Assembly: GCA_947630245.1 (NCBI GenBank)
Contig: CANRGR010000002.1
Location: 1-61,217 of the forward strand
Source: an uncultured Clostridia bacterium
Lineage (GTDB): Bacteria; Bacillota; Clostridia; Christensenellales; Borkfalkiaceae
DNA length: 61,217 nt
Direction of reading: 5' to 3'
Made by a program: the position numbers and the translations under genes. How positions within the stretch are numbered: position 1 is the stretch's first letter; each line of letters opens with the position of its first letter. Positions 1-61,217 of this stretch are shown piece after piece. The notes under the pieces are model-generated. The model worked only from the letters and a program-made list of their open reading frames with translations. It was not told the DNA's origin and made no database searches.

Positions 1-1116
1 CGTTTTGAGATACGGCTTGTTGGCGGGCACGATACCGACCATTCGCTCGATATCCTCGGTGTTCTCCTCCTCGATGACGTCCATTGCGTCGTCGACGGTG
101 ACGATGCCCACGAGCCGCCTCTCCCGATCCACGACGGGAATGGCGAGGAAGCCGTAATCGGAGATCTTCCGCGCGACGTCCTCCTTGTCGTCGAGGGTGC
201 CCGAGCAGATGACGTTGTCCTCCATGATGTCGCCGATGAGGGCGCTCTTTTCCGCCAGCATGAGATCCTTTGCGGTGACGAGCCCGATGAGCTCGTTTTT
301 CTCGTTGGTGACGTAGCAGGTGTAGATCGTCTCCTTGTCGATCGCCGTCTCGCGGATGCGGTCGAACGCCTCCTCCACGGTCATCTGCGGGGTGAAGCGG
401 ACGAACTCGATCGTCATGATGCTGCCCGCGCTGTCCTTCGGGTATTTGAGGAGCTCGTTGATGTATGCTCTCGTCTCGCTGTCGCTCTGCGCCAGAAGCC
501 GCTTTACGACGTTGGCGGGCATCTCCTCGACAAGGTCGACGGTATCGTCAAGGAAGAGTTCGTCCATGACGTCTTTGATCTCTCGGTCGGTGAGCTTTTT
601 GAGCAGTTTTTCCTGGGTATCGCGGTCGATCTCGACGAACATCTCCGCCGCCAGATCCTTCGGAAGAATCCGGAAGAGGACGGGCAGGTCCTCCTCCTTC
701 GCGCTGTCGAACACGGCGGCAAGGTCGATCTCGTTCATCGACGAGAGCAGGGGTTTGAGGACGGAGAACTTCTTCTCTTCGAGCAGGGCGAGAATCTCGT
801 CCTCCTCGGCGATCCTGCGCGCGACTTCCTCGGGCATCTCCTCGATGATATCGACGGTGTCGTCGACGGAGACGTCCTCCATGACCTCCTGCAACTCGTC
901 GTCCGAGAGTCCGGAGACGATCTTCTGTTGCAGGGGCGGATCGAGCAGGACGAGGACTTCCGCCAAGAAGTCGCTTTCGAGTTCACGGCAGAACGGCACA
1001 ACGTCCTCATCTGCCATTTCGTTCAAAATACGCGCCGCCTCCTCGGGTTTTCTCACCGAGGCGGCAACGCGCTCATAATCCTTTGCGAGCAAGAGCTCCT
1101 TGATTTCTTCGTTCAT
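1..1116 (-). CDS. mgtE: Magnesium transporter MgtE, N-terminal part (runs off left edge)
   Basis: MgtE is a homodimeric Mg2+ channel gated by its cytoplasmic domains. Only 372 codons are visible; the C-terminal membrane domain lies beyond position 1. The start is the ATG at 1116, preceded by GGGAGG. The acidic helical N domain is followed near residue 230 by the linker motif GSIMT and then by CBS-domain sequence ending in a VDDAMDVIEEE stretch, as in MgtE. Unusually, the N domain appears twice: residues about 1-105 and 106-215 each end in a DDTVD(I/L)(I/V)EEMP motif, where family members usually carry one copy. A consensus promoter lies 150 bp upstream, and a possible leader peptide lies in between. 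The family call is firm; Mg2+ as the substrate is inferred from the family. Confidence 0.93.
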   Translation of the reverse strand, partial: MNEEIKELLLAKDYERVAASVRKPEEAARILNEMADEDVVPFCRELESDFLAEVLVLLDPPLQQKIVSGLSDDELQEVMEDVSVDDTVDIIEEMPEEVARRIAEEDEILALLEEKKFSVLKPLLSSMNEIDLAAVFDSAKEEDLPVLFRILPKDLAAEMFVEIDRDTQEKLLKKLTDREIKDVMDELFLDDTVDLVEEMPANVVKRLLAQSDSETRAYINELLKYPKDSAGSIMTIEFVRFTPQMTVEEAFDRIRETAIDKETIYTCYVTNEKNELIGLVTAKDLMLAEKSALIGDIMEDNVICSGTLDDKEDVARKISDYGFLAIPVVDRERRLVGIVTVDDAMDVIEEENTEDIERMVGIVPANKPYLKT

Positions 1117-1155
1117 AACGCACCTCCCTTCTGCGTGGAAGCGGGCTACAAACTT

Positions 1156-1236
1156 TTATGCGCGGAAAAAAACCGCCGCAAAGCGCAGCCCGTACAGTCG
1201 TATGTCGCCTGTGTCCATACTACTTCGCCCTTTCAC
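1156..1236 (-). CDS. Possible 26-codon leader peptide upstream of mgtE
   Basis: A GTG codon at 1236 sits 7 nt behind a strong Shine-Dalgarno run (AAGGAAGGAGG) and opens a 26-codon frame ending in TAA, 39 nt before the mgtE start. An in-frame ATG follows six codons later (MDTGDIRLYGLR...). The frame lies wholly inside the mgtE 5' leader. A ribosome-loading site this good in front of a short frame suggests a regulatory leader peptide, but no homologue is known to me, so this is inference. I see no M-box (ykoK) magnesium riboswitch in the leader. Confidence 0.4.
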   Translation of the reverse strand: MKGRSSMDTGDIRLYGLRFAAVFFRA

Positions 1237-1265
1237 GACGGTTCCTCCTTCCTTTCTTCTCTCTT

Positions 1266-1294
1266 ATTATACGCAGTTGCACGGGAAAAGTCAA
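1266..1294 (-). promoter_or_regulatory. Sigma-A promoter of mgtE
   Basis: Reading the minus strand, TTGACT (1294-1289) and TATAAT (1271-1266) are separated by exactly 17 bp. It would start a leader of about 145 nt before mgtE, carrying the short ORF. Confidence 0.85.
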
Positions 1295-1329
1295 ACGTTT
1301 TTCGGCAAAAGCAAAGGACGGGTGCGCAT

Positions 1330-2073
1330 TCAGTCCCAGAGGAAGAATCTGAGCAGTACGAAGAGCACGACCGTCAGCGCCACGCCGATCCCCAAGAGCA
1401 GAAGGACGAGATCGCGCTTCTTGCCGCCCGCCTCCTCCTTCGGCGCGAGCTTGCGGTTGAGGCGCTCGATCAGGCGGGAGATGTGTTTATAGACGGGGAA
1501 ACACACCGCGCCCGCGACGAGACAACGCAGTACGTTGAAGGGCAGCACGGACGCCCAGAGATACAGATTGTAGAAGGATTCCCGCGTCACATTCGGGAAG
1601 AGCGGCGAGAACATGCCGAGGAGGGGCTGCCAATCCCCGCCGAACATGACGTTGATGTAGAACGGGATCAGCAGGAAGCGGTTGGCGAGCATCGCAACGG
1701 CGACGGAGGAGACGGATCCGACGGCAAGTGCGGCAAGCGCGCCCTTCAAGGTGCGGTGATGCCGGTAGAGGAGCCCTGCGGGAATGACGAACGCCCAGCC
1801 CACGAGCAGATTCGCAAGATCGCCCACAAACATGCTCGACGTGCCCGTGCAGAGGAGTTTTACGAGAATCTTGACGACGACGATGATGGACCCCGAGAAG
1901 GAGCCGAGGGCGAACGTGCCGATGAACAGGGCGATATCCGAGAGATCGAATTCGAGCCATGAGGCGAAGGCGAAGGACAGCGGGAACTTCGCGATGTGCA
2001 GAAGTCCCGCCAGCGTGCCGAAGAGCGCGATCATGACGATGCGCGTGCTGTTGAAGTATTGTTTCCGTTCCAT
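1330..2073 (-). CDS. ribU: ECF transporter S component, riboflavin-type (RibU-like)
   Basis: This is an integral membrane substrate-binding subunit of an energy-coupling-factor vitamin transporter. The 247-residue protein is hydrophobic with about six membrane segments. Its second segment carries the LEFDLSDIALFIGTFALGSFSG stretch, which matches the (L/F)EFDLSDIP-type motif of RibU S components. The start is the ATG at 2073, preceded by GGAGGG; a longer in-frame reading would run into the terminator hairpin. The gene is preceded by an FMN riboswitch and a terminator, so riboflavin uptake repressed by FMN is the natural reading. The shared EcfAA'T module is not in the window. The C-terminal tail is basic (about 30 residues) and then has a last hydrophobic segment. 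Confidence 0.88.
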   Translation of the reverse strand: MERKQYFNSTRIVMIALFGTLAGLLHIAKFPLSFAFASWLEFDLSDIALFIGTFALGSFSGSIIVVVKILVKLLCTGTSSMFVGDLANLLVGWAFVIPAGLLYRHHRTLKGALAALAVGSVSSVAVAMLANRFLLIPFYINVMFGGDWQPLLGMFSPLFPNVTRESFYNLYLWASVLPFNVLRCLVAGAVCFPVYKHISRLIERLNRKLAPKEEAGGKKRDLVLLLLGIGVALTVVLFVLLRFFLWD

Positions 2074-2102
2074 CTGTGACCCTCCGCGGTTCTGCCCGGC
2101 GC

Positions 2103-2131
2103 AAAAAAACACGCCCCGGGAGAGGGGCGTG
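2103..2131 (-). terminator. Riboswitch-controlled intrinsic terminator before ribU
   Basis: On the minus strand an 8-bp perfect stem (CACGCCCC/GGGGCGTG) with a 6-nt loop is followed by seven T. It lies between the FMN aptamer and the ribU start, the expected place for the expression platform. Confidence 0.88.
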
Positions 2132-2153
2132 CAAAAGACGGATTTGCTCTTTT

Positions 2154-2262
2154 TTCATCCGGACTATACCGTCGGTGCGGGAATTTCACCCGCTCGGGGG
2201 CATGGACGCCCTTCGCAGACTTTACTGCCGGTGGAGAATTTCACTCCGCCCCAAAGAACCAT
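2154..2262 (-). promoter_or_regulatory. FMN riboswitch (RFN element)
   Basis: The minus strand carries the conserved blocks of the FMN aptamer in order: GGGGCGGAGTGAAATTC, CCACCGGCAGTAAAG, GCGGGTGAAATTCCCGC-like helix and CCGACGGTATAGTCCGGATG. It would lower ribU expression when FMN is bound, through the terminator at 2103-2131. Confidence 0.96.
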
Positions 2263-2274
2263 TGATTTGACTGT

Positions 2275-2304
2275 ATTTTATCGCGCCGCGCCCGCTCTTG
2301 TCAA
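2275..2304 (-). promoter_or_regulatory. Promoter of the FMN riboswitch-ribU transcript
   Basis: Minus-strand TTGACA (2304-2299) and TAAAAT (2280-2275), spacing 18 bp, just upstream of the aptamer. Confidence 0.8.
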
Positions 2305-2332
2305 GGGGAATCGCGCACATTTTTCGCGTTTT

Positions 2333-3577
2333 TTATAAAATATCGTCCGCATAGACGGGAAATTTCCCGCAGAGCCGCCCGACTTCCTCCGCAACGCGGG
2401 CACTCTCGCCGCCGCGGATGACCTCCGTCACGAGATCGGCAATCTTGACCGCCTCCCCCTCCTTCATGCCGCGGGACGTGATCGCAGGCGTTCCGATCCG
2501 GATCCCGCTCGTCACAAAGGGGGACGCCGTCTCGAAGGGAACGGTGTTCTTGTTGACGGTGATGTGCGCCTCGTCGAGCATCCGTTCCGCGTCCTTGCCC
2601 GTCACGCCCTCGCCGCGCAGGTCGAGCAGCATGAGATGGTTGTCCGTCCCGCCCGACACGAGCCTCAGTCCCCGCTCCGTGAACCGCGCCGCCATCGCCG
2701 CCGCGTTGGAGACGATCTGCCGCTGATACTGTGCAAATTCGGGCGAGAGCGCCTCGCGGAAGGCGACTGCCTTCGCCGCAATGATGTGCATGAGCGGTCC
2801 GCCCTGCGTGCCGGGAAAGACAGCCTTGTCGATCGCCTTCCCGTACTTTTCCCTGCACATGATCACGCCGCCGCGCGGTCCGCGCAGTGTCTTGTGCGTG
2901 GTGGATGTGACGAAATCGGCGTACGGCACGGGGCTTGGATGAAGTCCCGCCGCCACGAGTCCCGCGATGTGGGCGATGTCCGCCATCATGAGCGCGCCGA
3001 CCCTGTCGCAGATCGCGCGGATCCGCGCAAAGTCGATCACGCGGGGATAGGCGCTCGCGCCCGTCACGATGAGCTTCGGCTTGCATTCGAGCGCAACGCG
3101 CTCCATTTCGTCGTAATCAATAAGCTCCGTTTCCGCGGAGACGCCGTAGGGCACGAACCGGAAATACATGCCCGAGACATTGACGGGCGAGCCGTGGGTG
3201 AGATGTCCGCCGTGGGAAAGGTCCATGCCCATGACGGTGTCGCCCGGCTTCAACATGGCAAAATAGACGGCGAAATTCGCCTGCGCGCCGCTGTGGGGCT
3301 GGACGTTGCAGTATTCGCAGCCGAACAGCTCTTTCAGCCTCGTCCGTGCGAGTTCCTCGGCGACGTCCACGAACCGGCAGCCGCCGTAGTAGCGCTTCCC
3401 GGGGTATCCCTCGGCGTATTTATTGGTGAGATGACTCCCCATCGCCGCCATTACGGCGGGCGAGACGATGTTCTCGCTGGCGATGAGTTCCAGATTCTCC
3501 CTCTGGCGAAGGAGCTCCCCTTCCATTGCCTCGGCAAGTTCGGGGTCGGTGTTGCGGATACAGGTAAGATCGACCAT
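2333..3577 (-). CDS. glyA: Serine hydroxymethyltransferase
   Basis: This PLP enzyme interconverts serine plus tetrahydrofolate with glycine plus 5,10-methylene-tetrahydrofolate, the main source of one-carbon units. The 414-residue length is typical. Visible motifs are the N-terminal [10 protein letters not shown] block, [15 protein letters not shown], the PLP-lysine motif [14 protein letters not shown] (near residue 225) and the C-terminal [15 protein letters not shown] block. The start at 3577 has its own promoter candidate upstream. It is followed on the same strand by the riboswitch-controlled ribU, which has a separate promoter. Confidence 0.97.
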
Positions 3578-3602
3578 GATTGAATGCCTCCCGTCTGTTG
3601 TC

Positions 3603-3632
3603 AGTATATCACACTTCCCATGTTATGCGCAA
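3603..3632 (-). promoter_or_regulatory. Probable promoter of glyA
   Basis: Minus-strand TTGCGC (3632-3627) and TATACT (3608-3603) with an 18-bp spacer, 25 bp before the glyA start. Confidence 0.6.
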
Positions 3633-3697
3633 GCGAATCAAAGAAATGAACGGCACACGATTGCCGCATGCCGTTCTCTCTCCCCCCTGCAAAATGA

Positions 3698-5245
3698 TTA
3701 TGAGCCGTAATATCCAGACGAGGCGGCCCGCTCCACGAGATCGCGGAATTCCTCCTTGTAGACGTCCGCCGAGAGATACTCCCGCATGCCGTCGAGGCGG
3801 GACAGGACGCCCGCGAGCGTCGCGCCTCCCTTGAATTCCGAATTGCGCAGCACAAGCCCGAATTCCGCCACGCAGGCGATGAAACGAAGATCGTCCCGCT
3901 CGTCGGGGGTATTCCGCACGGTGCGGGCAATCTCCTGCGCCGCTCCGTCCGCGGCGGATTGGAACCGCAGGGTGACGTCGGCGAGCGTTGCGCCCTCCTC
4001 CGCCGTCTCCCGCAGGACGACCTCATACACGGCGACGACGGTGAGATTGCTGCCGATCTCCCCCGCGTCCTTTTCGGGATCGTCGAATTCCTCCCCGGAC
4101 ATGTGTTTCATATCGTATCCGATCAGACGGTATCTCTCCACCGAATCCGCGTCGAAGGTGACGCCCGCCTTTGCGTCCTTCGCAACGGGCACCAGCATGC
4201 CGCCGAGCTCCTCTTCCAGCGTCTTTTCCGCCTCGCGCGGGGTATCAATATACGCATAGTTGCCGTTCCCGTTGAGGGCGAGGGTCTGCATCAGATCGTC
4301 GCGCATGTTGCCCATGCCCACGCCGATCACGGACAGATACACCCCGCTCTTCGCCCTGTCCGCGATGAAGGTTTTGAGGCTCTCCGTGTCGTGCATGCCG
4401 ACGTTGAAATCGCCGTCCGTCATGAGAATCACGCGGTTGTTCCCGCCTTCTGCCTTGTATGTTTCGGCACAGCGGTAGGCGAGTTCCAGCCCGCCCGCGC
4501 CGTTTGTCGCGCCGCTCGCGTTGAGCTTTTCGACGGCGGCGTGCACCGCGGTCTTTCCCGCCTCATCGCAGAGCGTGGGTTCGAGCGCGGTTCCGACCCC
4601 GCTCGCATAGGTGACGACGCTCACCGCGTCCGACGCCGAGAGCCCTCCGACGAGCTTGTCGATTCCGTACTTCACGAGATCGAGACAGGTCACGCCTTCG
4701 AGCCCGGACACCCTCGCGCTCATCGAGCCCGAAATGTCGATGAGAAAGACGTAATTGTTGCGCCCGGCGTCGAGTTTGCGCTCGGCGGTGCGGATTCCGA
4801 CGGTGACAAGCTTGCTCCCGTCGTTCCACGGGCAATCGGAGAGATATGCGTTCGCGCTCATGAGTTCCCCTTCCTCGGGCGCGGGGAAGCCGTAGGAAAA
4901 ATAGTTGATGAGTTCCTCGATGCGCACGGAGTCGGAAGTCACTTTTGCGCCGTTGTTGATGAGGGCGCGCACCTGCGAATAGTTCGCCGTGTTGCGGTCG
5001 AGCGAGAAATACGCGGAGGGCGACCGGACCGTCTCGGACCAGCCCTGCTCGACTACGCCGTCATAGTGATACCCGGGGTTCCCCTCGGACACGTCGGGAA
5101 GAGAGGGCGAAAAAATTCCCGCCTCGGGCATCTGCGCGCTTCCTCCCGCATTGCCTCCCGCCATATAATCGGGCGCGGCGCTGCAACCCGCCAGAAGCCC
5201 GAACGTAAGCGCCATCGCCGCCGCAAAGAACATGTTTCGTTTCAT
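3698..5245 (-). CDS. YfbK-type von Willebrand factor A domain lipoprotein
   Basis: The 515-residue protein begins with a lipoprotein signal peptide ending in the lipobox LLAGC, so it should be anchored on the outer face of the membrane. Residues about 80-140 (SVRIEELINYFSYGFPAP) match the VWA N-terminal region of the YfbK family. A VWA domain follows with the metal-site motif DISGSMS (near 170) and MTDGDFNVG (near 275). The C-terminal third resembles the YfbK C-terminal domain. It is the third gene of a sigma factor/membrane protein/VWA cassette, with start ATG 5245 behind GGAGGT. The function of such proteins is not established; a sensory or envelope role under the neighbouring sigma factor is inferred. 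Confidence 0.88.
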   Translation of the reverse strand: MKRNMFFAAAMALTFGLLAGCSAAPDYMAGGNAGGSAQMPEAGIFSPSLPDVSEGNPGYHYDGVVEQGWSETVRSPSAYFSLDRNTANYSQVRALINNGAKVTSDSVRIEELINYFSYGFPAPEEGELMSANAYLSDCPWNDGSKLVTVGIRTAERKLDAGRNNYVFLIDISGSMSARVSGLEGVTCLDLVKYGIDKLVGGLSASDAVSVVTYASGVGTALEPTLCDEAGKTAVHAAVEKLNASGATNGAGGLELAYRCAETYKAEGGNNRVILMTDGDFNVGMHDTESLKTFIADRAKSGVYLSVIGVGMGNMRDDLMQTLALNGNGNYAYIDTPREAEKTLEEELGGMLVPVAKDAKAGVTFDADSVERYRLIGYDMKHMSGEEFDDPEKDAGEIGSNLTVVAVYEVVLRETAEEGATLADVTLRFQSAADGAAQEIARTVRNTPDERDDLRFIACVAEFGLVLRNSEFKGGATLAGVLSRLDGMREYLSADVYKEEFRDLVERAASSGYYGS

Positions 5246-5289
5246 GAAAGGTACCTCCGAATGAATGTCTACACTGTTACAACGAACGG

Positions 5290-5312
5290 GGGCGGGAATT
5301 TGTCCCGCCCTT
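5290..5312 (-). other. Inverted repeat between the membrane protein and the VWA gene
   Basis: A GGGCGGG/CCCGCCC hairpin with a short AT-rich loop lies in the 79-bp intergenic gap. There is no T-run on the minus strand, so it may be an mRNA processing or stability hairpin and not a terminator. Confidence 0.4.
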
Positions 5313-5324
5313 TCGAAAAATTTT

Positions 5325-6065
5325 TTACAAATCCAATAAAATTTCCGCGATCAGGGCAAATCCGTCCTCGTTTTGCGAGACCGCGTCGAAATACCACTCC
5401 CTGTCCTTGCGCTCCGCATATGCGCGCGTGACATATTCTCCGTTGAGATATTCTGTCTCCCCGCGGTATCCCTTCTCCTCTTTCAGGCTCCGGTACGGGA
5501 GCAGCTCTTGCGCGGCGGACTTTCCCTCCGAAAGATCGAGATACACCCTCGCGCGGACGCGGTACATGCCGCTGATGAGACCGACCCGGGCAGAGAGCAA
5601 TACGGCGTCGTCCCCCTTATAATACACGGAATACTCCGCGGTGGCGTTGCGGGAGGAGGAGAACAATTCGAACGCGGAGACGGCGTCCCCGCCGAGCGAG
5701 GAGAACTCGGAATAATCGATCGGCTGCATGCGGACGTCGGACAGGGAATAGATCTGCGGATCCGCCTCGCCGGACGGATTGAAACCGGGCGACTGACCGG
5801 GCGCTTCTGCGCCGTTCGGATCCTGCGGAGAGGCGCTGAATCCGGATCGCGGCAACAGTCCCACGGTGAGAGCGACGACGAGCAGACACGCGCAAGCGGA
5901 GAGGATCGCGGAAACGATTCCCCTCTTTCTGCGCGCGCGGCGGCGGGCGGCAGCTTTCAGCTCCGCCTTTGCCGCGTCGAGATCGACCTGCGGCAGCTCC
6001 CCGCCCGCAAAATATTCGCGGAAGGTCTGTTCGATTTGTTCGTCCTTTTTCATCTCTTTCATCAT
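5325..6065 (-). CDS. Single-pass membrane protein, probable anti-sigma factor
   Basis: The 246-residue protein has a charged cytoplasmic N-terminus (about 48 residues, ending in RRRARRKR), one membrane segment at about 50-70 and an extracytoplasmic C-terminal domain of about 170 residues. It lies 30 bp after an ECF-type sigma factor gene and before a VWA lipoprotein gene, the usual context of a membrane anti-sigma factor. No CHCC zinc-binding anti-sigma motif is visible, so the role rests on topology and position. The start is uncertain: ATG codons at 6065, 6062 and 6053 are all possible and none has a clear Shine-Dalgarno. Confidence 0.6.
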   Translation of the reverse strand: MMKEMKKDEQIEQTFREYFAGGELPQVDLDAAKAELKAAARRRARRKRGIVSAILSACACLLVVALTVGLLPRSGFSASPQDPNGAEAPGQSPGFNPSGEADPQIYSLSDVRMQPIDYSEFSSLGGDAVSAFELFSSSRNATAEYSVYYKGDDAVLLSARVGLISGMYRVRARVYLDLSEGKSAAQELLPYRSLKEEKGYRGETEYLNGEYVTRAYAERKDREWYFDAVSQNEDGFALIAEILLDL

Positions 6066-6095
6066 TACAACGTTTGAGGAGACTTTTTGTCCCGC

Positions 6096-6641
6096 TTATT
6101 CTCCTCTTTCGTGCAAATATTTTTTCAGTTTGGATTCCGCCGAGAGGAGCGCGCGCTCCGCGGCGGATCTGCTCATTCCCGTCTCCGCGGCGATCTCCCT
6201 CACGGAGAAGTCGAGATAGTAGCGGTAATAGATCATTCTGCGCTCCCCCTCGCCGAGTTTTCCGATCGCGCTTTCGAGCAGAAGCGCCTCTTCCCTGCGC
6301 TCCGGGGAATACCGCTCGTCGGAAAGGCAGAAGAATTCATCGAGATCCTCCTCCGCGGCGATTTTTCGCTTTCTGAGAAGGTCGAACGCCGTATTCCGCA
6401 CGATCCGCATGATCCACGCGTAGCCGTTCGTCCCGTCTTTGAACGAGGCCGCCCCGCGCGCGATTTTCAGAAAGCTCTCGCTCACAATGTCCTCCGCGTC
6501 GGCGGAATTTTTCACGATCCCGCGCGCGAGCGCGAACATTCTCTGCCCGAGGGTGAGGAGAATCCCGTCGAGCGCGTCCGCATTCCCCGCTTTCAGATCG
6601 CGGAGCATCTGATTCAGTTGTCCGTGATCGAGCGGCGGCAT
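6096..6641 (-). CDS. ECF-type RNA polymerase sigma factor
   Basis: This is a 181-residue group IV sigma factor. Region 2 spans about residues 20-95 (RMFALARGIVKNSADAEDIV, then NGYAWIMRIVRNTAFDLLRKRK). Region 4 spans about 120-175 with the helix-turn-helix DFSVREIAAETGMSRSAAER. The ATG at 6641 is chosen because GGAGGAGG lies directly before it and the promoter lies just upstream; in-frame ATGs further upstream fall within the promoter. It heads a three-gene cassette with a membrane protein and a YfbK-like VWA lipoprotein. Its target promoters are not identifiable here; its own promoter looks sigma-A-like, not an ECF autoregulated type. Confidence 0.9.
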   Translation of the reverse strand: MPPLDHGQLNQMLRDLKAGNADALDGILLTLGQRMFALARGIVKNSADAEDIVSESFLKIARGAASFKDGTNGYAWIMRIVRNTAFDLLRKRKIAAEEDLDEFFCLSDERYSPERREEALLLESAIGKLGEGERRMIYYRYYLDFSVREIAAETGMSRSAAERALLSAESKLKKYLHERGE

Positions 6642-6666
6642 GCGGCACCTCCTCCGAAATGAGTTC

Positions 6667-6695
6667 ATTATACCACATCTGCGCAAATTTTGCAA
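6667..6695 (-). promoter_or_regulatory. Promoter of the sigma factor cassette
   Basis: Minus-strand TTGCAA (6695-6690) and TATAAT (6672-6667), spacer 17 bp, 25 bp before the sigma factor ATG. Confidence 0.75.
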
Positions 6696-6761
6696 CAAAA
6701 CGGACAAAATTACGCCGCGGACATCTGTCCGCGGCGGCAATTCATGGCAAGATCTTGTCCC

Positions 6762-7076
6762 TTATAAATTTTTTTGGAGGAATTCCCGCATCTGCGGCTC
6801 GGGCAGATAGCCGAGATTGTGATCCTTCGCCTTCCCCTCCGCAAAGACGTACACGTCGGGAATGGAGAAGATTCCGAGCGAGGCGGCGAGATCGCCGTTG
6901 TCGTCCACGTTGACCTTCACAAACTCCGCCCTCTCCCCGAACTCCTCGGAGAGCGTTTCGAGAACGGGCGAGAGCATCCTGCACGGACCGCACCACGCCG
7001 CCCAAAAATCGCACACCACCGTCTTTCCGTCCGAAACGAGCTCGTCGAGCTCCCTGCCGCTCATCTCCCTGACCAT
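6762..7076 (-). CDS. trxA: Thioredoxin
   Basis: A 104-residue cytoplasmic thioredoxin with the redox site WCGPC at residues 28-32 in the context FWAAWCGPCRMLSPVL. The cis-proline loop is SIPDVYVF in place of the more common SIPTLLLF, so substrate preference may differ. It begins 3 bp after the hisS stop codon and is therefore probably co-transcribed with hisS, an unusual partner. Confidence 0.93.
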   Translation of the reverse strand: MVREMSGRELDELVSDGKTVVCDFWAAWCGPCRMLSPVLETLSEEFGERAEFVKVNVDDNGDLAASLGIFSIPDVYVFAEGKAKDHNLGYLPEPQMREFLQKNL

Positions 7077-7079
7077 CGT

Positions 7080-8345
7080 CTATTCCTCCTCATATCTTCC
7101 TTCGATATATTGCGCAAGTTCCCCGAATTTTACCCGTTCAGACGAGGAATTCTGCATGTCCTTGACCTCGGCGGCGCCCTCTTTCAGTTCGTTTTCTCCG
7201 ATGACCGCCACGAACCGCGCGCCCGTCTTGTCGGCGTATTTGAACTGCGCCTTGACGGAGCGGTCCATGAGATCCACTTCGCAGGCGAATCCCGCCCTTC
7301 TCAATTCATCGGCGAGCAAGAACGCCTTTCTGCGGGAAGGTTCGTCCATGCCCGCGAGATAGCAATCCACGCCCGCGGTTTCGGGCAGTTCCGCGCCCTC
7401 CGCTTCGAGCACCATGAGGAGCCGCTCGATCCCCGCCGCGAATCCGACCGCCGGCGTGGGCTTTGCGTCCATCTGTTCGAGGAGCCCGTCGTATCTTCCC
7501 CCGCCGAGCACCGTGCCCTGCGCGCCCGCCGCGTCCGAGACGAACTCGAACACCGTACGGCTGTAATAATCGAGCCCGCGCACAATCGACGGATCGACCG
7601 TAAACGCCACGCCCGCCTCGTCCAAAAGTCGCTTGACTTCCTCGAAGTGCGCCCTGCATTCGTCGCAGAGGAAATCGAGCATCCGCGGCGCGCCCGCCGT
7701 AAACTTTTTACAGCCCTCCACTTTGCAGTCGATGATCCGCATGGGATTCTTGTCGAAGCGCGCGTTGCAGTCGGGACACATCTCGGCAAGATGCGGGCGG
7801 AAATACTCTTTGAGCGCCTCGTGGTACCGCTTGCGGCACTCTTTGCATCCGATGCTGTTGATCCGGAGCGAGACCTTTCGGAGCCCCAAATTTTTGAGGA
7901 ATGCGTCGGCGAACGAGATCGTCTCCGCGTCGGCGATGGGAGAAGCCGAGCCGTACAGTTCCGCGCCGAATTGATGAAATTCGCGGAGCCTGCCCGCCTG
8001 CGGCCGTTCATAGCGGAAGGCGGAGATGAGATAGTACGCCTTGAAGGGCAGAACGCCCCCTTGCAGTCCGTTCTCGATGAACGCCCGCGCGACCCCCGCC
8101 GTTCCCTCGGGACGAAGGGTGACGGATCTCCCGCCCTTGTCGAGGAAGGTGTACATCTCCTTGCCGACGACGTCCGTCGTCTCCCCCACGCCGCGCAAAA
8201 AGAGCTCGGTGTGCTCAAAGACGGGCGTGCGGATCTCACGGTAGCCGTACCCCTCCGCCGTCACTCTTGCGACGGCTTCGATAAATTGCCATTTGACCGC
8301 GTTTGCGGGGAGCACGTCTTTGGTGCCCTTTGGAATGTTGATCAT
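7080..8345 (-). CDS. hisS: Histidine-tRNA ligase
   Basis: A class II aminoacyl-tRNA synthetase of 421 residues. Motif 1 region begins IPKGTKDVLPANAVKW. Motif 2 is FRYERPQAGRLREFHQFG (near residue 110). The histidine-specific sequences IVRGLDYYSRTVFEF (near 260) and the motif 3 region AVGFAAGIERLLMVLE (near 310) are present, then the anticodon-binding domain. The ATG at 8345 has AAGGAG upstream. No T-box leader is visible upstream; the upstream stretch is a repeat island. Confidence 0.97.
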   Translation of the reverse strand: MINIPKGTKDVLPANAVKWQFIEAVARVTAEGYGYREIRTPVFEHTELFLRGVGETTDVVGKEMYTFLDKGGRSVTLRPEGTAGVARAFIENGLQGGVLPFKAYYLISAFRYERPQAGRLREFHQFGAELYGSASPIADAETISFADAFLKNLGLRKVSLRINSIGCKECRKRYHEALKEYFRPHLAEMCPDCNARFDKNPMRIIDCKVEGCKKFTAGAPRMLDFLCDECRAHFEEVKRLLDEAGVAFTVDPSIVRGLDYYSRTVFEFVSDAAGAQGTVLGGGRYDGLLEQMDAKPTPAVGFAAGIERLLMVLEAEGAELPETAGVDCYLAGMDEPSRRKAFLLADELRRAGFACEVDLMDRSVKAQFKYADKTGARFVAVIGENELKEGAAEVKDMQNSSSERVKFGELAQYIEGRYEEE

Positions 8346-8384
8346 CTTTTCTCCTTTTATACCTTACAAAAACGCCCTCTTGTT

Positions 8385-8838
8385 CCTCTGTCATTGCGAA
8401 CGCCGCCGGGACGTTCTCAAATACGTCATGTTGAGCGCAGTCGAAACATCGCCTTATCTCTTGTCACCCCTCGGGGTCCCCGCAAAAAGACGTCGTATTT
8501 TTGCGGGGTGATATAGGGGAACTCCGCCCGTAGGGCGGTGAGGGGTTTGTCATTCCAAGCGTAGCCGAGGAATCTATACCACCTGTCATTCCGAGGGCAC
8601 GAAGTGCCCGAGAGAATCCCCTTATTCAAATCGGACTGCGTATGAGGGATACACTCCTCCCTCGCTTCGCTCGGTCGTCGGTATGACAGAAAACAGACAG
8701 GCATTCCAAAATACGTCATGTTGAGCGCAGTCGAAACATCGCCTTGATTTTAAGACTGTGGCGACTCTTCAACTGCGGCTATGCCTCCGTTCAGAGTGAC
8801 GTAATCAATTCAGCGTGTCGGTATGACAATGTAGTTTC
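8385..8838. repeat. Repeat island 1 (mixed short intergenic repeats)
   Basis: This stretch between hisS and hslU holds no gene. It contains two copies (8420-8455 and 8710-8745) of a repeat built on ATACGTCATGTTGAGC/GTCGAAACATCGCC, copies of a GTCATTCCGAGC...GAGGAATC hairpin repeat (from 8550), a GGGATACACTCC...CGGTATGACA repeat (near 8648), and an 80-bp unit (8468-8550) that recurs at 39303. Each unit is partly self-complementary. Other copies lie in five more islands in this window. Confidence 0.8.
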
Positions 8839-9050
8839 CTTAAATTCCCATGCGCGGAGCAGGGTCTCCCTGCGTCAGCGCACACAATTTGCCGCATACC
8901 TGCGGCTTCTTGTCCGATGAAACGAACAAGAGAACAAGCAAGTTAAGGCGCGCAAGCACGTTTCCTCACGGCGATTTCTTACGACGCGCGCGGCGCGCCG
9001 CTTGCGGAAAGCCGCAAGCAAGCAAGAAATCGCGTGAATATAAAGCAAAT
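8839..9050. repeat. Structured intergenic element, copy 1
   Basis: About 210 bp abutting the hslU stop codon. Helices on the plus strand: an outer GCGC clamp (8852-8855/8878-8881) around GCAGGG/CCCTGC (8859-8864/8868-8873), then ACACAATTT, then GCCGCA/TGCGGC (8891-8896/8901-8906), a conserved single-stranded-looking block with AAACGAAC and AAGTTAAGGCGCG, and a terminal helix GCGATTTCTT/AAGAAATCGC (8971-8980/9024-9033) enclosing CTTGCGG/CCGCAAG. Copies 2 and 3 keep the same helices with different bases. Whether it acts as RNA or DNA, and on which strand, is unknown. Confidence 0.8.
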
Positions 9051-10361
<1,311 letters not shown>

Positions 10362-10419
10362 AGCCTGACCTCCGTCGATGAGAGATATGATGCCCGCCGC
10401 GCGGACAGTTGACCTTGTT

Positions 10420-10718
10420 TTTCTGTCATTCCGAGCGCACAGATGTCATTCCGAGCGCAGCCGAGGAATCTCTACTTATTTTGAGATTTCTCCACTTCGT
10501 TCGCTTCGCTCACTTCGGTCGAAATGACAAAACTGGCGCTTTCTGTCATTCCGACCCCGAAGGGGGAGAGAATCCCCTTGTCTAAAACGGACTGCGTATG
10601 AGGGGATACACTCCTCCCTCACTTCGCTCGGTCGTCGGTATGACAACGGGGGACGAACTTCGTTTGAGGGGATACACTCGCTCCGCGCTACGCGCTCCGC
10701 TCGGTATGACAACGTAAT
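10420..10718. repeat. Repeat island 2 between hslU and hslV
   Basis: A gene-free stretch with several GTCATTCCGAGCGCAGCC/GAGGAATC repeats (from 10426), an AGATTTCTCC...CTTCGGTCGAAATGAC repeat, and two copies of the GGGATACACTC...GGTATGACA unit (near 10602 and 10670). It directly precedes structured element copy 2. Confidence 0.78.
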
Positions 10719-10930
10719 CTTAAAAATCCCATGCGCGTTGGAAAACCACGCTTTTCCATAAGCGCACACAATTTGCGCGACACCTCGCGCTTGATGTCCG
10801 ATAAAACGAACGAGAGGACAAACAAGTTAAGGCGCGGTAGCGCGTTTCCTCGAACGATTCTTTACGAAGCGAGCAAGGCGTAGCCGTAGCAAGCGAGCAA
10901 AGAATCGTTCGAAACCCAAAGTTCGAAACC
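10719..10930. repeat. Structured intergenic element, copy 2
   Basis: It has the same architecture as copy 1 but compensated bases: GCGC clamp (10733-10736/10762-10765) around GGAAAA/TTTTCC (10740-10745/10752-10757), ACACAATTT, GCGCGA/TCGCGC (10775-10780/10785-10790), the shared middle block, and a perfect 13-bp terminal helix CGAACGATTCTTT/AAAGAATCGTTCG (10851-10863/10899-10911). It ends just downstream of the hslV stop codon, as copy 1 does for hslU. Confidence 0.8.
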
Positions 10931-10932
10931 AC

Positions 10933-11466
10933 TCACACTGTTTCGCAAAGGATATGATCGTTCGTATAGACGCAGATCTCCGAAGCGATTTTAAGCGACT
11001 TTCTCGCGATCTCCTCTGCGGAAAAATCGGTATTCTGGACGAGGGCGCGGGCGGCGGCGAGCGCATAATTCCCGCCGCTTCCGATCGCGCAGATCCCCTC
11101 GTCGGGCTCGATCACTTCTCCCGTTCCCGAGAGAATGAGCAAAGTGTCCTTGTCCGCAGTGATCATCATAGCGTCGAGCTTCCTGCCGATCTTATCGCTG
11201 CGCCAGAGATCCGCGAGTTCCACCGCCGAGCGCATGAGATTGCCGGCAAACTTGTTGAGCATGCCCTCGAACCGCTCGGAGAGGGAAAACGCGTCCGTGA
11301 CGCTCCCCGCAAAGCCCAAAATCACCTTTCCGCCGTAGATTCTTCTGACCTTGACCGCGGTATTCTTGAAGATGACGGACTCGCCCATTGTGACCTGTCC
11401 GTCCCCCGCGATCGCCGTGACGCCGTTCCGTTTGACGGCGCAAATTGTCGTTCCTCTGAATTCCAT
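10933..11466 (-). CDS. hslV: ATP-dependent protease peptidase subunit HslV
   Basis: HslV is the N-terminal-threonine peptidase of the HslUV proteasome-like protease. The 177-residue protein starts [11 protein letters not shown]; the family pattern (for example MKFHGTTI in other bacteria) implies removal of a five-residue propeptide to expose Thr6. [23 protein letters not shown] and the [15 protein letters not shown] block are all conserved. The ATG at 11466 is preferred over in-frame starts further up because of this propeptide pattern. It begins 10 bp after the trmFO stop, so it is in the dprA-topA-trmFO operon. Confidence 0.96.
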
Positions 11467-11476
11467 TCTCTGATCC

Positions 11477-12766
11477 TCACTCGATTTGCAAGTATCGTTT
11501 GAGCCGTTCGATCTCCCCGAGCGCGCGCTCGGCAAGAAGACGGCGTTTTTCCTGTTTGTCCCGCACCGTCCCGAATCCCGCCCGCAGAATGCCGTAATTG
11601 GCGTTCATGGGCTCGAAATGCGGATTCGGCGCGGCGATATACCGCGAGAGCGCGCCGCACATCGACGTATCCTCCGGCACATACGGCTCCTTCCCACTGA
11701 GGACGGCATAGGCATGGATCCCCGCGAGCAATCCGGAGGCGGCGCTCTCGACATACCCCTCCACGCCCGTGATCTGTCCCGCAAAGAAGAGCATGGGATT
11801 GCCCTTTACGGAGAAATCCGCGTTGAGCACATCGGGGGATTGGAGATAGGTATTGCGGTGCATCACGCCGTAGCGCAGAAACTCGGCGTGCGCGAGCGCG
11901 GGAATCATCGAAAAGACCCGCTTCTGCTCCCCGAATTTCAGATTTGTCTGACAGCCGACGAGCCCGTAGCTCGTCCCCGCGGCGTTCTCCTTGCGGAGCT
12001 GCAAGACGGCGTAGGGACGTCTCCCCTGTCCGTCGGAGAGCCCGACGGGCTTGAACGTGCCGAAGCGGAGGGTATCTCTCCCGCGGGACGCCATCACTTC
12101 GATGGGCATGCACCCCTCGAAGATCTCCCGCTTTTCGAACGAGTGAAGCTCCGCGCGCTCCGCCGAAAGGAGCTCGGCGACAAAGCGGCGGTATTCCTCC
12201 TCGGTCAAAGGACAGTTGAGATAATCCCCCGTGCCCTTTCCGTAGCGGTCGCCCTGAAAGACGTTGGTTTTGTCGATGCTGTCCGCCGAGACGATGGGCG
12301 CGGACGCGTCGTAAAAATGAAGCGCGCCGAATGTGCGTTCGATGTCCGCATACAGCCCGCCCTCCGTGAGCGGACCCGTTGCGACGATCCCCTCCCGCGG
12401 CAGGGCGTCCGCCTCGGCGCAGACGACGCGGATGTGTTTGCAGGCGCGGATGCGTCCCGTGACATATGCGGAAAACAGTTCCCTGTCCACGGCAAGCGCG
12501 CCGCCCGCGGGCACGCGCGCAACCTCCGCCGCCGCCATCGTGACGGATCCGAGCCGCCGCATCTCCTCTTTGAGCAGTCCGCAGGCGTTCCCGAATACGT
12601 CGTCCGATTTGAGGGAATTGGAGCAGACGAGCTCAGCAAAATCCGCGCTCTTGTGTGCGGGCGTAAATTTTCGCGGCTTCATCTCGACGAGCTCGACGTC
12701 GATCCCCCGCATTCCGAGGAAATACGCCGCCTCACAGCCCGCGAGTCCCGCGCCGATGACCTTCAT
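11477..12766 (-). CDS. trmFO: tRNA (uracil-54-C5)-methyltransferase, folate- and FAD-dependent
   Basis: TrmFO (formerly Gid) makes 5-methyluridine at tRNA position 54 using 5,10-methylene-tetrahydrofolate and FADH2. The 429-residue protein begins with the FAD-binding Rossmann motif [15 protein letters not shown] (residues 3-17) and carries the family blocks [11 protein letters not shown] and the C-terminal [15 protein letters not shown]. The start overlaps the topA stop by 4 bp (ATGA), which indicates translational coupling. It sits in the classical Firmicutes topA-trmFO-hslV order, but the xerC/codV gene usually found after trmFO is missing. Confidence 0.96.
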
Positions 12767-14970
12767 TCCGCTTTCTCTTGGGGCGGCTTATAGCCGCACT
12801 CCCGGTTGCCGCATTTGAGAACGCCCTTCTGCGTTTTCACAATGGGACCGCCGCACGACGGGCATTTTTCGCCCGTGGGCTGATCCCAGCTCATAAACTT
12901 GCAAGCGGGATAGCCGCTGCATCCGAAATAGGGCTTTCCCGTGCGGGAGAAGAGCCGTTTGGTGGGCTTCCCGCAGTCGGGGCAGACGCCTTCGAGCACC
13001 GTCTCTTTTTTGGGCGTCTCCTCGAAGGGAAGGGTGGATTTGCACTTGGGATAGTTGGGGCAGGCGAGGAATTTCCCGAATCTGCCCGTCTTGACCGTCA
13101 TCATCGCGCCGCACTTGGGACAGGGCGTATCGGTCGTCTCCGCCTGTCCTTCGCTGACGATGTTCGAACATGCGGGATACCCCGTGCAGGCGAGATACTT
13201 CCCGTACTTGCCGTTCTTGCGGATCATGGGACGTCCGCACTTTTCGCAGAGGATGTCCGTGAGTTCGTCGCCGTCGGTGCCCGCAAAGCGAAGTTTCTCC
13301 TCGAAGGGGGGATAGAACGCGGAAATGATGGAATGCCAATCCTTGCCGCCCTCTTCGATGTCGTCGAGCTTCTCCTCCATATCGGCGGTGAATCCGACGT
13401 CCATGACGTCGGTGAAATATTTCACGAGCATGTCGGTGATACGGTATGCGATCTCGGTGGGAAGCATGTACTTCCCGTCCTTTTCGACATATTTGCGCTT
13501 ATTGAGCACGGAGATGATGGAGGCGTAGGTGGACGGTCTGCCGATTCCCTTGTCCTCCATCGCCTTGACGAGCGAGGCGTCCGTATAGCGGACGGGCGGC
13601 TTGGTGAACTTCTGCTCCGGCTTCAAGGCGAGCTGCGTGAGCGCGTCGCCCTCTTTGAGCGGCGGGAGCAACTTTCCGCTGCTCTCCTCCTCGTCCTCTT
13701 TTTTGCTCTCCTGATAGACGGCGGTGAATCCCGCAAAGCGGAGCGTCTTTCCGCTCGCCTTCAATCCGTATCCGCCGTTCCCGATCTCGATCTGCATGCT
13801 GTCGTAGAGAGCTTCCGCCATCTGCGAGGCGAGAAAGCGCTCATAGATGAGTTTATAGACGTTGAAATGTTTCTTGTCGAGCATCTTTTTGGCGCGCTCC
13901 GGCGTCAAGGAGATGTCGATGGGACGGATCGCCTCGTGCGCGTCCTGCGCGCCCTTTTTGGAGGCGTAGACGTTCGGCTTTGCGGGGCAGTATTCCGTTC
14001 CGTATTTCTCCGCGATGAACGCGAGCGCGTCCCGCTGGGCGTCCTCCGAGATCCGGGTGGAGTCGGTACGGATATAGGTGACGAACGCGATGTGTCCCTC
14101 GCCCTCGACGTCCAATCCCTCATAGAGATGCTGCGCCATGAGCATCGTCTCGGGAGCGGTCATGCCGAGTTTGTTGGAGGCGTCCTGTTGGAGCGTGCTC
14201 GTCGTGAAGGGCGCGGGCGCATGCGACCGTGCGACCGTCTTTTTGACGGACGTGACGCTGTAAACCCCGCCGCCGAGCACGGAAAGCGCCTCGTCCGCCT
14301 GCTCCCGGTTGCCGATTTTGAGCTTTTTTCCGCCCCGTTTTTCGAGCGTTGCGCGGAAGGGGGAGAACTTCTTTTCCCCGTCCTGCAATTCCGCGGTGAT
14401 CGTCCAATACTCCTCGGGCACGAACGCCTGTATCTCGCGTTCGCGGTCGACGACGAGGCGGAGCGCGACAGATTGCACCCGTCCCGCCGAGAGCCCGTTG
14501 CGGATCTTGCTGTTGAGGAGCGGGGAGAGTTTATAGCCCACGAGACGGTCGAGCACTCTCCTCGCCTGTTGGGCGTCCACGAGATTGTAATTGATCTTCC
14601 GCGGGTGTTCGAGCGCCCGCGCGACCGCCTTCGGAGAGATCTCGTTGAATTCGATCCTGTTCTCCTTGTCCGCGTCGAGCCCGAGCACGGTCTGCAAATG
14701 CCATGAAATCGCCTCGCCCTCGCGGTCGGGGTCGGTTGCGAGATAGACTTTCCCCGCCTTCTTCGCCTCTTCGGTGAGGCGGCGGATGGTCTCCTCCTTG
14801 CCGGGGGAGGTGACGTATCTCGGCTCGAAATTCTTGTCGATGGAGACGCCGAGCGTCTTTTGCGGAAGATCGCGGATATGTCCGCCCGAGGCGTCCACGC
14901 GGTACTTCCCTTTGAGATATTTGGAAATGGTTTTCGCCTTGCTCGGCGACTCTACGATGATCAGATCCAT
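12763..14970 (-). CDS. topA: DNA topoisomerase I
   Basis: A type IA topoisomerase that relaxes negative supercoils. The 735-residue protein has the N-terminal TOPRIM domain (IIVESPSKAKTISKYL; acidic DPDREGEAI near 95), the core with RVQSVALRLVVDRE, and the catalytic tyrosine in FVTYIRTDSTR (near residue 300). Four C-terminal Cys4 zinc ribbons follow from about residue 575 (CEKCG, CPKCG, CPDCG and CPSCG, each with a paired C-x-C region). The start at 14970 has AGAGGAAC before it; dprA ends 9 bp upstream. Confidence 0.97.
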   Translation of the reverse strand: MDLIIVESPSKAKTISKYLKGKYRVDASGGHIRDLPQKTLGVSIDKNFEPRYVTSPGKEETIRRLTEEAKKAGKVYLATDPDREGEAISWHLQTVLGLDADKENRIEFNEISPKAVARALEHPRKINYNLVDAQQARRVLDRLVGYKLSPLLNSKIRNGLSAGRVQSVALRLVVDREREIQAFVPEEYWTITAELQDGEKKFSPFRATLEKRGGKKLKIGNREQADEALSVLGGGVYSVTSVKKTVARSHAPAPFTTSTLQQDASNKLGMTAPETMLMAQHLYEGLDVEGEGHIAFVTYIRTDSTRISEDAQRDALAFIAEKYGTEYCPAKPNVYASKKGAQDAHEAIRPIDISLTPERAKKMLDKKHFNVYKLIYERFLASQMAEALYDSMQIEIGNGGYGLKASGKTLRFAGFTAVYQESKKEDEEESSGKLLPPLKEGDALTQLALKPEQKFTKPPVRYTDASLVKAMEDKGIGRPSTYASIISVLNKRKYVEKDGKYMLPTEIAYRITDMLVKYFTDVMDVGFTADMEEKLDDIEEGGKDWHSIISAFYPPFEEKLRFAGTDGDELTDILCEKCGRPMIRKNGKYGKYLACTGYPACSNIVSEGQAETTDTPCPKCGAMMTVKTGRFGKFLACPNYPKCKSTLPFEETPKKETVLEGVCPDCGKPTKRLFSRTGKPYFGCSGYPACKFMSWDQPTGEKCPSCGGPIVKTQKGVLKCGNRECGYKPPQEKAE

Positions 14971-14979
14971 AACGTTCCT

Positions 14980-16053
14980 CTATGCTAAGCTCTTATATCT
15001 GTTTCCTCCCGCCTTGACGGCGAGCCCTTTGAGTTCGAGCGCCGAAAGGACGGCGGTGACTTCGAAGATCTTCATTCCCGCGCGCTCGGCGAGCGCCGCG
15101 GCATGCAGTTCCTCTCCCCCCCTCAAAAGGGACAGCAGACGGGATTCCTGTTCCGTGAGCGCCGTTTCCCGCTTGGGTTTCGCTTCGATTCCGTACACGG
15201 AGAGGATGTCCTCTTCCGACGTGACGAGATACGCGCCCTTCTTGATGAGTTCGTTGCAACCCGCTCCCTGCGCCGCGCCGAGGCTGTACGGGAAGGCAAA
15301 GACGTCCCGTCCGTATTCGAGCGCAAGATCCGCCGTGATGAGCGCGCCGCTCTTTTCGCCCGCCGAAATGACGAGCACGCCCTCCGCAAGTCCCGCAAGG
15401 ATGCGGTTGCGTGCATGAAAGGAGCCCTTTCTCACGCGCTCCTTCGGGGCGCATTCGCTCAGAAGCAGACCCCGTTTTGCGATTTCCGCTTTGAGCGAGG
15501 CATGTGCGGCGGGATAGCATTCGTCCAGCCCGCAGGGCAGAACGCTGATGATTCCTCCCCCGAGCGCGCCGCGGATTGCCGCGCTGTCGCCGCCCTCCGC
15601 GAGCCCCGTGACGATCGCAAACCGCTCCGAGAGCGCTTCCGCAATGCGTCTGCCGTGCTCCTCCGCCCACGGCGGCGTGATGCGGGAGCCGACGATACAG
15701 AACGTTCTGCGTCCGAGCAGTTCCCTTCTCCCCTCGCCGTTGAGGACGAGAGGCGGATCGGCGGCTTTGAGCGATTCGGGATAGTCCTCGCTCATCGGGG
15801 TGATGAAAAACCGTCCCTTGCGCCCGGCGTCCTTCAATTCCGCTTCGAGGCGGGAGGAGCGCTCGTCGAGGCTCCCTCCGTTATATACCCCGTTTCCGCG
15901 GAGTTCTGTCAGTTTTGCGGAAAATTCTCCGAATCTGAGGAACAGCTCCGCGGGCGAGGGCGCCAGACGGAGCAGCGCGGCGCGCTCTCTCCGTTCGAGG
16001 GGAGTGCAGACGCACAGCCAGATCAACGCGCGTTCATCCGCAGAGTAATCCAT
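14980..16053 (-). CDS. dprA: DNA-processing protein DprA
   Basis: DprA loads RecA on incoming single-stranded DNA in natural transformation. The 357-residue protein has a short N-terminal helical region, the Rossmann-like DprA domain with VGSRITPPWAEEHG (near 133), GLAEGGDSAAIRGAL, and RNRILAGLAEGVLVISAGEKSGALITA, and a C-terminal winged-helix (about 290-355). The ATG at 16053 overlaps the comM stop (TGATG); an in-frame GTG one codon upstream is an alternative start. Together with the neighbouring comM it makes a competence-type pair at the head of the topA operon. Confidence 0.93.
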   Translation of the reverse strand: MDYSADERALIWLCVCTPLERRERAALLRLAPSPAELFLRFGEFSAKLTELRGNGVYNGGSLDERSSRLEAELKDAGRKGRFFITPMSEDYPESLKAADPPLVLNGEGRRELLGRRTFCIVGSRITPPWAEEHGRRIAEALSERFAIVTGLAEGGDSAAIRGALGGGIISVLPCGLDECYPAAHASLKAEIAKRGLLLSECAPKERVRKGSFHARNRILAGLAEGVLVISAGEKSGALITADLALEYGRDVFAFPYSLGAAQGAGCNELIKKGAYLVTSEEDILSVYGIEAKPKRETALTEQESRLLSLLRGGEELHAAALAERAGMKIFEVTAVLSALELKGLAVKAGGNRYKSLA

Positions 16054-17573
16054 CACAGTTTCTCCCTCAGACGGTACGAGACCGCCTCGAAGATGTGTTT
16101 TTCGAGAATGTATTCGCTGGAATCGAGATCGGCGATCGTCCGCGCGACCTTGATGATGCGCGCCCTTGCGCGCGCGGAGAGCTGCATGCGCTCAAACGCC
16201 TCGCGCAGAATCTCCTCCGACGCCCGGTTGAGCGAGCAATACGCGAGGATCTCCCGCTCCCCCATCTCGGCGTTCGTCACGAGCCCGCTCCCCTCGAAGC
16301 GGTTTCTCTGGATGCGCCGCGCGCCGTTGACGCGCTCCTTGACTTCCTCGGAGCTCTCGCGCGATTCCGTCGACGTGAGATCGTCGTAGGAGATATTATC
16401 GACTTCGACTTGGAGATCGATACGGTCGAGCAGCGGACCGGAGACTTTCTTGCGGTATCTTCTGATCTCCGCGGGCGTGCAGGTGCAAACGAGATTGGCG
16501 GAGCCGTAATTGCCGCAGGGGCAGGGATTCATGCTCGCACAGAGCATGAACCGCGAGGGGTATGAGAACGTCCCGCCCGCACGGGAGACGGTGATCTTCC
16601 CGTCCTCGAGGGGCTGGCGGAGCGCTTCGAGCGTGGAGCGCTTGTATTCGGGCAGTTCGTCCAAAAAGAGCACGCCGCCGTGCGCGAGAGAGATCTCCCC
16701 CGGGTGCACGGCGCGGTTCCCGCCGCCGCACATGGCGACGGTCGTCGCGGTATGGTGCGGGGTGCGGAAGGGTCGCTCCGTGACGATCCCCTCCTCCCCG
16801 AGAATCCCCGCAACCGAGTGAATCTTGGTGATTTCGAGCGCCTCCCCGAAGGTGAGATCGGGCATGATCGTGGGAAGGCATCTCGCGAGCATGGTCTTGC
16901 CCGTTCCCGGGGGACCGATCATGAGCAGGTTGTGTCCGCCCGCGACCGCGATCTCGATCGCGCGCCGCGCAACGGGCTGTCCCTTCACATATTTGAGATC
17001 AGCGGAGCCCTCCTTTTTCGCCGCGGCGGCAAAGCGTTTCGTTTCGAGCGGAGAGATGGGTGTGACGCCGAGCAGATGCCGCACGACGGCAAGAAGGCTC
17101 TCCGCGGGATAGATCATCGCCCCGCCGAGGAAGCTCGCCTCCTTCGCGTTTGCGGCGGGAATGACGAACTTCGAAAACCCGTGCGCCTTCGCGGAGATGA
17201 GAATGGGCAGGAGCCCCGTCACGGGACGGAGACTGCCGTCGAGCGCGAGTTCGCCGAGGAACACGGTGTCCCCGACGTCCGCGCCGACGAGCTGTTCGCT
17301 CGCTTTGAGCAGACTGATTGCAATCGCCAAATCGAAGGACGCGCCCTCCTTTTTGATGTCAGCGGGCGCGAAATTGATGGTGATCTTATTCATGGGGAAG
17401 AGGAGCCCGCTGTTTTTGAGCGCGGAACGCACTCTCTCTTTGGACTCTTTGACTGCGGTGTCGGGAAGCCCCACCATATCATAGGCGGGGACTCCCTTGT
17501 TGACGTCCGTCTCCACTTCCACGGGCACGCCTTCGAGCCCGAGGAGCGAATAACAGATGATTTTCGCGATCAT
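16053..17573 (-). CDS. comM: Magnesium-chelatase-like AAA+ helicase ComM (YifB)
   Basis: ComM is a hexameric helicase that helps branch migration during transformation. The 506-residue protein has the N-terminal YifB domain (GVPVEVETDVNKGVPAYDMVGLPD type sequence), Walker A GPPGTGKTMLARCLP (near 218), Walker B VLFLDELPEY and the Mg-chelatase signature FMLCASMNPCPCG with CTCTP (near 345-362). The C-terminal Mg-chelatase domain ends in RTIADLDSSEYILEKHIFEAVSYR. The ATG at 17573 has GGGAGG upstream. The gene overlaps dprA by one base. Confidence 0.95.
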   Translation of the reverse strand: MIAKIICYSLLGLEGVPVEVETDVNKGVPAYDMVGLPDTAVKESKERVRSALKNSGLLFPMNKITINFAPADIKKEGASFDLAIAISLLKASEQLVGADVGDTVFLGELALDGSLRPVTGLLPILISAKAHGFSKFVIPAANAKEASFLGGAMIYPAESLLAVVRHLLGVTPISPLETKRFAAAAKKEGSADLKYVKGQPVARRAIEIAVAGGHNLLMIGPPGTGKTMLARCLPTIMPDLTFGEALEITKIHSVAGILGEEGIVTERPFRTPHHTATTVAMCGGGNRAVHPGEISLAHGGVLFLDELPEYKRSTLEALRQPLEDGKITVSRAGGTFSYPSRFMLCASMNPCPCGNYGSANLVCTCTPAEIRRYRKKVSGPLLDRIDLQVEVDNISYDDLTSTESRESSEEVKERVNGARRIQRNRFEGSGLVTNAEMGEREILAYCSLNRASEEILREAFERMQLSARARARIIKVARTIADLDSSEYILEKHIFEAVSYRLREKL

Positions 17574-17617
17574 AGCGAAGCCTCCCTTCTTTGGTATAAT
17601 CCGGTCACGTCATCCGT

Positions 17618-19684
17618 TCATCCGACAAGTCCCGGGAGGAATCCGCCGGTGGGAATGGAGAACGTGAACACTGCAAAGAGCGCAAACACGGCGACTGCCG
17701 CGACGAGCAGAAGAACGGAAGCGATTTTCACGATCTTCTTTCCCTTGCTCTCCTCTTCGGTCAGTTGCGCATATGCGGCGCCCGCGAGGGCGAACAGGAA
17801 GAGGTAGGAGAGGAAGAGGAAGGCGAGCGCTCCCTTCGCAAAGACGGCGGTGAGGAAGGAGATCGCAAACCCGCAAAGGAGCACGACGGTCTTGCGGAGC
17901 TCTTTTGCAAATCCTTCGCCGTTGACGTTGCGGAAGAGCGCGACGAGCAGGCAGATCCCGCCGATCGCCCCCGCCGCGATTGCGACGATCGCGATGAGCG
18001 AGCCCGTTGCCGTGACGGCGGATACGCTGCCCGTGCCGCGGTAGAGTACATAGAGCGGTTTCCAGATCGACTGCGTCGAGCCCGTCTCGTTGACGCCGAT
18101 GAATCCGCCCGCGAACGACTTCCAGCCGAGCGTGAAGATGCTCATGGCGGGCGCCGAGGGGTTATCGTAGAGCTTCATGAGCGGATAGTAGACGGGCAGG
18201 AGCGACAGGAGCGAGAGAATGAGCGCGCCGAACACGAGGAAGGAGAGGAAGGACGTCACCGCGAGATTGTTCTTGTAGCGGTATTCCGAAAGGACCTTCG
18301 CAACCTTCTGTCTGCCCGTGGGAGCGGCTTCTTCCTCCGTTTCGGGCGCGGGCGCAGGTGCGGGCGAAGCCTCCTCCGCCTCCGCTTCCGCAATCGCCTT
18401 GTCGAGATAGTACCTCTTTGCCTTCTGCTGGCGGATCATGCCTGCGACAAAGAGCACAACGATTCCGCAGACGGGAATGATATATGCGCCGTTTGTGCAG
18501 ATCGCGGCGGCGGCAAAGAGTCCGGAGAGCATGAGCGGCACCGCGCTGCCGAGTTTCGCCCTCTTCATGCCGGACATGTAGAAACAGGTGCAGAAATAGA
18601 GGGACGCCATCAGGAAGAACACGCCGATCATGAGCGGAGTTCCGAGATGTCCGAGGCTGAACGCCATTCCGCAGAGCGCGAAGAGAAGCGCAAAGACGAA
18701 GCCCGCCTTTTCGCTCTTCGCGAGTTTTTTCACAAAGAGGAAGCCGAACACAAGCGCGCCGAACGCCGCAAGAAAGGGCATGAAGCGCAGACCGAACGGG
18801 CTGATCCCGAACAGGAGCGTGCCGAAGGCGACGAGATCGGTGCCGAGCGCGCCGTACACTCTGTCCCCGTTGTAGTTTCCGATGTTGGAGGGATCGTACG
18901 AGCTCCCCGCGCGCATCTCGGAGATCGTCATGAGCGTATGGATCTCCTCTTCCGAATAGCGGAAGTAGGAGGACTGCGCCACGGAGGGCACGCACTGACT
19001 GTCATAGAGGGCGGCGGCGCGCTTCATTGCGTCCTCCGTCTTTTCGTCCTCGGTGGTGATAAACACGGAGGCGGGATCCACCTGAACCGAGAGCACGACG
19101 TCCTCGCCGAGTCCGCCGTCCTCTCCGTCGAGCGCGTTTGCGACAAATATGATCTCGTTGATCATGACGTTGCAGTTGCTCGCTTTTAAGCTGTAATAGC
19201 GGAACCCGCTGAGCGACCAGCCCTGTTCGGCGATCTTTTCGGGATCGGTGACGTTGAGGGGCATAATCCAATTATAGAGCGCGTCCTGCGTGGGATTTTT
19301 CGTCTTTTCTTCGCCTTCGAGTTTTTCGTAGAAATTGGCGACGTTCATCACGACCTCGGTCGAGAAGGTGGAAGAACTCAAACTTGATCTGCCGAGATGA
19401 ACGGCGGCGACCTTGCCGGGTTCGGCATAGACCGTTCCGACATTCAGGTACACTTTATAGACGTAGAGATTTTTGCGCGCGTCGATTCCCGTGTCCGGGG
19501 CGCTGACTTGGAGAACCACACGGGGTTCCTTGTTGTCGTTCCGTCTCGCGGAGAGCATGTAGCCGTCTCCCGTGGAGCAGACGGAGCCGAGCGTGCCGAG
19601 CCCGACGGCAAGAAACACGAGCGCGAGCACAAGAAACGCGCGCAGCCAGCCGGACATCTTCTTCAAGAAGTTTTTCTTTTCCAT
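17618..19684 (-). CDS. Large multi-pass membrane protein, divergent PMT-type (GT39-like)
   Basis: The 688-residue protein has an N-terminal membrane segment, an extracytoplasmic region of about 200 residues and then roughly ten membrane segments. The stretch GTDLVAFGTLLFGISPFGLRFMP (near 280-305) resembles the region after the HPPLGK motif of PMT-family mannosyltransferases, and the extracytoplasmic part looks like a discoidin-like insertion. The family's acidic motif and HPPLGK are not recognisable, so enzymatic activity is doubtful. A low-complexity insert (EAEAEEASPAPAPAPETEEEA, near 445) separates the membrane blocks. The start at 19684 is preceded by a good promoter but a weak Shine-Dalgarno. 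Function is unknown. Confidence 0.55.
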   Translation of the reverse strand: MEKKNFLKKMSGWLRAFLVLALVFLAVGLGTLGSVCSTGDGYMLSARRNDNKEPRVVLQVSAPDTGIDARKNLYVYKVYLNVGTVYAEPGKVAAVHLGRSSLSSSTFSTEVVMNVANFYEKLEGEEKTKNPTQDALYNWIMPLNVTDPEKIAEQGWSLSGFRYYSLKASNCNVMINEIIFVANALDGEDGGLGEDVVLSVQVDPASVFITTEDEKTEDAMKRAAALYDSQCVPSVAQSSYFRYSEEEIHTLMTISEMRAGSSYDPSNIGNYNGDRVYGALGTDLVAFGTLLFGISPFGLRFMPFLAAFGALVFGFLFVKKLAKSEKAGFVFALLFALCGMAFSLGHLGTPLMIGVFFLMASLYFCTCFYMSGMKRAKLGSAVPLMLSGLFAAAAICTNGAYIIPVCGIVVLFVAGMIRQQKAKRYYLDKAIAEAEAEEASPAPAPAPETEEEAAPTGRQKVAKVLSEYRYKNNLAVTSFLSFLVFGALILSLLSLLPVYYPLMKLYDNPSAPAMSIFTLGWKSFAGGFIGVNETGSTQSIWKPLYVLYRGTGSVSAVTATGSLIAIVAIAAGAIGGICLLVALFRNVNGEGFAKELRKTVVLLCGFAISFLTAVFAKGALAFLFLSYLFLFALAGAAYAQLTEEESKGKKIVKIASVLLLVAAVAVFALFAVFTFSIPTGGFLPGLVG

Positions 19685-19717
19685 AAAACAATATTCCTTA
19701 TTATATCGTTCTTTCCT

Positions 19718-19746
19718 ATTCTAACCGATATGCCCCGAATTGTAAA
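19718..19746 (-). promoter_or_regulatory. Promoter of the PMT-like membrane protein gene
   Basis: Minus-strand TTTACA (19746-19741) and TAGAAT (19723-19718), spacer 17 bp, 33 bp before the start codon. A second TATAAT lies closer to the start but without a good -35. Confidence 0.65.
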
Positions 19747-19829
19747 CGATTTTTCGGGACTTTTCCGAAAAAATTTCCGCACGGAATGATATTAAAAGCA
19801 AACGGAGCATTTTCATAACGTCGAACTTG

Positions 19830-20010
19830 TCCCCCCCCACTGTCATACCGACGACCGCCCTGTCTGTTTCCTGTCATACCGACGACCGAGCGGAGCGAGG
19901 AAGGAGTGTATCCCCTCATACGCAGTCCGTCCCCCGCTGTCATACCGAGGGCGCAGCCCGAGCCCCCTCAAACGAAGTCCGCTACCGCCATCACTAATGA
20001 GCGGAGATCC
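19830..20010. repeat. Repeat island 3
   Basis: A short gene-free stretch between the PMT-like gene and rplS with at least three CTGTCATACCGA(C/G) units (near 19839, 19873 and 19937) and one GGAGTGTATCCCCTCATACGC unit, here in inverse orientation to islands 1 and 2. There is no structured element. Confidence 0.7.
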
Positions 20011-20018
20011 GGGGACAA

Positions 20019-20050
20019 CAAAAAACGGTCCGCTGCTCGGGCGAACCGTT
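20019..20050 (-). terminator. Terminator of rplS
   Basis: Minus-strand AACGGT...ACCGTT hairpin with additional internal pairing (TCGC/GCGG) followed by a T-run, 11 bp after the rplS stop. Confidence 0.8.
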
Positions 20051-20060
20051 AAACATGAAT

Positions 20061-20405
20061 TTACTTTGCTTCCTTGATCTTTGCCGCTTTCCCGGTGAGT
20101 CCTCTGAGATAGTAGAGCTTTGCCCTTCTGACCTTGCCGGCTCTCACGACGGTGACATATGCGACCTTCGGGGAGTGCAGGGGGAAGCAGCGTTCCACGC
20201 CGACGCCGAAGGAGAGGCGGCGCACCGTGAAGGATTCGCGGATTCCGCCGTGTTTCTTGGCGATGACGACGCCCTCGAAATTCTGAATTCTTTCCTTGCC
20301 GCCCTCGATGATGCGGTAACCGACCTTGACGGTATCGCCCACATGGAACTGAGGGACTTCCGTTTTCATGCCTTCCTTCTCAATCGCTTCGATGAGACCT
20401 TTCAT
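20061..20405 (-). CDS. rplS: 50S ribosomal protein L19
   Basis: L19 sits at the interface of the ribosomal subunits. The 114-residue protein shows the family blocks [55 protein letters not shown] and [19 protein letters not shown]. The ATG at 20405 has GGAGGTAAAGTCA before it. In most Firmicutes it follows rpsP-khpA-rimM-trmD; here it stands alone, about 25 kb away from rpsP-khpA, with its own promoter and terminator. An L19-type autoregulatory leader could lie in the ~95-nt untranslated region, but this was not confirmed. Confidence 0.97.
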
Positions 20406-20501
20406 TGACTTTACCTCCGATTCGTAAATGACGTTCATTCCCGTTCTTGAATTTGCGCTCATATTTGCGCTTCGGCAGAGGAACGCCCAAAGTCACATAA
20501 G

Positions 20502-20530
20502 ATTATAGCGGATATTTTCCGAAAAATCAA
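20502..20530 (-). promoter_or_regulatory. Promoter of rplS
   Basis: Minus-strand TTGATT (20530-20525) and TATAAT (20507-20502), spacer 17 bp. The -35 box overlaps the stop codon of the upstream VanW-type gene. The predicted leader is about 95 nt. Confidence 0.82.
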
Positions 20531-21840
20531 CCGATTTTCGGGGGTAAACGTCCGATTTCTTCCCGATTTTCGGGACTTGCGCCCTCTTTTTCCTCTTTCG
20601 GCGGGAGATCTTCCTCCGTTTCCCCCGCGGGCGCTCTCGTCTCCTTTCCGCGGACGGCGGCATAGCGATCCTTCCGGATGCGTTTGCGGGATATCAGCCG
20701 CCCGTCCGACGCATACGTCAGGCGGTAGCTCTCGCTCACGATCCCCTTCTTCTCCGCGCGGAGAATCCTGTCCTCCTCCCCCTCTTCGATCAAAGGCGGC
20801 GGGGGCGATATAACCCCGAGCACGACGCTCTCCGTCTCATACCGCTTCCCGTCGGGCATGCCGAAGAAGGAAAAGCGGACTTCCCCGCCCTTCGCGCTTC
20901 CGAGAAGATAGACGGGAAAGTCATACGGGTTGAAAAAACGGAGATCGCTCCCCTCCGAGACCATCGCGTCGAGGGACGGCGGGACGTACCCAACCGAAAG
21001 GGAATGGGCGTGGCTCTCCTCGATCTCCATTCCCGCGCGGAGCGCGGCGCCGAAGAGGGTCGTACTCGCCTGGCACACCCCTCCGCCCACGCCGGGGACG
21101 AACTCTCCGTCGAGAATGACGGCGGCGACGCGGAATCCGTTCTCCTCCGTCCGCTTCCCCACCGTTTGGTTGAACGAAAACGATTCGCCCGCGCCGAGCA
21201 CGGTGCCCGACACGCGGCTTGCCGCAAGGGCGATGTTGTGCGCGCGGGGCGCGTTGCCCGCGTCGAAACGGGTGGAAAATTCGGAAAGCGGGCGGGTCGC
21301 GGCGCGCAGGTCGCGCTCGGTGACTTCGGGCGCGTACGCTCTCGTCGGAAGGACGACTTCCCGCTCTCCCCGTTCGAGGGCGCCGAGGACGTCAAAGAGC
21401 AGTTTGCGGTAATTGCAGGCGCGCCCAAAAATCTCGGGCGTGTAGACGAATCCCTCCGCGGAAAAGGACACCGCGGCATTCTTTGCGGGACGGGCGTTCC
21501 GCTCACAGAGCCCGAGAAGGAGGGATTCGGCGTCTGCGAGCGTGCGGGATCCGCTCACGCTGACCGTCGCACCCCGCTTTGCCGTGCGCACGAGGCGGGA
21601 GATGTCGTCCGTCGGGGAGAGTTCGTCAAAGAGGGTGAGATCGCCCTCGGGCGCATGGATCACGAGAGGCTCCGTCTCCCTTCGGATGCGCGCGCGGACG
21701 CGCTCTTCCGCCTCCGTATAAGAAAGCCCACCGACGGATTCGCCGCCGATGGTCACGTCTTTCGGAACTCTCCCTTGTCCCCATCCGCAGGAAAGCAAAC
21801 TTCCCGCGGCGAGGAGCAGGGCGATCGTCCTCGTTCTCAT
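20527..21840 (-). CDS. VanW-family lipoprotein
   Basis: The 437-residue protein has a lipoprotein signal peptide (LLAAGSLLSC, lipobox near residue 18), a region of about 200 residues with a putative peptidoglycan-binding-type fold, and the VanW domain: GTVLGAGESFSFNQTVGKRTEENGF, the glycine-rich GEFVPGVGGGVCQASTTLF (near 270) and ESHAHSLSVGYVPPSLDA. A charged, low-complexity C-terminal tail follows (about 60 residues, EEDLPPKEEKEGASPENREE). VanW domains occur in glycopeptide-resistance clusters but no other van gene is here, so an ordinary cell-wall role is more likely. The ATG at 21840 has GGAGGCGGAAG before it; in-frame codons further up lack a signal sequence. Confidence 0.88.
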   Translation of the reverse strand: MRTRTIALLLAAGSLLSCGWGQGRVPKDVTIGGESVGGLSYTEAEERVRARIRRETEPLVIHAPEGDLTLFDELSPTDDISRLVRTAKRGATVSVSGSRTLADAESLLLGLCERNARPAKNAAVSFSAEGFVYTPEIFGRACNYRKLLFDVLGALERGEREVVLPTRAYAPEVTERDLRAATRPLSEFSTRFDAGNAPRAHNIALAASRVSGTVLGAGESFSFNQTVGKRTEENGFRVAAVILDGEFVPGVGGGVCQASTTLFGAALRAGMEIEESHAHSLSVGYVPPSLDAMVSEGSDLRFFNPYDFPVYLLGSAKGGEVRFSFFGMPDGKRYETESVVLGVISPPPPLIEEGEEDRILRAEKKGIVSESYRLTYASDGRLISRKRIRKDRYAAVRGKETRAPAGETEEDLPPKEEKEGASPENREEIGRLPPKIG

Positions 21841-21850
21841 CTTCCGCCTC

Positions 21851-22666
21851 CTAAGACGGAAGAACCCTCGCAAGAAAGCGGTCGTCCGCTTCGAACGCGG
21901 GCGAACCGAGAACGGGTTTTCCGCGCATGTAGTGGAAATCCGAACCGCCCGTTTCATACAGCCCGTGCTTGTGGGCAAAGGCGAGAAATCCCTCCGTCTC
22001 GGTGACAGTATGCGTCGTATAGGTGCATTCTATGCCGTCGAGACCGTAGCGGACGAGCTCCTCCATGAGTTCTTCCCTTCCCTCGGGCGCCATCCGTCCG
22101 GGATGGGCGAGTACGGCAACGCCGCCGAGATCGTGGATGACGTCGATCGCCTCCCGCGGGGAGGGACGTCTCGGCTCGGTGAAGGCGGGTTTCCCGCGCT
22201 TGAAGAGCTCGCGATAGAGCTCCATATCGTCCCGCCCGAGTTTGCGTGCGACGGCGCGCACGGCATAGATGGGATGGACGATACTCTCTCCGCCGTGTTC
22301 GCGGTCGACGTCCTCCATCGTGATCTCAATGCCGAGATAGGCGGACGCCTTTCCGACCATTTCCTCGGCGCGGGCGATGGATTCTTCCCGCCGCTTTCCG
22401 AGAAATTCCCCGTACGCGCGGTCCATGTTGCACGCGTATCCGAGGATGTGTACCTTCCTGTCGCTCTGTGCGGAGACTTCCCAACCGCGCAGATACCTCA
22501 GCCCGCAGCTTTCCGCCGCCGCGCGCTTTTCTTCGTCGCCGTCCATGCTGTCATGATCGGTGATCGAAAGGAGTTCCAGACCTGCTTCTTTGGCATTCCG
22601 CACCAGCTCGCGGGGAGACAGCCTCCCGTCCGAATAGGTGGAATGCATGTGCAAATCGGCTTTCAA
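21851..22666 (-). CDS. PHP-domain metal-dependent phosphoesterase, paralogue 1
   Basis: A 271-residue PHP-superfamily protein of the type that includes the 3',5'-nucleoside bisphosphate phosphatase/RNase AM. Metal-ligand motifs are visible: DLHMHSTYSDG (residues 4-14), SITDHDSMDG (near 36), HPGRMAPEG (near 190), TYTTHT and GGSDFH (near 240). The start is TTG at 22666; no upstream ATG or GTG is in frame before a stop, and the next ATG would remove part of the first metal motif. It is a clear tandem duplicate of the gene at 22703-23548. Confidence 0.9.
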   Translation of the reverse strand: MKADLHMHSTYSDGRLSPRELVRNAKEAGLELLSITDHDSMDGDEEKRAAAESCGLRYLRGWEVSAQSDRKVHILGYACNMDRAYGEFLGKRREESIARAEEMVGKASAYLGIEITMEDVDREHGGESIVHPIYAVRAVARKLGRDDMELYRELFKRGKPAFTEPRRPSPREAIDVIHDLGGVAVLAHPGRMAPEGREELMEELVRYGLDGIECTYTTHTVTETEGFLAFAHKHGLYETGGSDFHYMRGKPVLGSPAFEADDRFLARVLPS

Positions 22667-22702
22667 ATTGTGATATACCTACCTGAAAAATGGAATACGG
22701 AA

Positions 22703-23548
22703 TTATAATAGCGCGAGAATGCGCGGATCGGCAGAACAGTGCGGCTGTCCCACGGCATGCACGCCGTCCTCGCAGTGGAAGTCGGATCCGCCCGTCACGA
22801 TGAGCCCCCGCCGCCGCGCAAAGGAGAGAAATTCCTCCGTCTCGGCGGGCGTGTGGGTCGTGTAGAAACATTCGATCCCGTCCAGCCCGCGCCTTGAAAG
22901 ACGCTCCATGAGTTCCTCTCTTCCCTCGGGCGCCATGCGCCCGGGATGGGCGAGCACGGCGACGCCGCCGAGATCGTGGATGACGCCGATCGCCTCCTCG
23001 GGCGAAGGACGGCAGAGGGTGGAGAACGCGGGTCCGCCGCGGGCAAACGCCTCGCGATAGAGCTCGCCCTTGTCCGCGCCGAGCGCCTCGGCGAACGCCG
23101 AGACGACGTGCATCGTATGGAGGGGCGCGCGCTTCTTCCGGTGAAACCGCTCCGCGTCCTCCAACGTGAGCGAGAGCCCGAAGAAGGCGTTCGCCTTTGC
23201 AATCATGTCCTCCGCGCGGATCAGGCTCCCCTCGGCGCGCGTTGCAAGGAACGCCCGATACCGCTCGTTCCGCTTGCAGCCGTAGCCGAGAATATGGACC
23301 TTATTTTCCCCTTCGTAAGCCGAGACTTCCCACCCGTCGAGATAGAGAAGCCCGTATTTCTCCGCGGCGGTTCTTCCCGCCGCGGCGGCGCCCATGTTGT
23401 CGTGATCGGTGATCGAAAAGAGCGCCAGCCCCGCCGCCTTGCACCGTGCGGCGAGCGCGTCGGGCGTCTCCTTCCCGTCCGACCAGACCGAATGCAGATG
23501 CAGATCGGCAAAGATGCCGCCTTGCGGGCGGATGACGTCGTTTTTCAA
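22703..23548 (-). CDS. PHP-domain metal-dependent phosphoesterase, paralogue 2
   Basis: A 281-residue protein with the same motifs as its neighbour: DLHLHSVWSDG (near 15), SITDHDNMG, HPGRMAPEG, YTTHT and GGSDFHCEDG. The two proteins share long identical stretches (for example VIHDLGGVAVLAHPGRMAPE) but differ elsewhere, so the duplication is not recent. The TTG start at 23548 overlaps the recF stop by 4 bp (TTGA), with GAGGGA upstream, so translation is probably coupled to recF. Substrate is unknown; nucleotide or small-molecule phosphate ester hydrolysis is the family function. Confidence 0.9.
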   Translation of the reverse strand: MKNDVIRPQGGIFADLHLHSVWSDGKETPDALAARCKAAGLALFSITDHDNMGAAAAGRTAAEKYGLLYLDGWEVSAYEGENKVHILGYGCKRNERYRAFLATRAEGSLIRAEDMIAKANAFFGLSLTLEDAERFHRKKRAPLHTMHVVSAFAEALGADKGELYREAFARGGPAFSTLCRPSPEEAIGVIHDLGGVAVLAHPGRMAPEGREELMERLSRRGLDGIECFYTTHTPAETEEFLSFARRRGLIVTGGSDFHCEDGVHAVGQPHCSADPRILALL

Positions 23549-24627
23549 CAGATCTTTCCCTCTCTGATTCTGATTTTATTGGTATCCTTCCCATAGAGAA
23601 GCCGCTCGGCGTGGGTACAGGTCAGAATACACTGCACGCCGACCGTGCGTTCGAGCAATTTTTTGCGGCGGACAAGATCGAGTTCGCTCATCACGTCGTC
23701 TAAAATGAGGACGGGCGGCTCGCCCGAGAGTTCCTTGAAGATTTCGAGCTCGGCGAGTTTCATCGCGAGCGCGGCGGTGCGGGTCTGTCCCTGGGAGGCG
23801 AAGCCGCGCGCATCCGTCCCGTCGATGAGGACGCGGATGTCGTCCCGATGCGGACCGACGGAAGTGAATCCGAGCCTTAAATCGTGCTCCAACGAGGCGG
23901 AGAGGGCGCGGACGAGCCTCTTTGCGATCTCCTCTTCGTCGTCGGAATCGTCCCCCTCCGCGCCGAGCGCAAGGGTCTCCCTCCCGTCGGTGAGAAAGGA
24001 ATGCGCGTCCCGCGCGAGCGGGGCGAGACGTTCGAGATACCGCCTCCTGTGGCGGATGATCACCGCGGCGGAGCGGGCAAGCTGTTCGTCCCAGACGGGA
24101 AGCGTCTCCATGACGAGAGACAGGTCCTTCTCTTTGAGAAGGTTGTTCCTCTGGTCGAGAATGCGGTTATAGCGAAGCAGCGCGGCGGCGTACGGCTTGG
24201 ACGTCTGGGAGATGGAGAGGTTCAAAAAGCGCCTTCTCTCGTCGGGACCGTCCTGAATGATTCTCAGTTCTCCCGGTGAGAAAAAGACGCTTCGCATATT
24301 TCCCAAAAAGTCCACGGTGCGGGCGACGCGGTTGCCGTTGACCCTCAAAACCCGCCCGTTCTCGGAGAGCTCCGCTTCGAGGAGCACCCTGCCGACGCGG
24401 CTCTCCGTCTCCGCGCAAAGATAGGCGCCGCTCGTCCCCTTGCGGATGAGCTGCCTGTCGTGGCGGATTCTGAGCGACGCCCCCGTGCAGAGATAAAAGA
24501 CGGCTTCGGCGCAGTTTGTCTTGCCCTGCGCGTTTTTGCCGACGAGCACGTTGATGCCGTCTGCAAAGACGAAGGTCTCCTCTTCGTAGTTTCTGAAATT
24601 CCGGAGCGTCAATTTTTTGATGATCAT
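23545..24627 (-). CDS. recF: DNA replication and repair protein RecF
   Basis: RecF is an SMC-like ATPase that helps RecA load at gaps. The 360-residue protein has the N-terminal LTLRNFRNYEEETF motif, Walker A LVGKNAQGKTNCAEAV (near 32), and C-terminal signature GFASQGQTRTAALAMKLAE with Walker B PPVLILDDVMSELD (near 310). The ATG at 24627 has only a weak Shine-Dalgarno. It diverges from dnaA instead of following dnaN, which is not in the window. Confidence 0.96.
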   Translation of the reverse strand: MIIKKLTLRNFRNYEEETFVFADGINVLVGKNAQGKTNCAEAVFYLCTGASLRIRHDRQLIRKGTSGAYLCAETESRVGRVLLEAELSENGRVLRVNGNRVARTVDFLGNMRSVFFSPGELRIIQDGPDERRRFLNLSISQTSKPYAAALLRYNRILDQRNNLLKEKDLSLVMETLPVWDEQLARSAAVIIRHRRRYLERLAPLARDAHSFLTDGRETLALGAEGDDSDDEEEIAKRLVRALSASLEHDLRLGFTSVGPHRDDIRVLIDGTDARGFASQGQTRTAALAMKLAELEIFKELSGEPPVLILDDVMSELDLVRRKKLLERTVGVQCILTCTHAERLLYGKDTNKIRIREGKIC

Positions 24628-24772
24628 CGGTTTTTTTCGAAAAAAAACGCTTTCTTTTTGCCTGATTTTATATTATAATAGAGAAGATTCGAAGTCTGCT
24701 CTTACGGAACGGGACCGATCGAGAACATTATAGCACAATCCGAAAAAAAACAAAAGCGTTTGAGGGGCGAAA
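24628..24772. other. dnaA/recF divergent intergenic region
   Basis: A 145-bp AT-rich gap between recF and dnaA. A plus-strand TATAAT at 24674-24679 has a weak -35 (TTTCTT at 24651-24656, spacing 17) and would serve dnaA; a minus-strand TATAAT reads from about 24735 toward recF. I see no TTATCCACA-type DnaA box, so an origin here is not supported. Confidence 0.45.
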
Positions 24773-26119
<1,347 letters not shown>

Positions 26120-26129
26120 AAATACTCTT

Positions 26130-26149
26130 CCCCGGACTGCGGTCCGGGG
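26130..26149 (+). other. Hairpin after dnaA
   Basis: An 8-bp perfect stem CCCCGGAC/GTCCGGGG with a TGCG loop, 10 bp after the dnaA stop. No T-run follows, so it may stabilise or pause the transcript and not end it. Confidence 0.5.
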
Positions 26150-26173
26150 CGCAAAACAAAAAGGAATGTTTCC

Positions 26174-26200
26174 GGCGCGGCGGGCTGAGCCCGCCGCGCC
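26174..26200 (+). other. Strong hairpin upstream of mnmG
   Basis: A near-perfect inverted repeat: GGCGCGGCGGG, a 5-nt loop CTGAG, and CCCGCCGCGCC. It ends 13 bp before the mnmG ATG. An in-frame ATG at 26166 would put the hairpin inside the coding region; the later start is preferred. Transcript processing or translational control are both possible. Confidence 0.55.
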
Positions 26201-26213
26201 GATCGGAACCGGG

Positions 26214-28091
26214 ATGAAACGCAAACTTTTTTCCGAAGGCACATGCGACGCCGTCGTGATCGGCGCGGGACATGCGGGGGTGGAAGCCGCCCTCGCCCTT
26301 GCGCGCACGGGGCTCTCCGTCGTCATGCTCACGCTCAATCTCGACAGCATCGGCTTCATGCCCTGCAACCCCTCCGTCGGCGGGACGGCAAAGGGTCATC
26401 TCGTGCGCGAAATCGACGCGCTCGGCGGGCAAATGGGCGTCACGGCGGACGAATGCGCCCTCCAAATGCGCATGCTCAACGCGGGCAAGGGCGCGGCGGT
26501 GCAGTCCCTCCGCGCGCAGGTGGACAAGAACAAGTATCACCGCAGAATGAAATCGACGCTCGAACACACCGACAATCTGCGGATCGTGCAGGGCGAGGCG
26601 GCGAAGATTCTCACCCGGAAGTGCGGCGGGATCAAAAAGGTCGTCGGCGTACAGACGACCTACGGCGGCGTATTTTCCTGCCGCGCGGCGATCGTGGCGA
26701 CGGGGGTCTATCTCAACGCGCGCACGGTGACGGGCGACGTTGTGAAGGAGAGCGGTCCGAACGGATTTGCCGCCGCCACCGAACTCACCGCGAGCCTGCT
26801 CTCCCTCGGCTTTTCGGTGCGGCGGTTCAAGACGGGCACTCCCGCCCGCCTCGACGGCAGAACGGTCGATTTCTCGGTTTTGGAGCGTCAGGACGGCGAA
26901 GATGTCTACCCGTTTTCGTTTTTACACCGATCGGCGCCCCGCGCGCAGCAGCCGTGCTATCTCGCCTACACCAATCAAACGACGCATGAGATCATTCTCC
27001 GCAATCTCGACCGCGCTCCCCTTTACAACGGCTCGATCGGCTCCACGGGACCGCGCTACTGTCCCTCCATCGAGACAAAAGTCGTCCGCTTCCGCGACAA
27101 GGAGCGGCACCAGCTCTTTCTCGAACCCGAGGGGGAGGACACGACGGAGATCTACGCGCAGGGGCTCTCGACTTCTCTGCCGCACGACCTGCAAAAGGAA
27201 GTCTACCGCTCGGTGAAGGGGCTCGAACACTGCGAGATCGTCCGCTATGCCTATGCGATCGAATACGACTGCATCGACACCCTCGACGTTCTCCCCACAC
27301 TCGAATTTAAGAAGGTGGAAGGGCTGTACACGGCGGGGCAGATCAACGGCACGAGCGGCTATGAGGAGGCGGCGGCGCAGGGGCTCATGGCGGGGCTCAA
27401 CGCCTCGCTCAAACTGCGCGGAAAGCCCCCTCTCGTTCTGAGGCGGGACGAGGCGTACATCGGCGTGCTCATCGACGATCTCGTGACGAAGGGCACGGAC
27501 GAGCCCTACCGCATGATGACCTCGCGCGCCGAGTTCAGGCTTTCGCTCCGTCAGGACAACGCCGACGTCCGTCTCACGCCGATCGGATACGCCTGCGGGC
27601 TCGTCACCCCGAACCGCTACCGCAAATTCCGCGCGCGGATGAAACAGCGCGGCGAGGCGCTCGAAATTCTGAACCGCCGCGCCGGGCAGACTGCGGCGGA
27701 CGCGTTCGTGCGCGGGAAGGGCTTCCCTCCCCTCTCGGGCGGCGTGACGTATGCGGATCTCATCCGCCGCGGGGTCTCTCTGCGCGAAATTGTCGACACG
27801 TTCGGCATTTTGACCGGTTTTCCCAACGATATTCTGCTCTCCGCCGAGACGGAGATCCGCTACGAAGGGTATCTGAAAACGAGCGCGCGGGAGATGGAGA
27901 AGGCGAAGAAGATGGAGGAAAAGCCTCTCCCGGACGGGATCGACTACCATTCGATCGAGGGTCTGCGGCTCGAAGCGCGGGAGAAGCTCAACCGCATCCG
28001 CCCGCTCAATTTGGGACAGGCGGCGCGCATCTCGGGCGTCTCCCCCGCCGACATCTCCGTCCTCATGATCTATCTGAGCTTGAAAAAATAA
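26214..28091 (+). CDS. mnmG: tRNA 5-carboxymethylaminomethyluridine synthase subunit MnmG
   Basis: MnmG (GidA) works with MnmE to modify the wobble uridine of several tRNAs. The 625-residue protein starts KRKLFSEGTCDAVVIGAGHAGVEAALALARTG, with the FAD Rossmann motif at residues 13-20, then NPSVGGTAKGHLVREIDALGG (near 45) and TGTPARL, and ends with the MnmE-interacting C-terminal domain ARISGVSPADISVLMIYL. The ATG at 26214 gives the usual family length; an earlier in-frame start would add 16 residues read from the hairpin. It follows dnaA and precedes two terminators. mnmE and rsmG are not in the window. Confidence 0.95.
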   Translation: MKRKLFSEGTCDAVVIGAGHAGVEAALALARTGLSVVMLTLNLDSIGFMPCNPSVGGTAKGHLVREIDALGGQMGVTADECALQMRMLNAGKGAAVQSLRAQVDKNKYHRRMKSTLEHTDNLRIVQGEAAKILTRKCGGIKKVVGVQTTYGGVFSCRAAIVATGVYLNARTVTGDVVKESGPNGFAAATELTASLLSLGFSVRRFKTGTPARLDGRTVDFSVLERQDGEDVYPFSFLHRSAPRAQQPCYLAYTNQTTHEIILRNLDRAPLYNGSIGSTGPRYCPSIETKVVRFRDKERHQLFLEPEGEDTTEIYAQGLSTSLPHDLQKEVYRSVKGLEHCEIVRYAYAIEYDCIDTLDVLPTLEFKKVEGLYTAGQINGTSGYEEAAAQGLMAGLNASLKLRGKPPLVLRRDEAYIGVLIDDLVTKGTDEPYRMMTSRAEFRLSLRQDNADVRLTPIGYACGLVTPNRYRKFRARMKQRGEALEILNRRAGQTAADAFVRGKGFPPLSGGVTYADLIRRGVSLREIVDTFGILTGFPNDILLSAETEIRYEGYLKTSAREMEKAKKMEEKPLPDGIDYHSIEGLRLEAREKLNRIRPLNLGQAARISGVSPADISVLMIYLSLKK

Positions 28092-28124
28092 GTCCGCCTT
28101 TTTCGGCGGCGTTTGGAACATTTC

Positions 28125-28166
28125 GGGCGGCGCGGCTTGCATTTTTGCAAGCCGCGCCGCCCTTTT
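28125..28166 (+). terminator. Terminator of mnmG
   Basis: A perfect 16-bp stem (GGGCGGCGCGGCTTGC with its complement) with a 6-nt loop, followed by TTTT. A second hairpin (AAAGCCGGC/GCCGGCTTT, 28174-28195) follows it, also with a short T-rich tail. Confidence 0.88.
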
Positions 28167-28237
28167 CATGCGGAAAGCCGGCGAACGCCGGCTTTCCCTT
28201 TTCCGATTTCCCTGTTCGGTTCCGCGCGGGCGGAAAG

Positions 28238-28891
28238 TTATTTCTTGCAGCAGGATCTCCCCTGCGGATAGAGCGGAAGTTCGAAGAACCCCGAGCACAC
28301 CTCCTGCGAATATTCCTGTGCGGGAGGGATGGCGCAATAGCCGTAGCTCGGGACGAGCAGTTCCACCTGCATGGCGACTTTGAGTATGAGCGTGAGGCAT
28401 GCGCTGATGGAAAAGGTGCCGTTCGCGGAGTTGAACGTCCCCTCGGGGGAGACGCAGGAGCAGACGGCGGTGACGGTGAACGGCATGACGGATGCCGGCG
28501 GTACATAGAGCATGACGTCCTCGTTGAGCACGATGGACCCCGTTGCCGAGCCCTCCGTGCCGTTTGCGTCGACGTAGACGATCTCGATGGGAACGGTGAC
28601 GGTCGCTTGCACGCGGGCGCACTGGCTGTCCGCCTGCCGCTCGACGGAAAGGTTGGAAACCGTCCCTTCCGAGTCGAGAGACCGTGCGCTGATGAACGTC
28701 AGCGGATATGTAGGATCGGCGGGCGTGGGATTCGTGAGCCCGACGGTATAATTTTCAAGGCGCGACTGGATGATGCCCGCGTCGAAGATTTTTTCCGCTT
28801 GGATGCACACCTTTTCGCAAAGACCGCTCAGCGGATTGCCCGAGATCGTGCCGGGGCAGTGATCCGATGAAAAATTGGAAAAAAATGACAT
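28238..28891 (-). CDS. Cys-rich conserved hypothetical protein
   Basis: The 217-residue protein has no membrane segment and at least ten cysteines, including GLCEKVCIQ near residue 25, CSC near 142 and CC in the final SCCKK. It is rich in beta-prone sequence (VTVPIEIVY, SIVLNEDVMLYVPP, LKVAMQVELLVP) of the kind found in small exported or spore-outer-layer proteins, but I do not recognise the family with certainty. The ATG at 28891 has GGAGGTCACAA before it. The neighbours are a LysM protein on the same strand and a SpoVB-like flippase, so a spore-coat or envelope role is a guess from context. Confidence 0.6.
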   Translation of the reverse strand: MSFFSNFSSDHCPGTISGNPLSGLCEKVCIQAEKIFDAGIIQSRLENYTVGLTNPTPADPTYPLTFISARSLDSEGTVSNLSVERQADSQCARVQATVTVPIEIVYVDANGTEGSATGSIVLNEDVMLYVPPASVMPFTVTAVCSCVSPEGTFNSANGTFSISACLTLILKVAMQVELLVPSYGYCAIPPAQEYSQEVCSGFFELPLYPQGRSCCKK

Positions 28892-28964
28892 TTGTGACCT
28901 CCGTAAGCCTTGATAGGCTCCGTCATATCGTATGCGCGCGGCGGCAAATGGGTTCCGCCGCAGT

Positions 28965-29249
28965 TCAAAGCCAGACGAGCTGTCCCGGGAAGAGGAAGGG
29001 CGTGCGGTTTCTCGATTCGAACGCCTCTTTCGAGCCGCAGAGGAGGGTTTTGCTCTCCCTTCCCTGCACGAGATAGAGATCGTGCCGCTCGGCGGGAAGT
29101 TCGAGAACGCTCCCCGCGGGGGGCTCCCCCGTCAGGCGGTTGTGTTCTGCGAGCACGCGGGGCGGAATGCGGAAAACGCGGGCGATCATTTGAAGGGACT
29201 GTCCCTGCTTCACACGGTAGAATTTCGGCTCTTCGAGCGTGAGTTTCAT
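28965..29249 (-). CDS. LysM-domain protein
   Basis: A 94-residue protein, mostly one LysM domain: FYRVKQGQSLQMIARVFRIPPRVLAEHNRLTGEPPAGSVLELP (residues 10-52), which binds N-acetylglucosamine polymers. A C-terminal segment of about 40 residues is a second, degenerate LysM-like repeat (LYLVQGRESKTLLCGSKEAFESRNRTP...GQLVWL). There is no signal peptide, which fits small LysM proteins of the spore or mother-cell type. It lies on the same strand as the Cys-rich gene and diverges from the flippase gene. Confidence 0.8.
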   Translation of the reverse strand: MKLTLEEPKFYRVKQGQSLQMIARVFRIPPRVLAEHNRLTGEPPAGSVLELPAERHDLYLVQGRESKTLLCGSKEAFESRNRTPFLFPGQLVWL

Positions 29250-29305
29250 GTCTCTATCCTATGCGGGGAACTCATAAAAGAGTACGCGCCGCAATAAAAT
29301 AGGAC

Positions 29306-30817
29306 ATGCAGAATTTGTACCGCACCGCCGCGGTCGTGACCGTCTTTTCCGCGCTCGAACACGGGCTGGGCTTCCTCTACCGCATCATTCTGTCCCGCAT
29401 CCTCGGTCCCGAGGGGCTCGGGGTCTATCAGGTCTCGCTGACCGTCTTTGCCGTCTTTCTCACCATGACGTCGAGCGGACTGCCCATCACGCTCTCGCGG
29501 ATCATCTCCAAGCACCGTGCGCGGGGATCCCGCCGCGGCGAACAGGCGGCGACGTCCGCGGCGATCGCGCTGACTCTCCTGTTCAGCGTCCCCCTCACCC
29601 TGCTCCTCTTTCTCTTCCGCGCTCCCTTCTCGCGGGTCTTTTCCGATCCCCGCTGTGCGGATCTCTTCTATATCCTCCTCTTCGGGCTCTCCTTTACGTC
29701 CGTCTATGCCATTCTGCGCGGGTGTTTTTGGGGGAACAAGCGGTTCTTCGCCTATTCGCTCGTCGAACTTGCGGAGGAGATCGTCATGATCGTCGTGGGA
29801 GTTTTCCTTCTGCTCTTTCTGCATTCGGGGATCGCCGACGTCAACCTCGCCGCAATCGCGGTGCTCGTCTCCTATCTGTGTTCCTTTGCGATCGCCACCG
29901 TCTACTTCTTTATCCGCGGCGGGAAACTGCGCTCGCCGCGCGGAGAATTTTTGCCGCTTCTGAAATCCTCTCTGCCCGTGACGGCGATGCGGACTTCCTC
30001 CTCCCTCGTCAATTCCTTCATCTCCGTGCTCTTCCCCATGCGCCTGACCGCGGCGGGCGTCTCGTCCGCAAAGGCGATGAGCGAATACGGCGTCGTCTAC
30101 GGCATGGTGATGCCCGTTCTGATGATCCCCTCGTCGCTCATCGGCTCGATCGCGCTCGTGCTCGTGCCGGAACTGTCCGAATGCTACTACAAAAAGGAAA
30201 AAGAGAAGCTGTCCGCGCTCGTCGGGAAGGCGCTCAACGGGACCCTCCTCATCGCGGGAATGCTCATTCCCTTCTTCATCGTTTGCGGCGAGGACGTGGG
30301 CGTCCTGCTCTACTCGAACGCCGCGAGCGGCAAGCTCATCTCCCAATGCGCGCTCATTCTCCTCCCGATCAGTCTGACGCTGATCTCCACCAGCATTCTC
30401 AATTCGCTGGGCTGCGAGCGGCAGACGCTGCTCTTCTTCCTGTTCGGCGCGGCGGCGATGCTCGCCTGCACCTGGTTTTTGCCAAAGTATCTCGGCAGCG
30501 GCGCGCTCTGTCTCGGCATGGCATGCGACTATACGATCTCCTCGGGCTGTTCCCTCTTTTTGCTCAAAAAAAAGACGGGCAGACTGCGTTCGGGGAAATT
30601 CCTCCTCAAACTTTCCGCCGCCGTTCTGCCCGTGTTGGGGGCGGGATTCCTCGTCCGCAAGGGGCTCATGCTCGTGATGAGCTACCTGCCCGCGATGGCG
30701 CTGACGATCCTCTTCCTCGGCGCGGCGGAGCTTGTGCTCTTCCCCGCCCTGAAACTCTTGGACGTGCGGACCCTCCTTGCCCGCTTCTTTCCCCGCCGCA
30801 GAAAGAGGACAGACTGA
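29306..30817 (+). CDS. Polysaccharide-type flippase, SpoVB-like
   Basis: A 503-residue integral membrane protein with about 14 membrane segments of the MOP/MATE superfamily. The N-terminus LGFLYRIILSRILGPEGLGVYQVSLTVF is typical of the SpoVB/polysaccharide exporter group, which moves lipid-linked glycans (in SpoVB, a cortex precursor) across the membrane. The short intergenic gap with the LysM gene and the cluster of envelope-like proteins support a sporulation or wall role, but several paralogues exist in Clostridia, so the exact substrate is not assigned. The start ATG at 29306 has only a weak AGGA upstream. Confidence 0.85.
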   Translation: MQNLYRTAAVVTVFSALEHGLGFLYRIILSRILGPEGLGVYQVSLTVFAVFLTMTSSGLPITLSRIISKHRARGSRRGEQAATSAAIALTLLFSVPLTLLLFLFRAPFSRVFSDPRCADLFYILLFGLSFTSVYAILRGCFWGNKRFFAYSLVELAEEIVMIVVGVFLLLFLHSGIADVNLAAIAVLVSYLCSFAIATVYFFIRGGKLRSPRGEFLPLLKSSLPVTAMRTSSSLVNSFISVLFPMRLTAAGVSSAKAMSEYGVVYGMVMPVLMIPSSLIGSIALVLVPELSECYYKKEKEKLSALVGKALNGTLLIAGMLIPFFIVCGEDVGVLLYSNAASGKLISQCALILLPISLTLISTSILNSLGCERQTLLFFLFGAAAMLACTWFLPKYLGSGALCLGMACDYTISSGCSLFLLKKKTGRLRSGKFLLKLSAAVLPVLGAGFLVRKGLMLVMSYLPAMALTILFLGAAELVLFPALKLLDVRTLLARFFPRRRKRTD

Positions 30818-30849
30818 TCCCAAACGGAGCGCGGAATTTCGGATTGCGT

Positions 30850-30868
30850 TTACGAGAAAGACTCGTAA
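30850..30868 (+). promoter_or_regulatory. 19-bp palindrome, candidate operator for the XRE gene
   Basis: TTACGAG, a 5-nt spacer (AAAGA), CTCGTAA: perfect 7-bp arms. It abuts the -35 region of the following small regulator gene and is not followed directly by a T-run, so an operator fits better than a terminator of the flippase gene. Confidence 0.55.
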
Positions 30869-30906
30869 TTCACCCATTTTTTTGGATATTTTTATACAAT
30901 AAGATC

Positions 30907-31116
30907 GTGGACGAACGAATCGAAAAACGCATCAGGGAATTGAGAAACGAGCGACACATGACGCAATCGAGACTCGGAGATATCTTGTGCGTATCTCAGG
31001 ACACCGTCTCCCTCTGGGAAAAGGGAAAGAGTATCCCGAGCGCGGATCAAGTGATCCGTCTGTGCAAAATCTTCGGCGTCTCCGCAGACTATCTTCTTGG
31101 GCTGTCGGATTACTGA
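30907..31116 (+). CDS. Small XRE-family helix-turn-helix regulator
   Basis: The 69-residue protein is almost only a helix-turn-helix domain: RIRELRNERHMTQSRLGDILCVSQDTVSLWEKGKSIPSADQVIRLCKIFGVSADYLLGLSD. The start is GTG at 30907; the ATG at 30958 would cut into the first helix. There is no Shine-Dalgarno, and a -10-like TACAAT (30895-30900) ends 6 bp before the GTG, so the message may be leaderless. The 19-bp palindrome at 30850-30868 is a natural autoregulatory site, and the membrane protein gene 29 bp downstream may be co-regulated. Confidence 0.82.
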   Translation: MDERIEKRIRELRNERHMTQSRLGDILCVSQDTVSLWEKGKSIPSADQVIRLCKIFGVSADYLLGLSDY

Positions 31117-31145
31117 CGTCCGCAAATCACAAAGGAGAATATTTT

Positions 31146-32018
31146 ATGAGCGACCAAAGAGATCCAAATCAACCCAACCCGGCGCAAAACGGCTCGGAGC
31201 CGAACGCGCCGCAGCCGAACTATCAACAGCCGAACTATCAGCCTGTGTACCAGCAGCCTGTCTACGTCCAGCAACCCGTCTACATCCAACAGCCCGCTCC
31301 CGCACAGCCGCAGCATGCGACGGAAGCGGAAAAACATGCCCTGTTCTCGACGACGGGCGGCATCTGGATGCTGATCGCTTGCATTGTGCTCACCGTCAAC
31401 ATCGGCACGACGTTGATCGACAGCATTCTCTCCCTCAACTTCTCGGGATTTGTCGGCATCCTGCTCGACGTTCTCATCGTCATCGGGTTCTGGATTACCT
31501 TCGCCGGCGGAAGAAGAAAGGCGTTCTCCCCTGCGGGAATTTCATTGATTAAAGTCCCGTTCATCATTCAATTCGTGTTTTCGGTTCTGACGTTCGCGGG
31601 AAACGCGGTGCTCTGGGGCATCACGCTGAACTTCATCAGCCTCGTCGTCGGAATCATCACCTTTGTGTTCCACTGCATCTACTTCTCCTCCATCAAAAAG
31701 ACGTTGAATATGGCGGGACGGATCAACCGGAACAAGAGCGTTGCGGGGCAGAAGGCAGGCATCTTTGCGGCGGTCATGATGATCATCTCCGCGGCTTTGA
31801 CGCTCGCAAGCACGCTTGTCTCCTACTTCCGCTACGCCGTGCTCGCCGACGCGCTCATAAGCAAACTGCCCGAATCCCTGCGCTTCATCGCGAACTTCCT
31901 GCTTGGCGGCGACGGTCCGATGACCATCGTTGCGGCAGTCATCACCTTCGTTGCAAGCATCAGCGTCGCGATCGTTTTGATCCAATTCGGCAACAGAATG
32001 AAGGAAACCGAGCAATAA
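31146..32018 (+). CDS. Membrane protein with Pro/Gln/Tyr-rich N-terminus
   Basis: The 290-residue protein starts with about 65 residues of low-complexity PNYQQPNYQPVYQQPVY type sequence, followed by about six membrane segments from residue 75 (GGIWMLIACIVLTVNIGTTLI) to 285. The ATG at 31146 has AAAGGAG upstream. There is no recognised domain. It follows the XRE regulator closely and ends before a terminator hairpin, so the two genes may form one unit. Confidence 0.75.
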   Translation: MSDQRDPNQPNPAQNGSEPNAPQPNYQQPNYQPVYQQPVYVQQPVYIQQPAPAQPQHATEAEKHALFSTTGGIWMLIACIVLTVNIGTTLIDSILSLNFSGFVGILLDVLIVIGFWITFAGGRRKAFSPAGISLIKVPFIIQFVFSVLTFAGNAVLWGITLNFISLVVGIITFVFHCIYFSSIKKTLNMAGRINRNKSVAGQKAGIFAAVMMIISAALTLASTLVSYFRYAVLADALISKLPESLRFIANFLLGGDGPMTIVAAVITFVASISVAIVLIQFGNRMKETEQ

Positions 32019-32037
32019 TTGACAGCTTTCCGAAGAG

Positions 32038-32067
32038 AAAAGGGGGACAAGAGATTGTCTCCCTTTT
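32038..32067 (+). terminator. Terminator of the Pro/Gln-rich membrane protein gene
   Basis: A hairpin with arms AAAGGGGGACAA and TTGTCTCCCTTT (one mismatch) followed by a T-rich run, 20 bp after the stop codon. Confidence 0.75.
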
Positions 32068-32087
32068 CATTTTATGCCTCTTTTATA

Positions 32088-32125
32088 GCGGACGCGCCTC
32101 CCGTCAAAACGGGAGGCGCGTCCGC
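32088..32125. terminator. Strong convergent hairpin before clpX 3' end
   Basis: A perfect 17-bp inverted repeat, GCGGACGCGCCTCCCGT with its complement, around a 4-nt loop. It lies between the converging membrane protein gene and clpX and can stop either transcript; only short T-rich tracts flank it. Confidence 0.6.
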
Positions 32126-32141
32126 TTGAAAATCACTTTGA

Positions 32142-33364
32142 TTATGCCGTCTTTTTATAGACGAGTTTCGGTCTTGCGCCGTTTTCCACACAGTCTTTGG
32201 TGATGATCACCTCTTCGACGTTCTTCTCCGTGGGAATGTCGAACATGATGTCCGTCATGATTCCCTCGATGATCGTCCTCAGACCCCGCGCGCCCGTTTT
32301 GAGACGGATCGCGGTGTTTGCGATCTCGCGGACCGCCTCTTCCTCGACGGTGAGTTTCACGCCGTCGAACCCGACGAGCTTCTGGTACTGTTTGATGATG
32401 GCGTTCTTGGGCTGGGTGAGGATATTGACGAGCGCGTTTTCGTCGAGCGCTTGCAGCGCCACGACGATGGGAATGCGCCCGACAAATTCGGGGATCAGCC
32501 CGAACTTGGTGAGATCCTGCGGCTTCACGTCGTCGAGCAGGGAATAGTCCACCTCGTTTTCGCCGAGCTTTACCTTGCTCCCGAAGCCGAGCCCCGTGTC
32601 GTCCTTTCTCGCGGAGACGATCTTGTCGAGCCCGACAAACGCGCCGCCGCAGATGAAGAGGATATTCGTCGTGTCGATGCGCATGCAATCCTGCTGGGGG
32701 TGCTTTCTTCCGCCCTGCGGAGGGACGTTCGCAACCGTGCTCTCGATGATTTTGAGAAGCGCCTGCTGGACGCCCTCGCCCGAGACGTCGCGGGTGATGG
32801 ATACGTTCTCCCCTTTGCGCGCGATCTTGTCGATCTCGTCGATATAGATGATCCCGCGCTGTGCGCGCTCGATGTCGTAATCGGCGTTCTGGATGAGTTT
32901 CAGAAGGATGTTCTCCACATCCTCGCCCACATAGCCCGCGTAGTCGCGTCGCTCGTTGCGAAGGGCACGTTGAGGATCTTCGCGAGCGTGCGGGCGAGCA
33001 GCGTCTTGCCGCTGCCCGTGGGACCGAGCAGGAGAATGTTGCTCTTTTCGATCTCCACGTCGTCGTCCTTCTTCGCGGTCGAGAGGGAATTGATGCGCTT
33101 ATAGTGGTTGTAGACCGCCACGGAGAGGACGCGCTTTGCCTTGTCCTGTCCGATGATATATTGGTCGAGCTCCGCCTTGATCTCGGCGGGCTTTTTGAGT
33201 TCGACGGGCTCCGCGGCGGAATTGGAGGGCATTTTGTCGATCATGTCCTTGCACAGTTCAATGCACTCGTCGCAGATACAGATCCCGTCGGGTCCCGCGA
33301 TGAGTTTTTTTGTCTTGGATTTTTCCTTTCCGCAGAAAGAACAACTTTGTTCGTATTTTGCCAT
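32142..33364 (-). pseudogene. clpX: clpX, frameshifted (ATPase subunit of the ClpXP protease)
   Basis: ClpX is the unfoldase partner of ClpP. The N-terminal half (from ATG 33364, GGGAGATTCT upstream) has the zinc-binding domain ([14 protein letters not shown]) and Walker [16 protein letters not shown], and reads in one frame to about 32940; the C-terminal half continues in another frame from about 32945 to 32142 with Walker [13 protein letters not shown] and sensor sequences. The expected [15 protein letters not shown] is broken: DATT and AGYVGED are both readable, but in different frames, with the codons for LTE plus one base missing, about 10 nt in all. The rest is intact and uninterrupted, and both clpP and tig lie upstream in normal order. 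True loss, a strain variant or an assembly error cannot be told apart. Confidence 0.88.
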
Positions 33365-33456
33365 AGAATCTCCCTTGTCCGAAAACGATTTTCGCACTGC
33401 GAAAATTTTCCGAAAAAATGTACGGTTGCCGCTTCCCTTTCCGCGTCCGAAACGTG

Positions 33457-34050
33457 TTATCTCTTTTCGTAAACTCTGTCGATGAGCCCGTATTCCTTCG
33501 CCTCATCCGCGGAGAGATAGTTGTCTCTGTCGGTGTCGCGCTCGAGCTCCTGCACGCTCTTCCCCGTATTCTTTGCGAGGATCTCGTTCATCTTGCGCTT
33601 GATTCTGAGGATATGTTCCGCCTGAATGCGGATATCGCTCGCCTGACCCTGCGCGCCGCCGAGGGGCTGATGGATCATGACTTCGCTGTTTTTGAGCGCA
33701 TAGCGCTTTCCCTTCGCGCCGGAAGAGAGCAAAAACGCCGCCATGCTCGCCGCCATGCCGATGCAGATCGTGGAGACGTCGCACTTGATATAGTTCATCG
33801 TATCGTAGATCGCAAGTCCCGCGGACACCGATCCGCCGGGGCTGTTGATATAGAGGCTGATGTCCTTCCCGGGATCCTTCCCTTCGAGATAGATGAGCTG
33901 GGCTACGACGGTGTTTGCAACGGCGTCGTCTATCTCGCCGCTCAGAAAGACGATTCTGTCTTCGAGGAGGCGGGAATAGAGATCGTAACTTCTTTCGCCG
34001 CCCGACGTGCGTTCCACAACGTAGGGAATGAGAATGTTCTTTTCGTTCAT
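33457..34050 (-). CDS. clpP: ATP-dependent Clp protease proteolytic subunit
   Basis: ClpP is the serine peptidase of ClpXP. The 197-residue length is typical. The catalytic serine lies in the [25 protein letters not shown] region and the catalytic histidine in [37 protein letters not shown] contains the catalytic aspartate region. It begins 1 bp after the tig stop and is followed by clpX, a conserved tig-clpP-clpX order. With clpX broken, a different AAA+ partner may have to feed it; none is in this window except HslU, which pairs with HslV. Confidence 0.97.
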
Positions 34051-34051
34051 A

Positions 34052-35356
34052 TTACTTTGCCTCCGCAGGATACATTTCGTTGTTTGCCATGAGGAACTCG
34101 AAGAGCTTTGTCACCTTGATGTCGTTTTCGAGATATTCGAGCTGGCGGGGATCCATCGTCTTGCGGTACTCCTCCGGCTCCTTGCCGACGCTCTTCGCCT
34201 GTTCGGCGACCTTCTCCGCGATCTCTTCCTCGCTCGCCGTGATATTTTCGAGCGCGATGATCTTTTCGACGATGAGCTGGTGCAGAACGGTGCGTCTTGC
34301 GTCCTCTTCGAAGTTCTTCTTGTATTCCTCTCTCGTCGTGCCGATGTAGTTGAGATAGTCGTCGAGCTTAATGCCCTGATACATGAGATTGTATTCCATT
34401 CTCTGCATGGACGCCTCGGTCTGCTTGTCGATCATCGCCTGCGGGATCTCCGCGGTGGCGCCTTTGGCAATCTCGGTCACGATGGAGTTCTCCGTCTCGT
34501 TCAAAGAGCGGGACGCGGCGTTCTTTTCGAGCCGTTCGCGCACTTTCGCGGTGTACGCCTCCAACGTATCGCTGCCCATCTTGCGGGCAAATGCGTCGTC
34601 GAGAGCGGGAAGCGCCTTCCCCGTGATCTTGTGGAGCGTCACGGTGAACACGGCAGGCTTGCCTTTGAGATTCTCCGCCTGATAGTCCTCGGGGAACGTG
34701 ACGGGGATCTCCTTGACTTCGCCGATTGTCATGCCGACGACCGCCTCTTCGAACCCGGGAATGAAGGAGTGGGAGCCGAGGGTCAAATCGTAACCCTCCG
34801 CGCTGCCGCCGTCGAACTTTTCGCCGTCCGCAACGCCGACAAAGTCGATCTTGACGGTATCGCCGTCCCGGGCGGGGCGGTCGGTGACGTCGATCTTGTC
34901 TGCGACGCGCTCGCGCACGTCCTCGATTTCCTTTTCGACGTCGGCGTCCGTAACAGTATACTCATACTTGGGAATTTTTATACCCTTGTAGGATTCGATC
35001 GCAACGTCGGGCTTTACGGGCGTCTCCGCGACGAGGACGATGTTCTCCTCGGAGAAATCGTCGCCGAGGGAGAGCACGGGCTCGCCGACGGGCGTGAAAT
35101 GTTCCTTCTCCGCTTCGAGAATGGTTCCGTAATGGTCGGCATAGAGGATGTTGAGGGCGTCCTCATAGAAGAGTCCCTTGCCGTAGTACATTTCGAGGAC
35201 GTGCTTGGGCGCCTTCCCTCTGCGGAAGCCGTTCACGGTGTAGCGGCTTCTGTTTTTGAGATACGCCTGATTGTTCGCGTCCGCCCATTCCTCGCCGGAG
35301 AAATGAATGGTGATTCTGACTGTGCTCTTTTCCGCGGGCTTGACTTCGTACTTCAT
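34052..35356 (-). CDS. tig: Trigger factor
   Basis: The ribosome-bound chaperone and prolyl isomerase. The 434-residue protein has the ribosome-binding N domain with the motif GFRRGKAPK (near residue 45, the family's GFRxGKxP), a PPIase domain with [19 protein letters not shown] (near 160) and a long helical C domain. The ATG at 35356 lacks a strong Shine-Dalgarno but fits the family's start. It heads the tig-clpP-clpX operon; a plausible but weak promoter (TAAAAT at about 35404-35409 on the minus strand) lies upstream. Confidence 0.96.
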
Positions 35357-35438
35357 TGATAAAACCTCTGAGAATTAGAAAATCTTTTTTCGCAACATAC
35401 ATTTTAGCATAACGAACGCCAAAAGGAAAGCGATTTTA

Positions 35439-35467
35439 TTTACAATTTTGTTTTTTTCGGGTATAAT
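35439..35467 (+). promoter_or_regulatory. Promoter of rqcH
   Basis: TTTACA (35439-35444) and TATAAT (35462-35467), spacer 17 bp, 39 bp before the rqcH ATG. Confidence 0.8.
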
Positions 35468-35506
35468 GACCGTATCCCCCCGAAGCGGGAGAACGAAAGG
35501 AGACCC

Positions 35507-37153
35507 ATGCCACAGGACACCTTTACCTTGCGGCTCATCGCGCGCGAACTCGACTCCGCCCTCAAAGGCGGACGGATCAACCGCGTCAACCAGCCCGAAA
35601 AGGAAGAACTCTCTTTTATTATATACACCGGAAAACGCACGGTTAAACTCACGGTCAACGCAAATGCGTCCGACTGCGGCGTCTATTTTACGGAGGACGA
35701 GCAGGAAAATCCCCTCGTCGCGCCCAATTTCTGCATGCTTTTGCGAAAACATCTCACGGGCGCGGAGATCCTCGGCGTCGAGACGGACGGCTTCGAACGC
35801 ATTGTCGTCATCCGCATGATGTGTCTGTCCGACTTCTCCTCGACGCAGCGGGAACTGCGCTGCGAGATCATGGGCAAGTATTCCAACATCATTCTCACCG
35901 AGCGCGGCGCAATTCTCGGCGCGCTCAAAACGACCATGCTCGACGAAAACTGCAAGCGGGCGATCCTTGCGGGCGTGAAATACGTCCTTCCCGCCCCGCA
36001 GGACAAGGTGAATCCTCTCGATTTTGCCGCCCTCTCCGCCCTGCTTTGCAATCCGCCCGAGGACGGCGCCCGCTTCCTCTTCCGGCACGTTGCGGGACTT
36101 GCGCCCTGCACGGCGGAACAGATCGTCTCCTCCTTCCGCGGCGGGAACTTCGCACAGCATGTGTACGATTACATCTTCTCGGACGAAATCTCGCCCTGCG
36201 TGCTCGAAAAGGACGGCGTGCCGACCGACTTCTTCGCGCGGTCCGTGCGCGGGGCGATCCCCTTTGCGACGTTGAGCGAGGCGCAGAGCTATTTCTATGC
36301 CGCAAGGCGCGCGCGGGAAAAGTTCGAGGGCACAAAGCGGAAACTGCTCGCGGCGATTCGTACGGCGAAGAAGAAACAGGAGAAGCGGCTCGCCCAGATT
36401 GTGGACAAACAGCGGGAATGCGAGGGCATGGAGGAAAACAGAATCAAGGGGGAACTTCTTACCGCCAATCTCTACGCCCTCTCGCGGGGAATGAAGTCCT
36501 GCGAACTCGTGAATTACTACGACGAGACGGGCGCAACCGTGAACATCGCGCTCGACGAGACGATGACCCCCGCGCAGAACGCGCAGAGCTACTTCCGCCG
36601 CTACCGCAAACAGAAGCGCGCACTCGAATTTCTCGCGCCGCAGGCAAAGGAGACGGGCGACGAGCTCGAATATCTTCTGAGCGTCCTCGCGCTTGCGGAG
36701 TCGGCAAAGAGCGCGGAGGATCTGAAAGGGATCGAGGAGGAATTGCTCGCGGCGGGGCTCATCAAGGCGCAGGCGAAGCGCCCTTCGAAAAGGGCGGAGA
36801 TCCCCTTCCGCACATATGAGAAAAACGGCAAGCGGATTCTCGCGGGCAGAAACAATCTTCAAAACGACCGTCTCGTGCGGCAGAGTGCGCCCGACGACAT
36901 CTGGCTGCACGCGCAGAAATATCATTCCTGCCATGTCGTGATCGAGACGCACGGCGAAGAGATCGACGAGGAAACTCTCCTCTATGCGGCGCGGATCTGC
37001 GCGAGCTATTCGGACGCACGGGGCGGCGGGAAAGTTCCCGTCGACTACTGCAAGGTTCGCTACGTCAAAAAACCGCCCAAGAGCAGGGCGGGATTTGTGA
37101 TCTATACCGACTATAAGACGGCGCTTGTCGATCCGTCCGATCTTCCGAAGTAA
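35507..37153 (+). CDS. rqcH: Ribosome quality control protein RqcH (NFACT family)
   Basis: RqcH binds stalled 50S subunits and adds C-terminal alanine tails. The 548-residue protein starts MPQDTFTLRLIARELDSALKGGRINRVNQPEKEE, the NFACT-N domain, has a coiled-coil middle (AARRAREKFEGTKRKLLAAIRTAKKKQEKRLAQI, near 270-310) and ends with the NFACT-R/DUF814 domain: ILAGRNNLQNDRLVRQSAPDDIWLHAQKYHSCHVVIET. The start ATG has AAAGGAG upstream. It has an own promoter and converges on the YfbR-like gene, with 3 bp between their ends. Confidence 0.95.
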   Translation: MPQDTFTLRLIARELDSALKGGRINRVNQPEKEELSFIIYTGKRTVKLTVNANASDCGVYFTEDEQENPLVAPNFCMLLRKHLTGAEILGVETDGFERIVVIRMMCLSDFSSTQRELRCEIMGKYSNIILTERGAILGALKTTMLDENCKRAILAGVKYVLPAPQDKVNPLDFAALSALLCNPPEDGARFLFRHVAGLAPCTAEQIVSSFRGGNFAQHVYDYIFSDEISPCVLEKDGVPTDFFARSVRGAIPFATLSEAQSYFYAARRAREKFEGTKRKLLAAIRTAKKKQEKRLAQIVDKQRECEGMEENRIKGELLTANLYALSRGMKSCELVNYYDETGATVNIALDETMTPAQNAQSYFRRYRKQKRALEFLAPQAKETGDELEYLLSVLALAESAKSAEDLKGIEEELLAAGLIKAQAKRPSKRAEIPFRTYEKNGKRILAGRNNLQNDRLVRQSAPDDIWLHAQKYHSCHVVIETHGEEIDEETLLYAARICASYSDARGGGKVPVDYCKVRYVKKPPKSRAGFVIYTDYKTALVDPSDLPK

Positions 37154-37156
37154 AAA

Positions 37157-37738
37157 TCAAAGTCCTTCGAGATCGTCGAGGGTGAGCGAAAAGGCGGGCA
37201 CGAAGTGCTCGAAGAAGTAGTCGACGGAGCGCATATTCAGTTCGCAGAGCGCCTTCTTGATCGTCTTTTCCGCCTGCACGAACTCGTTGTTGCCCGAGCG
37301 GAGCTCTTCGAGGCACTTGATATAGGCGGAGAGCTTGTCCGCCGCCTTGACGAATTTATACTCGAAAGAGCTCTTGTCCGCTTGCAGGAAGGGGAAGATC
37401 TCCCCGCGCATCTCTTCGGGCAGGTTGGAGGCGATCTTCTCCACGGCGAGCTGTTCGAGCTTCTCGTATTCCCCGTGGATTTGCAGGTTGAAATACTTGA
37501 CGGGAGTGGGCAGATCGCCCGTCATCACCTCGCTGATCTCATGATAGAGGGCGTAAAAGACGGCTGTTTCGGTGTCGACGGAGCCCTTGAACACACTGCG
37601 TTCGATGGCGCAGAGGGCGTGGGTCAGAACGGCGACGGAATGGGAATGTTCCATGATATTCTCGTCGCGCACGGAGCGCATGAGCTGCCAGCGTTTGATG
37701 AACTTCATCCGGTCCATATAAGCGTAAAATTTATCCAT
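37157..37738 (-). CDS. YfbR-type HD-domain nucleotidase
   Basis: The 193-residue protein matches the 5'-deoxynucleotidase YfbR/HD family: WQLMRSVRDENIMEHSHSVAVLTHAL (near residue 18-45) and LYHEISEVMTGDLPTPVKYFN (near 75-95). The family normally has HD in the second motif (LHHDASE...); here it reads HE, so one metal ligand is Asp replaced by Glu, which could weaken or change activity. The ATG at 37738 is followed upstream by the TPP riboswitch of thiT on the opposite strand. Confidence 0.82.
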   Translation of the reverse strand: MDKFYAYMDRMKFIKRWQLMRSVRDENIMEHSHSVAVLTHALCAIERSVFKGSVDTETAVFYALYHEISEVMTGDLPTPVKYFNLQIHGEYEKLEQLAVEKIASNLPEEMRGEIFPFLQADKSSFEYKFVKAADKLSAYIKCLEELRSGNNEFVQAEKTIKKALCELNMRSVDYFFEHFVPAFSLTLDDLEGL

Positions 37739-37805
37739 TGGATTCCTCTTTTGTCCCGTTGCGGGAAATTTTTTTTATTATAGCACACTTTACGGGAAAA
37801 AACAA

Positions 37806-37834
37806 TTTACTTTGCGCCCGGAAGATGATATAAT
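37806..37834 (+). promoter_or_regulatory. Promoter of the TPP riboswitch-thiT transcript
   Basis: TTTACT (37806-37811) and TATAAT (37829-37834), spacer 17 bp, just before the aptamer. Confidence 0.82.
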
Positions 37835-37850
37835 AAGCATACAATTTATC

Positions 37851-37937
37851 CGTCGTGGGTGCCGTAAAAGGCTGAGATGATACCATTTGAATCGGACAAG
37901 GTAATACTTGAACGAAAGACAGGATTGATCAAAGAAG
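37851..37937 (+). promoter_or_regulatory. TPP riboswitch (THI element)
   Basis: The aptamer's conserved blocks are present: GTGGGTGCC, GGCTGAGATGATACC, TGAATCGGACAAGGTAATAC-like P4-P5 segment and a closing GAAAGACAGG helix. It senses thiamine pyrophosphate. An in-frame reading of thiT would start inside it, which is why the later ATG is used. Confidence 0.93.
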
Positions 37938-37944
37938 GAAATTT

Positions 37945-37974
37945 ACCCGCGCGTTTTGCCGCGGGTTTCTTTTA
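37945..37974 (+). terminator. Terminator of the TPP riboswitch
   Basis: ACCCGCG/CGCGGGT stem followed by TTCTTTT, 40 nt before the thiT start, the expected expression platform. Confidence 0.85.
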
Positions 37975-38014
37975 TGATTCGGGACGGGTAAAGAAAATTT
38001 TTTCGGAGGTTTTT

Positions 38015-39142
38015 ATGTTACTCAATTCCCTGCTTGCGGATTCCCTGTGGGATTCCCCCACCTGGTATCCGACCCTCTTCGACTCGCCCCTCAACATCGC
38101 GCGCGGCGTTGCGTTCTGGCTGACGCTCGCGCTTGCGATCGGCTTTGCGGCGGGCGCGCTTCTCTTGAAAGACAGTCCCCGCAGGAATTTCTTCCTGAAA
38201 TGCGGACTGTTTGCGGCGGTCGCCTACGCCTGCGCGCTCGGGCTGATGTTCCTCATCTGGACCTTCGTGGAGGACGGCATCCAGACGCTCCTCTTTATTC
38301 CCCTGCTTGTCCTCATCCTTGCGGTCGCCGTGTGCACGGTTTTGCTCGGCGTGAAACGGAACAAACTCACCTTCACGCTCTCGGGCTGTATCGTCGGGGC
38401 GGCGCTCGTTGCGGCGCTCGTCTGCCTCGGCGTGTACTACGCCCAAAACATCTCGGGCGACGGATATTTCAACTCGGACAATTCCTCCGTCAACCAGATC
38501 GTGCTGTACGTCTCCGCAGCCGTCCTCATCGTCCTGATCGTCGGGGGAGGATTTTTGTTCGGCAGAAAGGACAAGAGCGGCTTCGACGCAAAGTCGATCG
38601 CCTATGCCGCGATCTGCATTGCGATGAGCTTTGCGCTCTCCTATGTGCGGTTCGTCAAGCTACCGCAGGGCGGCTCCGTGACCCTCGCCTCCCTCCTTCC
38701 CCTCATGATCTATTCCTATATGTTCGGGACGAAGAAGGGCGTCTTTGCGGGGCTGGTCTACGGCATTCTGCAAGCGGTGCAGGATCCGTGGATCATCCAC
38801 CCCGCACAGTTTTTGCTCGACTATCCGATCGCATTCTCGGCGATCGGGCTTGCGGGAATGTTCGCAAAGACGAAATCGCTCGAAAAACTTCCCCAGCTGC
38901 AATTTGCCTTCGGCGCGATCGCCGCGAGCGCACTGCGCTTTGTCTGCCATGTGCTCTCGGGCGTATTCGCCTTCTCGGCGTATGCGGCGGATAAGGGTAT
39001 GCAGCCGTGGATTTACAGCCTCGTGTATAATTCCTTTGTGTTCGCGGACATCGCAATCGCGATCGCCGTCGGCGTGTTCCTGTTCTGCTCGAAGTCGTTC
39101 GTAAAACAGGCGAGAAAATTCAACGCGAAACCCGAGGAATGA
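38015..39142 (+). CDS. thiT: ECF thiamine transporter S component with extra N-terminal membrane domain
   Basis: The C-terminal half, from about residue 193 (KSIAYAAICIAMSFALSYVRF) to the end, is a ThiT/YuaJ thiamine-binding S component, with the typical QGGSVTLASLLPLMIYSYMFGTKKG and QDPWIIHPAQFLLDYPIAF stretches. Before it lie about 190 residues with five membrane segments that are not part of the usual ~200-residue ThiT. The whole protein is 375 residues. The ATG at 38015 has GGAGGT upstream; it lies after the riboswitch terminator, so TPP should repress the whole fusion. The role of the extension is unknown. Confidence 0.9.
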   Translation: MLLNSLLADSLWDSPTWYPTLFDSPLNIARGVAFWLTLALAIGFAAGALLLKDSPRRNFFLKCGLFAAVAYACALGLMFLIWTFVEDGIQTLLFIPLLVLILAVAVCTVLLGVKRNKLTFTLSGCIVGAALVAALVCLGVYYAQNISGDGYFNSDNSSVNQIVLYVSAAVLIVLIVGGGFLFGRKDKSGFDAKSIAYAAICIAMSFALSYVRFVKLPQGGSVTLASLLPLMIYSYMFGTKKGVFAGLVYGILQAVQDPWIIHPAQFLLDYPIAFSAIGLAGMFAKTKSLEKLPQLQFAFGAIAASALRFVCHVLSGVFAFSAYAADKGMQPWIYSLVYNSFVFADIAIAIAVGVFLFCSKSFVKQARKFNAKPEE

Positions 39143-39149
39143 GGCTTCC

Positions 39150-39500
39150 CTTTCTGTCATTCCGGGCGAAGGCAAGAAACTCCGCTTCTGTCATTCCGAC
39201 CCCCGAAGGGGGGAGAGAATCCCCTCGGTCGTTGTTGGATAAGGGGGCTCCTTCCTCACTTCGTTCGGTCGTCGGTATGACAGTGAAGGCTCTCGCTTGG
39301 CGCCCCTCGGGGTCCCCGCAAAAAGACGTAGTATTTTTGTGGGGTGGTATAGGGGAGCTCCGCCCGTAGGGCGGTGAGGGGTTTCTGAAACCCTTTCGGC
39401 TCACTACGTTCGCCACTTCCCCTATAAGGGGCAGCAAGGGGTGGCAGGGACGTTTCCGCTCTTCCGTCATTCCGAGCGCAGTCGATAAACATAACTTCCG
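39150..39500. repeat. Repeat island 4
   Basis: The 410 bp between thiT and rseP hold no gene. They contain CTGTCATTCCG units (39155 and 39189), the CCTCACTTCG...CGGTATGACAG unit (near 39255), an 80-bp unit (39303-39385) nearly identical to 8468-8550, and an ACCCTTTCGGCTCAC...CCACTTCCCCT unit (39389-39440) that recurs at 55932. A short GCCCCGCC/GGCGGGGC hairpin with a T-rich tail at about 39500-39540 on the plus strand may end the thiT transcript. Confidence 0.75.
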
Positions 39501-39552
39501 CCCCGCCGCAATTCTGCGGCGGGGCGGTCTGTTTTTCTGCAAAATATCGAAT

Positions 39553-40851
39553 TTACACAAACTGCAAGATATCGACGAGTACCGCAAACCCGAGGAGCAA
39601 AACAAGCCCGACGACGTGGATAATCGCCTCCACTTTTCGGTTGATGGGTTTTCCGCGCACCCATTCGATGGCGGTAAAGACGACCTTGCTCCCGTCGAGC
39701 GCGGGAATGGGGAGAAGGTTGAACACGGCAAGGTTGACGCCGATGTAGCTTGCGATTTCGAGGAAGGATTGGAATCCCTGCCGCACGACCTTCGACGTCA
39801 TGGTGATTGTGGCGACGGGACCGCCGAAGGCGGACAGCCCGAGCTTTCCCGTGAGCAGTTCCCCGAGCACGCGGAAGATCGAGCCCGCGATCTTGAACGA
39901 GTAGATGAAGCCCCGCCCGATCCCTTCGAAGAACCCGAACCGATAGGTGTCGGTGGTGAGGTCGTAATACTTCGTCCCGTCCCGCTCGACGATCCCCGCG
40001 CCGAGCGCCTTCCAGACGACGGCAAGTTCGGTACTGTTCTTGACCTCGACGTCCGCGCGGAGCATGACGTCGACTTCCTCCGTTGCCCGCTCCCCGTTTT
40101 CGTCCACGCGGGAGACGAGAAAGCGCACGATACTCCCCTGCGTCTTTTTGTTGAGCGCCTGCGCGAGATCGGTGGTAAGATAGATCTTATGCCCGTCCGC
40201 TTCGAGGAGGATGTCCCCCGCGCGGAGGGAATATTCGTTATATTCCGCGTTTTCGGCAGGTTGAACGCTGTCAAAGCGGACGACCGACTGCCCGTACGCC
40301 GTAAAACAGATGAAAATCAGAAAGAGCGCGAGCAGATAGTTCATGAGTGCGCCCGACACGAGCACGATGATCCTCTGCCAGCAGGGACGGTTGGTAAAGT
40401 ATCCCGCGGAATCCCTCCGCGTCCCCTCCGCCTCGGGTGCGCGCGGCTCTTCTTCGGGCTTCTCCGCGGGGTTCTCTGCGGGCTTTTCTGCGGGGTTCTC
40501 CGCGGGCTTCTCTTCGGACATCTCCTCGAACGGGGGAGCGTTCCGTCCTTCGTCCTCGCTCTCTTCCGCCTTCTTATCCTTCTCCTCTTCTTCGAGCCCG
40601 TCCTCGCCCGCAAAGGCGCAGTATCCGCCGAGCGGAATGAGGCGGACGGCGAAGAGCTCGCCCGTCTTTTTGCTCCTGCGCTTGAAGAGGGCGGGACCGA
40701 AACCGATCGAAAACTCGTCGATGGTAAATTTGAAGATCTTGCCCGCGATGTAGTGCCCGAACTCGTGGATGGTGATCATGACGAGCAGGATGAGAATGGC
40801 GAGCAGGACGGAGCCGACGGTGCCCCAGACAGAAAGAAGATTATTTCCCAT
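39553..40851 (-). CDS. rseP: Site-2 protease RseP
   Basis: A membrane metalloprotease of the intramembrane RIP type. The 432-residue protein has the zinc motif HEFGH at residues 29-33, a cytoplasmic loop and a PDZ domain (about 200-270), and the second motif NLLPIPALDG near the C-terminus. It ends the pyrH-frr-uppS-cdsA-dxr-rseP operon and overlaps dxr by 11 bp. An unusual acidic low-complexity insert (EEKPAENPAEKPAENPAEKP, near residue 115-135) sits in the first loop and is encoded by a short tandem repeat. In other bacteria RseP activates anti-sigma factors; the sigma cassette at 3.7-6.7 kb is a possible but unproven target. Confidence 0.94.
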   Translation of the reverse strand: MGNNLLSVWGTVGSVLLAILILLVMITIHEFGHYIAGKIFKFTIDEFSIGFGPALFKRRSKKTGELFAVRLIPLGGYCAFAGEDGLEEEEKDKKAEESEDEGRNAPPFEEMSEEKPAENPAEKPAENPAEKPEEEPRAPEAEGTRRDSAGYFTNRPCWQRIIVLVSGALMNYLLALFLIFICFTAYGQSVVRFDSVQPAENAEYNEYSLRAGDILLEADGHKIYLTTDLAQALNKKTQGSIVRFLVSRVDENGERATEEVDVMLRADVEVKNSTELAVVWKALGAGIVERDGTKYYDLTTDTYRFGFFEGIGRGFIYSFKIAGSIFRVLGELLTGKLGLSAFGGPVATITMTSKVVRQGFQSFLEIASYIGVNLAVFNLLPIPALDGSKVVFTAIEWVRGKPINRKVEAIIHVVGLVLLLGFAVLVDILQFV

Positions 40852-41929
40852 AGATTGATCTCATAGCATATGCGCGCGCGCGAAGATCCGCCTGTTCGAG
40901 GGCCTCGAAGGAGTCGCAGGATTCCTTCGGCAGATGATTCAGCACACATTCGATAGTTTCTGCGATTTGGGGGAAGGTTATCCTTCCGTCCAGAAAGGCG
41001 CGGACGGCGATCTCCGCCGCCCCGTTGAGAAGTGTCGGACAAGTCCCCCCTTCCCTTCCCGCCGCAAGCGCGAGGGAAAAGCAGGGAAATCGCTCCGCGG
41101 GAAGCCGTTCGAAGTGAAGCGCGCCGATTTGTTCCAAATCGGGTTCCGCCGCGCACGGCAGGCGCTCGGGATAGGTGAGCGCGAGCTGAATGGGAAGGCG
41201 CATGTCGGGATACCCGAGCTGGGCGATGACGGCGCCGTCCTCAAACGCGACGAGGGAATGCACGATGCTCTCGGGGTGGACGACCGCCGCGATCTTTTTG
41301 AACTCCGTATCGTACAGCCATTTCGCCTCGATGACTTCATACCCCTTGTTCAGGAGCGTCGCGCTGTCCACGGTGATCTTCGCGCCCATCTTCCAGGTGG
41401 GATGGCGCAGGGCGTCCGCCGCGGTCACGGTCTTTAATTTCTCCGCGGAAAAGTGCAGGAACGGTCCGCCGCTCGCGGTCAGAATGAGCCTTCGGAAGGG
41501 CGCGTCCCTGCGGAAGGACAGCGCCTGAAAGAGCGCGGAATGTTCGCTGTCCACGGGCACGATCTCCACACCCTTCGCTTTCGCCTCGCGCATGACGATC
41601 TCGCCCCCGCAGACGAGGGATTCCTTATTCGCGAGCGCGATCTTCTTGCCCGCCCGCACGGCGGCGAGAGTATAGGCGAGCCCGCAGAATCCCCCGCAGG
41701 CGATGAACGCGACGTCACAGTCCTCGAAATACGCCTCCTTCGGGCGCGCGTCCGAGGCGGCGCAGACGGCGAGCGCGGGAGAGAACTCCGCGGCGAGCGC
41801 GTTCAGCTCCTCCCCGTTCCCGCCGCAGACGAGCGCGGAAAAACAAAATCTGTCTCTGTTGCGGCGCACGACGTCGGCGACCTGTCTGCCGATACTGCCC
41901 GTACACCCGATGAGCGCGATCCTGATCAT
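40841..41929 (-). CDS. dxr: 1-deoxy-D-xylulose 5-phosphate reductoisomerase
   Basis: The MEP-pathway enzyme that makes 2-C-methyl-D-erythritol 4-phosphate. The 362-residue protein starts with the NADPH motif GCTGSIGRQVADVV (near residue 8), and has ALANKESLVCGGEI, VPVDSEHSALFQAL, the LTASGGPF block and WKMGAKITVDSATLLNKGYEVIEAKWLY. It lies between cdsA and rseP in a conserved envelope operon. The ATG at 41929 has a modest GGGAAGG upstream. Confidence 0.96.
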   Translation of the reverse strand: MIRIALIGCTGSIGRQVADVVRRNRDRFCFSALVCGGNGEELNALAAEFSPALAVCAASDARPKEAYFEDCDVAFIACGGFCGLAYTLAAVRAGKKIALANKESLVCGGEIVMREAKAKGVEIVPVDSEHSALFQALSFRRDAPFRRLILTASGGPFLHFSAEKLKTVTAADALRHPTWKMGAKITVDSATLLNKGYEVIEAKWLYDTEFKKIAAVVHPESIVHSLVAFEDGAVIAQLGYPDMRLPIQLALTYPERLPCAAEPDLEQIGALHFERLPAERFPCFSLALAAGREGGTCPTLLNGAAEIAVRAFLDGRITFPQIAETIECVLNHLPKESCDSFEALEQADLRARAYAMRSIYGK

Positions 41930-41997
41930 GACCTTCCCCGGATAAAAATGTCCGCCGCAGCGGACAGGATTTACGAACTTTGTTTATTTTATGCGGC

Positions 41998-42894
41998 TCA
42001 GCCGATCGACATGAGCCGAAGCAAAAAGACGAGATAGACGATACATCCCGCATAGAGGGCGGAATCGATGCGGTCGAGCACGCCGCCGTGTCCCGGAAGG
42101 AGCTTTCCCATATCCTTGATTCCGAGTTTGCGCTTGACCGCGCTCTCCGCGAGATCGCCGATCTCCGCCGCCGCGGCGGCGAGGATCCCCATAAAGAGGA
42201 AAAAGACGAGCTCTCCCCCATAGGAGAAGTAGGGCGGAGGCAGCGCCGTGCCGTATGCCGTGGGACCGAGCGCATAGAACTGCAAGAAGAAGAGCGCAAG
42301 CGCGCCGAGCGCGCCGCCGAACAGCCCGCCGAGCCCGCCGACGACCGTCTTATTCGGGCTCACATGGGGAGACATCTTCCGCGGATACTTCTTCCCGAGA
42401 AGTCTGCCGAACACATAGGCAAAGCAGTCCGCAAAGGGACAGATCGCAAAGACGAAAAGAACGCCGATCTCGGAAAAGACCGCAAGATGATTGACGGCGG
42501 AGAGCACCGCGAGGAAGAACGTCGGGTACGCAAACGCCAGAAAGGACAGCCCGGCGGTTTCGAGCGACGCCTTCTCATGGCGGAAGATGAGCGGCGATAA
42601 AATCGCAAGGACGCCCGCCGAAAACGCGGCGAGCGTGAATCCGCCCGCATAGAGCGGGAAGAAGGACGCCGAGAGCGTACAGCACAGCATGACCGCCGCC
42701 GAGGACGCGCCTACGATCCGGCGGGAAACGCGGTCGAGCCTGTCCCCGAGGGCGCGGAGCATCTCAAATTCCCCCGCCGCGCAGAAGAGCAGCAGAAGGA
42801 GATCGAAAAAGAATACATGGACGTATCTCCTCAACAGGAAAAAGGCGAGGAGAACGGCGAGATATACAATTCCCGTAATCAGTCGTTTTTTCAT
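41998..42894 (-). CDS. cdsA: Phosphatidate cytidylyltransferase
   Basis: CdsA makes CDP-diacylglycerol for phospholipid synthesis. The 298-residue protein is highly hydrophobic (about eight membrane segments) and has the complete family signature in its C-terminal part: SAVKRKLGIKDMGKLLPGHGGVLDRID (near 255-280). It is encoded 15 bp after uppS and 69 bp before dxr. Confidence 0.95.
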   Translation of the reverse strand: MKKRLITGIVYLAVLLAFFLLRRYVHVFFFDLLLLLFCAAGEFEMLRALGDRLDRVSRRIVGASSAAVMLCCTLSASFFPLYAGGFTLAAFSAGVLAILSPLIFRHEKASLETAGLSFLAFAYPTFFLAVLSAVNHLAVFSEIGVLFVFAICPFADCFAYVFGRLLGKKYPRKMSPHVSPNKTVVGGLGGLFGGALGALALFFLQFYALGPTAYGTALPPPYFSYGGELVFFLFMGILAAAAAEIGDLAESAVKRKLGIKDMGKLLPGHGGVLDRIDSALYAGCIVYLVFLLRLMSIG

Positions 42895-42909
42895 AATTCA
42901 TCCCGCAAA

Positions 42910-43593
42910 TCAGATCTTGCCGTATCTGCGGTCGCGGGCGGCGAAGTCCGCAACGGCGCGGTCAAAATCCGCATTCGTAAAGGCGGGGAACATCTTTTCG
43001 GAGAAGTAAAATTCGGAATATGCGCACTGCCAGAGCAGGAAATTGGAGATCCGTTTCTCTTTTCCCGTGCGGATGATGAGATCGGGATCGGGCAGCTCCG
43101 CAGTGGAGAGCAGAGCGGAAAAGGACCCCGCGTCCACTTCCTCTCCCCTTCTGACCGCCTCGTTGACGGCGCGCACAATCTCCTGCCGTCCGCCGTAGCC
43201 GATGGCGAGGGTGAGCGTTCCCTTCGTTCCCGCGCGCGTCTGTTCCTCCCCCGCGCGGACGAGATCGGAAACGTCTGCGGGAATCAGCCCGAGATCGCCG
43301 ATGATCTTCATCCGCACCCCCTTCTGTTCGAGAATGGCGGCGTTTTTGAGGAAATATTCGCGGAAGAGGGAGAAGAGCGCGTCGAGCTCCTCCCGCGGGC
43401 GGGAAAGATTCTCCGCCGAGAGCGCGTAGAGCGTCATAAACTCCACGCCGCGGGAAAAGGCGTGGTCCGAAAGGGAAATCATTCGATTCATGCCCGCGCG
43501 GTGACCCGCACTGCGGGGCAGAAGCCGTTTTTTCGCCCAACGGCCGTTGCCGTCCATAATGACGGCGACGTGACGCGGAATCAGTTCCTCCAT
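42910..43593 (-). CDS. uppS: Undecaprenyl diphosphate synthase
   Basis: UppS extends farnesyl diphosphate to the C55 carrier for cell wall synthesis. The 227-residue protein starts MEELIPRHVAVIMDGNGRWAKKR, with the substrate-binding DGNGRW at residues 14-19, then ITLYALSAENLSRPREE-like sequence (FMTLYALSAENLSRP) and the C-terminal DPDLIIRTGKEKRISNFLLWQCAYSEFYF. Its ATG overlaps the frr stop (TGATG), so translation is coupled. It is near the usual lower size limit for the family. Confidence 0.95.
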   Translation of the reverse strand: MEELIPRHVAVIMDGNGRWAKKRLLPRSAGHRAGMNRMISLSDHAFSRGVEFMTLYALSAENLSRPREELDALFSLFREYFLKNAAILEQKGVRMKIIGDLGLIPADVSDLVRAGEEQTRAGTKGTLTLAIGYGGRQEIVRAVNEAVRRGEEVDAGSFSALLSTAELPDPDLIIRTGKEKRISNFLLWQCAYSEFYFSEKMFPAFTNADFDRAVADFAARDRRYGKI

Positions 43594-44162
43594 CAGACGG
43601 TGAGCAGCTCCTTTTCTTTGGCGGAGACCGTCTTGTCGATGTTCTCCACGCACTTCGAAACGGCTTTCTCGACGTCCTGTTCGGCGTTGGACGCCTCGTC
43701 CTCGGAGATCTCCTTCCCCGTTTTGAGCTTTTTGATTCCCTCCATCGCCTCTCTGCGGATGTTGCGCGCGGCGACTTTGGTCTCTTCGCCCATCTTGCGG
43801 ACCTGTTTGACAAGGTCTCTTCTGCGCTCCTCGGTGAGTTCGGGGAACACAAGGCGGATCACGGTGCCGTCGTTGGAGGGATTGATGCCGACGTTCGACG
43901 CCTGGATCGCCTTCTCGATGTTTTTCAGAAGCGATTTGTCCCACGGGGAGATGACGAGGCATCTCGCGTCCGACACGGCGATGTTCCCCACCTGGTTGAT
44001 GGGCGTCATCGCGCCGTATGCGTCCACAAGAACTTTATCGAGGACATGCGGATTTGCGCGCCCCGCGCGGATGGCGGCATAATCGTCTTTGAGGACGCCG
44101 ACCGCTTTGTCGAGTTTCTCGTCGAGGACGAGCAGAATCTCTTCCAATTTTTCGTTTTCCAT
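43593..44162 (-). CDS. frr: Ribosome recycling factor
   Basis: RRF splits post-termination ribosomes with EF-G. The 189-residue protein has the typical RAGRANPHVLDKVLVDAYGAMTPINQVGNIAVSDAR core and the helical bundle with VRLVFPELTEERRRDLVKQVRKMGEETKVAARNIRR. It follows pyrH by 18 bp. The ATG at 44162 has a weak Shine-Dalgarno, probably served by coupling to pyrH. Confidence 0.96.
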   Translation of the reverse strand: MENEKLEEILLVLDEKLDKAVGVLKDDYAAIRAGRANPHVLDKVLVDAYGAMTPINQVGNIAVSDARCLVISPWDKSLLKNIEKAIQASNVGINPSNDGTVIRLVFPELTEERRRDLVKQVRKMGEETKVAARNIRREAMEGIKKLKTGKEISEDEASNAEQDVEKAVSKCVENIDKTVSAKEKELLTV

Positions 44163-44180
44163 ATATGCCTCGCAAAAATT

Positions 44181-44891
44181 TTATTCGTTACAGATCAAGG
44201 TTCCGATCCGCTCGCCGCATACGGCGCGCAGGACGGAGTCGGGCTCGTTGAGCGCAAATGCAAGCACGGGAATATGATTCTCCATGCACATGGTGGCGGC
44301 GGTGACGTCCATCGCTTTGAGCCCCTTGCCCACGATTTCGCCGAACGTGAGCTTGTCGAACTTCTTGGCACCGGGGTTGAGATTGGGGTCGCTGTCATAG
44401 ATCCCGTCCACGTTTTTCGCCATGAGAAGGACGTCCGCCCCGATCTCGCAGGCGCGCTGGGCGGCGGCGGTATCCGTCGAGCAATAGGGATTCCCCGTTC
44501 CGCACGCCATGATGACGATCCTCCCCTTTTCAAAATGATGAAGCGCCTTTCTGAGGACGTAGGGTTCGGCGACGGAGACCATATTGAGCGCGGTCTGCAC
44601 GCGGGTGGGGATGCCCTTCTGTTCGATGGCGTCCATCATCGCGAGCGAATTCATGACCGTCGCAAGCATGCCCATGTGATCGGCGGTAGTGCGGTCCATC
44701 TTGGTGCCCTGCCTTCCCCGCCAGAAGTTCCCGCCCCCGATGACGAGCGCGATCTCCACGCCCATGTCGTGCACTTTCACGAGCTGATCGACGACCATCG
44801 AGACGACTTCCTCGTTGAGCCCGAATTTCTGCTTCCCGGCGAGCGCCTCGCCCGAAAGTTTGAGCAGGATGCGCTTATATTTCGGCTGCAT
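44181..44891 (-). CDS. pyrH: UMP kinase
   Basis: PyrH phosphorylates UMP to UDP. The 236-residue protein shows ILLKLSGEAL (near residue 7), GGGNFWRGR (near 50), the DRTTADHMGMLATVMNSLAM block and the C-terminal nucleotide-binding part TAAQRACEIGADVLLMAKNVDGIYDSDP. It is the first gene of the operon running to rseP, with a promoter 27 bp upstream. Confidence 0.97.
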   Translation of the reverse strand: MQPKYKRILLKLSGEALAGKQKFGLNEEVVSMVVDQLVKVHDMGVEIALVIGGGNFWRGRQGTKMDRTTADHMGMLATVMNSLAMMDAIEQKGIPTRVQTALNMVSVAEPYVLRKALHHFEKGRIVIMACGTGNPYCSTDTAAAQRACEIGADVLLMAKNVDGIYDSDPNLNPGAKKFDKLTFGEIVGKGLKAMDVTAATMCMENHIPVLAFALNEPDSVLRAVCGERIGTLICNE

Positions 44892-44917
44892 AGCGTACTC
44901 CTTATCTTGTTTTCAAC

Positions 44918-44946
44918 AGTATACCATACCCGCGCGGAAAAATCAA
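44918..44946 (-). promoter_or_regulatory. Promoter of the pyrH-frr-uppS-cdsA-dxr-rseP operon
   Basis: Minus-strand TTGATT (44946-44941) and TATACT (44923-44918), spacer 17 bp. Confidence 0.82.
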
Positions 44947-44997
44947 GGACTTCCCGAAAAATATTGTATGCAAAACCGCGCCCTCCCGCGCCGCGGC

Positions 44998-45032
44998 AAA
45001 AAAACCGCCCTCCCCGCCGTGCGGAAGAGGGC
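44998..45032 (-). terminator. Terminator after khpA
   Basis: Minus-strand GCCCTC...GAGGGC hairpin (with further G/C pairing inside) followed by a run of seven T. It closes the block running from the ylxM promoter at 47.4 kb to khpA. Confidence 0.8.
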
Positions 45033-45050
45033 AGACCGCGTTGCGGGCGC

Positions 45051-45290
45051 TTACGCCTCCCGCTCCTTGATCTCGATGTTGTACCGTTTGCTGTCTTTGG
45101 GCGTCTTACAGCGCACGATGGTTCTGAGCGCCTTTGCAATCTTGCCCTGTTTTCCGATGACCTTTCCCATATCGGAATCGGAGAGAAGGACGGTGACGTT
45201 GATCGCGTCCTCGGTCTCCGCGACTTCATAGCCGATATGCTCCTTGTCCTCGGCGAATTGTTCCACAATATACTTGATCAGATCCAACAT
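45051..45290 (-). CDS. khpA: KH-domain RNA-binding protein KhpA
   Basis: A 79-residue single-KH protein with the GKQGK nucleic-acid loop in DSDMGKVIGKQGKIAKALRTIV (near 40-60). In other Firmicutes KhpA pairs with KhpB (Jag/EloR) and affects cell elongation and RNA binding. It follows rpsP, as in most relatives, but rimM, trmD and rplS, which usually come next, are absent here. Confidence 0.93.
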   Translation of the reverse strand: MLDLIKYIVEQFAEDKEHIGYEVAETEDAINVTVLLSDSDMGKVIGKQGKIAKALRTIVRCKTPKDSKRYNIEIKEREA

Positions 45291-45359
45291 GACTCTCCTC
45301 CCCGAATCAATCCCGTTGCGCGCGCCCTCCCGGGGGAGCGGCTTGCGCGGCGCGCGGAA

Positions 45360-45653
45360 TTACTTCTTTGCTTTCTTTCCTTTGGTCTTGGCGGGCGAGA
45401 GCTTGTCGGACTTCTCCATCGCTCCGCTCCGCACGAGAAGGGATTTGACGGTCTCGGTGGGCTGGACGCCCTTTGCGAGCCAATCCTTCGCCTTTTCGAC
45501 GTCCACCGTCAGCGTGACGGGCGTGGACTTGGGGTCGTAATAGCCGACCTTGTCGATGTACTCGCCGGTCGCCGCTTTTCTCGCGTCCACGACGACGATG
45601 CGGTAGACGGGGGACTTTTTGTCGCCCATTCTCACCAATCTCATTTTTACCAT
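45360..45653 (-). CDS. rpsP: 30S ribosomal protein S16
   Basis: The 97-residue protein begins MVKMRLVRMGDKKSPVYRIVVVDARK and continues with EYIDKVGYYDPKSTP, typical of S16. A Lys/Pro-rich tail of about 15 residues (SPAKTKGKKAKK) is slightly longer than average. The ATG at 45653 has GGAGGTAACG upstream. It lies between ffh and khpA. Confidence 0.97.
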   Translation of the reverse strand: MVKMRLVRMGDKKSPVYRIVVVDARKAATGEYIDKVGYYDPKSTPVTLTVDVEKAKDWLAKGVQPTETVKSLLVRSGAMEKSDKLSPAKTKGKKAKK

Positions 45654-45710
45654 AGTATCGTTACCTCCAAATATTTTCCGTTTTTTCGTATTCGCGCCGC
45701 GGCGCGACGC

Positions 45711-47030
45711 TCAGAACGGCAGACGCATTCTGCCCCGTCCGCCTTTGAGCCGCTTCATCAGCTCCTTCGTCTGTTCGAACTGTTTGAGGAGCTGGTTGAC
45801 GTCCTGCACGCTCGTCCCCGAGCCGAGGGCGATTCTCCGTTTGCGGGAAGAGTTGATGATCTGCGGATTGTCCCGCTCCCGCCTCGTCATCGAGAGAATG
45901 ATCGCGCGGACGCGCTCGATCTTCTTTTCGTCGATCTCCCCTTCCCTGATCTTCATCTTGTTCGCGCCGGGGAGCATGTTCATGAGCGCATTTGCGCCGC
46001 CCATCTTTTTCAGCGTCTCGAACTGGTCGAGATAGTCGTTGAGCGTGAAGGAATTTTCGCGCATCTTGCGTTCGAGATCCTTCGCCTGCTGCTCGGAGAC
46101 CGCCTCCTGCGCCCGCTCGATCAAGGAGAGCACGTCCCCCATGCCGAGAATGCGGGAAGCCATGCGGTCGGGATAGAAGGGTTCGAGATCGGTGATCTTC
46201 TCGCCCACGCCGATGAACTTGATGGGCTTGCCCGTCACCGCCTTGATGCTCAGGCACGCGCCGCCGCGGGTGTCGCCGTCGAGCTTGGTGAGAATGACGC
46301 CCGTGATCCCGATGCGGGAATTGAACGTCTCCGCCACGTTGACCGCGTCCTGCCCCGTCATGGCGTCCACGGTGAGGAGGATTTCGTTCACCTCGACCGT
46401 CCGCTTGATTTCGGCGAGCTCCTCCATGAGCTTTTCGTCGATATGGAGCCGTCCCGCCGTGTCGATCACGACGACGTCGAACCCCATCTTTTTCGCGTAT
46501 TCCACCGCCTCTTTCGCGGTTTTGGGGGGATTCTGCGTCCCCCGTTCAAAGACTTCCGCCTCCGCCTTCGAACCGACGACGCGGAGCTGGTCGATCGCCG
46601 CGGGACGGTAGATGTCGCACGCGACGAGGAGCGGACGCTTCCCCTGCTTTTTGAGCTGGACGGCGAGTTTTGCGCACATCGTCGTCTTTCCGGCGCCTTG
46701 AAGCCCGCACATCATGATGACGGTGGGCGGCTTCGGCGAAATTTCGAGCTTGGCGTTTCCCGGACCCATGAGCGCGATGAGCTCGTCGTTGACGATCTTG
46801 ATCACCTGCTGCGCGGGGTTGAGGGAGGCGAGCACCTCCTGCCCCACCGCCTTTTCGGAGACGGTGGCGATGAACTCCTTCGCGACGCGGATGTTGACGT
46901 CCGCTTCGAGGAGCGCAATCCGCACCTCGCGCATCGCCGAGCGGATTTCGAGCTCGGTGAGCTTGCCGCGCTTGGTGAGCTTACTGAAAATATGGTTGAG
47001 CCGCTCGGAGAGCGAACCGAAAAGTGCCAT
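45711..47030 (-). CDS. ffh: Signal recognition particle protein Ffh
   Basis: The SRP54 GTPase that binds signal peptides and 4.5S RNA. The 439-residue protein has the N domain, P-loop GLQGAGKTTMCAKLA (near 107), DTAGR (near 190), TKLDGDTRGGACLSI, and a C-terminal M domain with ALGSGTSVQDVNQLLKQFEQTKELMKRL. The M domain ends a little early (GGRGRMRLPF), with few of the usual methionines. The gene directly follows ylxM (stop and start adjacent) and precedes rpsP, the standard order. Confidence 0.97.
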   Translation of the reverse strand: MALFGSLSERLNHIFSKLTKRGKLTELEIRSAMREVRIALLEADVNIRVAKEFIATVSEKAVGQEVLASLNPAQQVIKIVNDELIALMGPGNAKLEISPKPPTVIMMCGLQGAGKTTMCAKLAVQLKKQGKRPLLVACDIYRPAAIDQLRVVGSKAEAEVFERGTQNPPKTAKEAVEYAKKMGFDVVVIDTAGRLHIDEKLMEELAEIKRTVEVNEILLTVDAMTGQDAVNVAETFNSRIGITGVILTKLDGDTRGGACLSIKAVTGKPIKFIGVGEKITDLEPFYPDRMASRILGMGDVLSLIERAQEAVSEQQAKDLERKMRENSFTLNDYLDQFETLKKMGGANALMNMLPGANKMKIREGEIDEKKIERVRAIILSMTRRERDNPQIINSSRKRRIALGSGTSVQDVNQLLKQFEQTKELMKRLKGGRGRMRLPF

Positions 47031-47378
47031 CTATTTCTCCTCGTTTTCGGGCGCCGCGATCATGCCGATGATCTCGTCCATCTCCCGCGTAAATTCGGGA
47101 TGGAGCTGTTTGAATTTATCGAGCGCGCTGACGACTTCCGCCATCATGATTCCCGCCTCGGGCGCCGCTCTGCCGCGCAGTTTTTCCTCATAGGAATCGA
47201 GCAATCCGCGGCTTGCGCGGAGCGTGTCGGACACGCTCTGGCGGCTGATTCCCTTTTGCTCGGCGATCTCCGAAAGGGAGAGATCGAGCATGTAATACAT
47301 TTCGCAGATCTCGCGGCGGTTGTCCGTGAGGAGCGCGCCGTAGTCGTCCAGAAGTTGTAGATATTTCAGATCCTTCAC
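47031..47378 (-). CDS. ylxM: YlxM-family DNA-binding protein (UPF0122)
   Basis: A 115-residue protein with a sigma-factor-like helix-turn-helix: YLQLLDDYGALLTDNRREICEMYYMLDLSLSEIAEQKGISRQSVSDTLRASRGLLDSYEEKL (residues 5-70). YlxM is encoded with ffh in nearly all Firmicutes and associates with SRP; a DNA- or RNA-binding role is assumed. Two identical palindromes flank the -10 box of its own promoter, which makes autoregulation an attractive hypothesis. No Shine-Dalgarno consensus is obvious at the ATG. Confidence 0.92.
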   Translation of the reverse strand: MKDLKYLQLLDDYGALLTDNRREICEMYYMLDLSLSEIAEQKGISRQSVSDTLRASRGLLDSYEEKLRGRAAPEAGIMMAEVVSALDKFKQLHPEFTREMDEIIGMIAAPENEEK

Positions 47379-47394
47379 GTCCGGTCTCCGCGCC

Positions 47395-47416
47395 TGTCAA
47401 GTAATTTTCCTTGACA
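47395..47416 (-). promoter_or_regulatory. 22-bp palindrome, downstream copy (candidate operator)
   Basis: TGTCAAG-N8-CTTGACA, identical to the copy at 47449-47470, located 10 bp downstream of the -10 box (minus strand) of the ylxM promoter, in the predicted 5' leader. Confidence 0.7.
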
Positions 47417-47425
47417 CCTTTGCCT

Positions 47426-47470
47426 ATTTTAACAGAAAAAAAGAAGCCTGTCAAGTAATTTTCCTTGACA
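47426..47470 (-). promoter_or_regulatory. ylxM-ffh promoter with upstream palindrome copy
   Basis: Minus-strand TTGACA (47454-47449) and TAAAAT (47431-47426), spacer 17 bp. The -35 box is itself one arm of the second 22-bp palindrome (47449-47470), so any protein bound there would compete with RNA polymerase. Confidence 0.8.
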
Positions 47471-47483
47471 GACGAAATTTTTT

Positions 47484-47930
47484 TCAAAGATAGACGAGCA
47501 CGACGGAGAGGATATGCAGTACGGCGAACACGCCTGTCGGCACGAGCGCAAACCAATTCTCCCGGAAGATCTCATAGAGAATGAGCGACACGCAGGGACA
47601 GGCGGTGAGGAAGAGGAGCACCGCGAGATTGCGGTAGGCGCAGAACCAGAAGATCCACGCGATATAATAGAGCATGAGGAAGATACCCGCGAACGTGACG
47701 AGCGGGGAGGAGAAGGAGAACTTCTTGCCCTCCCTCTTCACGAGAAAGAGAAGGCACGCGACGCCGACCGCCTGAAAGACGATCGCGGCGATGTCAATCG
47801 GCTTGTTTCCGCCCAATCCCGTGAACTTGGGCACGCTCCAATAGACGATATTGGGAAGCATGAGAATCCCGAACAGGGCGAGCCCCCAAAGGTCGATCCC
47901 GATCCGATATTTTTGTAAAAACCGTTTCAT
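47484..47930 (-). CDS. Small hypothetical membrane protein
   Basis: A 148-residue protein with about five predicted membrane segments (LWGLALFGILMLPNIVYW; DIAAIVFQAVGVACLLFLV; FAGIFLMLYYIAWIFWF; LAVLLFLTACPCVSLILY; ALVPTGVFAVLHILSVVLVYL). No family is recognised. It is encoded between ftsY and the ylxM promoter on the same strand, with GGTGAAGGA directly before its ATG. It is inserted into an otherwise conserved smc-ftsY-ylxM-ffh order. Confidence 0.7.
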   Translation of the reverse strand: MKRFLQKYRIGIDLWGLALFGILMLPNIVYWSVPKFTGLGGNKPIDIAAIVFQAVGVACLLFLVKREGKKFSFSSPLVTFAGIFLMLYYIAWIFWFCAYRNLAVLLFLTACPCVSLILYEIFRENWFALVPTGVFAVLHILSVVLVYL

Positions 47931-47960
47931 TCCTTCACCTGCTTTCGTTTTCTTCGCGGA

Positions 47961-48857
47961 TCAGAAGAATCCTTCCACAAACTGCTCGGCGTCGAACAGT
48001 TCCACGTCGTCGATCTTCTCCCCCACGCCCGCGAACACGACGGGGATGTTCAGTTCGCCGCAGAGGGAAAAGACGAACCCGCCCTTTGCCGTGCCGTCGA
48101 GCTTGGTGAGGACGATGCCGTCGAGATCGACCGCCTCGTCGAATACCCGCGCCTGATTGACGGCGTTCTGTCCCGTCGTTGCGTCGAGCACGAGAAATTT
48201 ATAGAATTTCGCCCCGGGATATTCGCGCGTGACGACCCTGTCCATCTTGGAGAGCTCTTTCATGAGATTCTCCTTGACGTGAAGCCGTCCCGCGGTGTCG
48301 ATGAGAAGGACGTCCGTCCCCCGCGCCTTCGCGGAGGAGACGGCGTCGAACACGACCGCGGAGGGATCGCTCCCCTCCTCGTGTTTGACGATGCGCACCT
48401 TCGCCCGTTCCGCCCAGACGTTCAGCTGGTCGATCGCCGCCGCGCGGAAGGTGTCCGCCGCCGCGACCGTCACGCTCTTCTTCTGCGAGACGAACCAATT
48501 CGCGACCTTGCCGATCGTCGTCGTCTTTCCCACGCCGTTCACCCCCACGAACATGATCACGCAGGGGTATTCGAGCTTCGGCACGGGCGCCTCGTTCAGA
48601 ATATCTTCGAGGATGTCCTTCAACAGGTCGGTGACGAACTCCTCGTCCTTGACCTTGTTTCCGATCGCCTCCTCTTTGACCTGTTCCACGACGTCCTCGG
48701 CGGTTGCGACGCCGACGTCCGAGGAGATGAGGATCTCTTCGAGCTCGTCGTAAAAGGCGTCGCCGAGCTTGTTTTTGAGGAAGAGCTGTCTCAGCTTGGT
48801 AGAGACGCCCTCCTTCGTCTTTTTCAGTGCGTTTTTGATCTTTCCGAATAAACTCAT
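47961..48857 (-). CDS. ftsY: Signal recognition particle receptor FtsY
   Basis: The SRP receptor GTPase. The 298-residue protein lacks a long acidic A domain, as is common in Firmicutes, and has GVNGVGKTTTIGKVA (near 105), DTFRAAAIDQLNVWAERA, DTAGRLH and TKLDGTAKGGFVFSL. It is encoded 15 bp after smc. Confidence 0.97.
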   Translation of the reverse strand: MSLFGKIKNALKKTKEGVSTKLRQLFLKNKLGDAFYDELEEILISSDVGVATAEDVVEQVKEEAIGNKVKDEEFVTDLLKDILEDILNEAPVPKLEYPCVIMFVGVNGVGKTTTIGKVANWFVSQKKSVTVAAADTFRAAAIDQLNVWAERAKVRIVKHEEGSDPSAVVFDAVSSAKARGTDVLLIDTAGRLHVKENLMKELSKMDRVVTREYPGAKFYKFLVLDATTGQNAVNQARVFDEAVDLDGIVLTKLDGTAKGGFVFSLCGELNIPVVFAGVGEKIDDVELFDAEQFVEGFF

Positions 48858-48872
48858 TCCGCGCTCCCTCCG

Positions 48873-51800
48873 TTATGCGATGACCGTGTCGCCGCCGAGC
48901 CGCTCCTCCACTTCGGAGAGCTTCACCGAGACGATCTTGCTCACGCCCTTTTCCTCCATTGTCACGCCGAACAGCGTATCCGCGCGGTTCATCGTCGGCT
49001 TTCGGTGCGTGATGACGATGAACTGCGTCTCGTCTGAAAACTTTTTCAGATAGCGCGCAAAGCGGTCTACGTTCGCTTCGTCGAGCGCCGCCTCGATCTC
49101 GTCGAGAATGCAGAACGGCATGGGACGGGATTTCAGGATCGCGAACAGAATCGCGATTGCCGTGAACGCGCGCTCGCCGCCCGAGAGGAGGGAGATCTTC
49201 GTGAGTTTTTTGCCCGGCGGGCAGGCGATGATCTCCACGCCCGCGTTGAGAGGGTCGTCGCAGTCGGTGTAGTCGAGCTGCATCTCCGCCTTGCCGCCGC
49301 CGAAGAGCTCCTTGAAGATCTGCGTGAAGTTCTTGTTGATGTCGTTGAATCCCTCGTCGAACTGCTTCTGCATCGCGTCTCTCAGATCGTTGAGGACGGA
49401 GGTAAGATCGGCAATGCCCTTGTCGAGATCCTCCTTCTGGGTCTGCATCTCGGTGTAGCGCGCAAGGAGATTGTCGTAGTCCTCCTCGGCGTTCTGGTTG
49501 ACGGGTCCGAGCGCCGCGATCCTGTGCCGCAGCGAATTGATGTTCGCCGCCGCCTGCGAGAGATCGTAGCCGGGATCGCGCAACTCCCGCGCAGTCTCGG
49601 GCGTGAGCCCGTACGCCTCGTCGAGGCGCTGTTTCATATTTTCGAGGCTGACTTCCGCCTTCGAGATTTCGAGCTCGCTCTCGTGCTTTCTGTCCCCCGC
49701 ATTCTGACCGCGGGCGAGCAAGCTCCGCTTCTCGGCGTCGAGATCGGTCTGTTTCCGGGCGGTCTCACGCTTCTCCTCCTCGACGCGCGCAATCCCCGCG
49801 CGGATAGACGCTACCGCCTGCTGTTCCTCCGCGGTGAGCGCCGCCTTTTCTTCGTCCCGTTTGAGCTGGCGGATCAACGTCTCCGTCCGCGTGATCTCCG
49901 CGCGCGTCTCCTCGACCTTCCTCAAAAGCTGTTCCTTTTCGATGAAGAGCCGCCCCGCGTTCTCCTCCTCCGCGGCACAGACGGACGCGATCGTCGCGCC
50001 CTCGACTTGCAATGCCTGCAATCTGCCGCGCAGTTCGTCCCGCTCCGCCTGCAACTTTCCCGACTCTGCCTGTTGCGCCGCCGCCTCTTCCGCCGCCTTC
50101 GAGCGGATCTTGTTGAGGATCCCCTCGCTCTCCGCCGAGGAGAGCACTTCGCTTTCGAGATCCCCCACCCGCTTTTCGAGCTTTTCGAGCAGTCCGCGGT
50201 ATTCGATGAGATCGTGCTCCGCGTCCGCGATCAAATCGGACAGGGCGATCTCCCGTTGGGCGAGCGCGGCAAAGGACGCCGTCTCCTCCTGCACTCTGAC
50301 GCGGAAGCGGTCGATCTCCTCCTGCGTCTCCTCGCGCGCGCGTTCGCTCTCCTCGATGGCGGCTTTGAGTTTCTTCGCGAGCGCCTCCTTGCGCGCGATT
50401 CCCTCTTCGCATTCCTGAATGTGCCGCTCGCCCGCGAGCAGGTTGCCGCTCTCGCGCTTCCGGCTCCCGCCCGTCATGGCGCCGCTCGTCGCGATGATGT
50501 CGCCGTCGAGCGTGACGATCCGGAAGGAGCGCGGGAATTTTCTCGCGATTGCCGTGGCGTTCGCGATCGTGTCGCACACCAGCGTGTTGCCGAGCAGATT
50601 CTTGATGACGTTGTCGTAATAGGAGTCGTAACGGACGAGATCGTCCGCAAGCCCGAGCGCGCCGCGCTCATGGATCGCCCGCCCGATCTCCCCGCTGTTG
50701 TAATGCGGGCGCATCGCCTCGACGGGCAGGAAGGTCACGATCCCGCCCCCCGTCTTTTTGAGATATTCGATGAGATAGCGGGCGTCCTCCGCCGTCGCCG
50801 TGACGAGATTCTGCATCGCCCCGCCGAACGCCGTCTCGATCGCCACTTCGTACTTCTGTTCCGTGCGCACGATGTCCGCGATCGCGCCCTTGATGCGCTT
50901 GCCGAGCGCCTCGTCCTTCTTCGCGGAGAGTTGCAGATTGCGCACCGAGTCGCGGTAGCCGTCGAACCTGTTTTTCAGGTTGCGGTAGAGTTCGAGATTG
51001 TTGTTGAGATTGGCGATCGACGTGTTGCAGTCGATGAGCTCCTGCGAAAGTTTCTGCCCCGCAAGGGCGAGTTCGCGCAGACTCTCCGAGAGTTCCTCCT
51101 CCCGCTTCCCCTTTCCGTCGAGAAATTCTTCGCACGCCGCCTTTTCCGCACGGCAGCGTCCGAGCTGGGAGACATACTCCGCCTTCTTCGCCTCGCTTTT
51201 TCCGATCGCCGCACGGACTTCGTCCATCCGCTCGCTCGCCGCCGTCTTTTGCGCGGACAGGCTTCCGACGTTTGCCCGCACGTCCGCAAGATTCTCGACC
51301 GAGCTGAGTTCGCTGGCGCGTTTTTCGTCGGACAGCTTCGCAAAGACGACGAGACGCGCGTCCGCCTCCTGCAATTTCTTCGTGACGGACGCGATCTCCT
51401 TCCCGTTCTCCGCGGCGCGCCGTTCCGCGTCCTTCTTCTTCTCCGCGCTCTGCGCGGTGAGCGCGTCGATCTCCTTCGTGCGGCGGAGGGCGTATTCCGC
51501 GTCCTCCGTGGCGGCGGAGAGCTGGCGCTTATAGGAGGCAATCCGCTCGCCGATGAGCCGCGCCTCCCCGCTCTTGTGCTCGATTCCGACTTCGAACGCG
51601 CGCAGTTTTTCGTTCAGATCGCGCAGTTCCCCGTCGTATTTCTCGGAGAGCGAACGGGTCTTGTCCGCCTCGCCGTCCACGACGGCAATCCGCGCCTCGA
51701 CTTCCCCGAGTTCGCGCTCCGCCGCCGCAATCCGTTCTCTGTGCTTCTCCGTCTCTCTGCCGAAATTTTCCTCCCGCACGAGATAGGCGTTCACTTCCTC

Positions 51801-52472
51801 GTATTTGAGCTGCGCGCCGTATTCGCGGTATTTCTTCGCCGTCTCCGCCTGCTTTTCGAGGGGTTTGAGCTGCTTCTCCGCCTCGTCCATGCGCTGGACA
51901 AAGACGGTGAGATTGTCCTTTGCGTTTTCGAGCTTGCGCTCGATCTCCCCCTTCTGCGTCTTGAATTTCATGACGCCCGTCGCCTCTTCGAAGATGGCGC
52001 GGCGGTCCTCTGGCTTCGCGTTCATGATCTGTTCGACCTTGCCCTGCCCGATGATGGAGTATCCCTCCTTGCCGATGCCCACGCCGTGCAGAAGCGCGAC
52101 GATGTCTTTGAGGCGGCAGGGCTGTTTATTGAGCAGATATTCGCTCTCTCCCGAGCGGTAGAGGCGGCGGGTCATCGCGACCTCGTCGTATTCGATGTCG
52201 AACATGCGGTTCGTATTGTCGAAGATTAAGGTCACTTCGCAATACGAAAGGGCGCGGCGCTCCTGCGTGCCGCTGAAAATGACGTCCTGCATGTTGGAGC
52301 CGCGCAGCGTCTTTGCCGACTGCTCGCCGAGCACCCAGCGCACCGCGTCCGCAACGTTGCTCTTTCCGCAGCCGTTGGGACCCACAATGCAGGTCACGCC
52401 GTCCTCGAACCGGATCGACGTCTTGTCCGCAAAGGATTTGAACCCCGCGAGTTGTATCTCCTTAAAATTCAA
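48873..52472 (-). CDS. smc: Chromosome segregation protein SMC
   Basis: The bacterial condensin ATPase. The 1199-residue protein has an N-terminal Walker A GPNGCGKSNVADAVRWVLGEQSAKTLRG (near 30), long coiled coils on either side of a hinge (about 515-670, with GAMQNLVTATAEDARYLIEYLK) and the C-terminal LSGGERAFTAIAILFAILKSRPMPFCILDEIEAALDEANV. The start is inferred as TTG at 52472, because the protein should begin with the NFKEIQLAGFKSFADKT block; GGAGAGG lies 8 bp upstream. This TTG overlaps the rnc stop (TTGA), so the two are translationally coupled. Confidence 0.95.
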   Translation of the reverse strand: MNFKEIQLAGFKSFADKTSIRFEDGVTCIVGPNGCGKSNVADAVRWVLGEQSAKTLRGSNMQDVIFSGTQERRALSYCEVTLIFDNTNRMFDIEYDEVAMTRRLYRSGESEYLLNKQPCRLKDIVALLHGVGIGKEGYSIIGQGKVEQIMNAKPEDRRAIFEEATGVMKFKTQKGEIERKLENAKDNLTVFVQRMDEAEKQLKPLEKQAETAKKYREYGAQLKYEEVNAYLVREENFGRETEKHRERIAAAERELGEVEARIAVVDGEADKTRSLSEKYDGELRDLNEKLRAFEVGIEHKSGEARLIGERIASYKRQLSAATEDAEYALRRTKEIDALTAQSAEKKKDAERRAAENGKEIASVTKKLQEADARLVVFAKLSDEKRASELSSVENLADVRANVGSLSAQKTAASERMDEVRAAIGKSEAKKAEYVSQLGRCRAEKAACEEFLDGKGKREEELSESLRELALAGQKLSQELIDCNTSIANLNNNLELYRNLKNRFDGYRDSVRNLQLSAKKDEALGKRIKGAIADIVRTEQKYEVAIETAFGGAMQNLVTATAEDARYLIEYLKKTGGGIVTFLPVEAMRPHYNSGEIGRAIHERGALGLADDLVRYDSYYDNVIKNLLGNTLVCDTIANATAIARKFPRSFRIVTLDGDIIATSGAMTGGSRKRESGNLLAGERHIQECEEGIARKEALAKKLKAAIEESERAREETQEEIDRFRVRVQEETASFAALAQREIALSDLIADAEHDLIEYRGLLEKLEKRVGDLESEVLSSAESEGILNKIRSKAAEEAAAQQAESGKLQAERDELRGRLQALQVEGATIASVCAAEEENAGRLFIEKEQLLRKVEETRAEITRTETLIRQLKRDEEKAALTAEEQQAVASIRAGIARVEEEKRETARKQTDLDAEKRSLLARGQNAGDRKHESELEISKAEVSLENMKQRLDEAYGLTPETARELRDPGYDLSQAAANINSLRHRIAALGPVNQNAEEDYDNLLARYTEMQTQKEDLDKGIADLTSVLNDLRDAMQKQFDEGFNDINKNFTQIFKELFGGGKAEMQLDYTDCDDPLNAGVEIIACPPGKKLTKISLLSGGERAFTAIAILFAILKSRPMPFCILDEIEAALDEANVDRFARYLKKFSDETQFIVITHRKPTMNRADTLFGVTMEEKGVSKIVSVKLSEVEERLGGDTVIA

Positions 52473-53128
52473 TGCCGTTCCCTCTCCGTCAGATTTCGAT
52501 AGAGCTGCCGCGCCGCCTGCGTCTCCGCCGCCTTCTTGCTCTCTCCGTCGCCCCGCGCGCTCTTGCCGAGCGCGGAGACCGTGCAGACGTATCCGCTTCC
52601 CGCCGCACGCGTCTCGTAGACGGGCGTGCGCTTGGCGCGTTCCTGTACATATTCCTGCAACAGCGTCTTGAAGTTTTCGAGCTCTGTCAAGGCGAGATAT
52701 CTCCACAGGAACTTTTTCGCCTCCTCCATGCCGCCGTCGAGATACACGCCGCCAAGCACCGCCTCGAAGAGATTGGACGCCGTCTTTCCGCCGACGTTGT
52801 TCTCTCCCCCCGAATGGCGCAGATAGCGCATGAGCCCCGCGCGGTCGCACGCCGCTTCGAGCGCGGATTGGGAGACGTACCGCTGGCGCAGGACGGTGAG
52901 CTCTCCCTCCGCCGCCCCGTTGTGCAGATAGAGCTGTTCGGTGACGCAGAGTTCGAGCACCGCGTCGCCGAGAAATTCGAGCCGCTCGTTGTCCCCGCCG
53001 CCGTTTGCATTGCTGTATGATTTATGTGTGAGACACATTGCGAGCAGATTGCGGTCGCGGAAGGAATAGCCGATCGCCTCCTCCGCGCCCCTCAGATCCG
53101 CCGCCGTGAAATCTTCTCCGTTATTCAT
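52469..53128 (-). CDS. rnc: Ribonuclease III
   Basis: The double-strand-specific RNase of rRNA processing. The 219-residue protein has the RNase III signature NERLEFLGDAVLELCVTEQLY (near 42-62), the second catalytic region ASNLFEAVLGGVYLDGG (near 113) and a C-terminal dsRNA-binding domain. It overlaps plsX by 8 bp upstream and the smc start downstream. The acpP gene that usually sits between plsX and rnc is absent. Confidence 0.96.
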   Translation of the reverse strand: MNNGEDFTAADLRGAEEAIGYSFRDRNLLAMCLTHKSYSNANGGGDNERLEFLGDAVLELCVTEQLYLHNGAAEGELTVLRQRYVSQSALEAACDRAGLMRYLRHSGGENNVGGKTASNLFEAVLGGVYLDGGMEEAKKFLWRYLALTELENFKTLLQEYVQERAKRTPVYETRAAGSGYVCTVSALGKSARGDGESKKAAETQAARQLYRNLTERERH

Positions 53129-54143
53129 CCGTCTCTCCGAAATCGCCCTTCGGCAGCATGCGCTCGATCGTGCCGATGAGATCGTTCGCGTAGGCGTCCA
53201 CCGCCTGCACGACCGTGGGACAGACCGCGTCCGCCTTTGCGCTGCCGTGCGTCTTGATGACGACCTTTTTCAGTCCCAAAAAGACCGAGCCGCCCAATTT
53301 CGCATAGTCGAGCATGCTCTTCAACTTATTGATTTGCTTCCGCGCGCAGAGATAGGCGAGCTTACTGCCGAGATTGCGCCCGAACTCCGCTTTCAGCACC
53401 GTGGAGACCGTCTTGCCGCAGCCCTCCACCGATTTCAGCGCGATATTGCCCGAGAACCCGTCCGAAACGCAGATGTCCACGTCCCCGAACATGAGATCGC
53501 GTCCCTCGACGTTGCCGACGAAATGAAGTTCCTTGTTCTCTTTGAGCAGGGCGAACGCCTCCTTGTGGAGCGTATCCCCCTTGTGATCCTCCGTCCCGTT
53601 GGTGAGGAGCCCCACCTTCGGATCCTTCATGCCGAACGCGGCTTTGCCGTACGCCGCCGCCATCACCGCAAACTGCGCGAGATAGGCGGGCTTGCACTCG
53701 GCGTTTGCGCCGCAGTCGCAAAGGAGCGTGCGCGTGCCGCGCACGTTCGGAACCCCCGGGCAGAGAGCGGGACGGAGCACGCCCTTGATTCTGCCGATCA
53801 TCATGATGCCGCCCGTCAGCACCGCGCCCGTCGAGCCCGCCGAGACGAATCCGCCGATCTCGGGATCCTCTTTCAGCATTCTCAGCCCGACGACGAGCGA
53901 ACTGTCCTTCTTGGTGCGGATTGCGCTCGTCGGGACGTCGTCGTTCGTGATCGTCTCCGTGCAGTGAACGACCTGCACGCGCGAAGAATCGTACTTGTAT
54001 TTTGCGAGTTCCCGCTCAATCGACGGACCGTCGCCCGTGAGAATCAACTTGAAGTCGCGCTCCCCGAGGGCTTCCACCGCGCCCTTTACGATCTCCTGCG
54101 GGGCGTGATCGCCGCCCATTGCGTCTACTACGATTTTTATCAT
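53121..54143 (-). CDS. plsX: Phosphate acyltransferase PlsX
   Basis: PlsX makes acyl-phosphate from acyl-ACP for phospholipid synthesis. The 340-residue protein starts MIKIVVDAMGGDHAPQEIVKGAVEAL and carries GFVSAGSTGAVLTGG and SDGFSGNIALKSVEG. The ATG at 54143 has GGAGGACGGAC upstream and fits the family N-terminus, whereas earlier in-frame codons do not. Confidence 0.96.
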   Translation of the reverse strand: MIKIVVDAMGGDHAPQEIVKGAVEALGERDFKLILTGDGPSIERELAKYKYDSSRVQVVHCTETITNDDVPTSAIRTKKDSSLVVGLRMLKEDPEIGGFVSAGSTGAVLTGGIMMIGRIKGVLRPALCPGVPNVRGTRTLLCDCGANAECKPAYLAQFAVMAAAYGKAAFGMKDPKVGLLTNGTEDHKGDTLHKEAFALLKENKELHFVGNVEGRDLMFGDVDICVSDGFSGNIALKSVEGCGKTVSTVLKAEFGRNLGSKLAYLCARKQINKLKSMLDYAKLGGSVFLGLKKVVIKTHGSAKADAVCPTVVQAVDAYANDLIGTIERMLPKGDFGETDE

Positions 54144-54174
54144 GTCCGTCCTCCGAAGAAAGCTGTACCGAAAT

Positions 54175-54203
54175 ATTTTACCATTTTTTGACGCAAAAGA
54201 CAA
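54175..54203 (-). promoter_or_regulatory. Promoter of plsX-rnc-smc-ftsY
   Basis: Minus-strand TTGTCT (54203-54198) and TAAAAT (54180-54175), spacer 17 bp, 31 bp before the plsX ATG. Confidence 0.65.
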
Positions 54204-54237
54204 TTAAAAAAACGCCCTTCCGCAAAAAAAGGGCGTT
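54204..54237 (-). terminator. Terminator of the cation efflux gene
   Basis: Minus-strand AACGCCCTT/AAGGGCGTT stem with a T- and C-rich loop, followed by seven T, 10 bp after the stop codon at 54247. Confidence 0.85.
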
Positions 54238-54246
54238 GGGAAGCGG

Positions 54247-55350
54247 TCATTCCCGTTCGACGGAAATCACCGTCTCTTTGGGGAGGCGATCCGCCACCGC
54301 GCGGAGGAGCGCCTCCCGCACTTCGTCGTCCCCGAGGGGACAGGCGTATGGCACGCCGACTTCAAAGACGCACGTCTCCGTTTCGCCGCGGATGAGGCGG
54401 AAGTCGTGCACGTCCAGCCCGGGATAGATCTTCTCCGCCGCCTCCTTGACTTCCCGTTCGAGGCGGAACATCTCCGCGTCATCGAGCGCGACGGGATCGA
54501 GGTGCGCGGTGAGTTCCACGCCCAACCGCGCCTTTGCCTCCCGTTCGACCGAATCGAGCGTCTCATGCGCCTTCACGGAGGAGAGCTTTGCGTCCATTTC
54601 GATGTGTACGGTCGCAAATATGTGGCTCTTGCCATAGGAATAGACGCGCAGATCGTGCAATCCGAGCACCCCTTCCCGTGCGCGCACGAGCGCTTTCACC
54701 GCGGCGACGAGCGCGGGGTCGGGCGCCTTGCCGAGCAGGGACGAGGTCGCCTCTTTGAGCAATTTCACTCCCTGTAAGGCAATGAACAGGGAGAGCAAAA
54801 TCCCCGCGACGCCGTCGGCGGGAAACCCCGTCTTTTGGGTGACAAACGCGCCCGCGGCGGCAACGAGGGTCGCAAGACAGTCGCATGCGCTGTCTAACGA
54901 GGCGGCTTTCAGAGAGTCCGAATCCGCGCGGATCGCCGCACGGCGATAGAGGAAAAATAAAAGGAGCTTTGCCGCCACGGAGACGGCAAGGACAATATAG
55001 ACCCAGAGATCCTGCGCCGCCCGCACGCCGAGGAAAAAACTTTCGACGGAGTCTTTCAGCAGAGTGGCGGAAAGGGCGAGAATGAGACAAGCGATGCAGA
55101 GGGAAGCGATATATTCGGTGCGCTGGTGCCCGTAAGGGTGCTCGCGGTCGGCAGGCTTTCCCGAAAGGCGCAGCGCAACCAACGCCACGGCGCAACTCCC
55201 GCAGTCGGACAGGTTGTTAAAGCCGTCCGCCGAGACCGACAACAGTCCCGTGAGAAATCCCGCCGCGATCTTCGCCCCCGCGAGCAGAAAATTGCACACG
55301 AGTCCGCCCGCCGCAACCGCGACTGCAATCTTTACCGATCCGTTCTCCAT
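54247..55350 (-). CDS. Cation diffusion facilitator (CDF) efflux protein
   Basis: A 367-residue divalent-metal efflux protein. The first half has six membrane segments with a metal-site motif SADGFNNLSDCGSCAVAL (near 40-55) and a second DSACDCLATLV motif (near 152-157); the C-terminal half is a metal-sensing cytoplasmic domain. The metal cannot be assigned from these motifs alone. The gene is followed by its own terminator. A perfect -10 box (TATAAT) ends 6 bp before the ATG, with no Shine-Dalgarno, so the mRNA is probably leaderless. Confidence 0.9.
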   Translation of the reverse strand: MENGSVKIAVAVAAGGLVCNFLLAGAKIAAGFLTGLLSVSADGFNNLSDCGSCAVALVALRLSGKPADREHPYGHQRTEYIASLCIACLILALSATLLKDSVESFFLGVRAAQDLWVYIVLAVSVAAKLLLFFLYRRAAIRADSDSLKAASLDSACDCLATLVAAAGAFVTQKTGFPADGVAGILLSLFIALQGVKLLKEATSSLLGKAPDPALVAAVKALVRAREGVLGLHDLRVYSYGKSHIFATVHIEMDAKLSSVKAHETLDSVEREAKARLGVELTAHLDPVALDDAEMFRLEREVKEAAEKIYPGLDVHDFRLIRGETETCVFEVGVPYACPLGDDEVREALLRAVADRLPKETVISVERE

Positions 55351-55356
55351 ATTGTC

Positions 55357-55386
55357 ATTATATCACGGACGGGCGCGCGGCGTCAA
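55357..55386 (-). promoter_or_regulatory. Promoter of the cation efflux gene, likely leaderless
   Basis: Minus-strand TTGACG (55386-55381) and TATAAT (55362-55357), spacer 18 bp. The -10 ends 6 bp before the start codon, which would put the transcription start at or next to the ATG. Confidence 0.7.
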
Positions 55387-55409
55387 TCCTTTCCCGAAAG
55401 AATTATCCC

Positions 55410-55673
55410 GCGAGGCAGTTCTTCTCAAATACGTCATGTTGAGCTTGTCGAAACATCGCCTTGATTTTTAAGACTGCGGCGATTCTTCAACTGCGGCTAA
55501 TGCCTCCGTTCAGAATGACGTAATAGAAATGCTTTTTTGTTTACTGTCATTCCGAGCGCAGCCGAGGAATCTATACCACCTGTCATTCCGAGGGCACGAA
55601 GTGCCCGAGAGAATCCCCTCGGTCGTTGTTGGATAAGGGGATACACTCGCTCCGCTCGGTATGACAGTGTAAT
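55410..55673. repeat. Repeat island 5, left part
   Basis: Gene-free. It contains the ATACGTCATGTTGAGC...GTCGAAACATCGCC repeat (55427-55464), a CGGCTAATGCCTCCGTTCAGAATGACG unit, the GTCATTCCGAGCGCAGCC/GAGGAATC and GTCATTCCGAGGGCACGAAGT units (55545-55620), and the GATACACTCGCTCC...GGTATGACAG unit (55640-55668). Confidence 0.78.
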
Positions 55674-55925
55674 TTCTTAAATCCCCATGCGCGAAGCAGG
55701 GTCCCCCTGCGTCAGCGCACACAATTTGCCGCATACCTGCGGCTTATTGTTTGTACAAGGCAGATTGTGGGCGGGCGAACGGAAAAGTTCGACGGTAGCG
55801 CCCGTCGAACGCCACCTCGCTACCAGCTCGGCTGTCGCGCCGCCGTTCACAGCGCACTGCGCTGTTGAACAGAAATGGCGCCGCTCCACCCTCACGAAAT
55901 TTTTCCGCAAGGAAAAATTTGTGAA
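55674..55925. repeat. Structured intergenic element, copy 3
   Basis: Same left half as copy 1: GCGC clamp (55689-55692/55715-55718) with GCAGGG/CCCTGC (55696-55701/55705-55710), ACACAATTT and GCCGCA/TGCGGC (55728-55733/55738-55743). The middle differs and includes its own GTTCGACGG/CCGTCGAAC hairpin (55788-55810). The end again has a strong terminal hairpin, AAATTTTTCC/GGAAAAATTT (55897-55906/55911-55920). It lies between the cation efflux gene and mazF. Confidence 0.72.
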
Positions 55926-56060
55926 CCCTACAACCCTTTCGGCTCACTTCGTTCGCCACTTTCCCTTTCAGGGACAGCAAGGCGCGCCGCGGCAAAAGCC
56001 GCGGCGCGCCATTCCAAAATACGTCATGTTGAGCGAAGTCGAAACATCGCCTTGATTTTT
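55926..56060. repeat. Repeat island 5, right part
   Basis: It holds the ACCCTTTCGGCTCACTTCG...CCACTTTCCCT unit (from 55932; also at 39389), a perfect GGCGCGCCGCGGC/GCCGCGGCGCGCC hairpin (55981-56010) and one more ATACGTCATGTTGAGC repeat (56018-56055). The 105 bp from here to mazF show no further feature. Confidence 0.72.
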
Positions 56061-56166
56061 AAGTATAATTCCCTGCGACGATGTCGAAAATGATACCGCG
56101 CGGGCAAAATCCCATTCCCCTACATATCATGATAGCGGAGGATTTGCTCACGAAAGAAGGTGCATC

Positions 56167-56532
56167 ATGAACGTCAAACGCGGAGAACTCTACTATGCGG
56201 ACCTCTCCCCCGTCGTGGGGAGCGAACAGGGCGGCGTCCGCCCCGTTCTCGTGGTACAGAACGACACGGGGAACAAGTATTCCCCCACCGTCATCGCCGC
56301 CGCCGTCACGAGCAAGATCCATAAGGCAAGACTTCCCACCCATATCGAACTTCCGCAGGCGTTCGGGCTTGCCAAAGATTCCGTGATCCTGCTCGAACAG
56401 ATCCGTACGATCGACAAGAGACGCCTCATGTCGCGGATCGGCGAGCTTCCCCCCGCGACCATGTCCCGCGTCAACCGCGCGATTCTGATCAGTCTCGGGT
56501 TCGGCGACCGTCTCACGGGAGAACGAAGCTGA
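56167..56532 (+). CDS. mazF: MazF/NdoA-type mRNA interferase toxin
   Basis: The 121-residue protein fits the clostridial MazF family: [60 protein letters not shown], with the conserved arginine and the TS/threonine of the active site. This protein cleaves mRNA in the family. No antitoxin gene (MazE or EndoAI-like) precedes it, although the ~100 bp upstream and the rest of the island contain no plausible coding frame. The ATG at 56167 has AGAAGG before it. It has its own terminator at 56551-56586. Confidence 0.93.
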
Positions 56533-56550
56533 AACCGCAAACGCGCAAAA

Positions 56551-56586
56551 CAGCCCTCCGGAAATTCCGGAGGGCTGCCTGTTTTT
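56551..56586 (+). terminator. Terminator of mazF
   Basis: A perfect 12-bp hairpin (CAGCCCTCCGGA with its complement) with a 3-nt loop, followed by CCTGTTTTT, 19 bp after the mazF stop. Confidence 0.85.
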
Positions 56587-56603
56587 GATGATGTTTCCGA
56601 GGA

Positions 56604-57755
56604 TCAGTTCTCGGAGACGTTGGAATCCGTCGGGATCGACGCGGGTCTCGTGACGGTCGTCGTGCCGTAATTCTTGAATTCGAGGAGTTCCTTCGTGGAA
56701 CTTACCATCGAAGCGCCCGCCGCAGACGCCTTTATGGAGTTGCTCGCTTCCATCTTGGCGATTCTGCCGTCCGAGACGTAGATTTTGAGCTCCGCCTCCA
56801 CGCTTGCGCCGGGATCAAACGCACCCGCGGACTGTCCGAGATATTTGTTGAGGAAATCTTCCTGAATCTTGAAGCCGTAGGACGTCTTTTCATAGAAGCT
56901 GTAATCGATCTTGGGAATATTCATCGTCGCAAACGACTCCATATTGACCACCCCCAAGCCCAACAACAAATTGTTGTTTGCCTGCGACCACGTTGTCCCA
57001 TTATCGAGACTCGTCCACATCGAGAACACATCTTCGCTCTGCTCGCAGTATGCCATAACGTCGACATAAGTTACGGTCGGAAGCATGAAAGAGGAGGGAT
57101 CGAACATGTGGATTTTCATGGAAGCCTTGCCGTCCGCGACCATGATCGTAAATTCATTCTTTCCGCCCGCGCTCTGCGACTGTCCGCCAGATGTCGCCTT
57201 GAGGGATGACTCGCTCGTGTAGACCTGCGTGCAGTTGAGATATTTCTGCTCATCGAGGAGATCCTCGTAGTAGCTCCTCGTGAGGACGTCGCCGTTCTTT
57301 GCTTTGGGAACATAATAATGGAATACATGCACCGTTGCGCCCGCGGGAGAAACTTCGAGAATGTAGACGGTGAAGAGGAAGGTCTCCTCGTCGTCCAACA
57401 CCGCCGCCAAAGACGCGATGTCCGATGTGCGCTTATAGGTGACTTCGACTTCCTTCGCGCCGACGATCTCGTCGCCTTCGCCCAACACGTCGCCCGTTTC
57501 GAGCTCGGCAATTTGCTTTTCGCCGAGATCCTTCTTTGCCTTGAATCCGACAAGTTCCGCCTGCGCCGCGTCTCCGGAGATCTCGCGTTCGAGGAACGCC
57601 TCCACCGCCGCCTCGTCCGAAGAATAGCTCTCCTCCGAGATTGCACCGACAAAGGTATCGCCGCTGCCGGTCGCTCCGCCGCCGCATGCCGTCGCAAAGA
57701 CCGCATAGCAGAAAAGCGTCATCACGGAAACAATCAATGCTGCCAACTTTTTCAT
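56604..57755 (-). CDS. Hypothetical lipoprotein
   Basis: The 383-residue protein has a lipoprotein signal peptide (MKKLAALIVSVMTLFCYAVFATACGG, lipobox ATAC near residue 22). The exported domain has no recognised family; it is rich in acidic residues near its N-terminus and contains beta-rich stretches (TFLFTVYILEVSPAGATVHVFHYYVP; SVEAELKIYVSDGRIAKMEASNSIK). The ATG at 57755 has AAGGAGTCAGAAT upstream. It has a very strong promoter and appears to be monocistronic. Homologous lipoproteins are common in gut Clostridia and are usually of unknown function. Confidence 0.75.
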   Translation of the reverse strand: MKKLAALIVSVMTLFCYAVFATACGGGATGSGDTFVGAISEESYSSDEAAVEAFLEREISGDAAQAELVGFKAKKDLGEKQIAELETGDVLGEGDEIVGAKEVEVTYKRTSDIASLAAVLDDEETFLFTVYILEVSPAGATVHVFHYYVPKAKNGDVLTRSYYEDLLDEQKYLNCTQVYTSESSLKATSGGQSQSAGGKNEFTIMVADGKASMKIHMFDPSSFMLPTVTYVDVMAYCEQSEDVFSMWTSLDNGTTWSQANNNLLLGLGVVNMESFATMNIPKIDYSFYEKTSYGFKIQEDFLNKYLGQSAGAFDPGASVEAELKIYVSDGRIAKMEASNSIKASAAGASMVSSTKELLEFKNYGTTTVTRPASIPTDSNVSEN

Positions 57756-57788
57756 ATTCTGACTCCTTACGATAAAAATGATGAAAGT

Positions 57789-57817
57789 ATTATAAGTATT
57801 TTCGGGAAAAATGTCAA
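57789..57817 (-). promoter_or_regulatory. Promoter of the hypothetical lipoprotein
   Basis: Minus-strand TTGACA (57817-57812) and TATAAT (57794-57789), spacer 17 bp: a perfect consensus, implying strong constitutive expression. Confidence 0.88.
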
Positions 57818-57894
57818 GTGATACGAAGAATTTGCGGAAAATAATTTGAAAAATTTTTTGATAGGGAACATTGGGCAAAGAAGCAAAACGCCCG

Positions 57895-58425
57895 CCGTTG
57901 TCATTTCGACCGAAGTGAGCAAAGCGAACGAAGCGGAGAAATCTTAATAATAAGGCGGAGATTCCTCGACTGCGCTCGGAATGACGCGGGGATAGAGATT
58001 CCTCGGCTACGCTCGGAATGACAACCCCTCACCGCCCTACGGGCGGAGCTCCCCTGAAAGGGCGCCAAGTGAAAGCCTTTACTGTCATACCGACGACCGC
58101 CCTGTCCTCCCGCTGTCATACCGAGTGGAGCGAGTGTATCCCCTGATACGAAGTCCGCTTTGCACAAGGGGATTCACTCCCCCCCCCTTCGGGGGTCGGA
58201 ATGACAGGAAAACAAGGTCTTAAAGATCAAGGCGATGTTTCGACAAGCTCAACATGACGTATTTTGGAATGCCTGTCTGTTTCCTGTCATACCGGGCGGA
58301 GCCCCCTATACCACCCCACAAAAATACTACGTCAGTCTAAAAAAATCAAGGCGATGTTTCGACTGCGCTCAACATGACGTATTTTGGAATGCCTGTCTGT
58401 TTCCTGTCATACCGGGCGGAGCAGT
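57895..58425. repeat. Repeat island 6
   Basis: Gene-free, with units mostly in inverse orientation to island 1: GTCATTTCGACCGAAGTGAGC (57899), GATTCCTC(G)...GGAATGAC units (57960-58025), the CCTCACCGCCCTACGGGCGGAGCTCCCC unit (58027), several CTGTCATACCGA units, and two copies of GGCGATGTTTCGAC...CTCAACATGACGTATTTTGG (58229 and 58350), the second followed by CAAT-free CCTGTCTGTTTCCTGTCATACCGGG shared by both. Many arms are self-complementary. Confidence 0.75.
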
Positions 58426-58454
58426 AAAAAATCCCTCCGCGGGGGAGGGATTTT
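58426..58454 (-). terminator. Terminator of pnp
   Basis: Minus-strand AAAATCCCTCC/GGAGGGATTTT stem followed by a T-run, 20 bp after the pnp stop. Confidence 0.85.
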
Positions 58455-58473
58455 GCCGAAATCCGGCGAATAA

Positions 58474-60567
58474 TCAAAGTTTGCCGAGCAGTTTGAAGTC
58501 GATGCCCTTCTCGCCGATCTTGATGATCTCAACCTTGACGGTGTCGCCGACGGAGAGGACGTCCTCGACCTTCTCGACGCGATGGTTCGCGAGCTTGGAG
58601 ATGTGGATCATGCCGTCCTTGCCGGGAGCAAATTCGACAAACGCGCCCATCGTGGAGAGGATGCGGACGACCGTGCCGATGAACATGTCGCCCACTTCGG
58701 GATCGTGCACAATGCTCTCGATGATCGCCTTCGCGCGGTGAGCGCTCTCGGGATCGCCGTAGGAAGCGATGCACACCGTGCCGTCGTCCTCGATGTCGAT
58801 CTTGGTGCCCGTCTCGGCGATGATCGAATTGATGACCTTGCCCTGCTTGCCCACGACGTCGCCGATCTTCTCGGGGTCGATCGTGAAGGAAATGATACGG
58901 GGCGCATATTTGGAGAGATCGGGCGCGACCTCGGGCACGCATTCGAGCATCTTGGAGAGAATGAACTGTCTGCCCTCGTTCGCCTGCTCGATCGCCGTGT
59001 GCATGATCTCCTCCGAGATCCCCTTGATCTTGATATCCATCTGGATTGCCGTGATTCCCTTCGTCGTGCCCGCGACCTTGAAGTCCATATCGCCGAGGAA
59101 ATCTTCGAGGCCCTGAATATCGGTCATGACGCGGAATTCGCCCGTCTCCTGATTCTTGATGAGCCCCATCGCGACGCCCGCGACGGGCGCCTTGATCGGC
59201 ACGCCCGCGTCCATGAGCGCCATCGTGCTGCCGCACACCGACGCCATCGAGCTCGATCCGTTGGACGAGAGAATGTCGTTGACGACGCGGATCGCATACG
59301 GGAATTCCTCTTTGGAGGGAATGACGGGTTCGAGCGCACGCTCTGCGAGCGCGCCGTGCCCGATCTCGCGGCGGCCGGGGCTTCTCAAAGCCTTCGCCTC
59401 GCCCGTGCAGTAGCCGGGGAAGTTATATTGATGCATGTAGCGCTTCTCGGTCTCGTCGTCCAGCCCTTCGAGCTTCTGCGCCGCCGCAAGCATGTCGAGC
59501 GTGCAGGTCGTGAGGGTCTGGGTCTGCCCTCTCGTGAAGATCGCCGACCCGTGCACGCGGGGAAGCACCCCTCTCTCGCACCAGATCGGGCGGATATCCT
59601 TTAAGCCTCTGCCGTCGGGACGGATCCCGTGATCGAAAATCTTCGCGCGGACCTTCTCCTTCGTGAGATAATAGAGGCTGTCTTTGATTTCGCGGGTGTT
59701 GTCGGGATAGATGTTCGCAAAGTGTTCGAGCGTCTCGGCGTCCACCTGATCCTGACGGTTCTGGCGCTCGGTGCGGTCGAACGTGTCGAGCGCCCAGTCG
59801 AGTTTGTCCGAGGCGAACGCGCGGACCGCCGCGTCGATGTCCTCGGGAATGTGATACAGTTCGATCTCCTTCTTCGGCTTGCCGATCGCTGGAACGATCT
59901 CCTCTTCGATGAAGGCGCAGATCTTCTTGATCTCGTTATGACCGAACATGATCGCGCCGACCATTTCGTCGTTCGTCACTTCGTTTGCGCCCGCCTCGAT
60001 CATGAGAATGGCGTCGCGCGTGCCCGCAAGATTGAGATGGATCGTGCTCTTTTCCCGCTGCGCGCTGTCGGGGTTGATGACATATTCGCCGTCCACGAGA
60101 CCGACGACCACCGAACCCGTGGGACCCGCCCAGGGGATATCGGAGATCGAAAGCGCGATGGAAGAACCGATCATTGCGAGCGGTTCGGGGCTGATGTCGG
60201 GCTCCACGGAGAGCGCGGACGCGGTGACAACCACGTCGTTGAAGAGTCCCTTCGGGAAGAGGGGACGGAGGGGACGGTCGATGAGGCGGGCGGTGAGGAT
60301 CGCCTTATCCGATGCTCTCCCCTCTCTGCGCTTGAAGCCGCCCGGGATCTTGCCCACAGCGTACATCTTTTCTTCGTAATCGACTTGAAGGGGGAAGAAA
60401 TCCATCCCTTCGCGGGGTGCGGGGGACATGCAGACGTTGACCATTACCACCGTCTCGCCGCAGCGCACAACGCAGGAGCCGTTCGTCTGCTCGGCGTATT
60501 TGCCCGTCTCGACGATGACTTCCCTGCCCCCGACCGTCATTTTGAATTCTCTGTAAGTTTGCGTCAT
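58474..60567 (-). CDS. pnp: Polyribonucleotide nucleotidyltransferase
   Basis: PNPase degrades RNA 3'-5' by phosphorolysis. The 697-residue protein starts MTQTYREFKMTVGGREVIVETGKYAEQTNGSCVVRCGETVV, has two RNase PH-like halves (second half with FTRGQTQTLTTCTLDMLAAAQ), a KH domain whose loop reads GKQGK (VVGKQGKVINSI, near 560) and a C-terminal S1 domain (GTVVRILSTMGAFVEFAPGKDGMIHISKLANHRVEKVEDVLSVGD). The ATG at 60567 is 13 bp from AAGGAG, slightly wide. Earlier in-frame codons lie in an unrelated hairpin-rich gap. It follows rpsO. Confidence 0.97.
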   Translation of the reverse strand: MTQTYREFKMTVGGREVIVETGKYAEQTNGSCVVRCGETVVMVNVCMSPAPREGMDFFPLQVDYEEKMYAVGKIPGGFKRREGRASDKAILTARLIDRPLRPLFPKGLFNDVVVTASALSVEPDISPEPLAMIGSSIALSISDIPWAGPTGSVVVGLVDGEYVINPDSAQREKSTIHLNLAGTRDAILMIEAGANEVTNDEMVGAIMFGHNEIKKICAFIEEEIVPAIGKPKKEIELYHIPEDIDAAVRAFASDKLDWALDTFDRTERQNRQDQVDAETLEHFANIYPDNTREIKDSLYYLTKEKVRAKIFDHGIRPDGRGLKDIRPIWCERGVLPRVHGSAIFTRGQTQTLTTCTLDMLAAAQKLEGLDDETEKRYMHQYNFPGYCTGEAKALRSPGRREIGHGALAERALEPVIPSKEEFPYAIRVVNDILSSNGSSSMASVCGSTMALMDAGVPIKAPVAGVAMGLIKNQETGEFRVMTDIQGLEDFLGDMDFKVAGTTKGITAIQMDIKIKGISEEIMHTAIEQANEGRQFILSKMLECVPEVAPDLSKYAPRIISFTIDPEKIGDVVGKQGKVINSIIAETGTKIDIEDDGTVCIASYGDPESAHRAKAIIESIVHDPEVGDMFIGTVVRILSTMGAFVEFAPGKDGMIHISKLANHRVEKVEDVLSVGDTVKVEIIKIGEKGIDFKLLGKL

Positions 60568-60680
60568 GATTATCTTATTACTCCTTGTTCTTTTTCCGTT
60601 CTTGCGTCCCCGCCGCCGACCGGCGGCGACTTGCCTGCGCCCTGCGGCGCGTTCCGCGTCCATGTGCGCGGAAGAGGGTG

Positions 60681-60708
60681 AAAAAAGGGCGGAAAAATGC
60701 CCGCCCTT
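60681..60708 (-). terminator. Terminator or attenuator after rpsO
   Basis: Minus-strand AAGGGCGG/CCGCCCTT stem followed by six T, 10 bp after the rpsO stop and 114 bp before pnp. Part of the rpsO transcript probably ends here; pnp would need readthrough or a promoter in the remaining gap. Confidence 0.8.
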
Positions 60709-60718
60709 CCCCGCTTCG

Positions 60719-60973
60719 TTATTTTCTCAATTCCAGAGCCGCGACGACGGCACGGTAGCGCTCGATGTCCTTCGCTTTCAAATAGTCGAGAAGACCGCGG
60801 CGTTTTCCGACCATTTTCAGAAGCCCGCGACGGGAATGGTTGTCGTGCTTGTGCTCCTTCAAATGCTCGTTGAGATGGTTGATCCGTTCCGTGAGAAGCG
60901 CGATCTGCACTTCGGGCGAACCCGTATCCCCTTCGTGTTGGGCGAATTTTTTGATGATTTCGCTCTTTTCCAT
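60719..60973 (-). CDS. rpsO: 30S ribosomal protein S15
   Basis: The 84-residue protein has the typical S15 sequence: [57 protein letters not shown]. It is 4-5 residues shorter than usual at the N-terminus ([16 protein letters not shown]). It precedes pnp, as in most bacteria, with its own promoter. Confidence 0.97.
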
Positions 60974-61054
60974 TTACATTTATCCTCCTATGGAATGATT
61001 CGCGTAACGCCAAGAATCGCGTGGAGAGCGCGGCACCTCGCGTCCGTCTTATCA

Positions 61055-61083
61055 AGAATATCATATCCTAAGAAGAATGTCAA
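61055..61083 (-). promoter_or_regulatory. Promoter of rpsO
   Basis: Minus-strand TTGACA (61083-61078) and TATTCT (61060-61055), spacer 17 bp, followed by a leader of about 75 nt, in which a GCGTGG/CCACGC pairing is visible. Confidence 0.8.
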
Positions 61084-61134
61084 AGGATTTTCGAACGGTT
61101 TCGCGGAAAATTTGAGCCGCCGCCCGCGAAATCG

Positions 61135-61162
61135 AAAAAATTCCCTCCCGAGCGGGAGGGAA
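61135..61162 (-). terminator. Terminator of the gene off the right edge
   Basis: Minus-strand TTCCCTCCCG/CGGGAGGGAA stem followed by a T-run (six T), about 20 bp after the partial stop codon at 61181. Confidence 0.85.
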
Positions 61163-61180
61163 ACCGTTCTTTCACCGAGG

Positions 61181-61217
61181 TTAATCCTTTGCGATCGAAG
61201 GGATCTCCACCGATTGG
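61181..61217 (-). CDS. Last 11 codons of a gene running off the right edge
   Basis: The minus strand reads ...QSVEIPSIAKD and then TAA at 61183-61181, followed by a clear terminator. Too short to identify. In many Firmicutes ribF or truB lies here, but nothing in these residues allows a choice. Confidence 0.4.
   Translation of the reverse strand, partial: QSVEIPSIAKD

Follow-up and report, generated by a model that had tools for sequence, protein, structure and literature searches.

A dispersed family of mosaic hairpin repeats, mostly behind stop codons, in one genus of uncultured Clostridia

Three structured intergenic elements in a 61,217-nt stretch of DNA from an uncultured Clostridia bacterium (hereafter the window, meaning the whole stretch that was analysed) are members of a large dispersed family of hairpin repeats, found so far in one genus of uncultured Clostridia. 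The units lie mostly in one direction, in the 3′ untranslated regions (3′ UTRs) of genes, with a terminal hairpin that begins a few nucleotides past the stop codon. They are best read as a new mosaic repeat of the REP/BIME/BOX kind that would be mobile and that, as RNA, would probably act at the stop codon.

Anatomy and extent of the family

The sense strand of the element is the minus strand of the window. Read in this direction from the stop codon, a unit consists of a terminal hairpin (H3), a middle block, a 6-bp hairpin (H2), the motif AAATTG, a clamp hairpin (H1) and a short tail, which in relatives is often AGTGATTTGG-like. The arms of H3 start with TTCAC, TTCGCAC, TTCGAAC or similar, and its loop, inspected by eye, often contains other repeats. 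At least two forms of the middle block exist, form A (GAGGAAA...CTTAACTT...CGTTTCATCGGACAA) and form B (GAGGGGTTAA...). The copies of the window and the two genes that host them, which we take to be hslU and hslV, are located as follows; scores are those of R1, a covariance model of 92 positions built from 18 copies of the same genome.

8839..9038, minus strand: copy 1, complete element, sense direction, in the 3′ UTR of hslU; R1 111.9 bits at 8878-8969
9024..9038, minus strand: copy 1, H3, 5′ arm, which begins 12 nt past the hslU stop codon
8965..8980, minus strand: copy 1, 3′ arm of H3
8878..8969, minus strand: copy 1, conserved core under R1 (type A middle block and 6-bp hairpin)
8891..8906, minus strand: copy 1, H2, GCCGCA/TGCGGC, arms 8891-8896 and 8901-8906
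8852..8881, minus strand: copy 1, H1, GCGC clamp (8852-8855 and 8878-8881) around GCAGGG/CCCTGC
10719..10914, minus strand: copy 2, complete element, sense direction, in the 3′ UTR of hslV; R1 108.6 bits at 10762-10853
10850..10912, minus strand: copy 2, H3 including its loop, 14-bp perfect arms 10850-10863 and 10899-10912
10775..10790, minus strand: copy 2, H2, GCGCGA/TCGCGC
10733..10765, minus strand: copy 2, H1, GCGC clamp (10733-10736 and 10762-10765) around GGAAAA/TTTTCC
55674..55925, minus strand: copy 3, composite, between divergent ORFs; R1 35.7 bits
55897-55906 and 55911-55920, minus strand: copy 3, terminal helix
9051..10361, minus strand: hslU, upstream (sense) host gene of copy 1, stop codon at 9051-9053
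10933..11463, minus strand: hslV, upstream (sense) host gene of copy 2

The helices named in an earlier, sequence-only reading of the window are present in all three copies, to which that reading ascribed one architecture. This description holds for copies 1 and 2, which are full units, but not for copy 3, a composite in which the clamp and 6-bp helix are identical to those of copy 1, the middle block is of a different, type B-like form, and another repeat is inserted between the terminal helix and the core. Copies 1 and 2 had also been said to abut the stop codons of hslU and hslV; more exactly, the terminal helix begins 12 nt past the stop codon of hslU and 18 nt past that of hslV, where it is preceded by a TTTCGAAC fragment 4 nt past the stop. 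Copy 3 is not at a stop codon; it is flanked by an ORF at 54247-55350 (minus strand) and a divergent one at 56167-56532 (plus strand), the latter presumably resembling a MazF-type endoribonuclease. Compared with 200 dinucleotide shuffles, the minus-strand folds of copies 1, 2 and 3 have z-scores of -5.31 (no shuffle as good), -3.01 (one as good) and -5.53 (none as good), while the plus-strand fold of copy 1 has a z-score of -3.23. The motif CACACAATTTG, allowing at most one mismatch, occurs three times in the window versus 0.42 expected, a count reached by two of 100 shuffles.

The family is much larger than the three copies first counted. A 116-base query matches 29 places in the 1.70-Mb genome from which the window is derived, and R1 has 34 matches in that genome and matches in 71 of the 103 genomes of the genus; the search by covariance model that the sequence-only reading had proposed thus yields further copies in the genome and its relatives, with pairing retained. 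R1-positive genomes have from one to at least 41 matches each (at least 41 in seven genomes), counts that are lower bounds and were obtained with the stricter filters, and the 32 genomes of the genus with no R1 match are not necessarily empty, as G017, G018, G022 and G029 have DNA matches. In an even draw of 297 genomes from the order, the eight with an R1 match all belong to this genus (8/10 of its members, 0/13 in the remainder of the family, 0/274 in the remainder of the order), and the 287 genomes outside the genus have none. A pattern scan of named genomes found at least 116 stretches; among the matches listed, nearly all records are named Clostridia bacterium, and a single record each is named Firmicutes bacterium and Candidatus Borkfalkia faecavium.

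A known Rfam RNA was rejected because no family matches the copies at the gathering cut-off; the sole match in the whole window is an FMN riboswitch at 2143-2262 (minus strand, 107.1 bits), and with E values up to 5 the region 8700-11000 has three weak matches, all off copies 1 and 2. Origin from a phage or plasmid was rejected because copy 1 has no match at E 0.01 among 50,697 phage and 72,556 plasmid records and an exact pattern occurs zero times in viral contigs. Judged by title among the matches listed, no paper on Borkfalkia concerns genome repeats.

The helices occur as alleles that are common to many copies: GCAGGG, GGAAAA, GCAAAA, GCAGAA, GGCGGAA and GAAGAA for H1, and GCCGCA, GCCGTA, GCCGAA, GCGCGA and GGCAAA for H2. 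Typing of 153 out of 202 copies gave 25 combinations of H1 and H2; some copies, such as one of the window's own genome that was assigned to two loci, may enter this count twice, as they may the counts of direction, of wobble in H1 and H3 and of wobble alleles in H2 given below. Reading the change from GCAGGG to GGAAAA as base-by-base compensation between copies is not supported. Because the helix sequences recur as alleles in many combinations, the paired changes are best read instead as swaps of whole modules. Mixing is not free, since three pairs of modules are linked beyond all shuffles (mutual information 0.374 for H2 and H1, 0.198 for the middle block and H1, 0.232 for H3 and H2); the remaining pairs are not (H3 and middle block 0.030, middle block and H2 0.100, H3 and H1 0.198).

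Position and direction relative to genes

Direction was counted for 177 copies, three of them inside a called gene, with gene calls made by a hexamer script. An upstream gene was called for 159 copies and is on the sense strand for 144 of them, on the opposite strand for 15. Between genes of the same direction, 89 copies are sense and nine antisense; 21 copies lie between convergent genes and two between divergent genes. The terminal arm could be located in 88 of the 159 copies, 81 with a sense gene upstream and seven with an opposite-strand gene. H3 starts 0-11 nt past the sense stop codon in 47 of the 81, representing 43 distinct stops, as four were counted double where two tandem copies took the same arm. 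Six of the other starts are at 14-18 nt, six are negative, from an arm or gene called wrongly, and the remaining 22 are farther away, including 10 at 160-220 nt, the distance expected for second tandem copies.

Other repeats served as controls in 400 kb of sequence from relatives G114, G121 and G006. Terminal-arm motifs are within 15 nt of a sense stop codon in 15 of 29 cases, versus none of 49 for a control repeat motif (none of 53 in its other reading direction) and none of 13 for a third repeat motif. The corresponding sense:antisense ratios are 26:3 for the terminal arm, versus 30:19, 32:21 (other reading direction) and 8:5. Replication-strand bias was rejected as the cause of direction: when 102 copies were sorted by the locally coding strand, sense exceeded antisense 43:8 on the major strand and also, in small numbers, 9:1 between gene pairs of the minor strand.

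The hslV-hslU junction allows one site to be compared across relatives. hslV was found in 98 of the 103 genomes of the genus and the junction was read in 50, two of whose contigs end before hslU. Inspected by eye, the junction has one copy in G007, three tandem units in G006, a lone terminal hairpin in G111, a composite in G104 and copies in G000, G123 and G124, while G036 and G066 have antisense copies at hslV. Other junctions are bare (e.g. TAAGGAGG), and in G024, G089 and G118 (loci L290, L294 and L298) the stop codon of hslV and the start codon of hslU overlap as TGATG. Near relatives of G024 and G089 carry long inserts at this junction even though their hslV genes are 96.0% (G024 and G007) and 98.1% (G089 and G104) identical in DNA sequence. 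Therefore, units differ between close relatives at one and the same site.

Pairing, covariation and the strand on which structure is kept

Selection on structure, claimed at the outset, is borne out by strongly conserved pairing. An alignment of 107 relatives has a covariation score of 0.304, versus 0.107 for shuffles (none of 500 reaches the observed score) and at most 0.060 for slid structures, and 89.0% of paired cells are pairs versus 76.9% in shuffles; the alignment, also used for the wobble counts, was fitted to the model and favours it.

Selection for pairing in the sense RNA should make G-U pairs more frequent than A-C pairs, which are G-U on the opposite strand. Stems of 16 tRNAs from the same data served as a control and have a GU:AC ratio of 17:2 in 192 cells. 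The ratio is 51:17 in the S1 helix and 53:6 in the P helix, or 26:6 when one P pair with a freely varying first base, which contributes 27 of the 53, is left out; a further P pair does not form in roughly half of the copies. In H2 the ratio is 62:3, with cells that are not independent, as wobble comes mainly from one allele, GCCGTA/TGCGGC (57 of 58 cells), present in copies of several genomes. A small stem of the middle block (R1 columns 10-21) with a ratio of 125:8 was discounted because slid controls are GU-rich as well. The inner pairs of H1 have a ratio of 5:10 in 1289 cells and H3 one of 39:28 in 2055 cells, a count that includes some alignments visibly not of the terminal hairpin. Lacking the asymmetry, H1 and H3 resemble DNA palindromes rather than selected RNA stems. 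The wobble pattern thus lends moderate support to a sense-strand structure in the core helices and none to such a structure in H1 and H3.

The choice originally offered, an RNA element or a hairpin mobile unit, proves not to be exclusive. Dispersal, tandem copies and module mixing support a mobile unit; the prevailing sense direction and the sense-strand wobble of the middle helices support an RNA.

Known repeats, proposed action and alternatives

The family appears to work most like REP, BIME and BOX repeats, from which it differs by its anchoring at stop codons, its direction and the failure of the Y1 test described below. In the genomes studied, REPs are mostly downstream of coding regions and have GT pairs in their stems (PMC3733652, in excerpt), and composite REP structures are known as BIMEs (PMC2817692, in excerpt). 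Of 4,072 predicted REPs, 446 have a stop codon no more than 15 nt away, and Escherichia coli REPs at this distance are said to stall ribosomes (PMC12306157, in excerpt). The present repeats resemble those of the excerpts in being short, palindromic and intergenic, in lying for the most part downstream of genes and in some cases no more than 15 nt from a stop codon, and in having GT pairs in their stems; in the broad sense of REP/BIME, they are high-copy, palindromic, intergenic, mosaic and mainly downstream of genes. The present units differ in having about 200 nt and at least three hairpins, a prevailing direction and one end at the stop codon. They also differ from GTAG/RAYT-type REPs in that eight of ten high-copy genomes have no Y1 transposase; CGTC REPs apparently have no dedicated transposase either, according to the excerpt of PMC3733652. 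No conserved GTAG or CGTC tag was noticed at the hairpin bases when copies were read by eye, and the likeness to REPs is one of architecture, without a shared tag or transposase found.

The BOX, RUP and SPRITE repeats of Streptococcus pneumoniae are regarded as parasitic; they are structured and limited to few species, their module number varies between strains, BOX is modular, and SPRITE sits near 3′ ends (PMC3049150, in excerpt). The present family shares the modularity of BOX, the structure, the narrow range and, with SPRITE, the position near 3′ ends. Judged by published descriptions, it is set apart from these repeats by a 5′ end that often lies 0-11 nt from a stop codon, and by modules that differ as swapped alleles and not in number alone. 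Like MITEs, the units are non-autonomous, dispersed and hairpin-forming, but terminal inverted repeats and clear target-site duplications, which were looked for by eye at copy ends with one orthologous site compared, were not recognised.

The reading we hold to be reasonably probable is that these are genus-restricted mosaic palindromic repeats, REP/BIME- or BOX-like, which combine selfish spread with an action as RNA close to the stop codon. A unit would string together its hairpin modules (H3, middle block, H2 and H1) and would spread as a selfish non-autonomous element, exchanging modules with other units. It would be transcribed as part of the mRNA of the upstream gene, where the stop-proximal hairpin would most likely slow termination or recycling of ribosomes and shield the 3′ end of the mRNA. 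E. coli REPs that have a stop codon within 15 nt are reported to act in this way. Repeats with a prevailing direction and an anchor at stop codons, measured against controls, open two questions to test: whether palindromes close to a stop codon act in general on terminating ribosomes, and by what means REP-like families spread when no Y1 transposase is resident. For both, the genus is a natural experiment, its 103 species genomes having between 0 and at least 41 model matches each.

A tentative alternative, appreciably less probable, is a purely selfish DNA hairpin element without any useful RNA role, whose machinery recognises single-stranded hairpins and inserts behind stop codons, position and direction being the product of target choice plus tolerance. 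H1 and H3 arms that are mostly Watson-Crick in many different sequences without an excess of GU, tandem copies, close relatives that differ at one site, and the repeats seen by eye within H3 loops are all consistent with such an element, but the sense-strand wobble excess in S1, P and H2 speaks against it. The Y1 tyrosine transposase (PF01797) was found in two of ten high-copy genomes and in three of ten without an R1 match, and reverse transcriptase (PF00078, RVT_1) in one of ten and none of ten, respectively; as neither tracks the element in these 20 genomes, mobilisation by either was rejected, a result that concerns these two enzymes. The reverse transcriptase count likewise rejects a group II intron or other retroelement, while resemblances to group IIC introns and integron attC sites were considered and dropped. 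No clear target-site duplication or terminal inverted repeat was seen by eye either.

It is unlikely, though worth stating, that the family belongs to a class of elements whose insertion is aimed at stop codons in one direction, with module swapping and no known transposase or reverse transcriptase, possibly by means of the Vsr-like DUF559 protein; elements of this class would recognise the 3′ end of a coding sequence, or a terminating transcript, and insert there.

We consider it distinctly improbable that the units are regulatory 3′ UTR RNAs, bound by a protein or small molecule and multiplied under host selection because they are useful. The conserved middle block, covariation far above controls and the prevailing sense direction agree with this explanation. 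On the other hand, 32 of 103 genomes of the genus (at least four of them with DNA matches) and 287 other genomes have no R1 match, positive genomes range from one match to at least 41, one orthologous junction may have zero, one or three copies, and modules are mixed, with at least two forms of the middle block.

Mobilisation in trans by a DUF559 nuclease (PF04480, Vsr-like) carried inside another repeat family is more doubtful still. DUF559 is present in 48 of 71 R1-positive versus 13 of 32 R1-negative genomes (Fisher p 0.016, ignoring relatedness) and in eight of ten high-copy genomes versus three of ten without an R1 match (one weak match in each group). Its ORFs are found within intergenic repeat arrays, some of which begin at the hslV stop codon. 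However, five of 27 genomes with at least 20 R1 matches have no DUF559 match, some genomes counted as element-free have weak DNA matches to the element, and the ORFs are surrounded by a different type of repeat. DUF559 is thus weakly associated with the family as a candidate mobiliser, and neither Y1 nor reverse transcriptase emerged as one. A search of the literature on DUF559 and palindromic repeats gave nothing related, judged by title.

A transcription terminator cassette is highly improbable and was rejected: strong hairpins behind stop codons suit a terminator and TTTTT is within 20 nt of nine of 141 located clamps (TTTTTT in one), but the other 132 clamps have no TTTTT within 20 nt, a consensus scan of 8700-11000 turned up a single terminator-like site, which is on the strand opposite to the sense strand, against a chance expectation of 2.5, and copies sit inside the hslV-hslU gene pair.

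Repeats of other kinds occur beside the family. A second, TGTCATACCGAGCGGAGCG-like repeat adjoins the 3′ side of the element at window positions 10600-10720 and 55560-55680; in the 400 kb of relatives, no instance of its motif comes as close as 15 nt to a sense stop codon. Another, TGAGCGCATATCTGCGTCGCAATACGGCGTC-like repeat starts at the hslV stop codon itself in several genomes (loci L216, L225 and L234 at hslV 3′ ends, and L289 and L302). DUF559 matches occur in 61 of the 103 genomes of the genus. Intergenic arrays of C/G-rich palindromic repeats, some of them starting at the hslV stop, enclose the DUF559 ORFs, which are found at 1437-1827 of L273 (minus strand) and of L282 (plus strand) and at the hslV-hslU loci L215, L219, L222, L228, L230, L234 and L236; these ORFs give the impression of serving a different repeat family as its coding partner.
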